Shown: in pieces, positions 1 through 64,000 of the stretch
Layout of the letters: each line of letters begins with the position of its first letter
Position numbering within the stretch: the first letter of the stretch is position 1
Assembly: GCF_910592395.1 (NCBI RefSeq)
Contig: NC_088310.1
Location: 10,423,501-10,487,500, forward strand
Origin: Lineus longissimus
Taxonomy: Eukaryota; Nemertea; Pilidiophora; Heteronemertea; Lineidae
Reading direction: 5' to 3'
Length of the DNA: 64,000 nucleotides
Position numbers and translations under genes: made by a program
The notes under the pieces: generated by a model
What the model saw: the letters and a program-made list of their open reading frames with translations, nothing else
Told to the model about the DNA's origin: nothing
The model's database searches: none

Positions 1-27
1 TTTTATCGACTTTGAAGTGTTCCGCAG

Positions 28-1322
28 TTAAAGGGAGACTATAGGCAGCAGCTAGGTAGGCAAGATAAAGTCATACAAATTTGCCAATAGGGGTCAGTCA
101 TATCTCTAGGCATGGCGCCAGTCTCTCTTAAAGCACAGTCAACAGGCATTTGGTCTTAGTATTTGGGTAAGTACAGAATTAAGGCAGCTCAGAGAGCAAT
201 GATTGAACGATGCTGTGGACAAGTCCAAGGATACTGCATCAGTCACGACCAACTTTTCATCAGAAAGCGTCACCACCAGCATATTCAATGTTTAGTTCCA
301 ACCTGTACCAGTCCAATGCACGCCTGTCATGGTCAGCAGTGGTCAGCTTAGCGCGATATGGAACATTCTTCCGAAACTCAAGCGAGGGAAGTCTACTCAT
401 TAGCCTATCTCGCGCACTGCTCCTTCTTGTCAAACATCGTAGTGAAATCGTGGTACAGTGGGGCGTCCTCGAGGATTGCAGCTGGTCGGACAGACGTGAG
501 GTGGAATGTGGGCGGCTGCACTTCTTCGTTGATGTGCGATCGCAGATAGCACAGTTGTTGCGTTGCATGACAGCTGAAAGTGAATGTGATATCATAGAAC
601 TGAGGCGTTTGCAATGAGACTATAGGCGAAGTAGAAGCAAGGAGTGAAATGGGCCATCTTCCAGTGACTAATATACAGAGTAAGGGCACTGGGTGTTGTT
701 AGATTCAGCATTGAATGTATTCCTCGTACAAGCGTGAATAGTGTGGACATACAGTGAGAGGTGAGAGACCCCTATTGTCAGTATTGACTACTTCTTGTAA
801 CTTTATCTTGGATATTATATTAGTATTGAACTTCTAGCCATGGAATATGAAGAAATTGAAGTTGTACTTGTAGGCATGGAATATGAAAAATTATTCAACG
901 GTGAAAGACATTATTCCATGAGGCTTTGCCGTGATCGCAAAGGACGCGACGTGATTGGTTCACATGCTAATGAGGTATGATAATGATAATTACCTCTATA
1001 ATGCTACTTGGATAGCGACTGTGTCATTGACTGCAACAGTGGTCAATGTCAATGTGTGCCTGTAATGTCAATGAAGTATGATGAGGTGATGACGATAGTG
1101 CAATTATTAAATATTGGCAAGAGATCATACTGCAACATAGGTCTTGTTTTTGACAGATGACTGTGCGACATTCCCATTGGGTCTTGTTAGAGTCAGCGCT
1201 GCATGTATTCCTTGTACAAGCTTGAATAGTTGTGACGGACTTTGAGGGGTGAGAGACCCCTATCGGCTACTTCGTCTAACTTTATCTTACCTACCTAGCT
1301 GCTAGCAATAGTGCCCCTTTAT
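28..1322. mobile_element. Long-TIR member of the ACTATAGGCAG family
   Basis: The left end (28-110) TTAAAGGGAGACTATAGGCA continues with GGCAAGATAAAG and AGGGGTCAGTCATA; the right end (about 1235-1322) is its inverted copy, finishing in CCCCTTTATCA, a damaged TTAA. Further inverted family pieces lie at about 612-825. It looks like a composite or a longer parent of the MITEs. Confidence 0.45.
338..450. repeat. Dispersed repeat, copy 1
   Basis: About 110 bp repeated at 2304-2430 with about 90 percent identity by eye (shared TTAGCGCGATATGGAACATT and CTCCTTCTTGTCAAACATCG). Confidence 0.7.
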
Positions 1323-1515
1323 CAAGACTGAAACCCACTGTGTGGGGCTAAGAAATTACCTTTATAATCCTAGTTGGATAACCACTGCGTAGATGATTTG
1401 AAGAGTGCTCTGTGGATGTGTGCCTGTAATGTCAATGAAAGTATGATGAGGTGATGACGATAGTGGAATGACGAAATATTGGAAAGAGATCTATTCCTAG
1501 AAGAACATATGTCCT
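985..1515. repeat. Imperfect tandem duplication, period about 370 bp
   Basis: 985-1150 and 1356-1515 share AATTACCT-TATAAT, GTGTGCCTGTAATGTCAATG and GATGAGGTGATGACGATAGT in order. Confidence 0.55.
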
Positions 1516-3627
1516 GTTTTGACTAGGTGGCGCATTTTAGAATCAGCAGTGAGCACTGTGTGTAACATGGTGGAGGCACCGGAGATAATAACTGTGTCGA
1601 AAGTATTGTTATAGGGCCTTCCCTAGGCCCATGGGGTTAAATTTACAATCCACGATTGAAAAGACGTAGTTTGATCGCATTCAACTATAAATCCATTGAA
1701 CAGTTGTGTTCCTTTAGTCAACCGATGACCTTTTGTTGGGCCATGATCGGGGATTGTAAACTGTAAATGTATTATGGACTGGGAGACGGGGGAAACACAA
1801 GTGAAACTGAAATAGACCAAAACAAGTGATTTTGGGGCTTTGGTTTAGACGCATGCCCCACATGCGCTATGCGGGATTATACGGTTCATGTGAACTTGTT
1901 GACATCCACATGATCTAGTGCTGTTATTGGTCATGGTACATGGTAGGCCTAATCATCATGGTTATATGTTTCAGGAAAAGCTCGGAGTAAAATGAACTGC
2001 CGATGAATAATGATGTTGTTCATGTTTAGGCCTACCATGTTTACTAGTACATAGCCATAGGGTATGCACTGGCCAGTGCACTTTCTGCACGTCGTCATGG
2101 CCATGTACGTGATACCTTGCATATTTTGTTTTTTGATTGCGGATGCTTTTTGGGCAAAATCACTTGTACCAACACTAATGAATAATGTCTTCTTATCCCT
2201 ATGACTCCATACATAGTGAGGGCATTGTCCCATTCCCATCAAATGGTAACTTATTGTACCGTATTAGGGTGGAAGTTGGGGAGCAGATACCTACCGTTGC
2301 ACGCCTGTCATAATCAGTAGTGATGAGCTTAGCGCGATATGGAACATTCTTCAGAAACTCAAGCGAGGGAAGTCTGCTCATTAGCATATCTCGCGCACTG
2401 CTCCTTCTTGTCAAACATCGTAGTGAAATCGTAATGGAAAACGTCTGGCTTTGCGCCAGACGTTGAGACTAATAAGTGAAGAACTAATAGGTAAAGAACT
2501 TCTACTTGCGCGAGACTGCTCTGATAAAATTATCATTGCAGAGACTACGGTGACGTACACATATATTTTTTACAATCAAAAATGCCCTCAAAAGACGACA
2601 TGGAATGATTATTTTATTGATATTTCCTACTATATACCTTCCAATTATCACTTTATACAAATAGATCGGCGTTAGGTCGCATGCTTTTCTTTCCTGGTGA
2701 CACTATAAAGCAAAATAGTTGCAACCCCGTAAATGCGCTATAAGTCCAATAATAAGTGACGGTGACCCGTTATAAATGTTTCGCCAGCTTCGCTTTTTTG
2801 CCGCTACGCGGCGCGTTGGGCCCTTGCGTCAAGGCCTGAGCCTTCCTCATATTAGTTCTACTAGGAGAACCGCTAGTTGGCTAATTGGTCTAATTGATGT
2901 AATTGGTGTAATTGGGCCTGGTGTGCAGGCAATCTGATTGTTTTGGGGCTTACATGAGCTTTTATACCCCCCTACGGGGTCCTTCCACGGGCTACCCCGT
3001 CCCCAGATAATTCACGATCCTTGAAAGATGCTCGAAGTTTTGAAAGATGCACCAACTTTAGGCACAATTTGTGACCACACTTCAAAATCCAGAGCTTTGA
3101 AATCGACATCCCCAGATGCTATAAACATAGTTTTACCACATGAAACACTTTAAAACACTTTATGCTCAAAATATCCTGCTTTTGAACCACTTTAAAACTT
3201 ACAACACGTGAAAACAAAGGTCCAGCTTCCAAACAAATTGATGAGAATGACGTCATCAAACATGGCGGACAAGTTTACAAAAGTCCGAAATTGCACCCAT
3301 AAAAACACTTATTACAAATGCACAGTTACTTATAAACTTACCAGGAAGCTCTAGATAAATTGGTCCTAAGGAGACAAAGGTCTCTCCAAAGTTTGATGAT
3401 CTAACACCACACAGTTTTGTGTAAAATTGTCTTCAAACACGAAAATCTGCTCCGGTAAAAATCTTCTAGGTACACATAAAATGCAAACCCGGAGAACGAG
3501 TACTGACGGCACAGCGGTTGTATGTAAAATGCGGACTTAAACAGGTCCCAAGACGAAACGAAGGAGCTAAAGGTTAATTTTGTTACAATAGAATATGTCA
3601 TTTTCATTTGGAAAGAGAGTTGAGCAA
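1516..3627. other. Intergenic, no gene seen
   Basis: Apart from the repeat at 2304-2430, I see only short open frames and a few TAATTGGT-type short repeats near 2880-2930. No splice-supported exon was found. Confidence 0.4.
2304..2430. repeat. Dispersed repeat, copy 2
   Basis: Direct copy of 338-450 in the same orientation. Confidence 0.7.
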
Positions 3628-3632
3628 TGCCA

Positions 3633-3783
3633 TGTTTCGTCAAGCAAGAAAATCGATGAGAAGACACAGTGAGGAGATAATTTGCCGGCTAGAATCTAAC
3701 AACTTTATTCAAGACATGTGTAAAGTAAACTACATTGACGACTTCCGAGTGGGCCGTGGCCCAACCGAAGACACCACGCAACA
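3633..3783 (-). repeat. Ty3/gypsy 3' LTR
   Basis: 151 bp, identical to the 5' LTR. Preceded on the minus strand by the polypurine tract. Confidence 0.92.
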
Positions 3784-3827
3784 TCCTTCCTCTTTTGAGG
3801 AAAGGAAACGCAGAAAGTTTGTACTAA

Positions 3828-3970
3828 CTAATGAAACTGATAATCCACTATATAGCGCGGAAAGTCTTAACTAACTACTAATGAAACTGATAATCCACTA
3901 TAATATAGCGCGGAATGTCCGTATTAACTAATGAAACTGATAATCCACTACATAGCGCGGAAAGTCTTAA
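3828..3970 (-). repeat. Three-copy minisatellite inside the gypsy 3' untranslated region
   Basis: Three units of about 50 bp share CTAATGAAACTGATAATCCA followed by CTATATAGCGCGGAA (copies begin near 3828, 3878 and 3928). It lies between the integrase stop and the polypurine tract. Confidence 0.8.
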
Positions 3971-3997
3971 GTGTACCCTACTATTGGTGAACACAGA

Positions 3998-5095
3998 TCA
4001 CAATTCTAAACGGTCCACAGGTTTAATGACTCTACCAGAACGCGTAGTACGGATAGCCGGAGTTTGGGTTACGCTTTGCTCAGTGTTGGCCTTAGCGGGC
4101 GTGTCACTTGCGGCACTTGACACCATTGACCTATCATTGCTCGTCATGATCTCCGCATCCAGTTGTTCATTGTTCAATTTTTCAGTGTTCGAATCGTCAG
4201 AGTTTGGCTTTGGACTTGGCCTCACAGGGGTTGACTCCAGGGATGTCGCGGTTGCAGTAGGCAGCGATGGTTTGAACCTTAGCTGTTGTCGATTGCGCAC
4301 GAGAGTTTTGCCTAGAGCGGTGACCTCATTCGTGCGAGACTTGAGACGTTTTGCGACAGTTGCCGGACGCCACTCAGTTTGACCAAACTGAGTCGGCTGA
4401 ATGCGAACATGGTCACCAGGCTTAAGCGGCTTAAGGTCATGGCGACCACCATTACGCTTCTGAGCCATGTTGAGTTTACGATTTTCCATACGTTCCTTTT
4501 CTCCTGATGGCAGGCGAGGGAGGAGCCTGTCTTGGGTAGAAGGTATGAGTGTTTTTGTGCGGCGCCCGAGGAGTCGCTGAGAAGGGCTGGACTGTAGGCC
4601 TTCCGTTGGGGTGTTCCTGATGTTGAGTAGCCCCAAGTAGGGGTTCTCCTTGGCTGCTTTGGACTTTGTCAACAGTTTCTGAGCCACCTTCACGGCGGCC
4701 TCTACAGCACCATTAGCCTTTGAGTTACCTGGGCTAATGAACTCGTGTGTGAACGACCAGTTGGTGCTGAATCGCCTGAACTGATCAGACGTGAACTGTG
4801 TTCCGCGGTCCGAGACTAGAATGTCTGGAATGCCATGCCTAGCAAAATGCATTTTCATCTTTGCAATGACGGTGTCTGCGGTGATATCATGGAGGTAATC
4901 CAGTTCGAAGAATGAACTAAAGTAGTCAACCGTAACGAGATAGTTTTTCCCTTTGAAGGAAAACAGGTCACTTGCAACCTTGGACCAGGGACGGTCCGGC
5001 ACATCATGCAAGTTCAGAGTCTCTGGGGGCTGCTTGTCAGCGAAGGTGGCACAGGTATCACAGGTTTCGACAAACGACCGGATCTCCGCCGACAT
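3998..5095 (-). pseudogene. Integrase core of the Ty3/gypsy element
   Basis: Holds the second cysteine pair of the zinc finger (CDTC), then the DDE core: WSKVASDLFSF, VSDRGTQFTSDQF, and NSKANGAVEAAVK supply D, D and E. A basic chromatin-proximal tail follows and ends DRLEL. It is out of frame with the RNase H part by one base, so it cannot be made as one polyprotein in this copy. Confidence 0.88.
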
Positions 5096-5123
5096 GCCTG
5101 GCCAGAAAATGAGTTCCCTGGCT

Positions 5124-5684
5124 CTACGTATTTAAGCAGGAGTTTATGCCTAAGTGGCCGGCGTGCAACTTAGCCTTTAGTTCCTTCCGCAGTTCCAAGG
5201 GGATAACGATACGTTCTCCACGCAACACAACGCCATCCTGCACAGTTAGTTCATCGCGGTGATGGAAGTAGGGGGTCAGGGTGACAGACAGATTATGCTT
5301 AGAGTCCGGCCAGCCTTTCAAGATGGTGTCTTTGAGAGACATCAACGTTGCGTCCCTTTCAGTTGCACGACGGATTTCATCAAGTCTTCGTGGCTTGATG
5401 GGCAAGAAAGACACAATGCTCACGTTAACCGAGTCCATTGAGTCAGTTTCGGGAAGTGGCGCGCGAGACAGCGTGTCTGCAATAGGGATGGAGGTTCCAG
5501 GCTTGTAGGCTAGATTGATCTGATACTTCTGAGTCCTTAGAAGGAGCGACTGTAGCCGCCTGGGCGCTTTACAGAGCGGTTTCGTGATTATTGACACTAG
5601 CGGCTTATGGTCAGTTACCACATCTACCATGCGGCCGTAGGTATAATGGTGGAACTTTTCCAAGCCAAAGACCACAGCCAGCAT
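5124..5684 (-). pseudogene. RNase H and integrase zinc-finger part of pol, cut off by stop and frameshift
   Basis: Continues the frame of the upstream polyprotein after the TAG. Shows the RNase H region (EKEMLAVVFGLEKFHHYTYG, then VVTDHKPLVSI, then KYQINLAYKPG) and the start of the integrase HHCC finger (HAGHLGINSC). It ends at TAG (5126-5124) because of a shift of frame close to this point; the rest of integrase is in another frame. Confidence 0.85.
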
Positions 5685-5897
5685 CTCTTTCTCAATTTGG
5701 GCCCAGCGTTGTTCAGTCTCGGTAAGCGATCTGCTTGCAAATGCGATTGGGCGGCCACCTTGGAGCAGGACAGATCCAACACCATGTTCACATGCATCGT
5801 TTTCTAGCAGGAGTTCCTTGGTTTGATCATAGAATGCCAGAACAGGGGCTTGAGTGACAAGGCGCTTTACAGTTTCGAAGGCTGTTTGTTGAGTCTG

Positions 5898-8117
5898 CTA
5901 CCAGACGAACGGCACATCTTTTTTTGTGAGATTGCGCATAGGTGTCGTCACCTCAGTCAGATTAGGGAGAAATTTTGCGAGATAGTTTGCCACTCCCAGG
6001 AAACGTCGCAGTCCCTCCAAGTTAGTAGGAGCGGACATGCTCTCAACAGCTCGCACTTTCTCTGGATCAGCCTGTAAACCACGTTCAGTAACCATGTGTC
6101 CCATGAAAGTTATCTCAGATAATCGCAGTTCAAGCTTTGCAATGTTTAATTTGATCCCTTTCTCCCGACAGCGTTGTAGGAAAGCTTCCAGGTTGCGATC
6201 ATGTTCCTCAGTGTTCCTTCCATGAATGACGACGTCATCGGCGATGCATTCGACTCCAGTGAGCCCGTCGATGGCTTCGAGCAATTTCCTTTGGAAAATC
6301 TCAGACGCGACAATCAAGCCAAAGGGTAGACGCTTCCACCGGTAACGACCAAAAAGAGTCTGAAAGGTGGTGAGGAGGCTCGACTCCTCATCTAGTTCGA
6401 CGTGCCAATATCCTGACGATAAATCGAGCTTGGAGAAGACTCTCGACTCCGCCAAGTTGTGGAGTTTGTCTTCCAGTATCGGTAGCTGGAAGTGTTCACG
6501 TTTCAGTGCACGGTTGAGTGGCCTCGGATCGAGGCAGATGCGGAGTTCTCCAGATTTCTTTTCAGCTAGGACAAGTTGGCTGACCCAGGGAGTTGGTTGC
6601 TCAACTCTGGCAAGCACATCAATGTCAGATAAACGCTCGAGCTCTGGCCTAAGCTTAGCAAGAGGTGCCACTGGTATGCGGCGCGATGGTGTTACAACAG
6701 GCATAACACCTCCATCAACTTCCAGGTGCACGGTGCCTGGGAGTTTCCCAAGCTTGCCGTCAAACACATCAGCAAACTTGTCTAAAACGCTCACAGCTGC
6801 GATGCGTTCCATAATGGAGTCATTGACCGTGACGAGTTTCATCCCTTGCGCAGCCTTGAGACCAAGAAGAGGCATCAGGTTCTCCTTTACAACAACAAAC
6901 TCAACTGAGTAGCGCTTACGGTTTTTTGGATTACCAACCACAAGCCTACACGATCCTACCGGGTGAATTTCACTGCCGTTCCACATTTTTAGGCGTTTCG
7001 TTGTGGGAGAAAGCTCAGTATGAACAGCCAATCGTAGAGGAATCAAGTTGACGGACGCTCCAGTGTCCACCTGGAATGTGACTTCCTGTCGGGAATCGGT
7101 CAACATCATCCGGCATCGTACATCTTTCGGTGAGTGACCATTACCAGGTCGAATAGAATCAATCCACTCACAGTCATCATCACCTAGCTCAGAGTCCTCA
7201 TCTAGGAGTTGGTTTACTTTCTTGGTTTTGCCCTGCTTTGTACACTTTGCGGCAAAATGGTTCAGACCTTGGCAACTTCGACACGATTTGCCCCACGCAG
7301 GACATTCAGATTTGCGCATAATGTGAGTACGACCACAAAACTTGCAATCTCTAGCAGTTTGAGATGGTGTAGCACCAGTTTTCTGAGTCGGTGGCGCCAT
7401 CTTAGACTTAGTGCGGTTTTTGCTAGAGCGCTTCACAAAGTTTACCGATGAGTCAGCATTCATGGCCTTTTCATGGGCCTCCGCATTCTCTGACGTTTTG
7501 CATATTGCGATGCAGCCATCCAGGGTCAGGCCACGCTCCCGCAGCAGTCGCTTCTGAGTTTCACGATCACTTATGCCAAGGACTATTCGATCCCTCAAGA
7601 TAGAGTTCACAGTCTCCTTGTGATAATTGCAAGTCTTCACTAGCAACCGAATAGCAGCAAGAAATGTCTCGAAAGTTTTATCAGTCTTTTGATTCCGTTG
7701 ATTGAAGACAAATCGTTCAAACGTTTCGTTGATTTCTCCAAAGGCGAAGTTATCAAACTTAGCCAAAACTTCGTCAACAGTACGCTCGTCTTCCTCAGTT
7801 TCAAACTGGAAACCATTGTAGATCCTCAGACCGTCGTCCCCAAGCGTATGCAGTAGTAAGGCAACTTGATATGCTCGGGTCTGCTTGTCAAGGTTCGTAA
7901 TGATCGAGTAATTCGTCCACTTTTGCTTGAAAATTTTCCAATTTTCAGCAGAGTGCCCCCCATCCAGGTTTGGAGGTTGAGGGGATTGAGGGGGACGGAT
8001 TCCATGCATAGGGGCAGGATCACGGGGGGCAGCTGCAGCAGCAGCAACAGGAGGCTCAAACATAACTGCAGCAGCTTCTCGGAGAATGAAAGTTGGCAGC
8101 GACCTTGATCTGTACAT
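5898..8117 (-). CDS. Gag-protease-reverse transcriptase of the Ty3/gypsy element
   Basis: 739 codons. Gag occupies about residues 50-240. Two CCHC-type zinc knuckles lie near 258-292 (CKFCGRTHIMRKSEC and CRSCQGLNHFAAKC). The aspartic protease has DTGASVNLIP at about 351. Reverse transcriptase covers about 500-660 with LPFG and the catalytic IADDVVIHG at about 625-633. The start could be the Met at residue 1 or the Met before EPPV at residue 19. The frame stops at a TAG (5900-5898) in the linker before RNase H; reading continues in the same frame afterwards, so this is a nonsense change rather than a natural end. Confidence 0.9.
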   Translation of the reverse strand: MYRSRSLPTFILREAAAVMFEPPVAAAAAAPRDPAPMHGIRPPQSPQPPNLDGGHSAENWKIFKQKWTNYSIITNLDKQTRAYQVALLLHTLGDDGLRIYNGFQFETEEDERTVDEVLAKFDNFAFGEINETFERFVFNQRNQKTDKTFETFLAAIRLLVKTCNYHKETVNSILRDRIVLGISDRETQKRLLRERGLTLDGCIAICKTSENAEAHEKAMNADSSVNFVKRSSKNRTKSKMAPPTQKTGATPSQTARDCKFCGRTHIMRKSECPAWGKSCRSCQGLNHFAAKCTKQGKTKKVNQLLDEDSELGDDDCEWIDSIRPGNGHSPKDVRCRMMLTDSRQEVTFQVDTGASVNLIPLRLAVHTELSPTTKRLKMWNGSEIHPVGSCRLVVGNPKNRKRYSVEFVVVKENLMPLLGLKAAQGMKLVTVNDSIMERIAAVSVLDKFADVFDGKLGKLPGTVHLEVDGGVMPVVTPSRRIPVAPLAKLRPELERLSDIDVLARVEQPTPWVSQLVLAEKKSGELRICLDPRPLNRALKREHFQLPILEDKLHNLAESRVFSKLDLSSGYWHVELDEESSLLTTFQTLFGRYRWKRLPFGLIVASEIFQRKLLEAIDGLTGVECIADDVVIHGRNTEEHDRNLEAFLQRCREKGIKLNIAKLELRLSEITFMGHMVTERGLQADPEKVRAVESMSAPTNLEGLRRFLGVANYLAKFLPNLTEVTTPMRNLTKKDVPFVW

Positions 8118-8282
8118 CCACTGTACGAATGCACACGATTTGCACTATGCTGGTACACCCTGTGTAGCTGAGCACTGCGCGGTTTGGCCGGTACTGAGAG
8201 TTCGACTTTGGCCTCGATCACGGTCAGATTCTATATTTCGACAGCATTGAGAGTTGTTTGGAGTTCTTTACAGCTGTCACCA

Positions 8283-8433
8283 TGTTTCGTCAAGCAAGAA
8301 AATCGATGAGAAGACACAGTGAGGAGATAATTTGCCGGCTAGAATCTAACAACTTTATTCAAGACATGTGTAAAGTAAACTACATTGACGACTTCCGAGT
8401 GGGCCGTGGCCCAACCGAAGACACCACGCAACA
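8283..8433 (-). repeat. Ty3/gypsy 5' LTR
   Basis: 151 bp, TG...CA, identical to 3633-3783. As the element is on the minus strand, this is the 5' LTR; the interior continues to lower coordinates with TGGTGACAGCTGTAAAG as primer-binding site. Confidence 0.92.
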
Positions 8434-8446
8434 TGCCATATCCTTC

Positions 8447-8960
8447 GTGTCTTCGGCTGCTTGGCCTGGTTATTTAACCAAGCAAATAATACTGGAAACT
8501 GGCCAGGGGAGTTCTTCACTGACTGTCATTTTCTACCGAATAAACATCTTGACAGCCTGCCGTACTTCATCACTCTAGGAAAGACACCACCACAGTCTGC
8601 TTCGTCTCATCAGCTTCTGTTATCTCCAAGAAAAAGAAGACTGGGTAAAGGGCTACGTAAACTCTACAAAGTGGCTACATCAGGTAATTATTTCCACTTT
8701 CTCTTGAATTGGACTTCACATGTCATTCCAAAAAAGGACATTTTTTCTCTTTTCTCCAATCTCGAAAACTGCGGTTACCTGATGCTGATGAAAAGAAGAA
8801 AACTGTAGGGGCGTCTTTCCTAGAAAAGTGTGTACCGCAGGCTGCCAATTTGTTGATTTGGCCGAAAACGACAGTCAGTGAGAAACACCCAGTTTCAAGT
8901 ATTCTCTGCTTCGTAAAAACAACCAGTCCCCAACAGCCGAGGCCAGCTGCCATTTGATTC
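8447..8960. repeat. Inverted repeat beside the gypsy insertion
   Basis: Arm 8447-8645 and arm 8775-8955 are diverged reverse complements; for example GAAACTGG, TCACTGACTGTC, TTTTC, GCAGCCTGC-GTAC and TCTAGGAAAGAC occur in order on opposite strands. The spacer is about 130 bp. Probably a foldback or MITE. Confidence 0.6.
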
Positions 8961-9375
8961 GAAGGACATGGCATAGGTCAGCTCTCGTATCAAATGAAAA
9001 TGATTTATTCTTTGAACCGCATTTTAATAAAACGCTTATGTACCGAATTTTTGGAAGTCGGTTAAACGTGGACTGTTGAGAGGAAGCAGACTGGTGGCAT
9101 CTTTCCAAGAAAAGCGTCAAGTTATTTCATTTTAAAAGCATGCTTAGTCGCGACACAAGGTATGCAGAAATGTTCATCCTGGAAAAAAAAACATTGGAAT
9201 TGGCAAAAACGGTCTAGACAACTCCCATGCTGCATAAACAGACTGAGCTGTAGATTACCTGTTTATTTAGCGTTCATTTCCATGCCGATATGCGGTGAAC
9301 ATACACAATTCGGAGATGGTGAGTTTCCAACTTTTGTCAAATCTGTGCTGATCTTTAAAAAATTATAAAGTAAAG

Positions 9376-9381
9376 TTTAAT
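9376..9381 (-). promoter_or_regulatory. Variant poly(A) signal ATTAAA for the kinase gene
   Basis: Minus-strand ATTAAA lies about 90 bases after the kinase stop codon. No AATAAA is closer. Confidence 0.35.
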
Positions 9382-9469
9382 CGAAAGCATACTAATCATT
9401 AGACTACTTTTGTTCAGCAGCTGCAGTGAGAGTCTCATGTGTTTGCAGTCTCTCTAATGTTTCCCTTCA

Positions 9470-9521
9470 TCAGGGTTCCTTCTTGGACTTGAAGTAGTAG
9501 TCGAATCGTGCAGCTCCATTA
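9470..9521 (-). CDS. Kinase exon 8 (C-terminus and stop)
   Basis: The acceptor is tttctctttag. The exon encodes NGAARFDYYFKSKKEP then TGA (9472-9470), the typical A..RF..YF.KK end of ethanolamine/choline kinases. A variant poly(A) signal (ATTAAA) follows about 90 bases downstream on the same strand. Confidence 0.75.
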
Positions 9522-12500
9522 CTAAAGAGAAAAAAAAACATAAAACGGCATTGCAGTTGTATTAGGAACCCTAAAATGTATGTATGATACAATTCAAGAG
9601 TTCAGAGAGAAAAAAAATAATTTAATTTTCGAAAAAAGATTTGACCAAGAGTCGATTAAAATTCACCCTCGATCAGGTCACTCTCGATCAGGTTTTGTTT
9701 GAGTAAATTCTGTTATTTCTCTGACTCATCCCAAATATTTTTGTAATAAAAATGGCGTCTTATTATAGTACATGATCATTAATTCCGATGGGATTATTCG
9801 AGTTTGCAATGAGAACAGGTTTGCCTGGCTGCTTACCCGATATAATCAAAACCAAGTTTGTCTTCCTTTTCCGGTAACGAGGCCAAACGAATACAAATCA
9901 AGGCCACTAAAAAGACAGTTATCTGAAATCATAGAGATTACTGGACTTAATATGTCCACATGTGCGAGCAAAACAAAAAAAGTCAAATATTCTAACACTG
10001 CGTTTTGAACAAGCTGATCTACATTTTAATTTAGTAATGAAGTCATCATCATTAATGCAGGGGGAATGTTTTGTAAGCTAGCCAAGCTGTGAGCTTTACT
10101 TGACTTCCAGTTTCAAGGACACCACCGTTAGCATACAATTAACTATTGAAAGCATATCCCGCCAGCTAATTTGAACAGGACATTAAAAATCCCCCAATTC
10201 CTGATCATGATACTGGGTGTCCTTTACGGCGATCGAAAGTTGTTTTTTTTATATCATGCCGCTGCAACGTCCTTCAAGATCAGAGTTTTCATTTGAAAAA
10301 CCCTGATAAGACCACTTTAAAGTTGAAGGGTTAAATAAATATGCGTCCAGAGATCAGTGTATAACATATCAAGACGGAAATGTCGCACACGCACAGTGCC
10401 GGAGTTTTAAAATTTCAGGCACTGGACTTGATCAATTGTGGCCATCTTGGATATCGGCACACAGAGATTCAGGTGTTTGATAATCCTACGTCATATAGTG
10501 CGTCATCAGTTCAGACTCTTAGTCATATTCGGGCCGAATTAGTGCCAATAGTGTCAATATTGCCTCTCACTCGATGTGCACCCTACTGTGTCTACAGATA
10601 ATGCATCGCTTTTGATTTGTGCACTGGGGGTAATGGGATCAGTAGACTATCCAAATGCAAATAATGGATTATTCCTGAGAGTTCGGCTTCGGGAATGTGT
10701 AGTTGTCCCGCCAGCTTTAACGTGTGCCATCTCTATTCCCAGGGATCAATGTGCTTCCCACTTCCGGTGGTTCTCTTATTAACCCCTGGACATATCCAAC
10801 AATAAAAACTATGTGATTAGTTGACGACAATTTACATAAAATATTGATCACATGTCATTTTCTCATTAGCAAATAATGATGAACACATAAAATTTTGATT
10901 TTGCTTCTAGTAATCAGATGAACAGCAAGCCAAGCCTCCTATGGGTTGAATTCTCGCTCTTGACTTGGTTAAGATTAAAAGCATTAACTTCCCCCCATAA
11001 GGCAAAAAACAATAAATTGTATTGAAATATTTCATACGACACTATCTAGAATATCAATGACTAATATTTACCATTTGATGCATGATTATTGTGAATTAAC
11101 AGCAACAAAAACTTGTTATCATGATTAAATGACAGCCACGTGGATTTGTTTGTATGGTGGTACTGTTTTAAGCAGGTGGCAAAATATTATATCACGATAA
11201 GCGACAAAGAATTTTTTTTCGATGTTCGTGTTAGGTATTTTGATTTATGTCTACCATAAACGTGTTCTCAATTTAAAACTTATTTGGTGGGACACAAAAA
11301 TGTTCTTGTCGTGTAGAAACAGTATTGACACGTAACGGCCAAGTAGACGGGTCTGGGGTCAGATATACTACGTCGCCCCATAGTCTTTCAAAAACAAGAG
11401 TCAGGCAACTAGGGAACCAAAGCTCTCTCGGGTCACGCGTTGACCAAAACAATTCCGCACAACTAGAACTTGTACACTTCTTCGATCACCTTAACATAGC
11501 CATACCAAATGATCCGTTTTAAAGCAAACGTCAGCTTAATCAAATTCACTGATTTCTGTAAAACTATTTAGATCTAGTGTCAAAGACAACATTGATATGA
11601 AAAGCGATATGTTTCGTCCTTTACTTTTCGCCAGTTTTGAGAAGTTGTGATGATACTGATTTAAGAATATTTTTCGAAAAGCGTTTTTCTACTCCACTTC
11701 ATCACATATATTTGTGGTTAGCAGTTTAGTATGTTGTCGGTGCTAAATGGACCATCTAGTGGTATCATGTGATTCCTTTTGTTGTCATCTAATGTAATAT
11801 TCATATCTTGTCAATTTGACCGACGACACCGACAGCAGGTTTCATTTCGCGTTCGAGGTAAACAATTTAAAAAGTGTGAACAATTGCTAGTGTCTCGCAT
11901 TTTGTGGTCAAACCTTAACATGTTTAGAAATCACATTTATCATTGACATTTTCAAATTTGATGTCACTGTTATCTAATAGGAAATTTGATTGTTTTGTTA
12001 TTTTGAAGCCCAGTTTTCTGGGTTTTTTAGATTAGAAAACGAGCTTGTTTTGGCGAAGTGGTGTGAGGTATACGTACATTCGAATATTGTTGAATATTTG
12101 CCATTTGGCTTTATGATGTGTATATTTTGAGTCATTTCATAAGATGCAATAGTATGTGCCTGTCACAAGTTTGACATTGATTACAACCTAAATCATACCG
12201 CATGTACAGAGTATATTTTTTCGTTGAATTTTTGGTGATTCAAATATTGTTTTGCACCTCAGGTCAGTTTTCAGCTGAATTAAAATGGGCTTCATCATGG
12301 CTTCCAGTTATTTGCCCGAGAGAGCTGTTGGATCAAAGGAAACATGCCGTGACCTGACTCTTTATTTGAAAGACTCTGGTCACCCCCAGAATCTGGTGAC
12401 ACAGCATGTGAGGTAGGGGTGTTTTATTCTACCAGGGCCTATGGTGCAGCCATTTTGAATTGCTAATCAAGTAGTCCCCGGATGGAGAGGTTGCTATTAA

Positions 12501-15500
12501 GGGACAATATAGGCAGCAGCGAGGCAGGCAAGATAAAATTACACAGAGCCGCCTATAGGGGTCTCTCACATCTCACAGTCGGGTCGAAATGATTCACGCG
12601 ATGTATTTATTGCTTAGTTTGACAGGATCAATGGCCGTTACTGTGTATACTAGTCACTTGAAGAAGGCCGAATTAGTTCTCTCCTCCTGCCTATAGTTCC
12701 CCTTTAACGTGCCTGTCCGGGCGCCTGAGTAAAATCCAATGAGTTCCATGCATCGAGATGACAAATAATTGAATCATGTCATCATAAAGGCCACTCGGGG
12801 ATAACTCAGGGTTTTTTAAATGGCACAAGTGTGTAAAAACTTGCAAACCCTCATCTTTGCTTTGAAATCGGGTTTTGCAACCTGCACTTAAATAGGCAGC
12901 AGTGCCTATTTAGTTGCCCAGTGAGTTGATCGACAGTACCAACCGATTTTTATAGGATAAAACAAGAGATACATAGCTTCTATGTCTACAATGTACGTAA
13001 CTGAAACAACATATGTTTACAAAATGTGGCATTGTCGACAGTTTTTCTCCCCTTAGCCATGTTAGTCCTTGACTTCACAGGGGGTTACCATTATTCTGCT
13101 GCTTAACATTTTGCTATGTAGACTTAGCCTAGAACCTACCGGCATTAGTACATCCACTTCATGGACTAATTTACTGATAGCATATTCGGAAACCATTTCA
13201 CCACTGCCCGTAATCTGTGCCTTTTTCCTGAGGTACTTGCTTACCCACTCTCTGACGTATGAATCTGTAGGCATTAAACCGGTCAGATCCTTAGCAGTTC
13301 CTGTTTGAGAAAAAAAGTGTTTTTTTGGTGAAAGCTGAATTGAATGAACAAAATTGCAGGTGTTTTTTACTCTGAACAAGCACAAATCGACGGTGATATC
13401 AGCTATGCAAGTGCCCCGAATACACTTCTTGAGTTTCTGTTGACTGCAATAGACGTTTTTACAGGTTGGGAGTGATATTACGTGACCATTCGCTTTAAAA
13501 AACCATACTCACAAACAGCGAGACACGTTTTTACGAATACGAATATACATGTATTCGCGCGATTCTGTTATGAAAACCGATAAATGCCATCGGTTCTACT
13601 CTATGCAATGAAACGGGAAAACGTTTGCATCTTCAAGTTTGTATACGTATACACAGTGTCGTCCATCAAGCTGCTCGTTTGGTCTCAGAAGCAAGACAGA
13701 AGGGTTTCAGTGCCAGGTATTTGTTTTTTTCCCCCCCCCCCCCCCCAACACACACACTTTGTTAATATATTAATGTTGCCATAAGCGTAACCCCCATTAA
13801 GTCCTTCACAAGGATGTTGACCTTTTGAATCAATTGTTGATGGCAGTTTTGTAGAACGTAAGTTTCAAATTGGCGGCTACCAGTTCCGATCGTACATGCA
13901 AGAGCACTGTAAGTATGTTTCACGAGAGCGTTGCGTGTCATTCCACGGTTTTTTCTCTTGACGCCTGGATTTCAGTAATAATAAAACCGTTGACAAAAGT
14001 TACAAAAGCAGTTCGTCGACACCGTGCACGGAGAAGTAGGATGTTTTCAAAATCCTGGCTTCAAGGCGGACGAAATAAAGGTTTATCTCTTTACAGTATG
14101 CAAAGAAAATTATATCATATCTAGGGACTTTCAACTGTGCAAAAGAAAACTTGAATGAATGAATCTTACCAGAGTGAACTGAGGCAAGGTGGTAGCCAAT
14201 TTCATATGCCACTGAGCTGAATCCGGCCCATTCATAGTCCAGGAAAATGACACGATCTGGAAGGATCAGTCAGAAATAAAGGCAAATCCAGTGGGTGGGG
14301 AGTAACATGGAAATTAGCAATAATAGCTCACAGTGTTTAAAACTAGAATCTACTTTGATTAGTTTCCCTTTGTACTTCTCAACAAGAAGGTTACAAGTAA
14401 TACATGTGAAAACTTTGTAGTGTGTGCATGTAGTAGTATTCGGTGGATAAGACCCCTTTGATGCAGGCGTGTCAGTTTATAATTGATCATGACCGTGATT
14501 TATCTGTCATCCCGTAATCATTTCAGGCTTGGTAACCATTGAAATGTGATGTTGGTTGGAACAGTGACAGAACATTCCATTCTATTTTATTGTTAGAACT
14601 GTCCAAAGTCTATCAGCACAGTTCAACAGTTCTAGAAACTGTTCCATACCACATCAAACCCAATGGCTGGGGGGGGGGGGGGGGGGGGGGTGATCGAATG
14701 ACGTTCGAAGGGATATGGGGTTCTTCTTTGCGAGATTGCTGCCCTTATCCCGCACGCATGGCGTATTTACGCGGTGAAATTTACACCAAATAACACCCGG
14801 CTGAAAGCCGTCTGATGACATACTGCACTGGTCGGGATATGATGGAGGGCAGATGATTCATCCACTCTACATGTCCCAAACTAAATGTCCCCAACAACTA
14901 GAGCAGCAGTTGAATTTATCATGTCTGATGACTGCGCAGCCCGTGGCCAAAAAAGTTTCATAATCATGTTGCCAAACTGCAGACAAACTCGGTCAAAATT
15001 TATATTTTTCCTACAAGATTTAATTGTTTTCCTCTGCAAGGTGAATTACTTTGATTTTGTATGCCTATATCTCTGGTAAAATCTTTAACACTGAAAATGA
15101 CATCTGCCAATTTCTATCGGAGTGACATGATCAGACATTATGCTTACATTATGTTGACAAGACCTATATACAAAACTGTGACCATGTTATCATTATTTTA
15201 GCAACAAGCACCTTCTGCGATTACTGGAGTATCTGTCAAGGATGGGCTTTAAGAGGCAGAGATACTGGATGAATTTTTCTAAAAATTTTACAAGCCCGAA
15301 AATCTGAAATAAAATAAAGCATGCTGCTTGCTAACTTATATCAATGATATATCTGGGGTCAGTAGCAAATATTGAATAAATGAAACAGACTTTCAGGTTC
15401 CTAATTATGAGAAACAAATTTTTTCTTGTGCAAAGAATAAGCAAATCTATTGACTTTTATCTGCCCAAAACATTATCAGAGAGTGAAGAAGGGTCATTGC

Positions 15501-18500
15501 TAGGACAAGCTGGCATTGCAGAAAAAAATCACGTACATGTAAATATATAGTTTATGAGTATGGTGATTTTATTTACAGCTTTTTCAATTTTTTTGATGGG
15601 CTTCATCATGAGGTTTTGAAAGGAACCAGTTTTGGAGCCACCTTGCACTGAAGGCCAATGTACAGACATGGGCATAGGCCTACAAATCGATATGTTAGAG
15701 CATGTGTCAAATCTGTGACCTTTCCAGGAATTTCATAAGATACTCATGAAGCATGGTGACTCAACAGCCAGCAAGGCCAAGAACAGCAATGTAAGAGCTT
15801 GGCGAAATGACATCTTATTCATAATAGCTTTATGCTGCTTGATTGTACAGCTAATTAGGCCTACCAGAAATGTTGGTGGTGTGAGGTGGGGACAAAACCT
15901 CACAGGAAGTTGGGGGAAGGAGTTCTGTGTGTGTTGGTTTAGTGGTATAAATGCAAATCAATCTATGCGCGCTCTATTGGAATATTCTGGCACTTTGTAC
16001 TCCCCATGACCATCACACTCGCTCACGACCGGCAGTTGTGGCCAAAAACAGATGTGCATATATGTCTTCTGGTGAAAGCATTTCTTGATAATGTTTAAAT
16101 TGCCCATTACAATCCTTCAAAAACTGCGACCGCCAGGTAGGTGTTGAAAAGTGACAATTTCGTTCAAAAATTGAGAAAACGCAAGCAAGAGGTTGTTTTG
16201 AACTCATATATTTTTGGTAAGCTTACCGTTTCCAGACTGATATACCAAGTTCGTAATATTGATATCGTTATAGCAGAATACGGGCTTCATGTTCAGCTTG
16301 ACCCATATCTTCTCTATATTCTTAACTTCTTCAAGGAGTGTCTCGTAGGTAGGTATTCTCGAATGAAACCTGGAAAGGGACAGTCATACAATCTTTAAAA
16401 TCATCCTTCAATTAATCAAGTGCTAATCCCCCCCCCCCCCAAAAAAGAGGGGACCCCTCGCTGAATAAGCTTTCTAGAGAGTTATATGAAGAGGAACCAG
16501 CTTCTCAGATCACTAGTTACAGCCACTTATAGGCAATCGTCTTACCTGATGGGATATTGTTTTTAAAGGTTTTAGGTTTTGCATGTGGTAAAATCCTGCA
16601 TTATAATCTTTTATTTAGTCCATTTGCTGAAATTGAAAATGTGAATGCTTTCTTACATGTACATGTATATGATGATTTCAAAACTTATCTTAAATCTTGA
16701 TCTAAATCAGGAAATTCCTTCGGCCAGTCCTGCAGTAGCTTGTACATATACATAACAGACTTGTTAATCCATGTATCAAGTCCTGAGTTTATGGCTGCTT
16801 GCTGGACATGTGGGTCGTGCCATCTCAACATTTCATCAATGATGAGGCTGAAAATATATAGGAAACACCCAATTTAATTTCAAAACCAACAGCAAAGATG
16901 ATCGATTTTTCAGCTTATTTGAAAGAACGAGTCAGCATGGTTCGTATACTTACTCAACGAGGTATTTAGCTTTGTGATCATCACAATCCCATTCAAAAGT
17001 TCGACCATTATTTAGGAAATCGTAACATAGACCTGTTTTGAAGTTACACAGTAACTTCGGTCCTAGTCCCAATCGGGATAATAATGCCGTGCATTCCTTT
17101 TCTTTCTGTCTATCATGAAGCAAAGAAAACGATTCGCCGAAGATTCTGATCGTAACTCCTGGGTTTTCGGTATCGGAGGGGTCACGACATAAAAGAAGCC
17201 GATTCACAAAGCCGCCGCCCATGAACTGGAAAAGAGGGCATATTTTAGAAATAATTAAAATCGCGATATGCACTATAAAACGGTACTGATAGAAGGCCTA
17301 GGCCTCATTCTACGGAGAACATTGAGATAAGTACGACGAAACCAAAGCTGTCAGGGAGGTATAGAGCCGTCGTCACTGACTTTCAAACAAGGAAGAAGTG
17401 ATGCGCCGGCCGGGAATCGAATAAGTGATTTTTGAATTGGCAGGCATTTTGTAAGTCCTTAAAGGACCATTGGCACTATTAAGGGCAATATTACCCAGCT
17501 ATCGGCTGCCCAGTCACCTCCTGTTCTACATTAGTAGTTTCGATCAACAAATTGCACAAAAAAGGAAAAATTCCAAATCAGACTGAATTATCGCGCTATT
17601 CCGATGTTGACTCCGATTTGACTCGAGTTAGCTCTCCACGCATCGACTCTTTCCACCACGTGGAACGATGCACTATAAATCGTTTCCTGGGGCTAGGATC
17701 TACCCCTTGACGTCATGGTACTGATATAGATTTTTCCGACGTCACGCTGGTGGCGCACGATGACCCCGCAGAGCTCTAAGAGCTGAAAGAAAATGGAAAA
17801 GCATTAAACACGTTCAGAAAAATAGTTTACTGATGAACCATAGGAAGAACAATTAACATACTGCAATAAAAAAGCCGACCATTCCTTTAAGCTAGGCACA
17901 TAATCCGACACTACCTTAATGTGTTTCTTCAAATGAAACGTAAAGGTTAGTTGCAATTAGTTCCTATGCCAGAACAAGCAAAATAACCAACCATATAGTG
18001 GTAGGAAACTTAGGATGGACCCCTCTAGTCCCTGTTAAAAGAAAAAAATAAAACACGTTTGTCAGGACCATGTAAAGAATGTGTTGGAGACAGACATAAA
18101 AAGTATACTGAGTGACTTTTATTCAACACGACCACATTGGGCGGGAAAAAAGGGTTTCCAGCAACAATAGACCTACCCGATCATTTTTGCTGGTGCAATT
18201 GACGGTGTCCGATCAGGAGTGTATTATATACACCCCTCTTAAATTCGTTTACGATGAGATTTAGGTCCACTGTGGTCTGATAAATATCAATTCGCTTTCG
18301 CATCGTGCTTGAAATTAAGATAATGATGATAGGCCCGAAATGGTGCAAATGTATGCACGAAAGATGCAGCGTAGATAATTTGAGTATTTACAAGAAAGGA
18401 CCATGAAAAAAAGGAAGTGGGGGAAAAACACCGCCAACCGCCTACGGAACAGAGGTGCACCCATCACCTGCCAAACCGGGTATGGCAGCATAGCAATATT

Positions 18501-21500
18501 AGCCGTATCAGTGATACGCATAATTAACTGCCGAAAGTGCCTGAATTAAGACATCACCTTCAAAATAGGCAAGAGTGCCTTTTTAGGTTACAACAAAGAC
18601 GGATTAGTTCAAAAAACCTTTAACGTAAAAACCAGAAATATAACCTTTCTTTCGGCTGCTGTAGATCAGGCACCAGTCTACCGATTCAGACGATTCGTGT
18701 ACCACGGAGCTGCATTTGCTCTTTACTACCCCAATGGCATTTACTTCTTAGTCTTTCAGTTAAGTAATTCATCACCATGTTGCATTATGTGTACAGCTGT
18801 TTTTACAACTGAGCCCAATTTTGAGGCAATGGTCCTGTTGTGTTCTTTTATCCCCCTATTTGCCGCAAGTGTACACACAAATGAATAAGTTGCCATGGTA
18901 GAGCTTACGCCAATCCAGTGGGTGGGTATTAATATGGAAATTAGCAATAATAACTCACAGTGTTTAAAACTAGAATCTACTTTGATTAGTTTCCTTTTGT
19001 ACTTCTCAACAACATGGTTGCAAGTAATACATGTGAAAACGTTGTAGTGTGTGCATGAAGTAGTATTCGGTGGATAAGACACATTTGATGCAGGCGTGTC
19101 AGTTTATAATTTATCATGACCGTGATCTATCTGTCATCCCGCAATCATTTCAGGCCAGGTAACCATTGAAATGTGATTCCTTTCTATTGTATTGTTAGAA
19201 CTGTCCAAAGTCTATGGTCCTAAAATAATATGAAATAAAATAAAGAATGATGTTTGCTAACTTATCAAAAATATATCTGGGTCAGTAACAAATATTGAAT
19301 AAATGAAACAATCTTTGAGGTTGACAAATCTTTCTAATTATGAGAAACAAAAGAATTTTTTGGTGCAAAGAATAAGCAACCCTGTTGACTTTCTCTGCCC
19401 AAAACCTTATCAATGCGTGAATAAGGGTCATTGCTAGGGCAAGCTGTCATTTTGCAGAAAAAAATCACCTACATGTAGATAGTTTATGAGTAAGTGGTGA
19501 TTTTATTTGCAGCTTTTTCAATTTTTCTAATGGGCTTAATCATGAGGTTTTGAAAGGAACCAGTTTTGGACCCAACTTGCACTGAGGGCTAATGTACGGA
19601 CATGGGAATAGGCCTACAAATTTATATGTTAAAGCATATGACAAATCTGTGGCATTTCCAGGAATTTTATTAGATAATCCTGAAGTATGGTGACTTTTAA
19701 CAGCCAGCATGGCCACGAACAGCGTTGTAAGAGCTTGGTGAAATGACATGTTATTCATATTACATGACTTTTCCATTCATCGATGGTTTGCAAACTTTAT
19801 GCCACTTGTATAGCCGATAAGGCCTACCAGCAATCTTACAGCAAGTTGGTGGGAGAAGTTACGTGCGTTGGTGTCGTGGTATATATGCAAATCAATCTAT
19901 GGGCGCTCTATTGGAATATTTGGCACTTTGTACTCCTCATGACTATCACACTCACTCATTGTAGCGGCAATGATATATTTAGTCGTTGATAATCATGCCG
20001 TGGCTTGTTTCATCCACCCTTAAATTACCAGAAGACAACACCAACAAGCTTGATTTCATTTCCCATCTATTCACCACGTAATAAACTGAAAGATACAATA
20101 ATTGAACAACAACTAAGTACATATTCGTAACAACAAAGAGACAATCGTGGAAGACAATAGTACATCCACCAGGAGGACAGGAAAACCTGTCACAACACTG
20201 TCCTCAAGGAAGTGGAGACACCTGACGATTGAATATTGAACTAAAATATTCATAAAATAGACTGAGATAATGCTACTAAAGTCCACATTGCTGCCCCAAA
20301 ACTTGATGTTAACTACAAACAAAATTATTAAGATGAAGAGCTCCAATACCGAGCTACCTCACAGAGACGATAGATTGAACACATCACGATATAATCAAGT
20401 ACTAGCCAGGTTGAGATGTCCGAAGTGGTGTAATGAAAGAAATGTCACCGAGAATATTAAATCTATACTTGATCTAAAAAACAAGCCACTAAGTTCTCCT
20501 AAGTTCTTGTCATCACAGTAAAGGAAATTATTTCTATTCTAGACATATTAGTTACCTTTGCAAGGCCCTTAAATTCTCTATAAAACTTTCGGGGATGAGG
20601 CAAATTCACCCATTTGATGGACCAAAAATATGGAAGATTCTGGATCTTAACAATGGCGGCAAAAGCGATAACACGAGGAGAAAATGGGTGGAGCCATCTA
20701 CAAAGCTTAAAGGCTGGCTACAACCAGTAAAAACAAGATTCACCCAGAAACAGACTGGCCACAGTCACTCTCATGACAGGCAGTTTTGGCCAAAAACAGA
20801 TGTGTATATATGTCTTCTGGTGAAAGCATTCCTTAAAGGGTAACTTGTGTCAAATTTCACCATATAATGTTTTAGCTGTTTTTAACAAATGACTACGTCA
20901 CTTTCTCATAAACCGGTAAGGTTTTCGAATCGAAATGCACATTTTCTAGAAATTGATGGTTTTAATCCCGCCCGGACGGCTCGCTTCGATGCCGTTGAAA
21001 TCGCGCTAAGCCGACGACGTTTTCGTTGATGACGTCACAAAGGAATAGAGAGGTACATCCCACAAAAGACCACTAGACAATCCAACAAAAACCCTGGATC
21101 ACCAGAGAGATAGTAAAGCTCCTTAAGAAGGCAAAACACCTCAACAAGAAGAGGCAGAAACAGCCCAGCCACAAGTCAACCCATGAACATCAGCAACTGA
21201 GGTCGACCATCCAGCGCAAGATACGCCAAGCTTACTGGGCGTACCTCAATAAGATCCTAACCCCAGAAACCGACAGCAACGAAGATCACAGCAAAGCTAA
21301 TAAGCGATTCTGGGGGCTGATCAAGCACACTAAAAGGGACAGTGTGGGCATACCAGCACTTCGTGATGACCAGGGCCATACAGTAATGGACAGCAAAGGC
21401 AAAGCAGAAGTGCTAAACAAGAAATTCCAATCTGTCTTCAATAAGATCACGCCCCGTCCCCTAAACAGACATGCAAAAACATCATCGGACTTGAGAAGAA

Positions 21501-24500
21501 AAAGAAGATGGCAAACATCTTGATAACACCTAACGGTGTTCTCAAACTCCTGCAGGGCCTCAAACCAAACAAGGCTGCCGGCCCCAACCAGCTGAGCCCC
21601 AGGGTACTGCAAGCCATAGCAAGTCACATCGCCCCAACCCTCCAAGATATCTTCCAGAAATCGCTTGACTCTGGTGACATCCCAAAGGACTGGAAGGAAG
21701 CAAACATTGCCCCAGTATTCAAGAAAGGCAGGAAAGACGACCCAGGGAACTACCGCCCAATCTCCCTCACCTGCATCTGTAGCAAGCTCCTGGAACACAT
21801 CATCACCAGCCAAATGATGCAACACCTTGAGGAGAATGACATCCTACATGAGAAGCAACATGGCTTCAGAAGCAAGCGCTCATGCGAAACCCAGCTGATC
21901 GAATTTATAGACGAAGCCCATAGAGCAAGGAAACGCATTGATGCCATCGTCATGGATTTCAGCAAGGCTTTCGATAAGGTCTCCCACACCCATATCCTAC
22001 TCAAACTGGAAAGGTATGGGATTTCCTCACAGGTCAGAGAATGGATTAAGAGGTTCCTCACTGACCGTTCTCAGAGAGTAGTCGTCGAAGAGGAAATGTC
22101 AAACCCTAGACCAATAACATCAGGTGTTCCCCAAGGATCTGTCATTGGACCAGCCTTGTTCCTAGTCTACATCAATGACCTCCTGGAAAGCGTGAAGTCA
22201 CAAATACGCCTATTTGCAGACGACACCATCATATACAGGGTTATCAGAAATGCAACAGATGAACAACAACTGCAACAAGACCTCCGATCCCTTGAGACCT
22301 GGGAGAGAGAATGGATGATGGAGTTCCATCCGCAGAAATGCGTAGTCATCAGCATAACCAGAGGAAGAAATCCATCCCACCTAGAATACTACCTGCATGG
22401 CCACCGGCTGGACTCAGTTGACTCTGCAAAGTATCTTGGACTAACCATAACAAAAGACCTGAGGTGGAACAAACACACCATCAGCACCACCAAGAAGGCA
22501 AACTCCACCCTAGCTTTTCTACGAAGGAACATCAGGACCCCGAACCAGGAAGTCAAGACACTGGCCTATAAGACCTTAGTACGACCCAAACTTGAATATG
22601 CTGCCCCGGTGTGGGACCCACACACTGCACAAATGAAACACCAGGTCGAAATGGTCCAGCGTAGAGCAGCGAGATGGGTTACCCGGCGATACAACAACAC
22701 CTCAAGTGTCACTGACATGCTCCAAACACTTGGGTAGGTAACCTTAGAGGAAAGAAGACGTCAATCCCGAGTAATCATGATGTACAAGATCCTGCACCAC
22801 CACGTAAAAATCGAACACATCCTTGCCAGGGCCACCAGACTCCCCGAGAACACGGTCTCTGCCAAGACCCTCGACTCCTTCAGGCACAACCTGCTGAGGG
22901 AGCCAGTCCAACCATAGCCAGGCCACGTGATCGAATGTTTTTATCCTGCACCTTGAACTACCTTTTATCCAACTGCGATTTTAACACCAGCACCTTTTAC
23001 CAATGACAAAGATTTTAAACGCATGCGCCTGGACGTAAAAGTCTCTATAGACTGTGTTCCAGTATTGAAAAGAAGAAGCCACAACATGAACATTTTCGAG
23101 GTCGCGGTGGTTTACATTCCCGCGAAAAAAAAAATCTCATTCGTTTGGGCAGAGACATGTATTCATCCACAGGCGGAAGTGTAGCACATTCCATGCTATT
23201 GAACAGAAATCCAAAAATCGAAACTGATATGTAATGTGCAGGCCAATCCATAGGGCCTAGTGTTGTATGTGATATACTTCATGCCTATGAACTGTACTAT
23301 AAGTTGATGTAGGGCCTTACATGCAGTCAGATTCAGAATTAGTCATTTTATTTCAGACTCTTTTACTGGTTGCAGTATCCTGCAAGACCCGAGTCCTGTT
23401 AGTTCGCTTCGCAATCTCATTGAGGCACAGATGCATCAGATCACTCTTCAAGGACAAGGCTGTAGGCCTATCGGCACGATACCTCCTTATTGAGAATGTG
23501 ACCAAATTAACATCTATTATCTGTTGAGATGGATTCATAACAAAGCATGTGAACATTTTTTCTCTCTTTTTAATGAATAAAACATATTTGCTGGATTTCA
23601 ACGCATTCATAGAGTATAAGTGCAGACCCTGGGGGCATTGGGCACCAGAGCCAATGATAACATGTGCCACTATATTGTTATTTCTGATTACATATATAGT
23701 CCTTGTATAAAACAAACAGTGCTCCATAGTATTAAGCCATATTTGACAAATTATTAGCTCTTGAGTTTGGTTTAGCTTTAGAATGAAAAGGTGGGCGCGG
23801 CACATTCAGATATAGCTTTGAGTAGATGAACTCCTCAAATTTCTTTAAAAGTCAATATCATATAAAACTTTCTGTTGCAGACTGTTGTGAACATCTAGGG
23901 GAATCTGGAAATGGCAGAAATTCTGATCTGGGGTCAAAACTGGCTCACTACTAGGGCAGAGACATGTATTCATCCACAGGCGGAAGTGTGGCACTGACAC
24001 ATAGTCCGTACTGAACTGTAAAAATGTGGTAAATACATGACACATAGTCCGTACTGAACTGTGAAAATGTGGTAAATACATGACTGTGATGGGTGAAAGT
24101 TGATTTATTCTTCAATCTTTGGTGGATTCTTAATCTACAGAGCCAGGCCATAACAGGGATATACTTTTTGATAATTAATTTAAGGAAATATTGTCTCACT
24201 GGCCAGTTTAGAACTTGTATTCTAATAGGCCCATATCAGTCCGCGAGTGACGATTTGATGGCAATGCTGTACACAAATCAATTTTTCTCAGGTAATCGGT
24301 ATTGGAATGTTTTGAATTTTTACTATCATTTCGGTAAAAGCCTCTTCATAACACATATAAAATTTGGTGGGAATTAAAACACCCTTGGTGTACTTTTTTC
24401 ACCAACCGATGTTCATTAAAATGTACACAGAATGTACACGCTGGCTAATAGAGGTCTCTGGCCATTTATTTACAACTGCCATTGACCATTGACATTCCAT

Positions 24501-25603
24501 CCTGTCCTTACACAATATATACACGATAAGAACTGAAGATTATGGAGAAGAAGAAGAAAAGAGTTATCGGGTGGCGTTGTGCTGCGATGTTTTGCGGCAA
24601 CACCAGCAAAACTGAAGGTGTTGGGGTTTTCCGCTGACCTGACCCTATCAAAGAACCGGGCCGTCACCGTGAAGTTCGAGTTAGGAGGTCACCAGCCGGT
24701 GGTTCATCTTCTACTCCTTGATGCTCCGCCGGAACACAACTTCGAGAACCAACTCCAAATTCATCTGCCGTTGGGGGTCTTCCAGCACATTTGGAAAAAA
24801 TCTCGAAGTAACGAAGTAAGGGAAGGGACGGCCCCTCCCCCCAAGGCCACAGTCCTAGTCATTTCATCATAAATTTCCTAAGTCGAACTAGGAAATTCCA
24901 TCGATGACGTCATAATAATGGCATTCCTAAAACTATTTTTAGACCTTATTTAATATTCATTAGATTTTCCTGAGCGTACGCGAACTACTGAGGATATAGC
25001 TTCTTCCTAGAGCGAATAGGAAAATAGTCGACGGTCTGACTTGTTCATAATGTGACGTCATGAGGTCACGTGACTTAGTGCGGGTTTTTCAAAACGTCTT
25101 CGGCAGTTGGCCAGTTTGACGCGATTAAAACAGCGATTTTATAATGAATCTAATCAAAAATGGAAAATTTGAGCTTTATATTTGTGATCAACAATTAAAA
25201 ACGGACGTATTTCCGCAAAGTTGTAAATCACATCATAGTATCACTTTAATAATGTTTAAATTGCCCTGTTCGGCTGTAAGGGGAGAGCAATAGCGTCATT
25301 TTGAGACCCTAACCATTACAATCGTCCAAAAACTGCGACCGCCAGGTAGGGGTTGAAAAGTGGCAATTTCATTCAAAAATTGAGGAAATCCAAGTTAGAG
25401 GTTTTTAAAAACTAATTCGTCTTTGGTTACAATCAAATTGTATACATGAAGTAGCGGTTGAAATGACTTTATACTTGCAAAGTTATATCCCCGGTTCTCC
25501 ATTCGGATTTGACCTCTGCAAGAACCTTTAATACGTCCTCAACGTCATAATCGACATCAATCTTCAAGTCTAGGTCCAGGATACCATCACACGCAGCTTC
25601 CAT
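9470..25603 (-). CDS. Choline/ethanolamine kinase family gene, 8 exons
   Basis: Exons in transcript order: 25603-25475, 17225-16954, 16847-16689, 16369-16227, 14256-14170, 13300-13124, 9906-9837, 9521-9470. Phases agree at every junction, and the exons sum to 1089 bases, giving 362 residues plus stop, the usual length for this family. Family signatures seen: a glycine-rich start of the kinase fold (FMGGGFVNRLL), GPKLLCNF followed by GLCYDFLNNG, a Brenner-type box (CYNDINITNL), the metal-binding segment FLDYEWAGFSS, and a C-terminus with FDYIG then ARFDYYFKSKKEP. Such enzymes phosphorylate choline or ethanolamine with ATP, the first step of the Kennedy pathway, in the cytosol. Oddities: the intron 3 donor begins AT, and the catalytic-box His is Tyr. 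Ethanolamine versus choline cannot be decided here. The donor of exon 6 (GTCTAC) is the weakest junction. It is either a divergent paralogue or a decaying copy. Confidence 0.85.
9837..9906 (-). CDS. Kinase exon 7
   Basis: The acceptor is ctgtctttttag and the donor GTAAGC is at 9836-9831. It encodes ALICIRLASLPEKEDKLGFD and then YI, the family W-ALIQ...FDYLGY region. Phase 1 in, phase 2 out. Confidence 0.75.
9907..13123. other. Kinase intron 6
   Basis: 3.2 kb. Holds the MITE at 12497-12707. The remainder shows no further exon or repeat that I can support. Confidence 0.5.
12497..12707. mobile_element. TTAA MITE, family ACTATAGGCAG
   Basis: 211 bp between two TTAA sites. The ends read GGGACAATATAGGCAGCAGC and, inverted, AGGGGAACTATAGGCAGG. 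Same family as 52.4 kb and the window's left end. Confidence 0.65.
13124..13300 (-). CDS. Kinase exon 6
   Basis: The acceptor is ttttctcaaacag. The exon encodes DLTGLMPTDSYVREWVSKYL and KLVHEVDVLMPVGSRL, matching the family segment after the metal-binding motif (YP..Q..WL..YL then a helix). The 3' boundary is inferred: the donor GTCTAC at 13123-13118 gives the phase needed by exon 7. A better-looking donor (GTAGGT at 13136-13131) gives the wrong phase. Confidence 0.65.
14170..14256 (-). CDS. Kinase exon 5 (DYE metal-binding motif)
   Basis: The acceptor is ctgatccttccag and the donor GTAAGA is at 14169-14164. The 87-base exon encodes RVIFLDYEWAGFSSVAYEIG, equivalent to the DYEY...DIGNH block of the family. 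The Asp is conserved; the IGNH motif reads IGYH. Confidence 0.85.
14284..16205 (+). repeat. Dispersed repeat, copy 1 (kinase intron 4)
   Basis: Shares long stretches with 18905-19960, 20758-20832 and 25250-25420, for example AATCCAGTGGGTGGG, CAGTGTTTAAAACTAGAATC and AAAACTGCGACCGCCAGGTA. Contains about 690 bp (14610-15300) absent from copy 2, including a run of 22 G. Family unknown. Confidence 0.65.
14669..14690 (+). repeat. Poly-G tract
   Basis: 22 consecutive G. Other long runs: C at 13731-13746 and about 63930-63945, G at 30958-30974 and 39069-39084. Confidence 0.9.
16227..16369 (-). CDS. Kinase exon 4 (catalytic Brenner box)
   Basis: The acceptor is ctgtccctttccag and the donor GTAAGC is at 16226-16221. 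The exon contains IPTYETLLEEVKNI and then PVFCYNDINITNLVY. The catalytic Asp and the downstream Asn (D-x4-N) are kept. The residue that is His in typical members (HND) is Tyr here, codon at 16270-16272. Confidence 0.85.
16689..16847 (-). CDS. Kinase exon 3, followed by a non-canonical donor
   Basis: The acceptor is tatattttcag. The exon encodes 53 residues including LIIDEMLRWHDPHVQQ and LLQDWPKEFPDL, matching the helix between the N-lobe and the catalytic loop. It ends TTTAAG followed by ATAAGT where GTAAGT is expected. Phase 2 at this point joins perfectly to exon 4, and reading on gives an in-frame TAA. Confidence 0.8.
16954..17225 (-). CDS. Kinase exon 2 (N-lobe)
   Basis: The acceptor is ccctcttttccag at 17226 and the donor GTAAGT is at 16953-16948. 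The exon is 90 codons plus 2 bases. It carries the nucleotide-binding N-lobe: FMGGGFVNRLL, then VTIRIFGESF, then GLGPKLLCNFKTGLCYDFLN, all in the order seen in ethanolamine/choline kinases. Confidence 0.85.
17459..17890. mobile_element. TTAA MITE, family AGGACCATTGG
   Basis: 432 bp bounded by TTAA on both sides. The ends read AGGACCATTGGC and, inverted, AGGAATGGTCGGC. It has a second copy at 27.3 kb. Lies in intron 1 of the kinase gene. Confidence 0.6.
17891..18904. other. Kinase intron 1 segment
   Basis: No exon recognised. A block near 18610-18720 (AAAACCAGAAATATAACCTT, TTTCGGCTGCTGTAGATCAG) recurs at 34260-34370, so this part too is repeat-derived. Confidence 0.4.
18605..18720. repeat. 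Dispersed repeat shared with 34255-34372
   Basis: Shared blocks include CTTTCTTTCGGC, GCTGTAGATCAGGCACC and CCGATTCAGACGATTC, then GTACCAC and GAGCTGCATTTGCTCT. Confidence 0.65.
21080..22990 (+). mobile_element. 5'-truncated non-LTR retrotransposon (CR1/L2/Jockey-like)
   Basis: Starts inside the linker before reverse transcriptase (NPWITREIVKLLKKAK in a different frame from about 21090), then a 409-codon reverse transcriptase frame, then a continuation past one stop to about 22917, then a short 3' tail. No endonuclease is present, as expected for 5' truncation. Ends are approximate; no target duplication was found. It lies within a larger TTAA-flanked insertion. Confidence 0.85.
21508..22737 (+). 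pseudogene. LINE reverse transcriptase, frameshifted and stopped
   Basis: Reverse transcriptase blocks in order: KPNKAAGPNQLSPRVL, FKKGRKDDPGNYRPISLTCI, MDFSKAFDKVSH, SGVPQGSVIGPALFLVYIND, LFADDTII and AKYLGLTI. The frame ends at TAG (22735-22737) where family members usually have Trp; in the same frame the conserved tail TLEERRRQSRVIMMYKIL follows and ends near 22917. Upstream, homologous sequence is in another frame, so a frameshift lies between about 21440 and 21508. Confidence 0.88.
23953..24465 (+). repeat. Dispersed repeat, copy 1 of 2
   Basis: About 500 bp beginning GGCAGAGACATGTATTCATC and ending near TGTACACGCTGGCTAATAGA. Matches 45417-45866. A shorter piece of the start is at 23149-23200. 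Contains a doubled 43-44-bp unit at 23996-24083. Confidence 0.75.
23996..24083. repeat. Two-copy tandem repeat, 43-44-bp unit
   Basis: ACACATAGTCCGTACTGAAC then TGTGAAAATGTGGTAAATAC occurs twice head to tail. Confidence 0.85.
24542..24637 (+). pseudogene. THAP zinc-finger N-terminal fragment
   Basis: A short frame includes GWRCAAMFCGNTSKTEGVGV and then FR followed by TGA. The spacing C-x4-C followed by NTSKT..GV..FR is the typical start of a THAP DNA-binding domain, found in P-element and Kolobok transposases and in host genes. The rest of the domain (second C and H) is not readable in frame. Confidence 0.55.
25475..25603 (-). CDS. Kinase exon 1 (start codon)
   Basis: The ATG at 25603-25601 lies in a good context (ACAATGG). 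The exon encodes 43 residues beginning MEAACDGILDLDLK and ending WRTGDITLQ, the acidic leader and conserved Trp that precede the kinase fold in ethanolamine kinases. It ends CAA|GTATAA in phase 0, and the next exon starts in phase 0 with TTC. Intron 1 is 8.2 kb and full of repeats. Confidence 0.8.
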
Positions 25604-26042
25604 TGTATTTTGGCAATGTTTATTTCAATAGCTAGTGTTACATGTGTATGTGTGCTCTTGTGGGTGTCATGCACATTATCTGCGTAGTCCAGAAATGGTG
25701 TCGATATTGTCTTTTTATAAAGCATGTTAGGATAATTTAGGAAACATCTACTTACTGCCAGTTAAGTCTTTTGAATTGTAAGAACAACTTCTCAAGACAG
25801 CAAATCACATACATATACAAACTAACCTTTGGATATGTACTTTCATATCCAGTCTGGGAAAGGTAAACTCAATTATGATATGGATTTATAACCAAGATTT
25901 TGCGGAACTCTAAACACATTTACCGTTGTGCCTTTAAGTAATCGAGGTCATCGGTATATGCAATCAATCGATCAATTACACTTTGCATTATTATTGAGGC
26001 CTATAGGTTTGATAATTAAGATTTATCAATTGATAGGTTTAT

Positions 26043-26233
26043 GCCTGTTTCGCCTATTCCTGTTTCGCCTACAAAATTCCTGTTTCGCCTATTCCTGTTT
26101 CGCCTATTCCTGTTTCGCCTATTCCTGTTCCGCCTATTCCTGTTTCGCCTATTCCTGTTTGGCATATTTCCGGTTTGGCCTATTTCCTGTTTCGCCTATT
26201 CCTGTTTCGCCTACTTCCTGTTTCGCCTACTTT
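26043..26233 (+). repeat. 15-bp minisatellite
   Basis: About 12 copies of CCTGTTTCGCCTATT with small variations. Confidence 0.9.
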
Positions 26234-26914
26234 CCAGTACCCCTACAATAAATCGACTCTCCCACGGGGAACCTTAGGGATGCATGTCCATTTTATGGGG
26301 AAAATGTGAGGGGACAATTGGATGATGTTAACGATGTGATGACAATTTGACTAATCAAATGCCATCAACTTTGTTAACAAACCATGCCATGACCATATTG
26401 AAAGAGTCACCTTGAAACCGGGGACAGTCCGGGACTTATTTGACCATAGGACCATACTGACACACAGTAAAAACTATAGATTAAGTAGAGTAAAGCAGTC
26501 GTTTATTTTAAAAAAACAGGAATTCATGAGTTTTTGATAAAAATACATAATACTGTACATTCTCATAATTATTTGATCAAAATCAGCTGTAAAACCCATG
26601 TCATAATATACATGTAGGTACAGCACATATCAAGTCAAACAAGGTTGAAAATACATATCATGATATATGATTTCACGTGCAGCTTATGACGACATCGTCA
26701 TTCATCAGACCAATTATTGTCGCACCAAAGGGCATAGTACAATGACAAATAGAACAAAACTAAAGGATTATCATTCGAATTAGTGAATTCTTTAGGACAG
26801 TACATACCCACGTACATGTACTATCAATATGAACCACTTATAAATCTTGCTCTTCGACTATAGTAAGGGACGGTTCATATTCCTACGTCTGTGGGCGAGG
26901 TTAGCAATACATTT
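26234..26914. other. Spacer between inverted minisatellites
   Basis: No coding potential noted. Outside the arrays short inverted matches (TCAATTGATAGGT at about 26026 and, inverted, at about 27207) suggest that the arrays and spacer form one mobile unit. Confidence 0.4.
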
Positions 26915-27058
26915 GAATAGGCGAAACAGGAATAGGCGAAACAGGAATTAGGCGAAACAGGAAGTAGGCCAATCAGGAATAGGCGAATAAGGAATTAGGC
27001 GAAACAGGAATAGGCGTAACAGGAATAGGCGGAACAGGAATAGGCGAAACAGGAATAC
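26915..27058 (-). repeat. 15-bp minisatellite, inverted orientation
   Basis: About 9 copies of AATAGGCGAAACAGG, the reverse complement of the array at 26043. Confidence 0.9.
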
Positions 27059-27315
27059 ACCAATTGATGAGGACAAGCCATAATATTATCTGATAACAAC
27101 CGCAGAAGTAGATCATTGCGTTTTGTAAACTCTTATTTCATCGCATAATAACGTGTGACCAAAGCCTTAGGGAAATCGAGTTGATAAATTTAAGACCTAT
27201 CAATTGAAAATTGAATTAATCCTATGAGATAAGATATTCCAAACAACCGAAATGCTATTTAATCGACAACAACAAAAAGTCATTATTTGTGAACCCTACA
27301 CACTCTATCAGTGTG

Positions 27316-27624
27316 TTAAAGGACCATTGGCATTATTAAGGGCAATATTACCCGGCCAGCTGTCGACTGCCCAGTCACCTCCTATGCTACATAAGTAGTT
27401 GCTTTCAACAAATTACAAAAAAGGAAAATTTCAAAATCTGACGAAATTATCGCGCTTTTCCGACGTTGACTCCGATTCGACCCGATTTTGGTCTCCACGC
27501 AATAACTCTCACATGGAACGATGCACTAGTAAGGCGATTCCTGGAGCCATGAACTACCCCTTGACGTCATGGTACTGATATTGATTTTTCCGACGTCGCA
27601 CTGATGGGGCTTGATGACCCCGCA
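27316..27624. mobile_element. TTAA MITE, right-truncated copy
   Basis: Matches 17459-17760 closely from TTAAAGGACCATTGGCA to TTGATGACCCCGCA, then stops where a TTCGCCTA minisatellite begins. Confidence 0.6.
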
Positions 27625-27637
27625 ACCACGGGTTATG

Positions 27638-27722
27638 CCACATTCGCCTAATCCTTTCTCGCCTAATCCACATTCGCCTAAAAAAGTCCACATTCGCCTA
27701 TTCCACGTTCGCCTAATCCACA
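27638..27722 (+). repeat. Related minisatellite
   Basis: Five to six copies of CCACATTCGCCTAAT, sharing TTCGCCTA with the two arrays to its left. Confidence 0.8.
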
Positions 27723-27746
27723 TATATTTCCAAATCTGTGATCAAT

Positions 27747-28106
27747 TTAAAATTTTGCGATAAAAGCAAGATCACTGTCCACACAAACTGACCACCACAT
27801 TTCTATTTGCTCATGTGTTAGCGACAATACTACGCTGCAGTAATATATATTGCCTAGCACAAATCGAGGAGTCAATGTAAAGTCTTTATATAGTTGGTCC
27901 GCTCTGAGGGGTCCTAATAAATCCATCTTGTTAGGTCCAACTTTTTGTTGACCCAAGGGCTTATCTGAAAACAGGTCTTGGGGCAAACCATGCTTTGTCA
28001 ACAAAATACCTTTTGCTTTGTGGTTATAAATGACGATTGTCAGATTAATTTTGTTCCATTCTTGGTTGTCGAGCAAGGGATTAGCCTCCGGTTGGCCATA
28101 TAATGT
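27747..28106 (-). other. Unrecognised open reading frame
   Basis: Minus-strand frame of about 120 codons including NKINLTIVIYNHKAKGILL, GQQKVGPNKMDLLGPL and FTLTPRFVLGNIYYCSVVL. Composition looks coding rather than random, but there is no clear start, splice frame or known motif. It abuts a minisatellite and may be a remnant of a mobile or viral sequence, or chance. Confidence 0.25.
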
Positions 28107-29784
28107 GTTGGTCTTAATAAATCAGTATCAACAAAGTTAATTCTGCTTGTATTTTAAAGAAAGGATTGCACAACGAGACGCTCGTGTGGTAGCACTTACG
28201 CGTAATCCCTAGTAAGCATGGTAATCAGCGACGGCACGTGGCTCGTTGCGCATCACCTAAACACTGTGACACAAATTTAAAAACGGCCGCCCAGCAGCCG
28301 GACAAATCATCTATAGCGTGATCAACGTTTTTTTCCACAATTATGCGCACAAAATGTCCATATTATTAGCAGGAATGGCAGGGCTCGCGAGGCATATCGC
28401 AAAAGTTATTGCCAGTCATGCCAATGACAGATGATGATTGTAAGCTTGTAAGCAACAGTGGGATGAATATTGTTTCCACTCGTTGGAATATTATTATTTT
28501 GCAGAGTGCCGCGAATATGCCCGAAAATGAATTGTCTTTTTTAATCATCAATAGAAATCCCTGGTGCAGATAGTGCATGTTACTTCAAAGGTAACCCTCT
28601 CAGGGTAGGATGACGGACTATTTTTCTATCAAGACGCACGATCTTCAAAATATCAGTGAGCTATTAAACGCGCAAAAAAGGGTCCGACATGTCCGAAGGA
28701 GGTGTGATGTCATAAAAATAAATGTGCGTGTTGAGGTGTTTAAAGTCTGCGCAATGCAGTTCGCGTTTACAATAATATCTGGTTGACATGCCTGAGCTGC
28801 TCAATTCCATTTGACTTTGTACAAGTTGTTGTTAACTGCCATGTTGGGAATTTCACATTTATCAGTGAGAACTGTTAGAACGGATGTGACCGGCTTCGAG
28901 TTCGAATTCGAAGACCTTTATGCATTATTACTTTAATTTAAACTAAAATAATTCATTGCTTATACATCAAACACACACATATTGCCTGAAAGAATATATA
29001 TTGACACAATCTTCTTCTTCTTATGATTTTTCAATGGATGAAAACGGCTTTTGTCTAATAAGCAAGAACCTAGTTCATACCGTTTTGAAAATAAATAAAA
29101 TTAAAAGCGTTGGTTATGTGGGGGTACATTTGTTGCACGTTTTGTCAACGTTGAAGGTTGTTGTGACAACCAATGTTACGAGGGTAACAAGCGGACATTT
29201 ACTCGGGACATGCCGTTTTCGAAACTACCTGTGAGAAAAACGATAGAAAACGATACTTTTCGAGTCCTTTTGTATTCCACCGCACCTAATTGCGATAACA
29301 TTCGAGTCTTTTCGATACTTTTAGACCCCTACCTGCGGTTTAAATATTATTCCAGTTCTGCAATACGTTATAGGTGTCGCAAACCCACATTCTTATCACA
29401 ACTGGAATAATTGCTCGTTCTGAATACCTCTCGAACTCTGTCGAAAAAAATCGAAAATACTTCTCAGGCAAAAGCATTAAAATTTTCGGTCATTTACGAT
29501 CGTTTTCGGTAATATTCGACAGGGATTAGACCAGCAATCACGATAGAATTAACTGTTTCGATTTTCTTCGAAACTTTCCGAGTTCTTGCCAAGCATGGCT
29601 TGCCAAGGCCGGGTCGAATTCCGTAAGATTTCCGAGAGACGGTTTAATGACCGTGAAGCATTTCGAGTGATTTTCGAGTGATTTCGAGACCGATGCAGAT
29701 TCCGAGAGTTTTCCGACAGAAAAACGAGAGTTGCTGTTCATAGTGTCATAGACAAAAACCCCCACCAAATACCTGCTTTCTACG
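28107..29784. other. Intergenic, no gene seen
   Basis: Short frames only. 29220-29720 is rich in TTTTCGAG/CGAAAA variants on both strands, a degenerate low-complexity block. Confidence 0.4.
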
Positions 29785-30050
29785 ACAAAGATAAACACCC
29801 GAAACTTCAGAACCATACAGAAGTTGTGTTTTTATTAAAAGATTAAATAAACTGAGGAGTGCCTTTACTTGTGTACCCTGATAAATGTTAAAATGTTTAT
29901 TCAACTGGAAAACTGCCTGCTTTGCTTTGCTTGTTAATGTTTGCTCTGCTTTCTTAAGGGATCCATTGCAAGAACAATAACAAGATACTTAACAGATTCA
30001 ACAAGATCAACGTCCGCATCACCAACTCTGAGGGAAAGACCCTTCTTAAA
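29785..30050 (-). pseudogene. LINE reverse transcriptase fragment
   Basis: Minus-strand translation gives KKGLSLRVGDADVDLVESVK followed by YLVIVL, then after a stop QFSSLNKHFNIYQGTQ and LLIKTQLLYGSEVSG. This is the post-catalytic region of a non-LTR reverse transcriptase, decayed. Confidence 0.65.
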
Positions 30051-30200
30051 CCTTTTAGATCAGTGGCGTAGTGGTTAGAGCACCGGGCTCATAATCAGGA
30101 GGTCGTGGGTTCGATTCTCGGAAGGGTCACTACTGTTTCGTCTTCTTTGAGCAAGGCATTTATGACGTTTATAGAAATTAAAAGTGCCCGTCTATAGGTT
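30048..30200 (+). repeat. tRNA-derived SINE (Met-type head)
   Basis: A tRNA-like head at about 30057-30129 has an A-box region (AGTGGCGTAGTGGTTAGAGC), anticodon loop CTCATAA (CAU) and B box GGTTCGATTCT. The body has CTTTGAGCAAGGCATTTA, a block typical of animal tRNA-SINEs. It is not a tRNA gene: the acceptor stem is interrupted. Confidence 0.65.
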
Positions 30201-30429
30201 TTCAAGATTCGTAGATATTTTTCGTGCGAGAATAGACATCAAAATATTGTGTACTACAGGGTGACTCAAAAAAGTATACCCTCCTTGACTCATCGATTAA
30301 TCGATTATATGTTAACTACCAAATTTTAGTTTAAGTATAGTATGTCATTAGAAAGAGCTGGAATCCTAAACATGCATTTATTCATTTTTTTCGGGTGAGT
30401 CATTATGGTTATTTGACGAAGAGTAATAG

Positions 30430-30862
30430 TGTCACGGTTTGGGTTTATAGCGATAGCATCAAAATTAAGAGTCAGTGGTTGGGGTTAGCCTTAACATGAA
30501 AAGTATGGGTAATGGTTGACGTTAGCAATAGCATCAAAATCAAAGGTCATGGTTGGGGTTAGCTATGGCATATGAGAAGGTAGGGCCAATGTTGGGGTAA
30601 GCTACAGCATGAAGAGACTGAGTTAATTGTTAGGGTCAGCAAAAGCATCAAAAGAAAATGTCATAGTTGGTATAGCTATAGTATTATGAGAAGGAAGGGT
30701 CATGGTTGAGTTTAGCAATAGCAAGAAAAGGATGGGTAATGGTTGGGGTAAACAACGGCATCAAAATCAAAGGTCATGGTTGGAGTTAGCTCTAGCAAAT
30801 CAGAAGGCAGGGTCATGGTGGGATTTAGCTATAGCACGAAATGACTGGGTAATGGTTGTCAG
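30430..30862 (+). repeat. Degenerate minisatellite, unit about 45-50 bp
   Basis: Core GGTCATGGTTGGGGTTAGC then TATAGCAT or AATAGCATCAAAATCAA repeats about nine times with much variation. Confidence 0.8.
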
Positions 30863-30910
30863 AAGGACTTATGGACTGTACCATCAAGATGGTTTGAGGT
30901 TCCACTCCAT

Positions 30911-31075
30911 CGCTCCGGGGTAAGCGTCTCAGAAGGACTTACTGAGAGTCCAATGGTGGGGGGGGGGGGGGGGGCTTCCCCCAATGCACTGGCTAAAATA
31001 TGTCAAAAGGACGGGGTTTGGGGGCTTCCCCATGTCAACAGTTGTGTGAGTTTACTAGAGCTTTCACTTTACATA
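30911..31075. repeat. Dispersed G-rich repeat, copy 1
   Basis: Shares GGAAGGACTTA-type, CCCCCAATGCACTGGCTAAA and CTTTACATA blocks with 46434-46612. Includes a run of 17 G at 30958. Confidence 0.7.
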
Positions 31076-33595
31076 TCATTGTGATGCAAAGGTAAACCTG
31101 TCCAGTACCTTTACCCACCGGAATAATATCGAGTTGAATTGTCATCAATTGCTCCCAGCAGCAGTGTTTCACAAAATAACCTTGCATCTTTCTACTGCAT
31201 GGTTAGGAATCCAATGCCCGTGCTTGTAGTGGCCGTTATACCGAGGGAAGTTCGTTTTGAAATCATACTAGTATTTGTGAATGAATTTTCATGATTATTG
31301 GTCTGCCGTTTTACATTTCTCGTTCTGAAAGGGTGAATGCGTTAGACTGGATCTTCATTGATACGTTTCATGATGATTTTTCTTTCAAATGTTGTTAACT
31401 ATGAAGCGCAGAAGCACCCAGGGTCCGAATGTTTAATGGCACAAAGGACGCGTTATCCCTAACAGTTATGTTAGGCATCATTAAGGACGTTATCTTTGCA
31501 GTTAATCCCATTAAAATCTAACGACTCCGTTAAAGTTACCCTTGTTTTGAACATCCCAGCCCCGGAGAACCAATATTCTTAATTCCGAGCATTACGCCGT
31601 CTCGAGCATCTCTTGTTCCTCATGTTCCAGGGTTCTGAATTTACCCGAAATATTCCGTAGCCAAAAATCGCTCTCCCGGCAAGCGTGTACTGATGAACTG
31701 ATGTTATTTGGGTATACAAATACTGGGCCTGCTGTTCAAGGCGCTGCGTTCAAGCAGCAGATATAACCGCCAGACCGTTAACCACGTAAAATAGACAACC
31801 CAATAAAAGGTTATCGTCTTAATTCAGCATACTAAATGGAGGTTGGCACATCTCTGCCTATCAATATTCGCATCAATTTGATAATTACCCAAAAAAAGTC
31901 ACCGGCTTGCAGTTGTTGAATTAATGTTATGAATATATATCCCATTATTTTGTAATAAACCAACTTGCATGATCAAGGCAGTCATCCACACGAACTTTCT
32001 CAAACGTGTGAGTTTGTATTTCCGACTAATTGACAATTTGGAAAAGCAAGGCTATATCAGCACCCGGTAAGTAAGATAGGGTCTATGATTAGAACTTGTG
32101 AAACAAGGTTTGCTTCTCAGATCAGCCCAGTCGATGCTACATGTAAGTGAACTCCCACATAATCAGAAACTTAGAGACATTGAGGAAGAGTTAAGGGACA
32201 AATATCAGCCGATCGAGTAAGAAGGAAAACATGTAAAGATGTGGTCTTTTTGGTGGGAGGGTGGAGGGTCTCGATCGGCTACTATTGGGTTTGCTAAACT
32301 CGCGAAAAAAAAACAACAAACAGACAGTTATGGATTTAGTTGGTGTAAAACATGTTTCACCATGTGGCCACATACATTCCGTACACGTTCAGCTAATTTT
32401 TAAAGTGAGTAAATTCGATCACTTAATGGCTGTTTTCTTGTATTTTCATTAATTTTATTGGTCAAACTAGTAGGCCCACCCAAGAGCCCTCAGCTACCTA
32501 AACTCACCATCCTGCCATGCCTGCAGGGTGATAATATTATCAGCAGTCTCGGTTGATAACTGAAGGAATACATTTTTGGAAAAGAATGCAGTGAGAGGGT
32601 TCATGATTTATCAACAATGTTATTTTTGCTCGGACAAACCATGTGCTCTTGTTTACGTATCTTGCTAAGAACAGTCCTATCCGCTGGGCACTGATGTACG
32701 GTCTCCAATCAAAGTCAAAGTTATCTTATTCGTAGTACGCGATTTCACTCAGGCATAACTGCAGGGTGTATTCTTGGTGATTACTCTTGCATTATTTGCA
32801 GGCAGCCGGGGCAACAGCTTTTTAAGTAATCATCCGCCATCCGTTCCATATGCCAGATTAACTACGAATACGCGACCAAAAATAATTTTGTCTTTGATCG
32901 GTCACCGTGTGAAGGTGCTGAGGGATGAAATTATTTTCAGGTCATTCAAGGCTTGCCATTCTCACAAAAGTGAATGCATTAGTTGTTCAGATATTTGGAT
33001 AGAAGTAATTTTTGGGTTTTGAATATGCACTGTTCTCAATTATTGTTCGAGGCGGGCTGTATATGTTATACCCGATCCTTAGGAAATTAGGTGTTCGCTT
33101 ATTAAACATTCCAACTGGTGGAACACAACTTTATTTATTATATCGTTATGGTAACGTTTTTTCGTGGTGTATCGGTCCTACACACAACCTCCACGGTAGA
33201 GATATTTCGTCTCATTTAAGTTCAAGGCACGAAATAAATTCGTCCAATCAGAACGTCGCTAGCATCCGATTCAAGGAATTTTGTAATGCTGTAGCAGCGA
33301 TATCCTGCTGACGGACAAAAAAAGTACTATTTTCTCCGCGATCCGCACTGTACTACATCTCGTACTATTTGGCACTTTTCTGGGCTCCGATTGGCCTGTG
33401 TGCCACCCAATAAACCGCGAGCACTCGAACAATGTGCTTCGTGCTATTGGGCCTACACACGTTAAATAGTCTTTTGCATTTATATGTAGTTGTGAAAGGG
33501 GCTGAATCTTGTTTGAAGTCTTCTTGCTGGAATAAAATCTGTCTATCATAACCTGAAGTCCCTCTGATTTCAGAATTCGTAGTAAAAACGTGAAG
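31076..33595. other. Upstream region of the secreted-peptide gene
   Basis: No exon or repeat supported, except the acceptor ctctgatttcag at about 33572, which implies an untranslated first exon somewhere in this stretch. Confidence 0.35.
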
Positions 33596-36500
33596 ATGCA
33601 ACGACTCCCATTAATGCTATTCGGCATTTTGGTACACCTGGTAATCAGCCAAGTGTCGGCGGCAGGTATGTCATCAGTTCGTAAAGCGACTCGCAGACGC
33701 ATAGTTTGCATGCAATATATCAATCGCTTGTCTGCAAGAGTCATTGCCAGAGTCAGTCGTCGGGACCTGCGATAAATGTAAAACCCAGGGATGACCGATT
33801 TGATGAGTGTGGTCTGATAATGATCGTTATAATAAAAAAAGACCCGGTGTAATATATGTGAGTGTTTCTGTTTTTGAGTGTTTCCTCTCATTGTTTGGGA
33901 ACGCTCAAAAATAGATTGACAAGTTTTTCTGTGTATCCCCCCTATTGAAAAGTCGTGGTCTCTCTAGCTGCCTATTGTTTGGAAACACTGACACATGGGG
34001 AACAACCACAGATGTTACACCGGCTTGACCTCTGCAGTCCAAAAGAGGCCTGTGTATTTCTTCTGGAATAGTGATTTGAAATGCCGAAGACTTTAAAATG
34101 AAAGTTATTCTAGGGTTCTATGGGTAGGGAAAATATCAGGTGATCTAAAAAGAAAAACTCATATAAAATTAAACTCCCGCTTTTTAAAGTACAATAAAAA
34201 TGCAATAAAAATGAAATTATTGAAAATTTGCACTCTTGTGGCCACTGATATTATCAAAGACAGATTACTTCAAAAAACCCACAGCTTAAAAATCAGAAAT
34301 ATACCCTTTCTTTCGGCAGCTGTAGATCAGGCACCCGTCGACCGATTCAGACGATTCTTGTACCACTGATTATGAGCTGCATTTGCTCTAAACTAGATAA
34401 TCCCTCGTGCAAGCATGAATCATTTCGACCTACTGTGAGATGTGAGAGCCCCCTGTTGGCGGCTTTGTGTAACTTTACCTTGCATCCCTATATTGTCCCT
34501 TTGAACAATAGTTCCATCAGTTCATGCATGGAAGAAGAGGCTTTGGGTGGTATCGCAGCAGGATGGTGAACCAATTCATCACTAAATGCAATTTGCATAG
34601 GTGACTACACGCAACGATTTTGACGGGCATTTCTTTTAGGCCGGGTCTATTTGGCAAGCCGCTCGCCGAACAGGCATCTTTTTTTGTTCTGTTTGGAGAG
34701 CCGCTTGCCAAACAGCACTAAAAAGCCACCCTGTTCGGCCAGCCGGGCTTGCCAAACAGGTAAAAAATCTACCCTGTTTGGCGAGCTGGAGACTTTATAC
34801 TTTAATATTAATGAGTTCGGCTCTCCATTCAGGACAAGAAAAAGTCGCTGTTTGGTAAGCCGGGCTTGCCAAGTAGTCACTTCCTATCTTTTATTTGACA
34901 TTACATGTACTTAAACATTAAGGGGAATATGAAAATAAAGTAGGAAAAGTTCATGCATGGAAGAAGAGGCTTTGGGTGGTATCGCAGCAGGATGGTGGGC
35001 CAATTCATCACTAAATGCAATTTGCATAGGTGACTACCCGCAACGATTTTGACGGGCATTTCTTTTATTTGACATTACATGTACTTAAACATTAAGGAGA
35101 ATATCAAAATGAAGTAGGAAGAAATATAGATTAGGAAATGCATGCATTTTCATCAGGATAGACACAGATCCTTTTGAGATTCTGGAAAAACATTTGGTCT
35201 TTAGCGAGCATATTTGACACAACATTTTGATTTTGGAGTATATCTAAAAGTATATAAATGTGTTACTTAAAATTCAGAATTACGTAAAAAACAATTAGGA
35301 CCTGTCGTCCAGTAATTAACATATAATACACTGGATATCTTGGTAGCCATAGTTGTTAACAACCCTGAACGTTCGGTGCCTTTTTTGACCAGCCGATATA
35401 TGCTGCTGCTAATTTTGCCGATGTACCGTGAAACGATATCATACCAACGGTGCCTTCGTTCGTTTAACCTTAATACTCCTGCGTTTTGTCTCTCGCTCAT
35501 AAATGAAGAGTAATTCGAGATATGGGCTTACGTGACGTACAGTAGTGTCTGGGGACCGAGGAGGTAGTTGATAAAGCTTGGAATCGATGAAACCTTGGAA
35601 CCAGTGATAAACCTTGGAATAGTCAGTACTAAACCGTAGAATCACTGTGCAAGTACCGTGTGAAATCGGGTGCGTTCCTTCCACGATTTATACCCTTCCA
35701 ACTGCCAATCTCGTCCCAGCTGACTTTATTGATAGCAATTTGCCAGTAGTTCCAGAAACCACCTTTTTGTGGTGGATGACGTCATCATGGAATGCATTTA
35801 AAATGCGTTGTTTTCGTTAAAATATGAACTTATATTCATGACGGGCCGCAATTGCAAATATCTAATGATTTCTTTTCAATGAAAGCAAAAGAAAGGTTTT
35901 GTGATTGTTTTGTATTCCATATACTAAAATAAAACGTTTTTATTAGAAGAATCATTTTGTATATAATGCTCTGATTAAGCTTGGTAGATAGGACAAACAT
36001 GCACACGGGAATCACTAAAAAATGTGTCCGCTTATGTAGTGGTGGCATCATTCCTACTAGCCCAGGCTAGAGGGAAATTCCCTTTAGCTCAGTCGGTAGA
36101 GTGTTGGCCTTATAAGCAAGAGGTCCCGGGTTCAATCCCCGGTTGGACCTTGATGTTTTTCCTCTGTTACATTTGGCGCCCAACGTGGGGCAAGGGTACT
36201 AATAATTTGTTTAGATGCGGGTGTGTCTTTGGATAATGAATTAACCCTTTGTATCACGGAAGAACCCGGTTGTGAGGACACAACTTTCCCAAACGGGGGA
36301 GTATGTAGTGGTGGCATCATTCCTACTAGCCCAGGCTAGAGGGAAATTCCCTTTAGCTCAGTCGGTAGAGTGTTGGCCTTATAAGCAAGAGGTCCCGGGT
36401 TCAATCCCCGGTTGGACCTTGATGTTTTTCCTCTGTTACACTTAGAACTGGTGACATCAGGGAAAGATATCTATATCCCTCGATGTGTACATGAAGATGT

Positions 36501-37380
36501 GCAAAATCGCTCACAGCGAAGGAATTTGTTCACATTTTTCATCTCCAAACCCGGCTAAAACCTTCGGTAATAAATCTGCATCTACGTTTCTTGTCATGTT
36601 AAGATGATGTACGGATAAATGCCAGCCGGTACTGCATGATGTAGTCAATCTTCTCTGTATCACCCTGTATGATCACACCGCTCCGTAGTGGAAATAGGCC
36701 CCGTGTGTTGGCGTAGTAAGCGGAGCGCTGATTGGTCCATATAATGGGTGTGTGGTGGGCGTTACGTGTCGTGCATGCCCATATTTGGGAGATCAGTAAT
36801 GTACACTTGAGGCGAGGTATGACTGGGTTGTTCTAAAATATAGATTGTTGAATCGGATATGCGACTGATTTCTAAACTACCGTCAAATTCCGATCTGATC
36901 ATGAAAAAATAATCTCCAAATATTGATTCGTAACCACCTTAGGTTCCAATCGCATTATTTCATGTTTTTATGCATTTTTAGGACTGATTCCAAGGTTTAT
37001 CACTGGTTCCAAGGTTTCACTGATTCCAAGCTTTATCAACTACCGACCGAGGATTCAATTATGCGCTTTTGTTTATAAGGTAAAGATGCGCGTGTGCAGG
37101 TGCGTGTGCATGACTGCAACTCCGGGACAAACGAGAAGTTAACAGAGTTCTCCTACAGATGGTGCATCGGGTTTGCATTCACGTGCATTAGTGTCGACTT
37201 AGCATTCTCTCAATACACTTCTCTTTTAATGCGTCCTTTTTTGATACATACATTCCAGAACTAGAAGACGATGAAATAGATCATGCTTTCGAAGCATTCG
37301 TGAAATGGCGCACCAACAACCGTGGCTTCTGGGCTGAACCACGTAAACCGGACTTCAGTCTCTTGAAGAAGTGGAGATAG
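33596..37380 (+). CDS. Two-exon gene for a 63-residue secreted peptide
   Basis: Exon 1 (33596-33665) encodes a signal peptide of 23 residues (MQRLPLMLFGILVHLVISQV then SAA) and ends GCA G|GTATGT in phase 1. Exon 2 (37259-37380) follows acceptor acatacattccag and reads from phase 1: acidic start ELEDDEIDHAFEAFVKW, then RTNNRGFWAEPRK, and ends LLKKWR with TAG. AATAAA lies 70 bases after the stop. The mature part is about 40 residues, has no cysteine and contains a KK dibasic pair near the C-terminus, so a neuropeptide-like or antimicrobial-like product is conceivable. I do not recognise it. An acceptor (ctctgatttcag) just before the ATG suggests an upstream 5' UTR exon. Further phase-1 exons inside the 3.6-kb intron cannot be excluded. 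Confidence 0.6.
34255..34395. repeat. Dispersed repeat shared with 18605-18720
   Basis: Direct copy in the same orientation, about 110 bp. Confidence 0.65.
34425..34506 (-). mobile_element. Partial MITE of the ACTATAGGCAG family
   Basis: Contains AAGCATGAATCATTTCGACC and the right-end block TAACTTTACCTTGCATCCCT then ATATTGTCCCTTTGAA. Only one end is present. Confidence 0.5.
34518..35120 (+). repeat. Tandem duplication, unit about 174 bp, first unit interrupted
   Basis: AGTTCATGCATGGAAGAAGA through AAAATAAAGTAGGAA or a variant occurs twice. The first unit carries the hairpin element at 34639-34886; the second (from about 34948) is uninterrupted. Confidence 0.8.
34639..34886. mobile_element. 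248-bp hairpin-array element with 7-bp TSD
   Basis: TCTTTTA flanks both ends (34632-34638, 34887-34893) and occurs once in the uninterrupted second unit. The interior is four to five palindromic units built on CTGTTTGGCAAGCC and GGCTTGCCAAACAG. No coding potential. Confidence 0.65.
36035..36171 (+). repeat. TRIM left LTR
   Basis: Starts TGTAGTGGTGGC and ends CTCTGTTACA. It contains the hairpin CTAGCC-CA-GGCTAG, a near-palindrome AGGGAAATTCCCT, the tRNA-like module and a T5 run. Identical to the right copy over all 137 bases. Confidence 0.9.
36074..36160 (+). ncRNA. tRNA-like Pol III unit in left TRIM LTR
   Basis: A box TAGCTCAGTCGG fits TRGYNNARNNG. B box GGTTCAATCCC fits GGTTCRANYCC. A TTTTT terminator follows about 20 bases after the B box. 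The T arm is perfect (CCGGG/CCCGG). The anticodon region CTTATAA reads UAU, but the anticodon stem has a mismatch and the acceptor stem does not pair, so this is a tRNA-derived promoter, not a working tRNA gene. Confidence 0.75.
36174..36191 (+). promoter_or_regulatory. Primer-binding site, tRNA-Lys(1,2)
   Basis: TGGCGCCCAACGTGGGGC is the exact complement of the last 18 bases of animal tRNA-Lys(1,2) including CCA, as in several vertebrate retroviruses. It lies two bases after the left LTR. Confidence 0.9.
36304..36440 (+). repeat. TRIM right LTR
   Basis: Same 137-bp sequence as the left LTR, without a single difference. Followed by CTTA, the target duplication. Confidence 0.9.
36343..36429 (+). 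ncRNA. tRNA-like Pol III unit in right TRIM LTR
   Basis: Identical copy of the module in the left LTR, with the same boxes and T5 terminator. Confidence 0.7.
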
Positions 37381-37449
37381 CGGCTGATTGGTGCTTCATG
37401 TAGCCTCCATCACGTCTCACGGATGCGCCACGGTACATGTAGAACAAGA

Positions 37450-37455
37450 AATAAA
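37450..37455 (+). promoter_or_regulatory. Poly(A) signal AATAAA of the secreted-peptide gene
   Basis: Canonical AATAAA 70 bases past the TAG stop at 37378-37380, supporting exon 2 as the terminal exon. Confidence 0.5.
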
Positions 37456-37622
37456 GCATTGTAACAAGACAGCTATTGTTTTGATTATTTATTATTCCTT
37501 CTATGATACTAATGATCAAGTCCATGAGCAATTGAATGTTATGTGGAGGCCTGATCATTGGCCTTTTCATAGGAGACTAAAGGATTCTGAATGTCACAAA
37601 AATGTTTCTCTCTCTAACTTAC

Positions 37623-37744
37623 CGGTTATTTTGTCAAATTGGCCTTGAACAGGGAAGGGTAGAAAAGCGCCATAGAAGAACTCAATATCAATTATTGTTT
37701 CTGTATTATTTGCTATCTTCGCCGCCAGACCGTCGAAGACCCAA
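37623..37744 (-). CDS. Orphan internal exon, unknown protein
   Basis: A strong acceptor (catgtttcaattgcag) and strong donor (ACCG|GTAAGT) bound 122 bases open in one frame: WVFDGLAAKIANNTETIIDI continuing EFFYGAFLPFPVQGQFDKIT. Phase 2 in, phase 1 out. A possible first exon upstream (minus, about 38123-38040) starts ATGGCCGCAACAAATATAAC and could join through a weak donor. I do not recognise the family. The exon is antisense to the 3' flank of the secreted-peptide gene. Confidence 0.5.
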
Positions 37745-38189
37745 CTGCAATTGAAACATGATCGACACAAATTAACAGTTTTCAGCAAGTTCATTGATGA
37801 GGCAAAATATAAACGCGCTCGATGTCCTTGACATTTTGATTATATTTGGCTGTCGTGAAAAAGCACGAGAAAAAAGGCACGACCCCATAAATACATCGTA
37901 ACGACAACCGCCACTGCCAGACTGCGTTCATTGAAACAGATGCAGAAATGTGTCTGTTGCATCGACTTCCGATTGATAAAATCCGAAGGTTTCCTGTTAC
38001 AACAAGAATGACCGAGGGATAGGAGTAGTAAAATGTACACTTGCCTGTGTTTTTTATTATTGCATGGCAAATGTTTGTGCTACATCGGGTTAGTTTCGAC
38101 AGAGTTATATTTGTTGCGGCCATGTTGGACTCGTCCTCATGCACTAATGAATGCCATACTTCTTTGCAGCAGCTTTGTAAGTAATTATA

Positions 38190-38216
38190 AGGTAAAATGG
38201 GGGTAATTGTAGCCCC
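38190..38216 (+). repeat. Left TIR of the 2.2-kb element
   Basis: 27 bp beginning AGGTAAAAT directly after TATA. Confidence 0.65.
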
Positions 38217-40386
38217 TTTTTACCTATAATTTTTGTTACCAGGTAGATTCACTAAAACCGGCCTGCACCTTGTAGTGGCACTTCTTCCAATTGTACAGCC
38301 TGCAATTAAAGACACTTGATCTTAAACAATGCGTCTGAGAGACAATACAAGACTCGTGGTCAGGGGCTTCAAATACCCCGTTGCCTTGGGGAATTTGTAG
38401 CCCCTGACTAAAATTTAAAATTACATGTTTTTTATGTATGAGAACACTTTTTTCACAGGTTTATGGTCTTTATTGGTAATAAAGCTTTCAATATTATTCC
38501 AATCAAGGTTGCCGACGAGATTTTGCTGGTATCAAACGATATTTATTGAACACATTAAGTGGTGGTCGATGCAATCTCTTACCAACAATTTAAACAATAT
38601 CGTCACAAATCAGACTGATTTTAGAATGTTGTAAAAACACAACGTTCTATCTATCACCTCTGTTGTACATTACATCTTGTGTCAGACAACAGCTTGTGAT
38701 ATTCTGAATTGACTGACGGTCTTGTCATGCGCCATTAAAAACTTTAATTTCAGTTATGGACCATGTATCAACACCATCTATAGCTGGCACCACTTAATGA
38801 TAATGTAATGTGCCATGAGAAATACTGCTATCTAGTCAATGGAATTGCTTTAACTAGAGACACCAGTAACTTTGAAAATATTAACATTATTTCGAAATAA
38901 TTTTAGAGGAATTAGTATGAAACATCAAATGTATCATTGTTGGCACATAACGGGTTAACATTGTATCTACATTGGATAGACTAGCATGATACCCGTGGCG
39001 CGGGTTGTTTTAGGGTTTTGGCTTACTGTGGGGTTGGGGCAATTTGGGTGAAATGAAATGATATGTTCGGGGGGGGGGGGGGGGTTGTGATGTTGTCTAA
39101 ACTCCACCACTCTTCAAATTGGTCTCGAGTTATTTTGACGAACTATTTCGCGAATGGTGAAGAGGCAATGGCGTGAAGTTACGAACTTAGTACAACAAAT
39201 GCTGCGAGCATAGTGGGTGGCAGCACCAGACGGAGGAAGTAGTTCGCCTAGGGTTTTTTCGACACCCTCCACACGGAATCCACTCGTTCCGGAACACTCA
39301 CTTACTTGTTAATCTGCAGTGGTTAGCCGGTTTTTTGCAGTAAAAAAAATTTAATCGGGAGTTTATATCATATTTTATATTTGCCCCGGGTATTCATATA
39401 GGGAGCTGTGCGCTACTTTGCGCCCAGTGCTTGGGTCGGGTGAGGCGGTTTGTTATTATGTGACGTGTGTCACGTGATGAATTCCAACACGGTACTTCAA
39501 AAAATTAAGAGCGATTATCAATGTAAGGTGAAAGAGTACGACCAAAATAAAGGGGGAAAATTGCGGAGATGGATGAGTGTTTTAAACATATAGTGGCCCC
39601 AATATACTTTCCCGGCTTATTTTCGTATAATCCCACACTTTTGATTTAATAGATGGCTCATATGCAAATTTAGAACTGCTGAAATGGCCCCTTATGTTGA
39701 TGAGTATGCCCATATATAGAAAGAACAAAAAATGCTATTTCTCCAAGATCGCTGCAAAGTTTACCCATTTAACCCGGCGAGGACCATCTCCATATCAACC
39801 ACGACTTTCAGGAAAAGTTTCGAGCTCATCCGATCTGAACTGACGGAGGAGATGTATGACAAACTATTTCAGCTCTACGTCCATTATAGTAGTGATTTAT
39901 GATCAAATAATATAATTCGGGTAAAAGAATTAAAAATCTTGCATTTTCATGATTTATGACATGATATATCGAGCTATTTATAGGGGCTACAAATACCCCG
40001 AACCAACGGGCTACAAATACCCTGAGGGTACCTTGGTCAGAAAAGTGTTTCTGAAGAATTTACTTTTAAAAATGACATCAAATGCCGCATACAACATTCT
40101 CTACACTCAATACTGATCACCTGAACCAAGTTTCATATATATCAATGCTCTGCAAGTATGGAAAATGTGGACCTGTAAAAAGTTTGATCCCGACTTTTTT
40201 GTGCATGTGTCTGGTTTGTTTTCTTCTTATAGCCAAAGCTCTTACATAACATGTTGCATAATCCAAAACTATTGATGTTGTGATACTCAAGAGTCACCTC
40301 TTTCATATCCATGCTTTGGTTGGCTGAATAGTTCCGCGGTTACCACAATATGAATCAAAAACATTATCAGGGGCTACAATTTGATC

Positions 40387-40412
40387 GGGGTTACAAATAC
40401 CCTATTTTACCT
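40387..40412 (-). repeat. Right TIR of the 2.2-kb element
   Basis: 26 bp, inverted match to the left end with a few changes, ending ATTTTACCT next to TATA. Confidence 0.65.
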
Positions 40413-40414
40413 TA

Positions 40415-43400
40415 TATATATATTTATTTATTCCTCCTATGCAGAAGAAGATATACAAAATAGTATACAATAAATTTAACAGAGTGTATGAGAAGTGAGT
40501 GCATTATTTACAGGTAATTTGGTAATTAATTGAGTGAGCTGGTTAATACCAGCACTCCGCTGCAATTGGCAGCAATGACATGTTGTCTACTAGGTCGCAG
40601 CCAGGTATTTGCTTACCTAGCAATGTCTCTGTTAGATCATAGTCATTCATGTTCCACAGTGCCGCGGACACCTCTACAGAGCATTCGTCTACGGCTCTTT
40701 CCCAGAATAGGTCTCGCTTTACCGCGAGACCCGAGCACTCGCAGAAGAGATGTCGTGGTGTGTCCGTGTATGCGCTTTTACAATGTGAGCAATATATAGG
40801 CTCTTGCAATATGACAAATGTATTCAGCTTTGCAAGAAAAGCATATCTATGTTTACTCCTCGGGTCCTTTTGGGCGGACAGCCAGAGGAGGGACGGAAAG
40901 TCCAACGTTTTCTCAATGTTCAGAATTCTGGTTAGTTCGCAGTCCTTGTTACACGCGGACACGAAGTTAACATTTTCATGAGTCTCTATGGCTAATCGTA
41001 CAGTCGATTTCCAGACGGATTTGTGAGAGAAAAGAGCTGGGTCCGTGGCGGCTAGTTCTAAGTAATCCGATAGATGATATTTATATAATGTGTCCCTGAG
41101 CAAGGGAACATAGCCAATGCACTCCTTACTGCGGGTAGTTCTGTCCTGCATGGATAGGTACCTGAGTCTGAATACCGTCCACGGGAGTTCGCATGGCGCT
41201 TTACTTAAGGCTACAAGTTGACCAAGGAACTGGAGACGTCTAGCGTCCACTGAAGATTGAATACAATGGCTCCCGATCATTGCTTGAGCCACTAAAGTCC
41301 TAGTCATTCTCGGAAATCCTTGCATCCTTTTCAAGCAAAAGCGGTGTGCCCTTTCGAGGATCATCGTTTCGCGCGCAGACAGATTGTCCCAAATTTCACT
41401 ACCGTAGAGCGCTCGGGGGAGGCATACGGTGCAGTAGAGTTTGAAAGACGAGGCTGGATTAAAACCAGAAGGTTGAATCCCCGGACCTAGGATGCACATT
41501 AACGTATTTTTCAGCTTCTGGGCGGCGGCTATTACTTGCCTCAATGGCTTGGAGTGCTTATCCTGGGATACCCCAAGGTGCACACAAACATCTGTTTCCC
41601 TGACGGGTTTGTTACCCAAGTGCCAATTGCGGAGTGGCTTCGCTCGTTCCCACTGTCTCACGCTTTCACCGAATACTATTATCAGGCACTTTTGTCCATT
41701 GTAGTCGTATCTCCACTTAATTGCATACTGGTCACAGCACCCCATCATGCCGTCTAATCCAAACTTTGAGAGCGATACCAGGGTGAGATCGTCCGCGTGG
41801 CAAGGCGATCCACAGTTCACGTCTTCGATTTTAGCACCGACATCTAACTGATCTAGGTTGTCAAGAAGTTCGTTGATGTAGAGTAGGTACAACCAGGTTG
41901 AGAGTACACCACCTTGTCTGACAGACTGTTTTAGCGCAAACCACGGGGACATAGTATTACTGACAATCACGCAACTTTCAGCATCCACATAGCAGTTTTT
42001 GGTCAAGCGCCAAAGCTTGCCTTGCACCCCAAAATTAAAAAGCTTGTAGAAGAGCCCGTTATGCCAGACGGTATCGAAGGCTTTGGATGTATCCAAGAAG
42101 CACTCGTACACTTTCGAGTTCCTTTCGAGATTGTGACGGATTGTTTCCTGGAGCACGAAGGCAGTGGATACACAACTGCGCTTCTTTTGGTAGGCACTTT
42201 GCTGGCGATTAGGGAAAACTATATTGTTGTCTTGCGTCCATCGATTCAGTTTCTCTAGCATCAGTTTTTCTAACAGTTTGTACAGAACAGGTAGCAACGT
42301 TATCGGACGATAACTCCCTGGTTCGGCCCGATCCTTTCCCCCACCCTTATGTATAGTGTGGATAACTCCTTTCTTGGCACTGGCCGGTACATGCTCAGAT
42401 GTCAGTATCACGTTAAGGAGATTTGTGAGCGTTGTATGGAGGATGCGACCTCCATATTTGATGTGTTCGTTCGTAAGGGAATCGTGACCTCCTGCTTTCC
42501 CACACTTAAGTCCACGAATCGCGCGCGTAACTTCCTCAAAAGAGAAAGGGTGGTCGAGGCCGTCTATATGTATCTGCTTTGACCTTTCGTCCATGTCTTG
42601 CACTGACCTGTCTACGTCACACCTAAACGTTTCATCATATCTCAGGTCGCATTTCGGAGAATAAAGCTCTTCAAAATATGCGGCCCACTTATTCGCGATG
42701 TCCGAAGTGTCATAACACATTTCCCCTTTGAAGCGCATAGGGGGAGGGGGCCTGTTTGGCGTAAGTTTACGGCTTTTTAGCAGTCTCCAGAATTTGTCCT
42801 GGTCTACCTCGGCAAGCTCGTCCAGTTCTGCATAGAAATTCGCCTCCAAGTCGGCATTCTGCTTTCGCAGAGCCGCTCTGAAAGCCCGTTTGGCCTCTTT
42901 GTACAGTTTGAATTCCTCCGAGTCCGCGGATCTGGGTTTGTCTGCTTGCACCCACAGGTGGCGTGCCTGTTTCATTTGCTGATAGATAGGCTTGAGTTTT
43001 TCATTCCAGTTCGGTCTGCACTTCTTACGCGAATTCCTCCGTTTGGGAATGGAGAGATCAGCTGCGGTCCCACCACCCTTGATGCTTTTGCGTTTGATTG
43101 GTTCGGAAGTCGGACAATCGTCTGGCCGGACTGCTTTAGCCTTATCGGACAGCCATGATCTAAACAGATCTATCTGCACAGTGTTCTCTCCTGTCAGCTC
43201 GAGTAATCTTTCGACGTACGAGTCTTTAGGGAGGTTTGAGAGTTCTCCTTGAAAGTGGCCGTACCAGGCCTGATCAGCGGGTATATCGCCACTTTCGCCA
43301 TTGTCGGACCACATGGATGCCTGTGAGGAAACCGAAGGAGAATTTAACTCCTTTGAAAGTCCTTCTGGCGTGAGATCTGCGTTGCTCTCAAAACTCATTG

Positions 43401-43500
43401 TGACATCATTAGATTCCTCACCTCTAGTTGTTTATATTCCGGTTGAAGACGGGTAAGATAGTCCTCGCTATGTTGGGTTATCCGAAGAAAACTAACACCG
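40415..43500 (-). mobile_element. Non-LTR retrotransposon with intact RT reading frame
   Basis: The 951-codon coding frame (43398-40543) is followed by about 125 bases of 3' UTR and an AT-rich tail (GAATAAATAAATATATATAT) that ends at the border of a DNA transposon. No endonuclease coding region is seen upstream, so the 5' end is probably truncated; its exact position is unknown. Confidence 0.8.
40543..43398 (-). CDS. LINE reverse transcriptase polyprotein, 951 aa
   Basis: Uninterrupted. Order: an N-terminal linker (about 1-250) with a basic stretch KKCRPNWNEKLKPIYQQ, reverse transcriptase (about 285-560) with LKCGKAGGHDSL, SYRPITLLPVLYKLLEK, FLDTSKAFDTVWHNGL, SVRQGGVLSTWLYLLYINEL and HADDLTLV, then a thumb/connection region, and a C-terminal knuckle CSHCKSAYTDTPRHLFCEC. 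The first residue of the YADD box is His; both Asp are kept. The apurinic endonuclease that normally precedes this part is missing. Clade assignment (CR1, Jockey/I or Ingi) is not certain. Confidence 0.88.
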   Translation of the reverse strand: MSFESNADLTPEGLSKELNSPSVSSQASMWSDNGESGDIPADQAWYGHFQGELSNLPKDSYVERLLELTGENTVQIDLFRSWLSDKAKAVRPDDCPTSEPIKRKSIKGGGTAADLSIPKRRNSRKKCRPNWNEKLKPIYQQMKQARHLWVQADKPRSADSEEFKLYKEAKRAFRAALRKQNADLEANFYAELDELAEVDQDKFWRLLKSRKLTPNRPPPPMRFKGEMCYDTSDIANKWAAYFEELYSPKCDLRYDETFRCDVDRSVQDMDERSKQIHIDGLDHPFSFEEVTRAIRGLKCGKAGGHDSLTNEHIKYGGRILHTTLTNLLNVILTSEHVPASAKKGVIHTIHKGGGKDRAEPGSYRPITLLPVLYKLLEKLMLEKLNRWTQDNNIVFPNRQQSAYQKKRSCVSTAFVLQETIRHNLERNSKVYECFLDTSKAFDTVWHNGLFYKLFNFGVQGKLWRLTKNCYVDAESCVIVSNTMSPWFALKQSVRQGGVLSTWLYLLYINELLDNLDQLDVGAKIEDVNCGSPCHADDLTLVSLSKFGLDGMMGCCDQYAIKWRYDYNGQKCLIIVFGESVRQWERAKPLRNWHLGNKPVRETDVCVHLGVSQDKHSKPLRQVIAAAQKLKNTLMCILGPGIQPSGFNPASSFKLYCTVCLPRALYGSEIWDNLSARETMILERAHRFCLKRMQGFPRMTRTLVAQAMIGSHCIQSSVDARRLQFLGQLVALSKAPCELPWTVFRLRYLSMQDRTTRSKECIGYVPLLRDTLYKYHLSDYLELAATDPALFSHKSVWKSTVRLAIETHENVNFVSACNKDCELTRILNIEKTLDFPSLLWLSAQKDPRSKHRYAFLAKLNTFVILQEPIYCSHCKSAYTDTPRHLFCECSGLAVKRDLFWERAVDECSVEVSAALWNMNDYDLTETLLGKQIPGCDLVDNMSLLPIAAECWY

Positions 43501-43717
43501 GTCCTTGAAGATCGACTAGCTCTGCCGCCATCTGGTACTTTCTAAGTGAATAACACCAATTTGTTCATGGCCCATTAATATGATAATTATGGACTACGAG
43601 AGGCTTTATTTGAACACCCACCAAAAAATTATACAGTAACGTCAATTCTATGATCTTGCACGTGTTTCATTGACCTTCTAGATGGGAAGCTTAATGCTAT
43701 AATCTTGAAGGTAACTG

Positions 43718-44505
43718 CTTTAAAGCTGAACTGCATGAAAAAAACAGAAGTGTCCATGTTTAAAAAAAGACCATCGCGCTGGGAGACCACCGCGCCCCAG
43801 CGCGGTGGCCGAGAGAAATGCGCTTTCAAACGCCCGAAACACCCTTCAGAGGTCAGCCAGAAACATGATAGTCTACGGCGAAACAGTGGCGCTGCCGTAA
43901 GTCTGTCAGCAGAACACCGGAAGTGCTGGGTCATGAGTGTGGGTACACATACAATTACACGTAGACCATTCCAACCATGCTGACGGAATACAATGTACTT
44001 CCATTTTCGAATGTGTGCACTGAAGAGAACATGAAAGAAAAAATTATGGAAAACAAATGAAAAAAATCACTCCCCGTCAACAAATAAACCTACACCGCTA
44101 TTTGCGGGGAGAACGTACAAGAAAAAATGCTATACGCCGGCTCTCAGACCATGGACGTGAAAAAAAATCGATAGTAGGCCTATAGTACAATACAAGCACG
44201 TGGACAATCGGCAGGGGCGAATCTGTCCGAAAAACACCCTAAAAGTAGAAATATAATCTGTAAAAGCACGAGAACTAACAGAGAGAATATTCACCTAAAC
44301 GCCATCATGGATTATCCGATGAAAACGAGCGTAAATACAGAGAAAGTCTGCTATTCCGTCCTGAAAGCCGCCTTAAAAGATTCCATAACGCCATGTTTTT
44401 CTTCCACGTAGGCCTACTCACGACCTTCTTTGACCAACATGACGTAAGCGTGGTTTGAGGTTGATCAAATGTTATTCGCAATCCCCCATCTAGATAGCAT
44501 TTTTT
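43718..44505 (+). repeat. Left arm of a large inverted repeat
   Basis: Matches 46852-47512 in reverse: AAGCTGAACTGCATGAA, CACCGCTATTTGCGGGGAGA, GGATTATCCGATGAAAA and ATGACGTAAGCGTGGTT all occur on the other strand there, in mirror order. Confidence 0.75.
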
Positions 44506-44592
44506 ATTTCATTGTTCGAAAATTCATATTGTTCATTTTGTTGTCTCCCAATACTGTCATCTCGCCTGTATCCCGATTTTTGCTAACGCTAG

Positions 44593-45075
44593 TATGCCTA
44601 TTATCGCAATTGCTTAGCCCATGTACGCTAATCTTGGGTGAGAACAAGAATATATAGGTCTTTGTCGGAGGTTGCAAATAAAAATCTGGCTCCGCAATTT
44701 GCGTTGCCTCTATGAACGAGACAGGGGTGGATCCCTACAAGTAGAATGACCAAGAGCTTGAATAAACGGTACAATAATTGGGACATTCAGCTATTTTCGT
44801 TATCTCACACGGGGCTTCAGGGTTAGGTCGAAGGTATACCCTCACCCCAACCCCCCGGATTCACAACCCTTGTGACACAGATATTTGCTTGTCGGTAGGT
44901 CTAACAAGGGATCCCTGTCTCATTCCTGTCTCATCTACATCCCTGTCTCATTCCTTAAGGCGACACAAACTGCGGAGCCGGGTTGTTGTTTGCAACCTCC
45001 GACAAGGACCTGTTCTTGTTCTCGCACAAGATTAGAGTACATGGGCTAAGCAACTGCGGTAATAGCGCACAGCAG
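44593..45075. repeat. Nested inverted repeat
   Basis: Arms of about 115 bp (44593-44715 and 44952-45075) pair: TTGCTTAGCCCATGTACGCT, GAGAACAAGAA, TTTGTCGGAGGTTGCAAA and GGCTCCGCA are mirrored. Lies between the arms of the larger inverted repeat. Confidence 0.7.
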
Positions 45076-45416
45076 AAAAGCCTGAAGCGCTACTGTAGTT
45101 AACGTGCATACGTATCCAATGTTAACAATGTTTCTCATGTCCATGGATTCGATTCAAATGGCTTAAATTTGACTTAAAATGGCCGCCAAAAGAGATAAAC
45201 GCGCGAATGAAGCAACTCGACTTTTCTGAGCTCCGAGAGAGAACCACATGAATATTCACACTGTTTTTTAATCAAAATTCTATTTCAGGGGGGGGGTGGG
45301 GGTTTACCCCTCGACATATGTGTTTTGATTTTTGAGACTTTAGTAATAATATCCAAAAGACGCTAAAAATTGATATAATCCCGAATTAATGAAGTAAAAA
45401 ACGGGCAGGCGTTTCG

Positions 45417-45866
45417 GGCAGCGACATGTATTCATCCACTCGAGAAAGTGTATAGTCCGTTCTGAACTGTGAAGCGGTGGTAAATACATGACTGTGATGG
45501 GTGAAAGTGGATTTATTCTTTCAATTCTTAATCTAGAGAGCCTGGCCATAACAGGGATGTACTTTTTGATAATTAATTTTCAGGAAATATTGTGTCACTG
45601 GCCAGTTTCGAACTTGTATCCTAATAGGCCCATATCAGTCCGCGAGTGACGATTTGATGGCAATGCTGTACACAAATCAATTTTTCTCAGACAATCGGTA
45701 TTGGAATTTTTTGAATTTTTACAATTATTTTGATAAAAGCCTCTTCATAACAAATATAAAATTTGGTGGGAATTAAAGCACCCTTGGTGTACTATTTTCA
45801 ATAACCTATGTTCATTAAAATGTACACAGTATGTACACACGGGCTAATAGAAGTCTCTGGCCTTTC
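45417..45866 (+). repeat. Dispersed repeat, copy 2 of 2
   Basis: Matches 23953-24465 over nearly its whole length; shared CATATCAGTCCGCGAGTGAC and GATTTGATGGCAATGCTGTA. Lacks the duplicated 43-44-bp unit. Confidence 0.75.
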
Positions 45867-46433
45867 GAGGAAAAAAAGTTTATTTTGAGATTTCAATAAA
45901 CCTTTTGAACGAATTCCACATGGGCCGTGGTGGGATCCGAAGACACGTTTAGGAGGAATGTATGTTTTTATGGGGTACCATTGGTTTTGCAGACCTTCTG
46001 GTTTTTCCTAGAGAATAATCAATATTCGCTAGCAGGCTTTTTATGCTCCGAGATATGAAGAGGGTTCTTTGTTCCTCAGGTTCTTTGTTCATCAGTCTCA
46101 GGTTCCTCAAGAATCAAGTCTTCCAGTCTCTTGGCCTTCAAAAACCCTTTCCAACCAATTTTTTATGCATTTACCATTCGGCTACATGTTGGTGGGGGAA
46201 AAACATGATCCCTGACCCCTTGAATTGGTTGCCCAGGTACAACTTCATGCAATTGTCTCAAGGAAGCCACCAGTACCACCTCTTGGCGGTCTTGCAAGTA
46301 TCATGCCAGTGAAAAGGAAAGGTAATGATGATTGAGTGTTGGCGTTAGGGTACCATCAGAGGAGTACCTCTTCCTCGCTCTGGGTTAAACGTGTCACAGG
46401 ACTGTACTATCATGAAGGTTTGGGGGTTCCACT

Positions 46434-46612
46434 CGAGCGCTTCGGGGTAAGCAGCTCGGAAGGACTTATTAAGAGGCCAATAGGGGGTTTGAGGGGCCTT
46501 CCCCCAATGCACTGGCTAAAACATGTCAGAAGGACGGGGGTTGTGGGCGGGGGGGGGGGGGCTCTCCATGTCGACAGTTGCGCGAGCTCAATAGAACTTG
46601 CACTTTACATAA
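46434..46612. repeat. Dispersed G-rich repeat, copy 2
   Basis: Direct copy of 30911-31075. Its reverse complement resembles part of the tandem unit at 61.6-64 kb (CCAGTGC-TTGGGGG). Confidence 0.65.
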
Positions 46613-46851
46613 GAATCTGCCAGAGTGCCAGACTACGATAGTCCGGACACCTTTCAGGGGGGGGACATTTTCAATTTCTTTGCCGGCTATTATGATGATG
46701 GAGTTGAGTTACTGCTAAAGAGATACATGGAGAAAACTGTCAATCATAACAAAAAATTGGCGGAAGAAACTATAGCATGTTCCAAACTAGGGGATTTGGG
46801 GGTTTCTCTTGGCTTCTGATTTCTGAACGCGACGTTCAAGCCGCAAGGCCA

Positions 46852-47512
46852 ATCTGACTATCCACTAGATGAGGGATTGCGAATAACATGGATCAACCTC
46901 GAACCACGCTTACGTCATGTTGATCAAAGAAGGCCGTGTGTAGGCCTACGAGGAAGAAAAACATGGCGTTACGGAATCTGGTGAGGAGGCGTTCAGGACG
47001 GAATATAGCAGGAGTTCTCTGTATTAAAACTCCTTTTCATCGGATAATCCACGATGGGGTTCAGGTGAATATACTTTCTGTGAGTTCGTGTGATTTTACA
47101 GATCATTCTACTTTTAGGAAGGTTTTAGGATGTATTTGCCCCTTTCGATTGTCCACGTGTTCATATTGTACTAGGCCTAGTATCGATTTTTCACCTCCAG
47201 GATGTGAGAGCTGGCGTATAGTACGTTCTCCCCGCAAATAGCGGTGTAGGTTGATTTGTCGATGGGGAAGGGATTTTTTTCTCATCTATTTTCCATGATT
47301 CTAATTTGTAACTATTTTATTTCAGGTTCGTTCTCATCAGTGCACACACACGAACATGGATGTACATTGTATTCCGTCAGTATGGTTGGACATGGCCTAC
47401 GTGTAATTGTATGTGTATCCACACTCATTATCCAGCACTTCCGGTGTCCTTGCGGTGGTCTTTTTTTAAACATGGACGCTTCTGTTTTTGTTCATGCAGT
47501 TCAGCTTTAACT
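46852..47512 (-). repeat. Right arm of a large inverted repeat
   Basis: Reverse-complement partner of 43718-44505, about 140 bp shorter because a block near its outer end is missing. The arms enclose 2.3 kb. Confidence 0.75.
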
Positions 47513-48439
47513 AATAGTGGAAACCAGCTAAGCTTAATAGTCTTATTGGTGTCAAGAACGGATAATTTCAATCAAACAGGCATGTAAAATCGGCGACGAC
47601 CACAACTATAGCATCGAAGGATACAAATGTATGTCGAGTCATCTTTTTGATATAAATATATGATGAGGGGACACATGAACGACGCAGTAAATAAGACACA
47701 TATAAATGTCTACTGATCGACATGTTATCAAAAAGTATCTCGGCCTCATAGCGTTCAGTATTATCCTTGATATACTGCATATAGTGTGGAAAAAAATGGA
47801 TATTTGCAGCAGTCAGAAGAATAGACCCAACCAGTACGACGGTCCTTGCTTTGTCCATGGTGCACAGCCTTTTGCAGCCACTGGAAACCGGACGGCCACG
47901 GCGCGGCCTATGGACATGGCAACAAGATAAACCGGAATGCAGATTCTCAAATGGGGATTTCTTTTTCTAAATGACTATAACTTGTGATGACTAAATATAT
48001 GGTTTTTCTTATCTATGTTGATTCTAAACTTCTTTAACATTAGTACTGTCAACGTGGTGTGTCCGTGTCAGCTTGTAGAAGAGCAACGTTTGGGCTGGTA
48101 CTAGTCACTAGGACTAGTCTATGACCACACTAACCTTGCACTCTTAACCAAATGAGGAGTGAACAAGTCTTCACACAGATAAGTTTATCTCTAAGAGGTG
48201 TAGCTCTTAACTAACACATACAACTGAGAAGACAAATCCCAAATTCAGTGCAGTGCTAAAACTTGCACTTTCTAAATGGAGTTTGATACGGTGCAGCGCT
48301 ATATCTTGCACAACTGATCGAGAAGACAAAATGCCAAAGTCATGTTCAGCGCTATAACGTAGAATGAGTTCAGCGCTATAGCTTAACCTCGGAAGAAGGA
48401 GTTGAGTGCACATCACAGCTCGGGCTTTCCACACTTGGC

Positions 48440-49017
48440 TTGTTCATCGCATTTGATCTGTCCTTTGTTCAATTTGAGATGTTGCATTCGTGTTGCGATG
48501 CTTCTTGCTTTTGCGGCCTTGGTGTTCTGCCAGAACTAACTTGGGTTATCTTTCAAGTTGGCGCTCGCGCTTCTACATTTACGGTTCATTTGGCCCTGCA
48601 CAGTTTGGTTCTCAGTTTTGGATCCTCGAGGTTCATGTATCGTTGTGCATCTTTTATCTTTACATTTTCCTGATTTCCACGCTTTTTTGCGGGCCTTTCC
48701 GGCGGATCAGTCGGCGCATGCTCGTATTCATCCAGGGGTGGGATGTCCTGACTGGAGTGATCTTCTCTGAAAAGTTGGAAGTTATGTGAAAGCTGGCGGG
48801 GCAAATATACATTCCCCAGCAAAGCCAAAGTCGATCACCCGGGAATGTCCGCGATGAGCAGTTGTGCATTAGGATCATTTACTGGATAAACCCATACACC
48901 TAGTATGTATTTGAATATATACTTGCCAACCCCAATGCACAAATCGAAAGCGAGGCATTCTCTGCTGACACCGCAGGCTGCGCGCACTTCTAACGAAGTG
49001 TCCAGAGGTCCGTATAC
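48440..49017. other. No gene assigned
   Basis: Several overlapping open frames exist on both strands, but none has splice support or a known domain. Confidence 0.35.
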
Positions 49018-49350
49018 AATAAATTCGGACGAAAAAGTCTGAACACAATTCAATCAAAGGCCTCCGCACTGTTTCGGTAAGGCTTTTATTCAAAACATGG
49101 TAATGCAAAGAGAGATTTACCAGAGTCTTTCAGATAAATTTGCAAGACTCTGGATTGAGAAACATAAGAATGTATGTTGAGACAAACCTGGCGATCAACC
49201 GAAGAAATTAGAGTGATGTGTTGGCGTAGATTATTTCCATAGTTTGGTAAATTGATCTCTGCATTACCATGTTTTAATGAAAACCTTACCGATACAGTTT
49301 CGGAAGCCAGTGCCAAGCGCTCGGCTCATGTCCACACTTCTTCGTCCGAA
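49018..49350. repeat. Foldback repeat, about 105-bp arms
   Basis: Arms 49018-49124 and 49241-49350 share ATTCGGACGAA, CGGTAAGG and AAAACATGGTAATGC in mirrored order around a 116-bp loop. Confidence 0.75.
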
Positions 49351-50344
49351 TATACAATTGACTATTATAAACTCCAGTCCTGACCAAGAGCCGAGGCATC
49401 AGGTGCACTGCCGGCTGCACTGCAGTCATGCAGACGACAATCTATTGGGATTAAACAGTCACTCAGTTAATTAAAGAAGTCAATTTATTGACGTTACTTT
49501 AGACCATGTTATTGCCATAATCAATAGAAGGAGTATCTTTTCCCGTGCCAAACAAGAATCAATGTGGAAACCAGGAGATCGGGCATTTTATTTGACATAG
49601 CACCCACGTGGTTGAAGGGTATTTTAAGTTATCAAAATAACTCTTGGCATAGGGTTTTCCATCCAGAAATCACGTAACCATGAAAACTGGGTGGCTCAAC
49701 AATATGGTGGTAAATAACAACGTCAACGGGTTTATATTAGCGCGTTTTATGTTTGGATGTCGAATGGCTCATGTATGGACACAAGGTTCTTGTAGCTTGC
49801 TCTTACCAGCAGGGCAAACTTCGAACAACGCTAGTTCTTTCCTGCCTGTCGTGAATATGTCTCCAAATAAAACTTGAGGTGGACCTTGAAAGAGGCCTCC
49901 CCAGGCTGATAATGCCAATCGGTGATGAGACGACACCTTGAGACGACACGTATACAGAGGGTTCTCCAGACAGAGCCACAGCCAACAAGACGAACTTTTT
50001 TATGATGAGCGCTATATATCTAGCCTGCAGCTGGTTGTGAATTTGTCACCGATTCTGGCCACTGCACTGTGATTTATCGAAACTTGGGAACGCTTTCAAA
50101 TACATCAGCCAATTCATGGACAAGATATCATTAAAAAATTCGAAGTCGTATTATCCGTCTTTTACAAGGATCTATCGCTAGATAAGATAGCTGAAATTCA
50201 GTCTCGAAGCTGAATCGTACAGTCGGACACCTGAAAGGTGCACTGCCCCTGCACTACAGATTAATTGATGTACAATTACAGAAATTGTTGGGGTTGGATA
50301 GGTGCAGTAAAACACTTTGAAACACATATTTCGCAGTCAATACT

Positions 50345-50350
50345 TTTATT
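50345..50350 (-). promoter_or_regulatory. Poly(A) signal AATAAA
   Basis: Minus-strand AATAAA 54 bases after the stop of the exon at 50404-50568, supporting that exon as terminal. Confidence 0.45.
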
Positions 50351-50403
50351 TGAAAGTGATTCTTACACTGATAAAAAACGAAGAAATCGACATTTTACTA
50401 AAC

Positions 50404-50568
50404 TTAGTTTCCCATATTGAGCTGATTTAGTTCGTTGGCGACGGTGATGACATTTTCATTAGTATTGGCTTGGTTGACGTAATCTGCCACCAGGAAGTTC
50501 ACCGTCTGGCCTTGCTTCTTCCGTTCGTTGTAACATGACATGGCACTGGGCCTGATGTACCGGTTACA
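50404..50568 (-). CDS. Terminal exon of an unidentified gene
   Basis: The acceptor gtttgtttacttcag is followed by 54 in-frame codons: CNRYIRPSAMSCYNERKKQG, then QTVNFLVADYVNQA, ending NELNQLNMGN and TAA. AATAAA lies at 50350-50345. Phase 0 entry. The family is not recognised; upstream exons would be between 50.6 and 52.6 kb or beyond, and I could not join any with confidence. Confidence 0.5.
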   Translation of the reverse strand, partial: CNRYIRPSAMSCYNERKKQGQTVNFLVADYVNQANTNENVITVANELNQLNMGN

Positions 50569-51336
50569 CTGAAGTAAACAAACATAAACATTCAAGTAAG
50601 GTATATATAGCACTAACGCTCGGAGCACACGTACGTAAATGTAGGCGAGATCATGTCCCATAGGTATCTATATAAATCCTATCTATGTACAGCAAGTCTG
50701 TGTTTATAATTGAGTAAAAAACGAACGATTTTGTTTGTTGGCGTCAGTGTCATTGGCGTCAGTGTCATGGTCGCCTATCGTCTTGGGCGACAACAAGATG
50801 CTACAACACAAAACGTTCAGCTTCCTATTAATCACGATTGATAAATGATCTTAAAGACATCTGCGACACGATCTTGCAGGTGGTTACTACGGTGCGCCCC
50901 CAGCTTCAGAAAATAATATTTTGTGTCTGACACTGCATGAGGCATGATTATGGAAAACATCTGATTCGCAAAGTGAAGAATTTAAATTTACGCCTCAACT
51001 GAAAAGTGGCTGTTTACTCTTACAAGAGAAGCTCAAATGAACAATCTGTCGACTTATCACACTGTGACTAATGCATGTATGTCATTTGGAAACAGAATTG
51101 TAATCTTTGAAAAGTGAATCATCTCTGGGTGACGTAGACTGCATGTATATTTCAACCTCTTCTATTGAATAAAATTCTTCTGGTTTCTCATCAAAAAGCC
51201 ACTGAGACAATTCCATAGCCTTAAGCGACTGGGAGGATTACTACCTTGGATGGGATGCTGGTCTATCGCAGGTAAATGATTTAGTGCCAAACGCTTGATC
51301 GGGGGCGGGAATGTGTGCCAACGTCTTTTATAGAAG

Positions 51337-51581
51337 GTTGTTCAAAGCTCCGCTATCTGCTAACGGTGGCTTAGCGGCCGCTAAACCACCGTGATCTTAG
51401 CATGCCGCCAAATTTGTGCCGTTAGGCTTTGCTGCCCCCATGTCACCGCTAAAGTTAGCGAAACCTCAAGGGCTCTGCCATGGCGTGACGCCAAGTTTTA
51501 GCGGCGCCCAAAGGGTTCCGCTAAGTTTAGTAGCTGTCACTTAAACTTAGCAGTCGCTAAACTAACCGGGCTTTGAACAAC
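51337..51581. mobile_element. Small MITE-like element
   Basis: 12-bp perfect terminal inverted repeats GTTGTTCAAAGC / GCTTTGAACAAC bound 245 bp rich in GCTAAAC and TTAGCGGC palindromes. No target duplication is visible. Confidence 0.55.
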
Positions 51582-51774
51582 TGGGCTTCTTGGTTAGCAG
51601 GAGATTATTTTGAGGTTGCCAATCTTCCATCTCGTCATCTCTCCTTGATGCTCTTATCCTAGCCCCAACTTTCTAAGATCAGCGAAACGATAGTGACTCA
51701 AGATGATACTTGCTTAGAAAATCGGTATTATTAGAACATACATAAGAACTCATTTCTAGGCTTGAAATAAGTTT

Positions 51775-51837
51775 ATTCTAAGATAAACATTGGACTGGGA
51801 ATTCGAAGTATTTCTCTGGCGTTCTTGTTGTCCAAAT
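51775..51837 (-). other. Possible short terminal exon
   Basis: A strong acceptor (acattttttttcag) near 51838 is followed within about 60 bases by GAATAAAC, which is both an in-frame TAA in one frame and a poly(A) signal. No upstream partner was identified, so this is only a candidate. Confidence 0.2.
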
Positions 51838-52369
51838 TCCTGAAAAAAAATGTGTGAACTTAGTCTTGCATTGATCATGAATTCAGATATACTAGTACAC
51901 ATGTACATCGATTGACGGTCAAAGATAGATTGACGCTAGTGTTACTAAATACAGAATCGGAAACTTCGTTCCATTTTCTGTCGATCGCTGCGCTTATGTA
52001 AAGTATTTAAAGTACTTTGAATCATCATGCCAAGCTGTGCTAATCAGAAAACGCTATTTTCTGAACAAGGACAATCATAGCGCCTTCTAGCCCAACTGTT
52101 GCTCCAGCTGAACCGGAATTAGAATCGTCATTCCCTGCTCTGCTCGGTGGACAAATTACCCCTTTGGCAACCCGAGCGTGGCCGTTGCTCGGCTGTAACA
52201 TGCTGAATTATGATTTAGATGAGCAATGTGCTTTATTTTCTACTTGATTCCAGCATGAAAATTTCGAACGAAAAATTGTCATACGCACCAGTAGGAATGT
52301 TATGGCACGATGTTCTTTTAATAGCCTGAAAACAACGACAAAACCTTGATATAGTACAGTAATTTGCTT

Positions 52370-52587
52370 TTAAAGGGTTAATATAGCCAGCAGCTAGGCA
52401 GGCAAGATAAAGTTACACAAAGTTGGTAATAGGGGTCTCTCATATCCCGAAGTAAGTCGAAATGATTCACGCTTGTAGTGACGATTTAGTGCGGAATCTG
52501 ACATGACCCAGGACCCTCACAGTGTATATAAGTCACCTGAGGATGGCCGAATTAGCCCCTCTGCTCTTGCCTATAGTCCCCCTTTAA
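52370..52587. mobile_element. TTAA MITE, family ACTATAGGCAG
   Basis: 218 bp. TTAA at both ends, left AGGGTTAATATAGCCAGCAG, right inverted AGGGGGACTATAGGCAAGAG. The interior shares AGGCAAGATAAAGTTACACA and AGGGGTCTCTCA with the other copies. Confidence 0.65.
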
Positions 52588-52683
52588 GGTACAAGTGATA
52601 ATCACTCGAGGTGTATGCGACAAATGCCACAGGAAGATAAGTTTTAAAATGATAACGTTTTTTTCTTAGTAACAACAGTTCTT

Positions 52684-52689
52684 TTTATT
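52684..52689 (-). promoter_or_regulatory. Poly(A) signal AATAAA of the PAN gene
   Basis: Minus-strand AATAAA 64 bases after the TAA stop at 52755-52753. Confidence 0.5.
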
Positions 52690-52752
52690 GTTGGCGACAT
52701 TTGCTGCACGTTTCATGAGTTCCGAGTCGCAGTTCACCTCATGACCGCAAGT

Positions 52753-53153
52753 TTAAGTAGAACTGCTTAGTTCTCTTTGAGAACCGTTCCTGGGGTATGG
52801 GGTGTGGGTTTGCACTGTTCTAACACTGGAATTTACATCTCTGTTCAAGCAGTGGTATACGATCTTATAACTCCTACCTGGACAGATACTGACTCCTTCC
52901 CTCTTCCTGTATTCTGATACCGTATTGTACTGAACTTGTCCTGTGCTAGCCTGTGTCACATCTATAAGTGGCTGATAACTCGTGTGGAGGTGACAGGTTG
53001 TGTCAGCTCCAACGTAGTCGACAGCCTTGCAGTCGGCCGTTCCGGCGCAGTAGTCGCTGCAGCTATCTGCGGTCCAACCTCGTTCTTTGCCATCAGCGCC
53101 TTTAATTGGATAGGCACCGTGGGCGTGCTTGCCAGGGTAATGGATCATACAAT
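52753..53153 (-). CDS. PAN gene terminal exon
   Basis: Starts after ttttgattaag and reads DCMIHYPGKHAHGAYPIKG, then the PAN-type core, then a tail ending GSQRELSSST and TAA (52755-52753). The polypyrimidine tract is modest, so the exact start is less certain than the reading frame. Confidence 0.65.
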
Positions 53154-56100
53154 CTTAATCAAAACACATTTCATTGATTAGTCAAGATTTAAAAGATGAA
53201 TTGATGTTCAGATTATATCTATGACAAACTTTGTGACACAGGCATTGTCGACAGAAATTCGCTGCCATAATCGTGATTATCTAGTTGTGCATTTGAGGGT
53301 TAAGCTGTAAATGCATCTAAGTATTACTTCGTCGACAAACGCGGTTCTCTGGGCTGCGACTACGCGGCAATGTTTCGTCATTTCACCCTGCACTGCACCC
53401 AGACAATGCAGAAATCGTATGCCTTGCGAAAATGAAGAGAAATTGCGCCAAAGCGCATTTTAGTGGAAACCTTGCTACCCTCCCTATAAAAATGAGGCAT
53501 TCATTCATTATTATCATCATCAGGTGCAGAGCAGCATATTAACACTGACACCTCTGCAGCATGCGTTGTCGCAATGTCATGCAGTGTAAACCTACCCGAA
53601 CATAGGGGCAACTGAAGAAGCTCTGATGATAATGCTTCGCTTCGACGGAGTCGGAAAACGTAGCAGTAAATATTAAAAAATATGTTCAAAAGCTTACCCT
53701 GGTCAGGATTCGCTTCACCTGAAGTAAGAAAAAAAACACAATATAGATGAGGTATTATAATGAGAGGCCAATAAAAACATGTACGGGTCTCGGAGGACAC
53801 TTTCAACTCCAAGGCTTCTCTACTGCGGGGTTGAAACTGGATGCGACATAAATGCTATCATAAACCGGGGAGACGCTTACAGTCCTCAAAAAGACTACCA
53901 ACCCTGATTACAGTGATCCGGTCGTCCTTTGAGAAGGCCTATCGTTATTTTCTTACACTTTAGTTCACTTGTGAATATTCGACTTATAACAGTGGAAATC
54001 ATAAAGAGTATACACGCGTTACAAATACCATTGGACTCGTGAGAATATTTATTTATAGTGTTAACGTGGGACAAACCAAAAATGTGCAACAGACGTCTTG
54101 TCGCCCGGTCTTTGGGATAATATCGGCGTATAAAATTGACCGGGCACTTTTTAATTTTTTCAATTTTTAGAGTCTCAAATAGACAGATTTCTTCGAATCC
54201 TTTTACAGTAAGTCATAATCAAAACGTCAAAGAACGGACCACAATATGATTATGTTCTATCTGAATACTGATAACTGCAGGGTTTAAAAAGGTAATATTT
54301 TCGTGATATTTTGTTGTCTGGATATTTTCATGCAATCATTTAATTAAAGAAAACTGGTATGGCATTCACCCTTTATTAAATAAAGTAGCTTTGGTAAGAA
54401 TTGAAGATTTTATTCAGAATGTTCAAGTGTATGTAAACTTCCGGGCACGACTGTCCAATGGAAAGCTAAACACAATTTGGTAATTTGATAAAATGCAAAA
54501 CTTACCAGTCTTATCAAAGAAGTGATTGGCTGGATTCGCAGTTGTTGTACTTGTACAGCTTTTACTCTTGATGTAGCAGTGACTAGCTTCATTCCACAGG
54601 AAGGCCGCGCAGGAGCTGGTTACCTTACATTTGTCACTGCAGGCCTGCAGGTTCAACACTTGAAAGCTAATGTCATTTCCTGGACAGTCGCCAGGACGAT
54701 AGCCGAGGCCATTTGCACAAGCAAATGCTTGGTAAGTGGTGGCTGAAAGTACACGGTAACGAATGTTAGTCTGATGAATCCAGTTATCGGATACTGCCGG
54801 TGTGACAGTATTGTGAGACATCGTCTTTCGCCCGGGTTATGATTATATATGAGACTCCAGGGCGGCTCAAGGAGAAGTGCAGAGAAGTGACCATTTCCAA
54901 ATAGGAGTTCAATTTTAGGAAATAATATCAGTATTTATAGGTCTAATACAGGCTATCTATCAAATACTGGCGTCATAACATAACAACAAGATGTTTGAAA
55001 TTCAGACTTGAAATCTCGCTTGTGTCGCGCGATCAGGCCAGTGCTCGACGATGAGTTCGAGACTAACACCTCGTTGTCCGCAAATCTCTTCATCCGGGCC
55101 GAGCCTACTTGATTAGCAATTCAAAATGGCTGCACTAGACCCTGGTAACACCTCTGCATCAAATGCCGCGTCACCACCAGAATCTAGGGGTACCTAAGTA
55201 TGTCTGACCTATCTGTGTGTTTTATGTGTACATTGTGTAGCGATGAGTCGTGTTATACATCTAAGGTACATCTAAGAGGACAGAGAGACGTAATCAGGAA
55301 TGCATTGAGAGCAATAAGAACCAGAGGTGAAATTGTTTTGAAAGGAATGTGGGGCATGTCGAAGGACACTGGGGTTAGGTTGAGACATGAATAAGCACCG
55401 AAATGTGAAATCATTGAATAAAAATTTTGCTAGGGACACACTGGTCATCCTTTTTAGTCGGAGTTCCGCTGCGGTAAATCTGGTGCAAGAACAGTTCTGA
55501 TATGGTTGATTGAACTGCTTCGTTTTCAGTCATCTGTGACAGTAAATTGGATTGCATGGTGTCATAAGAAAGAGGGCATCATTAAGTAATAAATGGTGGT
55601 TGCCAATACCCAAAATATTTAGCCATGTCCAGGAAATTAACAAATCAATCTCGGTTTCCTTTTTTTTAAAACAGCCTCTATAGACATTAGGAACGAGATA
55701 TAGTAATGTCATTATTAGTAATACCTAATAACCTTGTAGATGGCTGTGATGCCAATGTGCAAACGTTGAACATGGGGTTACTGTGAATCTGTTCTCGTTC
55801 TTCTCAGATCTTTCCTAATAATATGACAAAGAATATTTCCTTAATTTATGATGGCTTGTTTGTTATAAATTACTTACGTTCTGTTCTCAAAACACCATAA
55901 AAAGATCCAATGCCGTATTCTTCAGCATTGCCCAAAGGTTAACATACACTTGAACATTTTGAATAAATTCCACAATTCTCACAACAACTACCTGTTTTAA
56001 TAACTGCTGCATGCCATACCTATTCTTGGTATGGTAACAGGCAAAAATTGGCATTGCATTTAGATCCTGCAGTTAATAATCTTGAAATGTACAGCAGAAT

Positions 56101-59100
56101 CGTACTCTGGTGTATCCATTCTCAGACTTTCTGTGAAGATTGACTTTCGGTGTAGAAAATTCGTAAAAGAAATCTGTCCTAGCTCATTCTTACATTGCAA
56201 AATATATAACATATTAGATTTTGAGATTCGCGATATCATCGAGTGGACAGAATTCTTTTCGGTCCGTTTTTAGAAAGTCAAATAATGGAATATAAAATCG
56301 AATATGATTCTGTTCCATCTAAATACTGATAATTTCAGGACTTAAAAAGGTAATATTTCTTGAAATTTGGTTGTCTGGATATTTTCATGATGTTTGCATG
56401 CAATCATATAATATAATTCAAGAAAACGGGTATGGCAAACACCATTTATCAAATAAAGTAGCTTTGGTACGAAATTGATGATTTTAATCAGAATTTTCAA
56501 GTGTATGTAAACTTTCGGGCACGACTGTTCAATGGAAGGCTAAACACAATTTGGCAATTTGATAAAATGCAAAACTTACCAGTCTTATCAAAGAAGTGAT
56601 TGGCTGGATTCGCAGTTGTTGTACTTGTACAGCTTTTATTCTTGATGTAGCAGTGACTGGCTTCATGCCAAAGGAAGGCCACGCATGAGCTGGTTGCCTT
56701 ACACTTGTCACTGCAGGCCTGCAGGTTCAACACTTGAAAGCTAATGTCATTTCCTGGACAGTCGCCAGGACGATAGCCGAGACCATTTGCACAGGCAAAT
56801 TCTTGGTAGATGTTGGCTGAAAGTACACGGTTACGCTGTGAGTCTGATGAATCCGCCGGTGTGACAGTATTGTGAGACATAGTCAGTGGCCCGGGTTATC
56901 ACTGTGTACACAACTCCAGGGTGCATGGATCATGGGGAATTGCAGAGAGGCGACCGTCCCCACCGCACCACTTATTCGAATTAATCTTTGGAATTTAAGC
57001 ACTAACCATGAGCTGGGGTAAATTGAATCTAACAAGAAAGGTGTTAAAAAACAGAGGGCGTGGTGTGGACGTGTATCATTACTGGGATAAAGGTTATTCA
57101 GGACTGGGAATAAAGCAACGTCATGTAATTGCAATTTGTAAGGGTTATCTATTTGATAATGGTCTAATATTGGTCCTTGGTAATTAGTCGAAGAATGATT
57201 CCGGCTTGGCAGTTAGGTCTGCAGACAATTCAATAATTGTCATTGTCAATTTGGCGATGAAAGATATCGTGTAGCGCCAAATCAATGCGTTACAAATTGA
57301 CAGTCCTTTCGGTCCTCAGTTCCTATTGTTTGGGAACTTCTGTACAAATCCCGTCCCAATGTTATTTTCGTATGTGAAACACCAGCCTCCCATGCGCAAT
57401 GGTGAAACACATGTAAAGTTGACGTACAATATGGTGTTGGTGAGATTTTTAATGATACACCACTTCTAGGCACGTCAAAACACCTTTTGCGCGGATAAGA
57501 TCGGTTTTTCTGTGGTTTAGATCGGAGTTAACATGATATAATTAAGTAGTGAGAGGTGGCTAAACACTGCGACCCTTCGTGTCATTAATACAAGGCACGA
57601 TAATCTTCAGGCGGGCAAAAATGGCGGCTCTCAAATTCCGCAATGCACTGATACACTGAGCAATGTAAACTGCGCAGCCCTGAACAAACTCATACACACA
57701 GGATGATGACGTTTTAAGTAGAATATCACTAGTTCTGATGTCGTACTATGTGATTTTGTTGAGAAAATTTTACTGGCCAAGAACAGAGGGCGTCAGTAAT
57801 TCTGTAGTTCATTATCTGTAAGTTCAGACTCTGGACGCCCTAAAAATCACCTCTTTCTTATGGGTGCCCATCGGCTTTTTTCAGACTCCATGATCTCCTT
57901 CCTCCGGTCTTTGTAGTACGAGGGCGGATCAATAAGTCTTGACAACAGGGCATTCATTTCAAAAGGGATTATCACAGACTTTTGACAACACGTTTACTCC
58001 AAATATGCATCTTTCATGAGCACATGTTTGTAAAATTGTCCTCATACTTCTACAATTACGGGAATTGCAGCCTGTTTAAAAGAGATCGGTACATGCCACT
58101 GAATTTGCTGGTTTTATCATGACGTTGAGCATGAAAAAGCGTCATAAAATAGATGCGAATATTTTTTAAAGGCAAATAGTTTGGTTGGTAAGTTTAACCA
58201 ATCATCTAATGATAAAGTACGGTGAAAATCTGGAAAAATCTATCGGTCACAAACGGGATGCTTGTCAAAACCACCTATCCTTGTCTAACGTTAATATATA
58301 AGACCATTTTAAAATATTGCAATATTTCTGTAGTTATTAAAAGAAGGGTGCTCTGGTATGTTGATAAATATGTCTTCAGAGAAAATGTAGTTGTCATTTA
58401 GAATTCTGGAAATATGTATAACAAGTATATGTTGTCGAAAAGCCAAATGCTGACAGAATTATATTTTACTTTTTTTTTCATAGTTAAATTGCTCTTCAAC
58501 GGTTAACGGATAACGATAAAACCCCGACTTTTATGCGTAAACTGCCAAAGAGTGGTATCAACAATGTGCTGAGATTTCAGCATGACGCAGCTTCTTGTTT
58601 TGCCGCAAACAGTGTCACAACTTATTGATTCGCCCTCGTATATTACATGCATTAGATGTTTTTCTATAGGCATTTTCAACACTTCTGCAGCCGTGCAAGT
58701 TTTAAATATTTTGGTGGGATTGGTTACCAATCAAACTCTCAGACCCAAGAAATAACCCAGCCATGATCGCTTTGATGTTCTGTGTAACATGGCAGTTTTC
58801 TTCCCTTTTGTCAGATGAATCAAGACAGCCATAGCCATGATCGCCACCAACAGAAATTCAAAACAACAAGGGATGCATTGGCACTGTCCCGTGGTTTGGT
58901 AGCTTTATCACAGCCCATTTCACCACTTAATTCTGCTTGCGTGCTTAAGTGTCGAAAAATGTAATTGTCTATTATATACACTTATAATGCAGGTACTGAA
59001 ATCGAACAAACTTAATAGAAGTATCTCTAGCGACACGTTGTCGGAATTCGGTAAATTCACGATTCATATTATGGGAGTATTTCAAGATCAAAAGTATGTA

Positions 59101-59207
59101 ATTTTGTTCATCTTAAGCAGGTCGAGTAAGTCGAAAGATGTCTTACCTTGTGTTGCCGCCAACTGCATCAACCCAAACAGGGTGAGAATCAGGGGACGTT
59201 TTACCAT
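52753..59207 (-). CDS. Secreted multi-PAN/Apple-domain protein, 5 coding exons
   Basis: Exons in order: 59207-59147 (signal peptide MVKRPLILTLFGLMQLAATQ), 56816-56580 and 54742-54506 (two 79-residue PAN/Apple-like modules, near identical), 53718-53698 (21-base microexon, EANPDQ), 53153-52753 (terminal). All introns are phase 1, and the exons join to 318 residues. The modules show the spacing ACSDKCKATSSCVAFLW then HCYIKNKSC; the terminal exon shows DSCSDYCAGTADCKAVDYV then TCHLH, all typical of PAN/Apple domains, which bind protein or carbohydrate outside the cell. The tail adds a basic Ser/Thr-rich C-terminus. AATAAA follows at 52689-52684. A TATA-like box lies upstream. The ligand is unknown. 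Confidence 0.75.
53698..53718 (-). CDS. PAN gene 21-base microexon
   Basis: The acceptor tttcttacttcag and donor GTAAGC bracket exactly 21 bases (GTGAAGCGAATCCTGACCAG then G). Phase 1-1 keeps the frame and would insert a short EANPDQG-type linker between module 2 and the terminal exon. Confidence 0.55.
54506..54742 (-). CDS. PAN gene exon: module 2
   Basis: Same acceptor (gtgtactttcag), donor, phase and length (237 bases) as the exon at 56.6 kb. Differences include CKVTSSCAAFLWNE versus CKATSSCVAFLWHE. The flanking intron on both sides is also duplicated. Confidence 0.75.
55080..56570. other. Intron between PAN modules
   Basis: No exon seen. 56270-56510 is a diverged copy of 54235-54450, so the duplication that produced the two modules included downstream intron sequence. 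Confidence 0.5.
56580..56816 (-). CDS. PAN gene exon: module 1
   Basis: The acceptor is gtgtactttcag and the donor GTAAGT. The exon is 237 bases, symmetrical phase 1-1. It encodes FACANGLGYRPGDCPGNDIS and ends NHFFDKT, with seven cysteines. It differs from the 54.5-kb copy at only a few residues. Confidence 0.75.
57135..59146. other. First coding intron of the PAN gene
   Basis: Only short frames; no exon with the required phase 1-1 sites was found. Confidence 0.4.
59147..59207 (-). CDS. PAN gene exon: signal peptide
   Basis: ATG at 59207. The acceptor gttagtttcag sits two bases before the ATG, so a separate 5' UTR exon exists; a donor GTAAGT near 59325 could end it. The exon encodes a hydrophobic leader and stops CAAG|GTAAGA in phase 1. 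Confidence 0.7.
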
Positions 59208-59386
59208 GTCTGAAACTAACAATCGGGTTCAGGCCTTATAGAGTTGCCCGGCATCCGGCATCTATCATGTCGTGGAAAACTCACAAAAATACGAGGTCGG
59301 TTGCAAGCTTAATTTACTTACCAATATTGCCTTTGGTTCAAAGCGCAAGTCTTCGGGTGAATGGTGATTGTGCCTACCTTCCCCGG

Positions 59387-59418
59387 TTTCTTATAAAGAT
59401 GGATATCTGATGACGTCA
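59387..59418 (-). promoter_or_regulatory. Candidate core promoter of the PAN gene
   Basis: On the minus strand a CRE-like palindrome TGACGTCA (59418-59411) is followed by CTTTATAAG (about 59396-59388), a TATA-like box. About 60 bases further on lies a possible 5' UTR exon with a GTAAGT donor. Placement relative to the signal exon is sensible, but the start site is inferred. Confidence 0.35.
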
Positions 59419-59661
59419 CAAAAACGTGTTATTGCTGTTCCACGAGCACTCCAGGTGCTCTTCAACGGTGTTGGCTGAATCCGATAGCCAGACAGTACGC
59501 AATGGTGGTTTAGTTAAATTTATATACTGTAGATGGCTTATACTGTAGATGGCTCTGCAGTATAGTACAGTGTAGGACAGCACGCGAGGGCGGATTGGGG
59601 ATAGGGGTAGCACTATATAATAATAAGGATCAGTGGATAATCGGAAGAAAATTTCGTTTGT

Positions 59662-59745
59662 CGGCCAGCTGCCTCAGTGGCCTAATGCCCCTGCCTATCA
59701 CTCTGACGACCCGGGTACGATTCCCACTTGATCCACTTACTATTT
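59662..59745 (+). repeat. tRNA-like SINE remnant
   Basis: GCCTCAGTGGCCTAATGCCC resembles an A-box arm, GGGTACGATTCCC a B box. The middle resembles tRNA-Asp, but stems are degraded. Confidence 0.4.
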
Positions 59746-61640
59746 TTCACTTGTGCAGCTTTATATATACTCTAAGTTTTACTGTCGTACCGCCTGGTTA
59801 TCCGATTTAGCACCTACCAAAAATTATTTTTGGCCAATATCATCGGGCACCACGTGTGGCGCTAAAGCGGCCACTACTAAACGATTTTTCTTGTGGGCTG
59901 AGATTACTATTAACTGTTTAGTGCTATCAAATAATAATGAAGTGCCTAAAAAGTCATATTATGCCTAACTACCACCGGGAATGTTAGTTGTTAGGTTTGA
60001 AAACATCATTTTTGGCTTTCTGATTGTAAATGATATAAACTAACAGAATTCAGGTCGATTTTGAAATATGAACACCTTTTTGGGAGTTTACTGGGTCGGA
60101 AAGATATTCTCTCACTGGCAGTAGCCATGGCCACGTATCGTGCTAACTTCTGACATAGCTCTTGAAACCGCTAATAAAACTATTAAGAATCATTGGAACT
60201 TTTTCAAATTCATTTATGGCATTGACAAAATATAGGACTACACTTTTGCAAATGTTGATGAGAATCCCAGCATTGATTTCTTTTAAATCACGAAAATGTA
60301 TGTATAATGTACACGGACCCTATTGCAGATATAATTGGGGATGTGTACTGAGCCCTTGTGTTATCCGCGACAGGATTATGTCGTCGCACGATCTTCTGAT
60401 AAGTTTTAAATGTTCTATACGACGCGAAAAAATTGCTAACTCTTAGTTTTTCATATGAATTTTCTGTTTTATTCATAAATTACACGAATGTTATCGTTGT
60501 TATGCACTTGCAGATATAATTCAATAAATTATTTCATGATAAGAAAGTGGACGACCATACGCTGTAATATTTGTTGTCCCTTCCGATAGGTGGCCAGTGT
60601 GCAACTACTGTTGGCAAATCCCAAGCTGACTCACAAATGTAATGCATGAGTCTGCACGTGACAGCCTAACATCATTTTCGTTGGGAAAAGCTTCACCAAA
60701 TCGGCATTCTGTAGATATTTCTCTCGATAACATTATGATGTTTCATCCACACCGTGTGGAAACAGCTGCAACCTCTCACACCTCTTTGAGTGCTGGCTAA
60801 AACCTCTTTAAACGTTTCAAATCCAGCACATTTTTCAAAATACCACTTATGATTCTACATGTACGCCGTGCATTTCGTACATAACATGTATCGAAACAGT
60901 CTTGCAGTATAAAACAGTCTAAACAGTCTGCTATAGGCGCACTGTGGTTTGATACGTGTACAATATCAATATGTATAGTTAACAATGTGAGCATAATTTC
61001 TCTCGTCTTTCTAAAGTTGCTAACTTAGCTACATTGCAATACACAACTCTTAATAATTTTCTAATATCAATCAATCGCGTTCGAAGTACCATTCCGGTCC
61101 ACATTTAAGAGTTGACTTACCTCACAACAACTTTGACATCATGTCTAAATCAATATCGTCAATAATATCGTTTAGATGGGGCCTATCGCAATTTTATCAG
61201 GTCCAAGATGTAGTTGGATATCTGTCCTTCAAATCCCCCCCCCCCCCCCAACCGCTTTCCACATTGATGAGTCCATTAAATACAGATGAATCAACGCCAA
61301 ATCTACAAAAAGGATACAGGAGGTGTATAATAGTCAGTATGTTTGGTTTTTTTGGGAGGGGGGGGGGGGGCAACGCTAGGTCATACTTTATAGTGTGACG
61401 GACAATAGAGTAACCAGCCTCTATGGATGGTACTATGGCCTGCGCATCAAATCATTGTGATTGTCCCGTCTAATCAATTAATTCCATTTGGTGGAACGTG
61501 GTGCAGCTGGGGAGGAGGGGGCGGGGGGACAGCGGTGGCGGAGGCAGGAAATATCGTAGGTGTTAGTATTCGTTATCCAAACAGGAGTCGAAATTAGGCG
61601 CGATTTGGATGCGAATACATCCAGTAGGGGGCTTTTTCCG
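59746..61640. other. Intergenic, no gene seen
   Basis: Short frames only, with C and G homopolymer runs at 61226-61238 and 61358-61370 and a G-rich stretch at 61510-61545. Confidence 0.4.
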
Positions 61641-61643
61641 ACT

Positions 61644-64000
61644 TAATATGTAAAGTCAAGGTCTTAGTGAGCCCCCCTTTAGGTCGGGGGAGCTCCCCCG
61701 AACCCCCTACGAGCATATGTTAAGTGCAAGCTCTAACAACTACAGCTGTTACAATGGGGGGACATCCCCAAACCCCCCTCCGTCGACATAGGTTTTTACC
61801 AGTGCGTTGGGGGGAAGCTCCCCCCAAACCCCCCCGGTGGACAGTCAACTAGCCTTTCTGTGTCATACTGCTGGAGGGGACCATCCATATCGTTCCTTCC
61901 GACACATTTTTGTTTTGGTAATGTAATACATTGTGATTGTCCTTATTCACGGGAATCGGGCGTTTCCAGTGATATACGACACTTAAATGGATTGTCCTCA
62001 TGCATTCACTTTGGAAACGCATTTTAAAATAGATGTTACGACCTGTTAATGGGGCACGTCATCATCGCGTACATTTGGGAAAAACTCCCTAACGAGACCG
62101 GAGCAGACGGCTGAAAGTAGTTTAATTATTGGCCACTAGGGTTCAGAATGTCGCTCACCCGAATTTTTCACGCAACTTTTGCTAAATAGAGCTAGTTCTA
62201 GTTTGTAATTCATTTGACCAATATAACTTAGTCGTCAGTGTGGTTTTAAGCAGGAAAAACGTATTTGTTTTTCTTAAAGTGCCTTTTTTGGACGGGTGTG
62301 TGCGATTGTTTTGTTTATGTCACGTGACCTCGACCATGTCGACACAAAATTGATATAAAACCACCTTTTCTGTCATTATTCATGACGGATATTTCTCTAA
62401 TAAAAATATCAATATAATTGGCCAATTTCTTAGGCATATGTAGCGAATTCCCATGAAGATTTAAATTAGATGTTCTCGTAACCTGTTACAACTGGTCTGA
62501 TTTATAATTCAGCGCTACAACTGGTCTGATTTATTTATTGAGCGCCATTTTGAAAAACCAAAAAAAATTGTTTGTTGGATATACAATATTTACTCTCTTT
62601 ATTTCACTTCATTTACATTATATACTCCCGCACACACGTGTATCTTAAGAGCCCCTCCTAAAGGGGGTCTTAATATGTAAAGTCAAGGACTTAGTGAGCC
62701 CCCCTTTAGGTCGGGGGAGCTACCCCGAACCCCCCTACGAGCATATGTTAAGTGCAAGCTCTAACAACTACATCTGTTACAATGGGGGGACACCCCCCAA
62801 ACCCCCCTCTGTCGACATAGGTTTTTACCAGTGCGTTGGGGGGAAGCTCCCCCCCCGCCGGAGGACAGTCAACTAGCCCTTCTGTGTCATACTGCTGGAG
62901 GGGGGGGGTGCGATGGGACCATCCATATAGTTCCTTCCGACACATTTTTGTTTTGGTAATGTAATACATTGTGATTGTCCTTATTCACGGGAATCGGGCG
63001 TTTCCAGTGATATACGACACTTAAATGGATTGTCCTCATGTATTCACTTTGGAAACGCATTTTAAAATAGATGTTACGTCCTGTTAATGGGGCACGTCAT
63101 CATCGCGTACATTTGGGAAAAACTCCCTAACGAGACCGGAGCAGACAGCTGAAAGTAGTTTAATTATTGGCCGCTAGGGTGCAGAATGTACGCCGCTCAC
63201 CCGAATTTTTCACGCAACTATAGCTAAATAGAGCTAGTTCTAGTTTGTGATTCATTTTGATACTTCAGATTTGGGCAGTAGACCAATATAACTTAGTCGT
63301 CAGTGTGGTTTTAAGCAGGGAAAACGTATTTGTTTTTCTTAAAGTGCCTTTTTTGGACGGGTGTGTGCGATTGTTTTGTTTATGTCACGTGACCTCGACC
63401 ATGTCGACACAAAATTGAAATCAACCACCCTTTTCTGTCATTATTTAGGACGGATATTTCTCTAATAAAAATATGAATATAATTGGCCAATTTCTTAGGC
63501 ATATGTAGCGAATTCCCATGAAGATTTAAATTAGATGTTCTCGTAACCTGTTACAACTGGTCTGATTTATAATTCAGCGCTACAACTGGTCAGATTTATT
63601 TATTGAGCGCCATTTTGAAAAAACCAAAAAAAATTGTTTGTTGGATATACAATATAGTTACTCTCTTTATTTCTCTTCATTCATTTACATTATATACTCC
63701 CGCACACACGTGTATCTTAAGAGCCCCTCCTAAGAGGGGGGCTTAATATGTAAAGTCAAGGACTTAGTGAGCCCCCCTTTAGGTCGGGGGAGCTCCCCCG
63801 AACCCCCCTACGAGCATATGTTAAGTGCAAGCTCTAACAACTACAGCTGTTACAATAGGGGGACACCCCCCAAACCCCCCTCCGTCGACATAGGTTTTTA
63901 CCAGTGCGTTGGGGGGGAGCTCCCCCAACCCCCCCCCCCCCCCCCGGTGGACAGTCAACTAGCCCTTCTGTGTCATACTGCTGGAGGGGGGTGCGATGGG
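61644..64000 (+). repeat. Tandem array, unit about 1.03-1.07 kb
   Basis: Units begin TAATATGTAAAGTCAAGG at 61644, 62671 and 63744; the third runs off the window. Each holds the palindrome GGGGGAGCTCCCCC or a variant, C-rich blocks, and the doublet CAACTGGTCTGATTTAT. Units are about 95 percent alike by eye. Confidence 0.88.

Follow-up and report, generated by a model that had tools for sequence, protein, structure and literature searches.

A Helenus-type TRIM in Lineus longissimus with a predicted tRNA-derived Pol III promoter in its LTRs

The element and its surroundings

The window analysed in this study, which is the whole stretch of 64,000 nucleotides taken from contig NC_088310.1 of the nemertean Lineus longissimus, contains a TRIM of 406 bp at 36035–36440. 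The element is made up of two LTRs, a non-coding interior, a primer-binding site (PBS) and a purine tract (Table 1). The LTRs begin with TG and end with CA, and the two copies, 36035–36171 and 36304–36440, are of 137 bp each and identical at 137/137 positions, as evidenced through blastn and repeat comparison; the direct-repeat agreement at an offset of 269 bp runs from 36033 to 36171 with zero mismatches. As the LTRs are identical, this copy probably moved recently. Two bases open the interior and the PBS follows directly. The element has no coding capacity, with none of the six frames open for more than 67 codons. No further copies or solo LTRs were found in the window (blastn of LTR and interior, E 0.01), and there were no exact matches to three LTR/junction patterns in the viral contigs searched, or to two patterns in the prokaryotic contigs searched; these exact-match results are uninformative on relatives, as the two collections cover viruses and prokaryotes and may omit genomes close to that of the window.

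Table 1. Features of the TRIM, with positions given in window coordinates.
Feature	Position	Strand	Basis
5' target-site duplication (TSD), CTTA	36031..36034	.	sequence
5' LTR, 137 bp, TGTAGT...GTTACA	36035..36171	+	identity to 36304–36440
tRNA-like module, 5' LTR: D arm, anticodon arm and T arm; no acceptor stem	36085..36142	+	RF00005, 39.6 bits, E = 7.4e-5
A box, TAGCTCAGTCGG	36085..36096 (5' LTR), 36354..36365 (3' LTR)	+	sequence
B box, GGTTCAATCCC	36129..36139 (5' LTR), 36398..36408 (3' LTR)	+	sequence
T5, putative Pol III terminator, 5' LTR	36156..36160	+	role inferred; read-through needed for full template
Internal domain, 132 bp, non-coding	36172..36303	+	longest stop-free stretch 67 codons (six frames, whole element)
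Primer-binding site, TGGCGCCCAACGTGGGGC, 18 nt, tRNA-Lys1,2 type	36174..36191	+	label Lys,1,2 carried by this 18-nt sequence in a table of PMC1084362
Polypurine tract (PPT), GGGGGAG, two bases ahead of the 3' LTR	36295..36301	+	sequence
3' LTR, 137 bp	36304..36440	+	identity to 5' LTR
tRNA-like module, 3' LTR	36354..36411	+	RF00005, 39.6 bits
T5, 3' LTR, proposed 3' end of template RNA	36425..36429	+	role inferred
3' target-site duplication, CTTA	36441..36444	.	sequence

The TRIM lies between two inverted arms of 58 nt (35563–35620 and 36987–37044), which are 97% complementary and 1366 nt apart. Enclosure of the TRIM at a distance by these arms suggests that it inserted into an older inverted-repeat transposon; the arms probably mark the two ends of that DNA transposon, which would measure around 1.1 kb.

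Other mobile sequences are present in the window. A Gypsy-type LTR retrotransposon lies on the minus strand at 3630–8434, bounded by direct repeats of 155 bp (3630–3784 and 8280–8434) that are 100% identical, and has ORFs of 748, 257 and 377 aa, measured stop to stop. The Gypsy label was read from its protein matches, and the Gypsy-like ORF finds its best match in P0121, a protein of the window itself, with 100% identity across 96% of the query length. This element was considered as the partner of the TRIM copy and rejected, with the bases that follow its LTR, TGGTGACAGCTG, not forming a Lys-type PBS; as its PBS differs, it is not an obvious mobilizing partner. The minus strand at 40543–43431 holds an ORF of 962 aa for a LINE-like reverse transcriptase, and its residues 12–122 match the first 111 residues of L. 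longissimus P0045, annotated as TPR-like, at 107/111 positions, which suggests that this gene model was fused with a piece of a LINE. By eye, a second reverse-transcriptase-like ORF of 430 aa was seen on the plus strand at 21445–22737. Toward the end of the window (61672–63989) there are families of direct repeats with spacings of around 1.02–1.09 kb and two to three copies each.

The tRNA-like module in the LTRs

A preliminary description of this DNA had placed an A box, a B box and a T5 terminator in each LTR, and all three are found in both, at the 269-bp offset that separates the identical LTRs. Its range of 36074–36160 is correct for the 5' copy but omits the copy in the 3' LTR. The tRNA covariance model, with which a scan had been proposed there, matches both modules (Rfam RF00005, 39.6 bits against a gathering score of 29, with E computed for 64 kb against 4227 families). 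No other Rfam match in the window exceeds its gathering score, and of the seven listed with E up to 5, none but these two is to the tRNA model. The alignment covers model positions 8–63 of 71, and the acceptor stem is therefore absent from the module. The description of that stem as unpairable agrees with the two of seven pairs that can form between the flanking strands, 36078–36084 and 36143–36149.

The gap between the A box and the B box is 32 bases. The window has two instances of an A box with a B box following it within 90 nt, one in each LTR of the TRIM, and any such pair was seen in only 3/200 dinucleotide-preserving shuffles of the window (mean 0.015). The two modules are, however, copies of one event via reverse transcription, and thus represent a single observation and not two independent matches. 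Within the module, the sole non-standard pair is one G-A mismatch in the anticodon stem, and the anticodon loop reads CUUAUAA. No tRNA gene was reported by ARAGORN in its bacterial setting, and no cloverleaf was seen by eye in the lowest-energy RNA fold of 36072–36160. Two palindromes, CTAGCCCAGGCTAG (36057–36070) and GGGAAATTCCC (36072–36082), were noted by eye in the U3 part of the LTR, directly upstream of the A box.

A search for 5S rRNA with Rfam gave no match up to E = 1 in 35900–36700, and none in the whole window at a limit of E = 5. On its sequence features, the module is well explained as a tRNA-type Pol III promoter carried inside the LTRs, equivalent to the 5S module of Cassandra but of tRNA origin, as had been proposed in the preliminary description.

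Relationship to Helenus and to other small elements

TRIMs with tRNA-like sequence in their LTRs have been named Helenus, and the term TRIMp3 has been proposed for TRIMs with a Pol III promoter (Kojima, 2024; PMC10886601). Judged by that published description, the TRIM is almost certainly of the Helenus type, that is, a non-autonomous LTR retrotransposon with a tRNA-derived Pol III promoter in its LTRs. Four features of Helenus were tested and all four were found, namely the TRIM build, tRNA-like LTR sequence with both boxes, a 4-bp TSD and a tRNA-type PBS. The box motifs given for Helenus, TRGCY...YGG for box A and GGTTC for box B (PMC10886601), are present in TAGCTCAGTCGG and GGTTCAATCCC, alongside the RF00005 match in both LTRs. 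The length of the element is within the overall Helenus range of 311–1263 bp, a PPT is likewise shared, and the CTTA on both sides of this one copy agrees with the 4-bp TSD of Helenus in animals (PMC10886601). The PBS is complementary to a tRNA 3' end, with its Lys,1,2 label taken from PMC1084362 and not from the tRNAs of this worm, and tRNA-Lys is among the primers published for Helenus of hymenopterans, vertebrates and bivalves (PMC10886601). The absence of an evident functional tRNA is a further likeness to Helenus as portrayed in that paper. No difference from Helenus was seen, in a comparison made by description and not letter by letter with the nemertean consensus sequences. The 5S rRNA sequence that marks the LTRs of Cassandra was not found in these LTRs.

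SINEs have no LTRs. Those derived from tRNA (SINE2) share with the TRIM an internal Pol III promoter of tRNA origin, but have no PBS or PPT and are mobilized by non-LTR retrotransposons (PMC10886601). Cassandra of plants also has a Pol III promoter and terminator in its LTRs and an RNA that extends from the 5' to the 3' LTR module, but differs in its plant host, in using 5S rRNA where a tRNA is used here, and in its R of 18 bp compared with the ∼89 nt proposed here (PMC10886601). Ajax, known from L. longissimus and Notospermus geniculatus with lengths of 421 and 434 bp, likewise has the promoter of a small-RNA gene in its LTR, but its promoter is of the 5S type, its TSD is of 5 bp and its primer is tRNA-Leu (PMC10886601). 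The biv-TRIM of bivalves is also a small animal TRIM, but a canonical PBS was not unambiguously identified for it, and the term 'polymerase III' is absent from the main text of its description (PMC6934838).

The preliminary description had gone further and held that such an element would be a second, independent case of a retroelement using Pol III within its LTR. This does not hold, as the literature of 2024 already contains Helenus, with tRNA sequence, and Ajax, with 5S rRNA sequence (PMC10886601). The nemertean Helenus hosts in Table 1 of that paper are L. longissimus and N. geniculatus, and the TRIM is therefore a copy of an already published kind, very probably in an already published host species. 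Among the open-licence papers searched, none on these tRNA retrotransposons was found beyond Kojima (2024), and the others that contain the term TRIMp3 are, judged by title, not about transposons. In Kojima (2024), experimental validation of the Pol III activity of Helenus is described as still awaited (PMC10886601).

Transcription and mobilization of the element

The piece of tRNA gene at both ends of the element probably borrows the tRNA-transcribing machinery of the cell. The mechanism favored here, in which one Pol III template RNA would be copied by the enzymes of another element, is as a whole considered fairly likely. TFIIIC would bind both boxes in the 5' LTR, with Pol III starting near 36072; as a rule of thumb, Pol III starts a dozen or so nucleotides upstream of the A box. 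The polymerase would sometimes pass the T5 at 36156 and stop at the second T5 (36425–36429). The resulting RNA of ∼358 nt would be composed of R (∼36072–36160, 89 nt), a U5 of 11 nt, the PBS, the interior, the PPT, a U3 of ∼37 nt and again R. Only 11 nt of LTR remain 3' of the T5 in both LTRs. If Pol III ran past the first T5 and stopped at the second, both termini of its RNA would fall inside the module, and R would thus be present at either end. A tRNA-Lys on the PBS would prime the first strand, R would permit strand transfer and the purine tract would prime the second strand, whilst the tRNA-like part would serve as promoter and not as tRNA. Reverse transcriptase and integrase would be supplied in trans by an autonomous element, probably a Gypsy as has been proposed for animal Helenus (PMC10886601).

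The same logic has been given for Cassandra, in which transcription begins within the 5S part of the upstream LTR and finishes within the 5S part of the downstream one (PMC10886601), and Cassandra arrays in plants give multi-unit transcripts that read through the intervening LTRs (PMC7215508). Read-through of Pol III terminators has been documented in yeast, where tracts of 5U and 6U are weak (PMC4937561); in this animal, passage of the T5 is a proposal. The T5 in the 5' LTR may, however, halt much of the transcription, which counts against the mechanism. Between the two T5s (36161–36424) there is no run of four or more T; selection against such runs was considered as support for read-through and rejected, as 298/1493 T-matched windows and 1565/5000 shuffles also have none. 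That the element belongs to an unreported nemertean Helenus family, with a single all-Pol III template and an R set by leaky termination at the T5, appears rather unlikely; under that reading, transcription would have to run through the T5 of the 5' LTR yet stop at the identical T5 of the 3' LTR, and one weak terminator would balance abortive, tRNA-sized RNA against the full-length genome.

The preliminary description had also held that a different transcript, and hence possibly a second polymerase, would be needed for the part of the element past the T5. Two polymerases are not required, as one Pol III RNA extending from the 5' module as far as the second T5 would contain everything that reverse transcription needs. 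With two, Pol III would make an RNA of ∼85–90 nt that ends at the first T5, and the template would be a Pol II transcript from a cryptic U3 promoter or from host read-through. The presence of the T5 in the 5' LTR fits such a division of labor. In animals, a T5 can be an efficient stop for Pol III. The element also ends ∼0.8 kb upstream of a stretch that looks exon-like by eye, and host-gene read-through is therefore possible. Against this, neither AATAAA, ATTAAA nor a TATA motif occurs in the 406 bp, so that the LTR shows no visible signal that would fix an R region or the 3' end of a Pol II transcript. The density of A[AT]TAAA on the plus strand of the window is 1.55 per kb, and the LTR of the Gypsy-type element, taken as a control, has one AATAAA and no TATA motif. 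With ∼0.6 A[AT]TAAA expected by chance in so short an element and no TATA motif in the control LTR either, the absence of these motifs is near chance expectation, which the two-polymerase explanation can accommodate, and lends Pol III weak support. Overall, a second polymerase appears rather improbable.

The module may alternatively be a relic of a SINE that once inserted into the LTR and has since been hitch-hiking without promoting transcription. An insertion of a SINE has been proposed by Kojima as the origin of such LTRs, and conservation around the boxes was reported in the same paper (PMC10886601); the lost acceptor stem would suit a relic, and such conservation would not. Both boxes here are intact, only one pair in the module is non-standard, the identity of the LTRs points to a probably recent move of this copy, and there is no sign of another promoter, making a relic quite improbable. 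That the tRNA-like part instead makes a functional tRNA, which would be Ile-UAU by its anticodon, or the element's own primer, is extremely improbable. The anticodon loop would allow for such a tRNA, and a few bivalve and fungal Helenus families could encode one (PMC10886601), but the two of seven acceptor pairs, the lack of a call by ARAGORN and the G-A mismatch in the anticodon stem argue against it. As to a primer, the module and the complement of the PBS have no words of at least 6 nt in common, and no such PBS complementarity was found in Helenus by Kojima either (PMC10886601).

LTR retrotransposons are ordinarily Pol II units, and those that carry a Pol III promoter break this rule. Such elements can also inflate the tRNA predictions made for a genome, as reported in rust fungi (PMC10886601). 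This compact copy with identical LTRs would be a convenient template for examining whether the tRNA-type boxes drive transcription and how an RNA could pass the terminator in the 5' LTR.
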